A stretch of DNA of 7,990 bases from Chloroflexota bacterium (GTDB lineage Bacteria; Chloroflexota; Anaerolineae; UBA3071): contig JACNHM010000200.1 of the NCBI GenBank assembly GCA_014383605.1, positions 1 through 7,990 on the forward strand. The letters are read 5' to 3'. The translations under genes were made by a program, and so were the position numbers. This document shows positions 1-7,990 of this stretch, piece by piece (position 1 is the first letter of the stretch; every line of letters starts with the position of its first letter). The notes under the pieces are model-generated. The model had not been told where the DNA came from. It did no database searches and was given only the letters and a program-made list of their open reading frames with translations.

Positions 1-20
1 GTCAGTGTGTCGTAGCTCAC
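1..20 (-). CDS. 5' end of an unidentified gene (partial, runs off the window)
   Basis: A GTG start at 20-18 opens a frame reading M-S-Y-D-T-L to the window edge. A strong Shine-Dalgarno GAGGAGG lies at 34-28, seven bases upstream. The GTG overlaps the stop of the preceding 19-residue ORF in a GTGA junction, the same style as other junctions in this operon, which supports a real gene start. Too little is visible to suggest a product. Confidence 0.5.
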
Positions 21-76
21 GTTTTCGCCTCCTCGCTCAGGCCAAGGCTCTCCAGCCAGGGGAAAGGATCAAGCAT
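17..76 (-). CDS. 19-residue peptide ORF in the operon
   Basis: The ATG at 76-74 sits inside the end of the upstream membrane-protein gene (ATGCTTGA junction). The TGA at 19-17 overlaps the GTG of the next gene. The peptide is MLDPFPWLESLGLSEEAKT. A GAGG lies ten bases before the ATG. It could be a small functional peptide, or only a coupling ORF that brings ribosomes to the next gene. It is also possible that the real unit is just the spacer carrying the next gene's ribosome site. No family is recognised. Confidence 0.35.
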   Translation of the reverse strand: MLDPFPWLESLGLSEEAKT

Positions 77-224
77 GTCGTCTTTTCCTCACGCTGGCGA
101 CCGTCACCCCAGCGCCCAGCACGGCAATGGCCAAGAGCACCACCAGCGTGGCGTTGTGCGGCGTGACGATGCCCACGCCGAGGCTGGCGAATAGCACAAC
201 GGTGGTGATAATGGCTTTGCGCAT
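69..224 (-). CDS. 51-residue small membrane protein, two predicted transmembrane helices
   Basis: The ATG at 224-222 follows the TAA of the upstream gene by one base, and GAGGAG at 234-229 is its ribosome site, inside the end of that gene. The protein begins MRKAIITTVVLFASLGVG, giving a first hydrophobic stretch at about residues 4-20. A second (LVVLLAIAVLGAGVTVA) follows after a short polar turn PHNAT. The tail SVRKRRHA is strongly basic, so the C-terminus is probably cytoplasmic. Size and two-helix layout resemble phage holins and many other small membrane proteins; nothing specific proves a holin. It is coupled to the DpdA-like gene upstream and a 19-residue ORF downstream. Confidence 0.6.
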   Translation of the reverse strand: MRKAIITTVVLFASLGVGIVTPHNATLVVLLAIAVLGAGVTVASVRKRRHA

Positions 225-225
225 C

Positions 226-1638
226 TTACTCCTCATCGCAATCTTCCAGCACCGCAGCCCGTCCGCAGCGGCGGGGCAGCCCCAGGTCGAAGGCCGCCTG
301 CACGAAGCGGCGGTGCAATTCCTGCGCCTGGGCCTCGTCGTGCTGATCCAGGGGCAAGGGCGGCGGTGGTGGCCAGTCCCACAGGCAGGCCCCGTGGGCG
401 TTCATGTAGGCTGCCAGCAGGCTGCGCAGGTTGGCGGCCATCAGCTCGACGATGGTGAAAAACGACCTGGCCACGCCCTCCAGGGAGTGCATGACGATGA
501 CACCATCCTGGAGGACGGCGAAGCGCTCACATGCGCTGTCCAAAATCCACCAGGATCCGTCTGTGGATACCCTGTGCAGAACCCCCAACTGCCCCAACTG
601 ATTGACCACCTTGAAGTTGGCCTGGCCCAGCGCCCACCACCGGGCTTCGGGGAATTGGTTGGTCAACTCCCAGATGTACCAGCCACGATAGTCACGGGGA
701 ATGGGGCCCTTGACCATGCCCCCCAGCATCACCCTCCCCCAGCGCTCCACCATACGTCGCAGGGTGGGGTCCTGCGCAGCGAGACGAGCGTTGGCAATCG
801 CCGTGCGAGCCCTCTCCGGCACGTTGCGGTAGGCCAACCCGCTGAGGCGAACGCCGGCTCGGTCATCCCAGCTCTCCCGCACCTGCCAGACGGGCCAGAA
901 GCGACCCTCGACGCAGAACCCCTCGGCAGCCATGCGCTCGATGTTGTCGTTGGTGGCGGCCTGGTCGCCGATGACATCGTAGGCCGCCCATAGCTCCGGA
1001 TCGGCCAGCTCGATAGCCGCCAGGTAGGTCTGCAGATCATCGGCCCAACGGGGAGCCGTGCCCCGGAAGCGGCGGTAGGCGGCGCTGTCGAAGCCCACGG
1101 ACAGGCGGCGATGCACCGGCCCGAAGACCTCCTCTCTCCCCTTACGCCACGTGACGCCGTCACCACCGTTGGTCTTCACGACGTAGGTGTAGTCGGCGAA
1201 CAGGACAGCGTGCTCGTGGCCCCGAGCTGCCACCCGGTCGCCCAGGCGAGTGCGCTGCTGTAGCACGCCCTGGTCTGGGTGATCCGGCCCGGCCGCTCGC
1301 AGGGCGGTGTCGTAGATGGATCTATCGTTGAGCCCGGCCACACCGAAGGCAGCCCGCTCGCCGGCGTCCCAGACGCTCTGCTGTGTCACACCGGCCGCTC
1401 CGCAGACGGCGTGTTGAATGGCCACCACCTTCTGCGGCCGGTCGAGGCCGGCGAACCCAGCGTGCAGTCCCCGCAGTTGGTTGCCTCGCCCCTCGGTGAC
1501 CAGGCCCAGAGCCGCCGTCTGGTCAAGTTGCCGCAAGCGGCGGTTCTCGTCCAGGCCGGCGACGCCGAGCATGGCACCCGGGACGCGGGCCCGCAGGGTG
1601 GGGTTGAGGTTGCCGGCGATGCCGAGGTTACTGCTCAT
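226..1638 (-). CDS. DpdA/TGT-like putative 7-deazaguanine transglycosylase, 470 aa
   Basis: The central part (about residues 150-385) follows the layout of tRNA-guanine transglycosylase-like proteins of the phage/island DpdA group, which in characterised members exchange guanine for a 7-deazaguanine in DNA. Visible elements are FDSAAYRRFRG with D184 (usually DSGAF, a catalytic Asp), AYDVIGDQAATNDN around D221, the LGGMV strand (305-309), RWWALG (333-338, usually HGLG) and VSTDGSWW with D360 (usually SVDSxSW, second catalytic Asp). The match is by pattern, not by search. Residues 1-145 are Ala/Gly-rich and unexplained; a PPPPPLPL segment (423-430) precedes an acidic tail. The ATG at 1638 is chosen because GGAGG lies at 1653-1649 and it forms an ATGA overlap with the upstream gene; a TTG ten codons earlier is possible. 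No queCDE/folE or other dpd genes are in view, so substrate and activity are inferred. Confidence 0.6.
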   Translation of the reverse strand: MSSNLGIAGNLNPTLRARVPGAMLGVAGLDENRRLRQLDQTAALGLVTEGRGNQLRGLHAGFAGLDRPQKVVAIQHAVCGAAGVTQQSVWDAGERAAFGVAGLNDRSIYDTALRAAGPDHPDQGVLQQRTRLGDRVAARGHEHAVLFADYTYVVKTNGGDGVTWRKGREEVFGPVHRRLSVGFDSAAYRRFRGTAPRWADDLQTYLAAIELADPELWAAYDVIGDQAATNDNIERMAAEGFCVEGRFWPVWQVRESWDDRAGVRLSGLAYRNVPERARTAIANARLAAQDPTLRRMVERWGRVMLGGMVKGPIPRDYRGWYIWELTNQFPEARWWALGQANFKVVNQLGQLGVLHRVSTDGSWWILDSACERFAVLQDGVIVMHSLEGVARSFFTIVELMAANLRSLLAAYMNAHGACLWDWPPPPPLPLDQHDEAQAQELHRRFVQAAFDLGLPRRCGRAAVLEDCDEE

Positions 1639-1913
1639 CCCTGCCCTTCCTCCGTCGGCGACCAACAACAGCCTGCAGGCTGTCGTTCGTCGGCTCCTCT
1701 GCTCCCCTGCGCCTCGGCGCCCTTGCCCCCTTGCTCCACCGCCAGGTGGTCGCAGATCTCGGCGTGTGCCTCGTCGATCCGGTCGGCCAACGAGTTGCTT
1801 TCGTCCACATCCAGCACGCCGGATTCGGGCGAGAGGCGGTCGGCCAGCAGGCCGCTCCAGACGGCCATGCTCCGTGCCCGTTCGGCCAGGTGTTGTCGGG
1901 TAGCGTCATTCAC
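1635..1913 (-). CDS. Uncharacterised 92-residue protein
   Basis: The start is the GTG at 1913-1911, which overlaps the upstream TGA (GTGA) and has GGAG eight bases before it. The stop forms an ATGA overlap with the DpdA-like gene. Longer starts up to 1985 would overlap the upstream gene heavily. The N-terminal half (to about residue 58) is polar and probably helical: NDATRQHLAERARSM, then LADRIDEAHAEICDHL. The C-terminal 30 residues are low-complexity Gly/Ala/Glu/Gln with a CCW motif. No family is recognised. Coupling on both sides suggests its product is needed in proportion to its neighbours. Confidence 0.6.
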   Translation of the reverse strand: MNDATRQHLAERARSMAVWSGLLADRLSPESGVLDVDESNSLADRIDEAHAEICDHLAVEQGGKGAEAQGSRGADERQPAGCCWSPTEEGQG

Positions 1914-2155
1914 GCTGCAAACTCCAAAGGTAACGCCAGTTGCGCCGGTTGCTCCTGCCGCCAGGCGTCGTCGCTGAGCTGCCATAGTCTCCTGGCATTG
2001 GCCCGGTGATGCTGGAGCCGCCAGGCGGGGAAGCCCAGGTCGGCCAGTAAGTCGGCGAAATCCTGCTCGTAGCGAGCCTGGGAGACCAGGACCTGGCTGC
2101 AGGGCGGCGGCGCCGGCCGCCGGTTGGTGTGTCTGCCGTCGGTGTACCAGGCCAT
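1910..2155 (-). CDS. Uncharacterised 81-residue protein
   Basis: The ATG at 2155-2153 shares one base with the TGA of the upstream gene (TGATG junction), and the stop overlaps the next GTG. The N-terminus is basic and Pro-rich (TDGRHTNRRPAPPP). The rest looks helical with alternating charge (QARYEQDFADLLADLGFPAWRL, then HHRANARRLWQLSDDAW). It carries no signal peptide or membrane segment. Function is unknown; the basic face and small size would fit a nucleic-acid- or partner-binding accessory protein, which is only a guess. Its frame is accepted because of the tight coupling rather than any homology. Confidence 0.6.
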   Translation of the reverse strand: MAWYTDGRHTNRRPAPPPCSQVLVSQARYEQDFADLLADLGFPAWRLQHHRANARRLWQLSDDAWRQEQPAQLALPLEFAA

Positions 2156-2487
2156 CAGACTTTGCCCTCGTAGGTGCTGGTGCAGACCATCTTTCCCCCT
2201 CGCCGCACCCAGCGGCGGCGGTACTTGTATGGCCCGTACTCCCTGGTGACGCCGTCTTTCGTTACGCGGGGGATCATCTTGAGTTCCACCCGGCCGCCGT
2301 GGCCGTTGCCCCCAAGGGCCGTGCTGCCCTCGTCGAAAGCGGGGTCGCCACCATCTTCGTCCGTCTCCCCCTCGGCCGGACTATCCACCACATCCCGCAG
2401 GTGCCTGGCTGCATAGGCGAGGGTCTTCAGTTCGTCCGGGGTAAGCCGGTGCAACTGCGCCATGATGGCGTCGAGTGGTGTGCTCAT
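2155..2487 (-). CDS. 110-residue protein with C-terminal YGPYKYRRRW motif (DUF6788-like)
   Basis: The ATG at 2487-2485 is preceded by a purine-rich GGGGAGGGAG; the longer frame up to 2595 overlaps the upstream gene and lacks a better site. Residues 1-32 form a helical segment (AIMAQLHRLTPDELKTLAYAARHL). An acidic, Gly-rich linker at 36-63 follows. The C-terminal 45 residues contain KDGVTREYGPYKYRRRWVRRGGKMVCTSTYEG. The GPYxYRR-W-GGK-xxxY pattern resembles a small domain (annotated as DUF6788 or similar) common on mobile elements; the assignment is from memory of the pattern. The strongly basic tail suggests nucleic-acid contact. It is coupled to the next gene by a one-base overlap. Confidence 0.6.
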   Translation of the reverse strand: MSTPLDAIMAQLHRLTPDELKTLAYAARHLRDVVDSPAEGETDEDGGDPAFDEGSTALGGNGHGGRVELKMIPRVTKDGVTREYGPYKYRRRWVRRGGKMVCTSTYEGKV

Positions 2488-2498
2488 CTCCCTCCCCG

Positions 2499-2987
2499 TT
2501 AGCCTTGCCCACTCTGGACCAGGGCGGCGCTCATTTCGGACGCCCGGGCGTGGAGAGCATCCAGTTCGTCGTATACGTGGGCTATCTCTCCCCACAGAGC
2601 GTCTGCTGCCTCTTCCCGCCCCGCTTGGCGCATGTCATCGATGGCCGCCTCGGCCCGCTGCAGGCGAGCTTCCACGCCGAAGATCTCTTGCCAGGTCTCC
2701 AAGAGACGCTCCTCGGTCGCCGTGTCGGGAAGCCGGGCGTGACCATCGGCCACCGCATAGACCGTGCAGCCGGTGTGCGGCTCGCCGATGGCACCGTCGC
2801 CCACCCAGGAGAGGGTCACCAGCCGCTCGCCATTGAGCAAATACACGGCCTCGTATCCCCAAGGCCAGGTGTGCGGGAAGGCCGGGTGCCGGGGTTGCTG
2901 CCGGCACGACTCGTAACGGACACAGTTCTCGCAGCGAGGCCAGAAGTCAGCGGCCACGATGGTGCCGATCAGGTTGCCCGTGCTCAT
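2499..2987 (-). CDS. 162-residue protein with four cysteines and a C-terminal coiled coil
   Basis: The ATG at 2987 is chosen because GGGTGGG precedes it by a normal spacing; the open frame reaches 3299, but that part is the shadow of the upstream gene. Residues 19-28 are CENCVRYESC (C-x2-C-x5-C) and C74 is the only other cysteine, so C19, C22, C28 and C74 could bind a zinc ion or an Fe-S cluster. Aromatic stretches FPHTWPWGYEAVYLLNGERLVTLSW (37-61) look like a beta-rich core. Residues about 92-157 are a long charged helix with heptad-like spacing (ERLLETWQEIF, RLQRAEAAIDDM, ELDALHARASEM). No family is recognised. It lies 11 bases before the next gene, in the same operon. Confidence 0.6.
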   Translation of the reverse strand: MSTGNLIGTIVAADFWPRCENCVRYESCRQQPRHPAFPHTWPWGYEAVYLLNGERLVTLSWVGDGAIGEPHTGCTVYAVADGHARLPDTATEERLLETWQEIFGVEARLQRAEAAIDDMRQAGREEAADALWGEIAHVYDELDALHARASEMSAALVQSGQG

Positions 2988-3034
2988 GTTGCTACCCACC
3001 CTTTCACCAGGCCCAGCGCGGCCACCGTCAACGA

Positions 3035-3508
3035 CTACGGCTTTCCCCGCCGGCACTCGCCGGACACCAGGCCGGCCTCCCTGAGAGAGAGCAGCGTCTC
3101 CTGCCCATGACAATGGCGGAGGAACCCCCAGGCCAGGAGCGGTTCCTGGGCCAGCTGGCGCAGGGCACGGGCCTGGAAGGTGGTGAGCGGCGGATCGCTG
3201 CTCCTGAGAACCCCCCAATGGGGAATGGTGATCAGGCCGCCGACAGCCGTCGGCAGGGGGCCGTGCTGCCCCAGCATGTAGGCCACGAATGCGAGGCACA
3301 GTGCGTGCGACGTGGGTCCGTCGCTTCTGTCCAGCAGCCCATCTCGCCGCAGACGGGCCAGCGTGCGACCGCTCGCTTGCTCAGGGTCCCGCAGCGCCGC
3401 CAGTTCCTCCGGCGTGAGGTCGCAATAGCGTTCCAGGAGACGCCGTGATGTGGTTATGGCACCACCCAATCTCGCACCAGATCCGATCCCGCCGCGGTCA
3501 GATGCCAC
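3035..3508 (-). CDS. Winged-helix-like protein, tandem paralogue 2 (up to 157 aa)
   Basis: The protein is clearly related to the product of the adjacent upstream gene: ERYCDLTPEELAALRDPEQA aligns with LRYSDLRIKDLDALRDPASA, and PPLTTFQARALRQL with PPLTTCHAKLLRLL. Both have a small helix-turn-helix-like segment (TLARLRRDGLL) and a second helical bundle. This copy ends after LREAGLVSG and lacks the last 25 residues of its paralogue (the WHLTAAG wing). The start is uncertain: GTG at 3508 overlaps the upstream gene by 55 bases, TTG at 3469 by 16, and the position homologous to the paralogue's start is an ATA at 3457-3455 overlapping the upstream TAA. A DNA-binding role is inferred from fold impression and position first in the operon. 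Confidence 0.65.
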   Translation of the reverse strand: MASDRGGIGSGARLGGAITTSRRLLERYCDLTPEELAALRDPEQASGRTLARLRRDGLLDRSDGPTSHALCLAFVAYMLGQHGPLPTAVGGLITIPHWGVLRSSDPPLTTFQARALRQLAQEPLLAWGFLRHCHGQETLLSLREAGLVSGECRRGKP

Positions 3509-3921
3509 TGCGCCCCCCGCTCGCTCCAGCCGGTGGCCAGGCTGGCGCGCTTCAGGCCCTCAACCACGTCCTGGCCGAACAGGCGGCAGAGCCAGCGGTA
3601 GGCGTGGCCGGGATGCTGGTAAAGAAGGCGCAGGAGCTTGGCGTGGCAGGTTGTGAGTGGGGGGTTCAAACGTTTGAGGGCAGCCCAGGTCGGGATCCTG
3701 ATGACAACGCCATTCTCCGGGAGTGGCCCAGAGCGTTCTCGCCGCTCGGCGTTGCGCACGGCTTCCGCTCCGGCGATGGTGAGGACGTTGTCGTCCGTCA
3801 GCAGGCCATCCTGGCGCAACCGGGCCAGGATGGCCCGATGAGCCGAGGCGGGATCCCGCAGGGCATCCAGGTCTTTGATGCGCAGGTCAGAGTAGCGGAG
3901 CAAGAGATCATCGGTGTGCAT
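3454..3921 (-). CDS. Winged-helix-like putative regulator, first gene of the operon (155 aa)
   Basis: The ATG at 3921 lies just downstream of a strong promoter and a palindrome; GAGGG inside the palindrome, eight bases before the ATG, is its ribosome site. The earlier TTG at 4017 lies upstream of that promoter and is unlikely. Residues 29-50 (RAILARLRQDGLL...LTIAG) and 93-150 (AKLLRLLYQHPGHAYRWLCRLFG...WHLTAAGSDLV) look like two winged-helix segments, the second ending in the x-LTxxG wing typical of MarR-like folds. VVIRIPTWAALKRLNPPLTT (72-91) links them and is shared with the paralogue downstream. It is a good candidate for the protein that binds the palindrome at its own start. Function is inferred from layout and position. 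Confidence 0.7.
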   Translation of the reverse strand: MHTDDLLLRYSDLRIKDLDALRDPASAHRAILARLRQDGLLTDDNVLTIAGAEAVRNAERRERSGPLPENGVVIRIPTWAALKRLNPPLTTCHAKLLRLLYQHPGHAYRWLCRLFGQDVVEGLKRASLATGWSERGAQWHLTAAGSDLVRDWVVP

Positions 3922-3929
3922 AACAAAAA

Positions 3930-3954
3930 CCCTCAGTCCAGACTGGACTGAGGG
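3930..3954. promoter_or_regulatory. 25-bp palindrome over the transcription start (probable operator)
   Basis: Perfect 12-base arms CCCTCAGTCCAG / CTGGACTGAGGG sit around one central base. The site starts one base after the -10 box, so it spans the predicted +1. It also contains the GAGGG ribosome site of the first gene. It can act as a dimer-binding operator, as an mRNA hairpin covering the ribosome site, or both. On the minus strand the second arm is followed by TTTTTG, which resembles a terminator, but a terminator at +1 of an active promoter makes little sense except against read-through. Confidence 0.7.
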
Positions 3955-3955
3955 T

Positions 3956-3984
3956 ATTGTATCATAATATCTACTAGTTGTCAA
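3956..3984 (-). promoter_or_regulatory. Sigma70-type promoter of the minus-strand operon
   Basis: On the minus strand TTGACA (3984-3979) is followed after exactly 17 bases by TACAAT (3961-3956), a perfect -35 and a five-of-six -10. The spacer is AT-rich, unlike the surrounding DNA. The predicted start falls near 3949, inside the palindrome. Confidence 0.8.
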
Positions 3985-3986
3985 AT

Positions 3987-4094
3987 CCTGTAGACAAGTA
4001 CCAACAGGAAAAACCAACCTGTAGAAATCTCATCAAAAGAAAAGCCACCCTATGTGGCTGTCTCGTTCAAAACTGGGACGATTGGTTCTACAGG
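3987..4094. repeat. Three copies of CCTGTAGA in direct and inverted orientation
   Basis: CCTGTAGA occurs at 3987-3994 and again at 4018-4025 (direct, 31 bases apart). The inverted form TTCTACAGG occurs at 4086-4094, pairing with CCTGTAGAA at 4018-4026 across the terminator. The first copy abuts the -35 box of the operon promoter. They may be binding sites for a second regulator, for example the neighbouring triple helix-turn-helix protein; this is inference. Confidence 0.35.
4034..4059 (-). terminator. Rho-independent terminator after the helix-turn-helix gene
   Basis: On the minus strand AGCCAC (4059-4054), a five-base loop, and GTGGCT (4048-4043) are followed by TTTCTTTTG. The stop of the upstream minus-strand gene is at 4090-4088, about 30 bases before the hairpin. 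It separates that transcript from the operon promoter at 3984-3956. Confidence 0.65.
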
Positions 4095-4654
4095 GTTTGC
4101 GGCAAAACGCCGCGTCCTTTCCGCATACCTAGCATGTCTGCCAAAAGACGTGCATAGGCCACATCTGCTTCATCCATCTCTAGTAGCTTTGGTCCTCGTC
4201 GTAAAATGCGAATGCGTCCCGAATGAGCCCAACGAGATAACGTCGGGTTTGGTATTCCATACTTCTCTTCTGCTTTGGTCAGCCGTATGGGTCTCCCCTC
4301 CAGATGGGCAAAGCGGTTCCGGCTGACCTTTCTGGCCAGCTCCTGCACGTCCTGCTCCACCACCAGAGGGAAACCGTCAGAAGCCCCGCGCCGGACGCGG
4401 CCTTCCTCGACGAAGCGCCCCAGCACGCCTTCCGGTATGTTGTATCGCCTCGCTGCTTCAGCCGGCGTGATCAGCCGAGGGAGAGAAGTATCACCTTGGG
4501 CCATCTGTCTTACGTCCGCTTCTTTCAACAAGAGTTTGCCATCAAGCCGCCCCGCGGTGATTGTACCATCGTTCGCCCAGCCCGTCAACTGCATGACGTC
4601 CAGGTTATAGGCACTGGCTGCTTCCTCCAAAGTGATGAATCTGTCAAGGGACAT
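4088..4654 (-). CDS. Triple helix-turn-helix (excisionase/MerR-like) DNA-binding protein, 188 aa
   Basis: Three successive modules share one pattern: an I/LT-x-x-EAA-x-x-YNI-type helix pair, a W/F recognition segment, a basic hairpin, and an xxDV helix. They span about residues 6-53 (ITLEEAASAYNLDVMQLTGWANDG...EADVRQMA), 61-109 (ITPAEAARRYNIPEGVLGRFVEEG...EQDVQELA) and 123-175 (IRLTKAEEKYGIPNPTLSRWAHSG...EADVAYARLL). Single modules of this kind are the DNA-binding part of excisionases and MerR-type regulators; here three are strung together without an effector domain. The ATG at 4654 has GGAGAGG six bases upstream; the open frame continues to a TTG at 4681 that lacks such a site. The gene follows the DUF3267-like gene by 49 bases and ends at a terminator. 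Its targets are unknown. Confidence 0.75.
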   Translation of the reverse strand: MSLDRFITLEEAASAYNLDVMQLTGWANDGTITAGRLDGKLLLKEADVRQMAQGDTSLPRLITPAEAARRYNIPEGVLGRFVEEGRVRRGASDGFPLVVEQDVQELARKVSRNRFAHLEGRPIRLTKAEEKYGIPNPTLSRWAHSGRIRILRRGPKLLEMDEADVAYARLLADMLGMRKGRGVLPQTL

Positions 4655-4703
4655 GGGGCACCTCTCCGTCTTACCTTGCAACTCGGTTTGCTAATTCCAG
4701 CGC

Positions 4704-5207
4704 TCAGATATATGATAGGCCCGAGTGAATGACACAGAGTCCGTGCTCACTCTCGCGTACGAGGTCGCCGGGTTCCCGAAGCACGCGCACAATGTCAACG
4801 AGATCTCCTGCCGATCCAGAGAGCAAGACAGGCATCCCTATCAGCCAGACCAAGACAGACGGCAGTCTCAGTGATAACGCTGTGTAGAGGATCACGACGG
4901 CCAAGGCTGGCAGGACGGCCGCTATCAACCAGGCTCGCTTCTCCACATCGGCATCAACATATGTAGAAAGCAGTTTCTTTCTTATGAATCTTCTGTCTAT
5001 ACCCACGGCGCTGAAGCCGAGCGCGTGCAAGGTTTCATGCAATGGCACGTACACAAACAGCGCCAGCATCGCAGTAAGAAGTGGGTATATTGCTCTCAAT
5101 ACACATGCGGTCACGAGCGCTACAGCACAGGTGACTGCAGCGATAGCTATCTCGTAGCTTTTTCGCTTCCGGTCTCGCAGATTGGGGGAGGGTTGTACGG
5201 TGGTCAT
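4704..5207 (-). CDS. DUF3267-like integral membrane zinc-metalloprotease
   Basis: The sequence shows VPLHETLHALGF with a metalloprotease HExxH (H57, E58, H61 from the 5207 start) at the end of a hydrophobic segment, then transmembrane-like stretches at about 92-112 and 116-131. GSAGDLVDIVRVLREPGDLVRES follows, whose early Asp (D135) and GDL motif match the DUF3267 group of putative zincin peptidases. The length (167 aa) is normal for that group. N-terminal helices lie at 19-40 and 42-54. The substrate is unknown. Start choice is uncertain: ATG 5207, ATG 5234 and GTG 5243 all lack a clear ribosome site. Its 5' end faces, and probably overlaps, a broken plus-strand gene. It may be co-transcribed with the helix-turn-helix gene downstream. 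Confidence 0.7.
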   Translation of the reverse strand: MTTVQPSPNLRDRKRKSYEIAIAAVTCAVALVTACVLRAIYPLLTAMLALFVYVPLHETLHALGFSAVGIDRRFIRKKLLSTYVDADVEKRAWLIAAVLPALAVVILYTALSLRLPSVLVWLIGMPVLLSGSAGDLVDIVRVLREPGDLVRESEHGLCVIHSGLSYI

Positions 5208-5622
5208 TCGGATAACTCGGGACGGAATAGACATCTCGACCACAGCGTTCGCTGTTCTGTAGTGCTGTGGCGCTCTCCTGACCGGCCTCGTCGGGCTCTA
5301 TGTCTTAAACTTAGACGGCAAGCCTGAAGCAGACTGGATAGTGGTCTCTCTGGGCGTTGTCATTGTCCTGGGTGCGCAGGTTCACCACGGGGTGTGTCCT
5401 GACCCGGGGACTGCTCATGGCTCCCTCAACAGGATTCACTATAACAGGCTCTGGTGGATAGTCAAAGCCTGGCTGATAGCAGGCATAGTCCTGGCCATCC
5501 CCGGCGTTCTCTTGTGGCACGTCCCGCTCGCCTTGTACGTGTGGACGTATCCGGTGGTGACTGTTGGGCCCTTGCTTGTCGCATTCGTCTATGCTGCGAT
5601 TCCTCCTCAGTCGGAGGACTAG
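5200..5622 (+). pseudogene. Four-helix membrane protein gene with an in-frame TAG
   Basis: A GTG at 5200 has GGGGAGGG seven bases upstream and opens the frame VIRITRDGIDISTTAFAVL, then TAG at 5260-5262, then CCGALLTGLVGLYVLNLDG, and stays open to TAG at 5620. The first hydrophobic helix would run straight through the amber codon. Further hydrophobic segments are WIVVSLGVVIVLGAQ, WLIAGIVLAIPGVLLW and LALYVWTYPVVTVGPLLVAFVYAAI. No ATG, GTG or TTG follows the TAG in frame until GTG 5341, which would lose the first helix. Reading it as one gene with a nonsense mutation fits best; a shorter gene from 5341 (93 aa) is the alternative. No family is recognised. Its 5' end overlaps the start of the minus-strand DUF3267 gene. 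Confidence 0.45.
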
Positions 5623-5639
5623 AGACCTCCCGTATTCTT

Positions 5640-5740
5640 CTTCTCGTTCTCACTTCAGAAGTTGTCTTGGTGGGGGTTCCCCGCCCCTGGCCGGTGCTCA
5701 AAGCCAGTCTCCGCCAGTGAGCTTCGGTTTGTTGGCGATG
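5640..5740 (+). repeat. Upstream partial copy of the ncRNA 3' module
   Basis: This stretch parallels 6138-6249: GTTGTC (5661), GGGGGTTCCCC (about 5672-5682), CCGG-NNCNCAAA, and an 11-bp hairpin with a TTCG loop (5712-5722/5727-5737). Its counterpart is 6212-6223/6228-6239. All pairs hold in the plus-strand RNA when G-U pairs are counted, so the RNA polarity is plus. It lies before the promoter of the main RNA and could be the 3' end of an older or truncated tandem copy. The remaining bases 5623-5639 and 5741-5763 show nothing else. Confidence 0.5.
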
Positions 5741-5763
5741 CCTGGTTTAGCCACTCACTCGCC

Positions 5764-5792
5764 TTGACTATTTCACCCCTTCGTGGTACAAT
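5764..5792 (+). promoter_or_regulatory. Sigma70-type promoter of the putative structured RNA
   Basis: TTGACT (5764-5769), exactly 17 bases, then TACAAT (5787-5792): each box is one base off consensus. The expected start is near 5799. No convincing ORF with a ribosome site begins downstream, which points to a noncoding transcript. Confidence 0.7.
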
Positions 5793-5960
5793 CGGTGTCA
5801 GTCTGGATGCAAGCCGCAGGTGGGAAAACCGTTGCTGCCGCGGACAGCAGCGGGGCGTCACATGTTCCTCTCGCCATCACGAGAGGTCGTCACAGGCCCC
5901 CTCCCGCTTCGTCGAGCGGAGTTCGTCTTCGGCACTCTCCTCTCGGAAAGGCTCGTCGCA

Positions 5961-6177
5961 TGATGGGGGTTCCCCACCTACGGCCTACGCACCCCAGAAC
6001 TACCTGTTTGGGTGCAAGACGCAGGCGGGGACCGCTGTCTCCATCCTGGCTACAGCGGGTTGTCCGAAAAGCCCCTGCCGAAACAGGGGGTTGTCTTCTC
6101 CCGGTTCTTGTCTCCAGGTCTCTCAGCCGAAGCTGAGGTTGTCTATTGATGGGAGAGTTCCCCGCCTACGGCCTACG
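5961..6177 (+). repeat. Internal direct repeat within the putative RNA
   Basis: About 28 bases starting TGATGGG at 5961 recur at 6148 with few changes: GGGGGTTCCCCACC / GGGAGAGTTCCCCGCC, each followed by TACGGCCTACG (5979-5989 and 6166-6176). The copies are about 187 bases apart. Both include CCTACGG in tandem. Only the copies' cores repeat; the DNA between them differs. Confidence 0.6.
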
Positions 6178-6211
6178 GAAGTGTCACCTTCCCGGCACCC
6201 AAACCCAGGCC

Positions 6212-6249
6212 CCGCCAGTGGACTTCGGTCTGCTGGCGGTGTCTCTTTT
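6212..6249 (+). terminator. Rho-independent terminator of the putative RNA
   Basis: A 12-bp stem (6212-6223 with 6228-6239, two G-U pairs) has a C(TTCG)G tetraloop and is followed by TGTCTCTTTTG. It ends 12 bases before the convergent tRNA-Gly remnant. Confidence 0.65.
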
Positions 6250-6260
6250 GTGGCTATAGG

Positions 6261-6431
6261 AGCGGGTGATGGGACTCGAACCCACGACATACAGCTTCTC
6301 AGTAGATCCAAATTCTGTGCTCCAGGCCGGTCCGTGACCCGCCCTGCGATGGGTCACGGACCCGTCGTGAGCGGAAACTTGGATCTGCTGAGCTTGGGAA
6401 GCTGTTGTCTATACACACAAAAATCGCCCGG
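6261..6431 (-). pseudogene. tRNA-Gly(CCC) interrupted in the anticodon loop, 5' half degenerate
   Basis: The 3' half is a good tRNA-Gly: anticodon-stem strand GCTGT (6295-6291), variable loop, T arm GTGGG-TTCGAGT-CCCAT, acceptor strand CACCCGC (6268-6262) and discriminator T (6261), the usual base for bacterial tRNA-Gly. No CCA is encoded (CCT follows). The matching ACAGC-TTCCCAA loop, with anticodon CCC, lies at 6405-6394. Between them is a 95-bp palindromic insert flanked by AAG. Removing insert and one AAG gives exactly 73 bases with a perfect anticodon stem. The 26 bases 5' of ACAGC have tRNA spacing but weak pairing: 5 of 7 acceptor pairs and a T-rich D stem at best. It is therefore probably a decayed gene. 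An unusual intron-bearing tRNA is the alternative. Confidence 0.6.
6298..6392. mobile_element. 95-bp foldback (MITE-like) insert in tRNA-Gly
   Basis: The insert is one long imperfect palindrome: arms 6298-6340 and 6351-6392 around a 10-base loop. The ends are CTCAGTAGATCCAA and, on the other strand, CTCAGCAGATCCAA. The inner arm is a perfect 12-bp GGTCCGTGACCC / GGGTCACGGACC. AAG (minus strand) borders both sides, as a 3-bp target duplication would. It encodes nothing. It could be a miniature inverted-repeat element moved by a transposase elsewhere. A structured tRNA intron is possible, because the ambiguous junction includes the 37/38 position. Confidence 0.6.
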
Positions 6432-6483
6432 TGGACACGCTGAACGCTGCGATGCTCAATGATGGACATTTTGTCCGTCATAG

Positions 6484-6556
6484 TGAGCCGCATAGGAGTC
6501 GAACCTATAACCCACGGATTAAGAGTCCGTTGCTCTGCCAGTTGAGCTAGCGGCCC
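6484..6556 (-). tRNA. tRNA-Lys (anticodon CTT)
   Basis: The full cloverleaf is visible on the minus strand: acceptor GGGCCGC / GCGGCTC, D stem GCTC / GAGC, anticodon stem ACGGA / TCCGT with loop CTCTTAA (anticodon CTT), T arm ATAGG-TTCGACT-CCTAT, discriminator A at 6484. The length is 73 bases. CCA is not encoded, so it must be added after transcription. It lies 52 bases upstream of the tRNA-Gly remnant on the same strand, probably as one tRNA transcript. Confidence 0.95.
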
Positions 6557-6567
6557 AGACGTCACAC

Positions 6568-6595
6568 ATTATACCAGGGATACTTTTTTTGTCAA
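6568..6595 (-). promoter_or_regulatory. Consensus promoter of tRNA-Lys
   Basis: On the minus strand TTGACA (6595-6590), 16 bases containing an A-run, then TATAAT (6573-6568). The expected start is about 5 bases before the tRNA 5' end at 6556. Confidence 0.85.
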
Positions 6596-6663
6596 ACTGA
6601 ACAAGGCGGCGCTCGAATTCGGCGATCCGTGTACAGCGAAGCCTGTGGGCGAAGGAACTTCTT

Positions 6664-7842
6664 ATGCGACGACCAATATCTCATCCAAGTGCAGTTCGTG
6701 CGAGCCTGCTGCTCACTATTTGTGCTCTGCTTCTCGGATGCGGCAAGGCTGTTGACGCTCCCACTGTCGCTCCACTGGAGGCGGAGATCGTATCCCCGAC
6801 TCCAGTGGTTGTGCTGCCTGTGTCGCCATCGTCCACGGTCACCGCGACGCCTTCGCCTGCCACGCCTACTCCAACACCGGCGCACACGCGCCCGTTGCCC
6901 ACGCGCACTCCGACAGCTACGGCGACTGCCATGCCGCCGATGCTCACGCCCACAGTCACACCTACGCCCTCGGCTACGGCGATGCCCTCGCCTTCGCCCA
7001 CTGCGACGGCGCGTCCGCCAACGGCTACGCCTGTTCCTATCCAGCCTGGCCAACGGTGGCCCACGGCGGACGCCGCACAGGCCACGGATCACTACTGGCT
7101 GGCTCGTCCCTTCGGCCCCGATGCCCGACAGTGGGCTGATCCCATCTATCTCTACGGCTCCACCGCCCGGGGGCGCTTCCGCACCCACCACGGCGTGGAC
7201 ATCCCCAACCCCCTGGGCACGCCGGTGCTGGCCGCCGCTCCTGCGACCGTGCTCTTCGCTGGCGGCGACTCGGAAGTGATCTTTGGCCCCTACCCCGACT
7301 TCTACGGCCAGCTCATCATTCTGCGGCTCGATGAGCGCTATCATGATCAGCCCCTCTACGTCCTCTACGGCCATCTCTCGGCGATCCATGTGCGGGAGGG
7401 AGAGCACGTGGTCCGCGGACAACCTATCGCTGCCGTGGGCATGACCGGCATCGCCATGGGGCCGCACCTGCATCTGGAGGTGCGTCTGGGGGCCAACAGC
7501 TACGAAAGCACGTGCAATCCAGGACTGTGGCTGGAACCACTGCCGGGGTACGGCACTCTCGCTGGGCGGCTGATCGACGCCGAAGGGCGCACACTCCCGG
7601 AGACGTCTGTGCTGATCTATCGTAGCGAAGACGCGGAGCACCTCTGGCGAGTCGCCCCTGTCTATGCTGCCGATCCGGGGATTCACCCCGATGACCAGTG
7701 GGGCGAGAACTTCTTACTTGCCGATGTGCCCGCGGGGCGCTACCGCCTGGCCGCCAGGGTGGATGGGCGGGTCGTCAGCCAACAGGTGGTCGTTGAGGTG
7801 GGCAAGACGACGTTCGCTGATCTGGCCCCCGAGCAGGAATGA
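6664..7842 (+). CDS. Lipoprotein M23 (LytM-type) metallopeptidase, 392 aa
   Basis: M23 enzymes are zinc endopeptidases that cut peptidoglycan cross-bridges. A basic start (MRRP) and hydrophobic segment end in the lipobox LLGC, so C26 should carry lipid and anchor the protein outside the membrane. Residues about 31-126 are a Thr/Pro/Ala linker (TPTPTP, TATATA). The M23 domain spans about 145-290: HHGVDI (H175 and D179 as zinc ligands), LYVLYGHLSAIHVREGEHV (H237), VGMTG and GPHLHLEV (H268, H270). The full catalytic set is present, so it should be active rather than a pseudoenzyme. Residues about 296-385 (LAGRLIDAEGRTLPETSVLIY...VPAGRYRLAARVDG) look like a carboxypeptidase-regulatory or Ig-like beta domain. 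The ATG is supported by AAGGA seven bases upstream. It stands alone; no plus-strand promoter was clear in 6596-6660. Confidence 0.9.
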   Translation: MRRPISHPSAVRASLLLTICALLLGCGKAVDAPTVAPLEAEIVSPTPVVVLPVSPSSTVTATPSPATPTPTPAHTRPLPTRTPTATATAMPPMLTPTVTPTPSATAMPSPSPTATARPPTATPVPIQPGQRWPTADAAQATDHYWLARPFGPDARQWADPIYLYGSTARGRFRTHHGVDIPNPLGTPVLAAAPATVLFAGGDSEVIFGPYPDFYGQLIILRLDERYHDQPLYVLYGHLSAIHVREGEHVVRGQPIAAVGMTGIAMGPHLHLEVRLGANSYESTCNPGLWLEPLPGYGTLAGRLIDAEGRTLPETSVLIYRSEDAEHLWRVAPVYAADPGIHPDDQWGENFLLADVPAGRYRLAARVDGRVVSQQVVVEVGKTTFADLAPEQE

Positions 7843-7888
7843 TGCCTGGGTTACCTGCCTCTCCTGCGCAAAAACTGTTTTTGGACAC

Positions 7889-7917
7889 TTGACATCCCAC
7901 GGGGAATCTGGTATAAT
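7889..7917 (+). promoter_or_regulatory. Perfect sigma70-type promoter at the right edge
   Basis: TTGACA (7889-7894), 17 bases, TATAAT (7912-7917): both boxes match consensus exactly, so a strong, probably constitutive promoter. The predicted start is near 7924. It lies 47 bases after the M23 stop and drives a gene beyond the window. Confidence 0.85.
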
Positions 7918-7923
7918 CACGAC

Positions 7924-7990
7924 AGCATGAAAACGACCTGGTGCCCCTTAATAGTTTGGTTAATTCGCGTCTTGGCAGGAGACTACCACA
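7924..7990 (+). other. 5' leader of the next gene, with ribosome site at the edge
   Basis: AGGAG at 7977-7981 leaves nine bases to the window end, so the start codon is likely at or just after 7991. An ATG at 7927 is also open to the end (MKTTWCPLIVWLIRVLAGDYH) but would be nearly leaderless; it may be a short upstream ORF or chance. The product cannot be determined. Confidence 0.45.

Follow-up and report, generated by a model that had tools for sequence, protein, structure and literature searches.

Within the window, the whole 7,990-nt stretch of DNA that was analyzed, the region from a predicted promoter at 5764 to a predicted terminator ending at 6250 probably holds a new orphan structured RNA gene with an internal duplication. 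At the sequence level the duplication is clear, because two homologous tandem domains of about 200 nt each make up the stretch. The reading that we favor, at a probability of roughly 0.45, is a stand-alone structured noncoding RNA gene of about 450 nt on the plus strand, with a duplicated domain and with repeated hairpins that would act as docking sites. A new structured noncoding RNA with its own promoter and terminator had been proposed in a preliminary description; the structure, the lack of a protein frame and the lack of a known family speak for it, while the plus-strand pairing is half supported. The features are as follows.

226-1668, minus strand: gene for a 480-aa protein
4088-4681, minus strand: gene for a 197-aa HTH protein with several HTH/excisionase-like domains
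5650-5748, plus strand: U1, an incomplete copy of the 3' end lying upstream; its hairpin at 5711-5738 is degenerate and terminator-like
5764-5792, plus strand: promoter from the consensus scan (10/12), TTGACT-17-TACAAT with TG before the -10 element (extended -10)
5799-6001, drawn on the plus strand, strand unsettled: domain D1, from folding and alignment of the copies; closing helices P0 5803-5810/5989-5997 and P1 5815-5824/5973-5982; hairpins Ha1 5829-5853, Hb1 5867-5886, Hc1 5901-5921 and Hd1 5935-5950
5887-6143, plus strand: YYGTC sites 1-3 nt after hairpins, at 5887, 5923, 5953, 6060, 6091 and 6139
6006-6204, drawn on the plus strand, strand unsettled: domain D2, tandem homologue of D1, from folding and alignment of the copies; closing helices P0 6006-6015/6195-6204 and P1 6020-6031/6159-6170; hairpins Ha2 6032-6058, Hb2 6072-6089, Hd2 6122-6137 and an extra one at 6177-6192
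6212-6250, plus strand: intrinsic terminator from the consensus scan, with a 12-bp stem at 6212-6239, a cUUCGg loop and a T-rich tail
6258-6407, minus strand: tRNA-Gly(CCC) remnant (anticodon arm through 3' end), interrupted at 6297-6392 by a palindrome

Boundaries, domains and pairing

The near-consensus promoter and the 12-bp UUCG-capped terminator that had been described were both recovered by the consensus scan, and the distance between them predicts an RNA of about 450 nt. Judged from the sequence, the transcript would start near 5800, and the outermost D1 pair begins at this expected start. Over 4600-6660 the scan gave 4 promoter-like sites, among them the 12/12 site of tRNA-Lys, and 9 terminator-like sites; in shuffles the numbers were 0.8 (mean) and 1.4. 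At least nine hairpins had been counted earlier, and the plus-strand MFE structure of 5796-6250 contains 10 whose stems run for 3 or more pairs without a break.

Both domains start with UGGxUGCAAG followed by the 5' arm of P1 (CGCAGGYGGG), both finish with its 3' arm (CCCRCCUACGGCCUACG), and the order P0-P1-Ha-Hb is common to them. Their local alignment scores 43 against a maximum of 27 over 1000 shuffles; U1 and the 3' end score 46, again against 27, and are 75% identical between 5686-5748 and 6187-6249. The modeled arrangement of closing helices and hairpins is supported by folding and by comparison between the copies, with Hc1 and Hd1 drawn by hand and differing in the plus MFE structure. 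The segments 5664-5690, 5957-5985 and 6144-6173 each fold alone into a short G-rich/C-rich hairpin. All three copies would compete with the P1 3' arm, making a conformational switch possible.

Set against dinucleotide shuffles, 5764-6249 folds with z-scores of -5.04 on the plus and -7.25 on the minus strand, and none of 100 shuffles was as good on either strand; for 5796-6250 the values are -4.5 and -6.65. In the same order, D1 gives -3.5 and -5.9, D2 -3.85 and -5.5, and the terminator region (6207-6250) -5.5 and -3.2. Two coding controls from inside long frames of the window lay between -0.3 and +0.1, and a third control, the flank 5341-5630 with a small ORF, gave -1.27 and -2.69. Taken alone, the inner hairpin parts are weak (-1.59 and -2.44 for D1, -2.57 and -2.19 for D2) and U1 is no better than shuffles (-1.18 and +0.11), so that the closing helices and the terminator carry most of the folding signal.

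The comparative evidence comes from the internal duplicates only and covers 43 homologous pairs in hand-picked helices (8 in P0, 10 in P1, 7 in Ha, 6 in Hb and 12 in the terminator). Elements that lack a clear counterpart were left out (Hc, Hd, the hairpin 6177-6192, one Hb1 pair, two Ha1 pairs and the outer P0 pairs), as were 8 further positions of the P1 register, where P1 was stopped at 10 pairs and the first positions overlap P0. Unchanged between the copies are 30 Watson-Crick pairs, 2 G-U pairs and 1 A.C; all 5 double changes keep Watson-Crick pairing and none breaks it, and the one-sided changes exchange Watson-Crick for G-U in 3 cases and for A.C in 2. Under simulated independent changes, five compensated doubles have a probability of 5e-6, or 1.25e-4 with transition bias, figures that flatter the model since Ha was aligned by structure and the helices were chosen by the analyst. 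Among the 8 omitted P1 positions, none is changed on both sides, 2 are A.C in both copies, and at 2 (5814/5983 and 5825/5972) a one-sided change costs one copy its pair. A plain MAFFT alignment gave 2 doubly changed pairs, a number that 115 of 500 shuffles reach and that is not significant with two sequences. In the terminator hairpin, one compensatory G-C/A-U change separates it from the upstream copy, and two G-U pairs are kept in both.

In 5640-6250 there are 10 YYGTC motifs, where 5.5 are expected from shuffles and 31 of 1000 shuffles reach 10; for TTGTC the count is 5 with 1.0 expected, and 4 of 1000 shuffles reach it. Within 1-3 nt it follows 6 of the 7 drawn hairpins, which none of 100,000 random placements reached, or 6 of 8 once the hairpin 6177-6192 is included. 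This rule is weakened by the lower counts obtained with MFE hairpins, namely 3 of 10 on the plus strand (random placement as high in 1374 of 100,000) and 4 of 9 on the minus strand (62 of 100,000). Part of the recurrence may come from the duplication of one unit, and the hairpin-YYGTC motif is at most suggestive.

Protein frame, known families and homologue searches

The earlier statement that the stretch has no credible ORF agrees with our results. One plus frame is open over all 203 codons of 5640-6250, a run that 54 of 1000 shuffles reached; its translation, the one open frame searched, gave 190 candidates in 5.8 billion proteins, none of them a homologue at E <=0.01. With D1-D2 offsets of 205 and 188 bases, the domains would be read in different frames, so the frame is not conserved between the copies. 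None of the universal bacterial RNAs had been recognized in it earlier, and in an Rfam scan of the window only tRNA-Lys reaches gathering score; 8 weak matches (E 1.1 to 9.9) in a scan of 5600-6480 at E <=10, none near gathering score, were taken as chance. GOLLD, ROOL and OLE do not reach the Rfam gathering score and are absent from these 8 matches. A literature search covering, among others, parts of PMC12286853 and PMC2864571 gave no account of this RNA, for which there is no name to search by.

Homologues were sought by BLAST and with a covariance model (R1) in 396 Anaerolineae and 400 Chloroflexota genomes, two partly overlapping sets, as well as in 50,697 phage and 72,556 plasmid records, with three IMG/VR patterns and with the one translated frame; in sets this large, BLAST and model scoring takes in 2 or 6 candidates from each genome, and the model applies the stricter filters. 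BLAST with 5640-6480 matched 248 of the Anaerolineae genomes at E <=0.01, and among the matches listed all fall on the tRNA-Gly part and the palindrome except one at 6015-6050 in genome G092; the 6015-6050 match (L055, L064) was taken as coding from its letters. The query 5640-6250, which is free of the tRNA-Gly part and the palindrome, matched 49 of 396 Anaerolineae at E <=0.05 and 3 of 400 Chloroflexota at E <=0.001. Five BLAST hits (L058, L072, L081, L093 and L094) lie inside frames open for at least 362 aa and were taken as chance; the L060 and L093 loci were read as sequence. Model R1 gave 3 of 396 at E <=0.05 and 1 of 400 at E <=0.01, below the nominal E-value expectation; one match (L095) lies inside a 285-aa ORF with several P1 pairs broken and was rejected, and L089-L091 were inspected by fold and rescored with the model. 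The three IMG/VR patterns gave 0, 5 and 1 matches, none of which shows the domain (five judged by eye on folds, one by model and sequence), and the phage and plasmid records gave matches of 30-32 bp only, at E 0.6. No homologue of the candidate RNA was found in the Anaerolineae, Chloroflexota, phage, plasmid, viral-pattern or translated searches, the BLASTN comparison of 5640-6250 with both genome sets included. This absence is weak evidence, because the sets contain 2 genomes from the nearest relative's order, few candidates were scored per genome and metagenome contigs lie outside the searches.

Surroundings, strand and competing readings

The preliminary description placed tRNA genes on one side of the RNA and an element-like cassette on the other. 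One tRNA-Lys gene indeed stands on the right, with a perfect 12/12 sigma-70 promoter at 6595-6568 on the minus strand (TTGACA-16-TATAAT), but its companion is the broken tRNA-Gly remnant, whose 5' half is absent or decayed; intact tRNA-Gly(CCC) genes are found at four other loci (L028 to L031). The part of a tRNA from the anticodon arm to the 3' end is often the att site for integrases. The palindrome that splits the remnant, about 50 bases beyond the terminator, is an interspersed one of about 95 bp with ends like CTCAGTAGATC, and it recurs in other Anaerolineae (L025, L026, L027). The window has exactly two copies of GTTGTCTAT, one at 6138-6146 after a D2 hairpin and one at 6404-6412 after the tRNA-Gly anticodon-arm remnant; the shuffle mean is 0.03.

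Genes for a DUF3267 protein and the excisionase-like HTH protein, together with several ORFs without family matches, occupy the left side of the RNA. The nine closest other relatives of the HTH protein (P0002-P0010; jgi, ena, lgn) are 52-81% identical to it, and the 480-aa protein has no Pfam, PHROGs or NCBIfam match and at least 94 homologues, several named ones being from Chloroflexota; P0026 is 99% identical to it and P0027 78%. A PHROGs scan of 10 left-hand ORFs left 9 without a match, none of the window proteins scanned matched an integrase family, and viral contigs held no relative of three window proteins. By the M23 gene, the nearest relative is L001, an Anaerolineae MAG with 71% protein identity; window positions 6483-7848 (tRNA-Lys and the M23 gene) match it at 75.5%, and to the left of this block L001 has a gene that we take to be yvcK-like, where the window has other content. 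Given the tRNA-Gly remnant, the excisionase-like HTH gene and the ORFs without family matches, there is a fair case for calling the neighborhood element-like, but not yet for calling it a prophage.

It had also been claimed that terminator-type stems have G-U pairs only in the plus-strand reading, a sign of RNA-level pairing. The terminator agrees, with 2 G-U pairs and 4 in its upstream copy, and the promoter points the same way, but the main domain helix does not follow this pattern: read on the plus strand, the 18-position P1 register has A.C mismatches at 4 positions in D1 and 3 in D2 and no G-T, and on the minus strand these become G-U pairs. Counting G-U pairs therefore gives opposite answers, plus for the terminator and minus for the domains. 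A structured RNA on the minus strand, made by read-through from the tRNA-Lys promoter or from an unrecognized promoter while the plus signals serve, for example, the ORF 5341-5622 (+), would explain this helix, the stronger minus-strand folding of both domains, the RNAalifold result on the two copies (-39.2 minus against -31.85 plus) and the better fit of YYGTC to the minus-MFE hairpins, and the perfect tRNA-Lys promoter already faces in its direction. Against it, no minus promoter within 5800-6480 and no minus terminator-like site after D1 came out of the consensus scan of 4600-6660, the only minus terminator-like site (6437-6425) lying between tRNA-Lys and the domains, and the terminator hairpin is clearly better on the plus strand. 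We regard a minus-strand RNA as rather unlikely; because no minus promoter is near and no minus terminator follows the domains, the plus strand is more likely than the minus, without being settled.

Readings in which no RNA is involved seem improbable to us, each to the same degree. If the pairing acted in DNA, an integrative element would have its attachment or replication region here, rich in hairpins and next to the tRNA-Gly att remnant, and proteins would bind at the GTTGTC repeats. The two GTTGTCTAT copies that flank the tRNA-Gly 3' part, the excisionase-like protein nearby and the split of wobble-type mismatches into G-T (terminators, Ha1) and A.C (P0, P1), which is expected where no strand is chosen, are in line with such a region. 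Yet the domains that P0 and P1 close span about 200 nt, which we consider unusual for DNA sites, the terminator hairpins keep G-U pairs and the UUCG loop in two copies, the scanned window proteins have no integrase family match, and the promoter and terminator would be left unexplained. A local accumulation of palindromic hairpin units of the REP/MITE kind, without any function as RNA, would account for hairpins that recur with a shared flanking motif, for the true interspersed palindrome past the terminator and for the failure of U1 alone to fold better than shuffles, but not for hairpin sequences that differ while their pairing is kept, the helix order common to both domains, the promoter and terminator at the edges or the absence of the domain from the other genomes searched.

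Possible function and relation to known RNAs

In the stand-alone RNA that we favor, transcription of the plus strand would be driven by the promoter (5764-5792) and end at the terminator (6212-6239), and the product would be an internal duplication of two domains, in each of which P0 and P1 close a hairpin junction. The repeated hairpins, several of them followed by YYGUC, may be docking sites, and the RNA could work as a protein scaffold or sponge or else assemble with its own copies. Its position beside the tRNA-Gly remnant and near the excisionase-like HTH gene suggests that a mobile element may carry it. That it represents a new ornate RNA family, a covalent pseudo-dimer with a hairpin-YYGUC docking unit, borne by a mobile element of Chloroflexota that sits at a tRNA-Gly gene, and possibly forming a higher-order RNA or RNA-protein particle, is doubtful as a whole.

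CsrB/RsmZ-type sponge RNAs have many hairpins with a repeated short motif, and the candidate shares these traits as a possible way of working. In CsrB-type sponges the motif is GGA in hairpin loops, whereas here GGA stands in the loops of 0 of 10 plus-MFE and 1 of 9 minus-MFE hairpins and the repeat is YYGUC after stems. The resemblance to OLE RNA, compared in general terms only, lies in an elaborate single RNA with many helices, but the candidate has no Rfam match. GOLLD and ROOL are ornate RNAs carried by phages or prophages, frequently in the vicinity of tRNA islands. A likeness to such RNAs had been suggested, and it is one of setting: here too a large candidate structured RNA that lacks a protein frame lies near tRNA sequence, with possibly mobile genes alongside. 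Rfam gives no match to GOLLD or ROOL. According to the parts of PMC12286853 covered, many GOLLD members exceed 800 nt, against about 450 nt here, and GOLLD, ROOL and OLE form homo-oligomeric complexes; a tandem duplicated domain, as found here, is not mentioned for GOLLD or ROOL in the portions of PMC12286853 and PMC2864571 covered.

With its promoter, terminator and internal covariation, the stretch lends itself directly to transcript and probing experiments. If real, the RNA would be a large one outside the known classes, in a Chloroflexota lineage that has been little sampled; its built-in duplication allows two domains to be compared within one molecule, and its repeated hairpins prompt a guess, open to testing, that a protein or another RNA is its partner.
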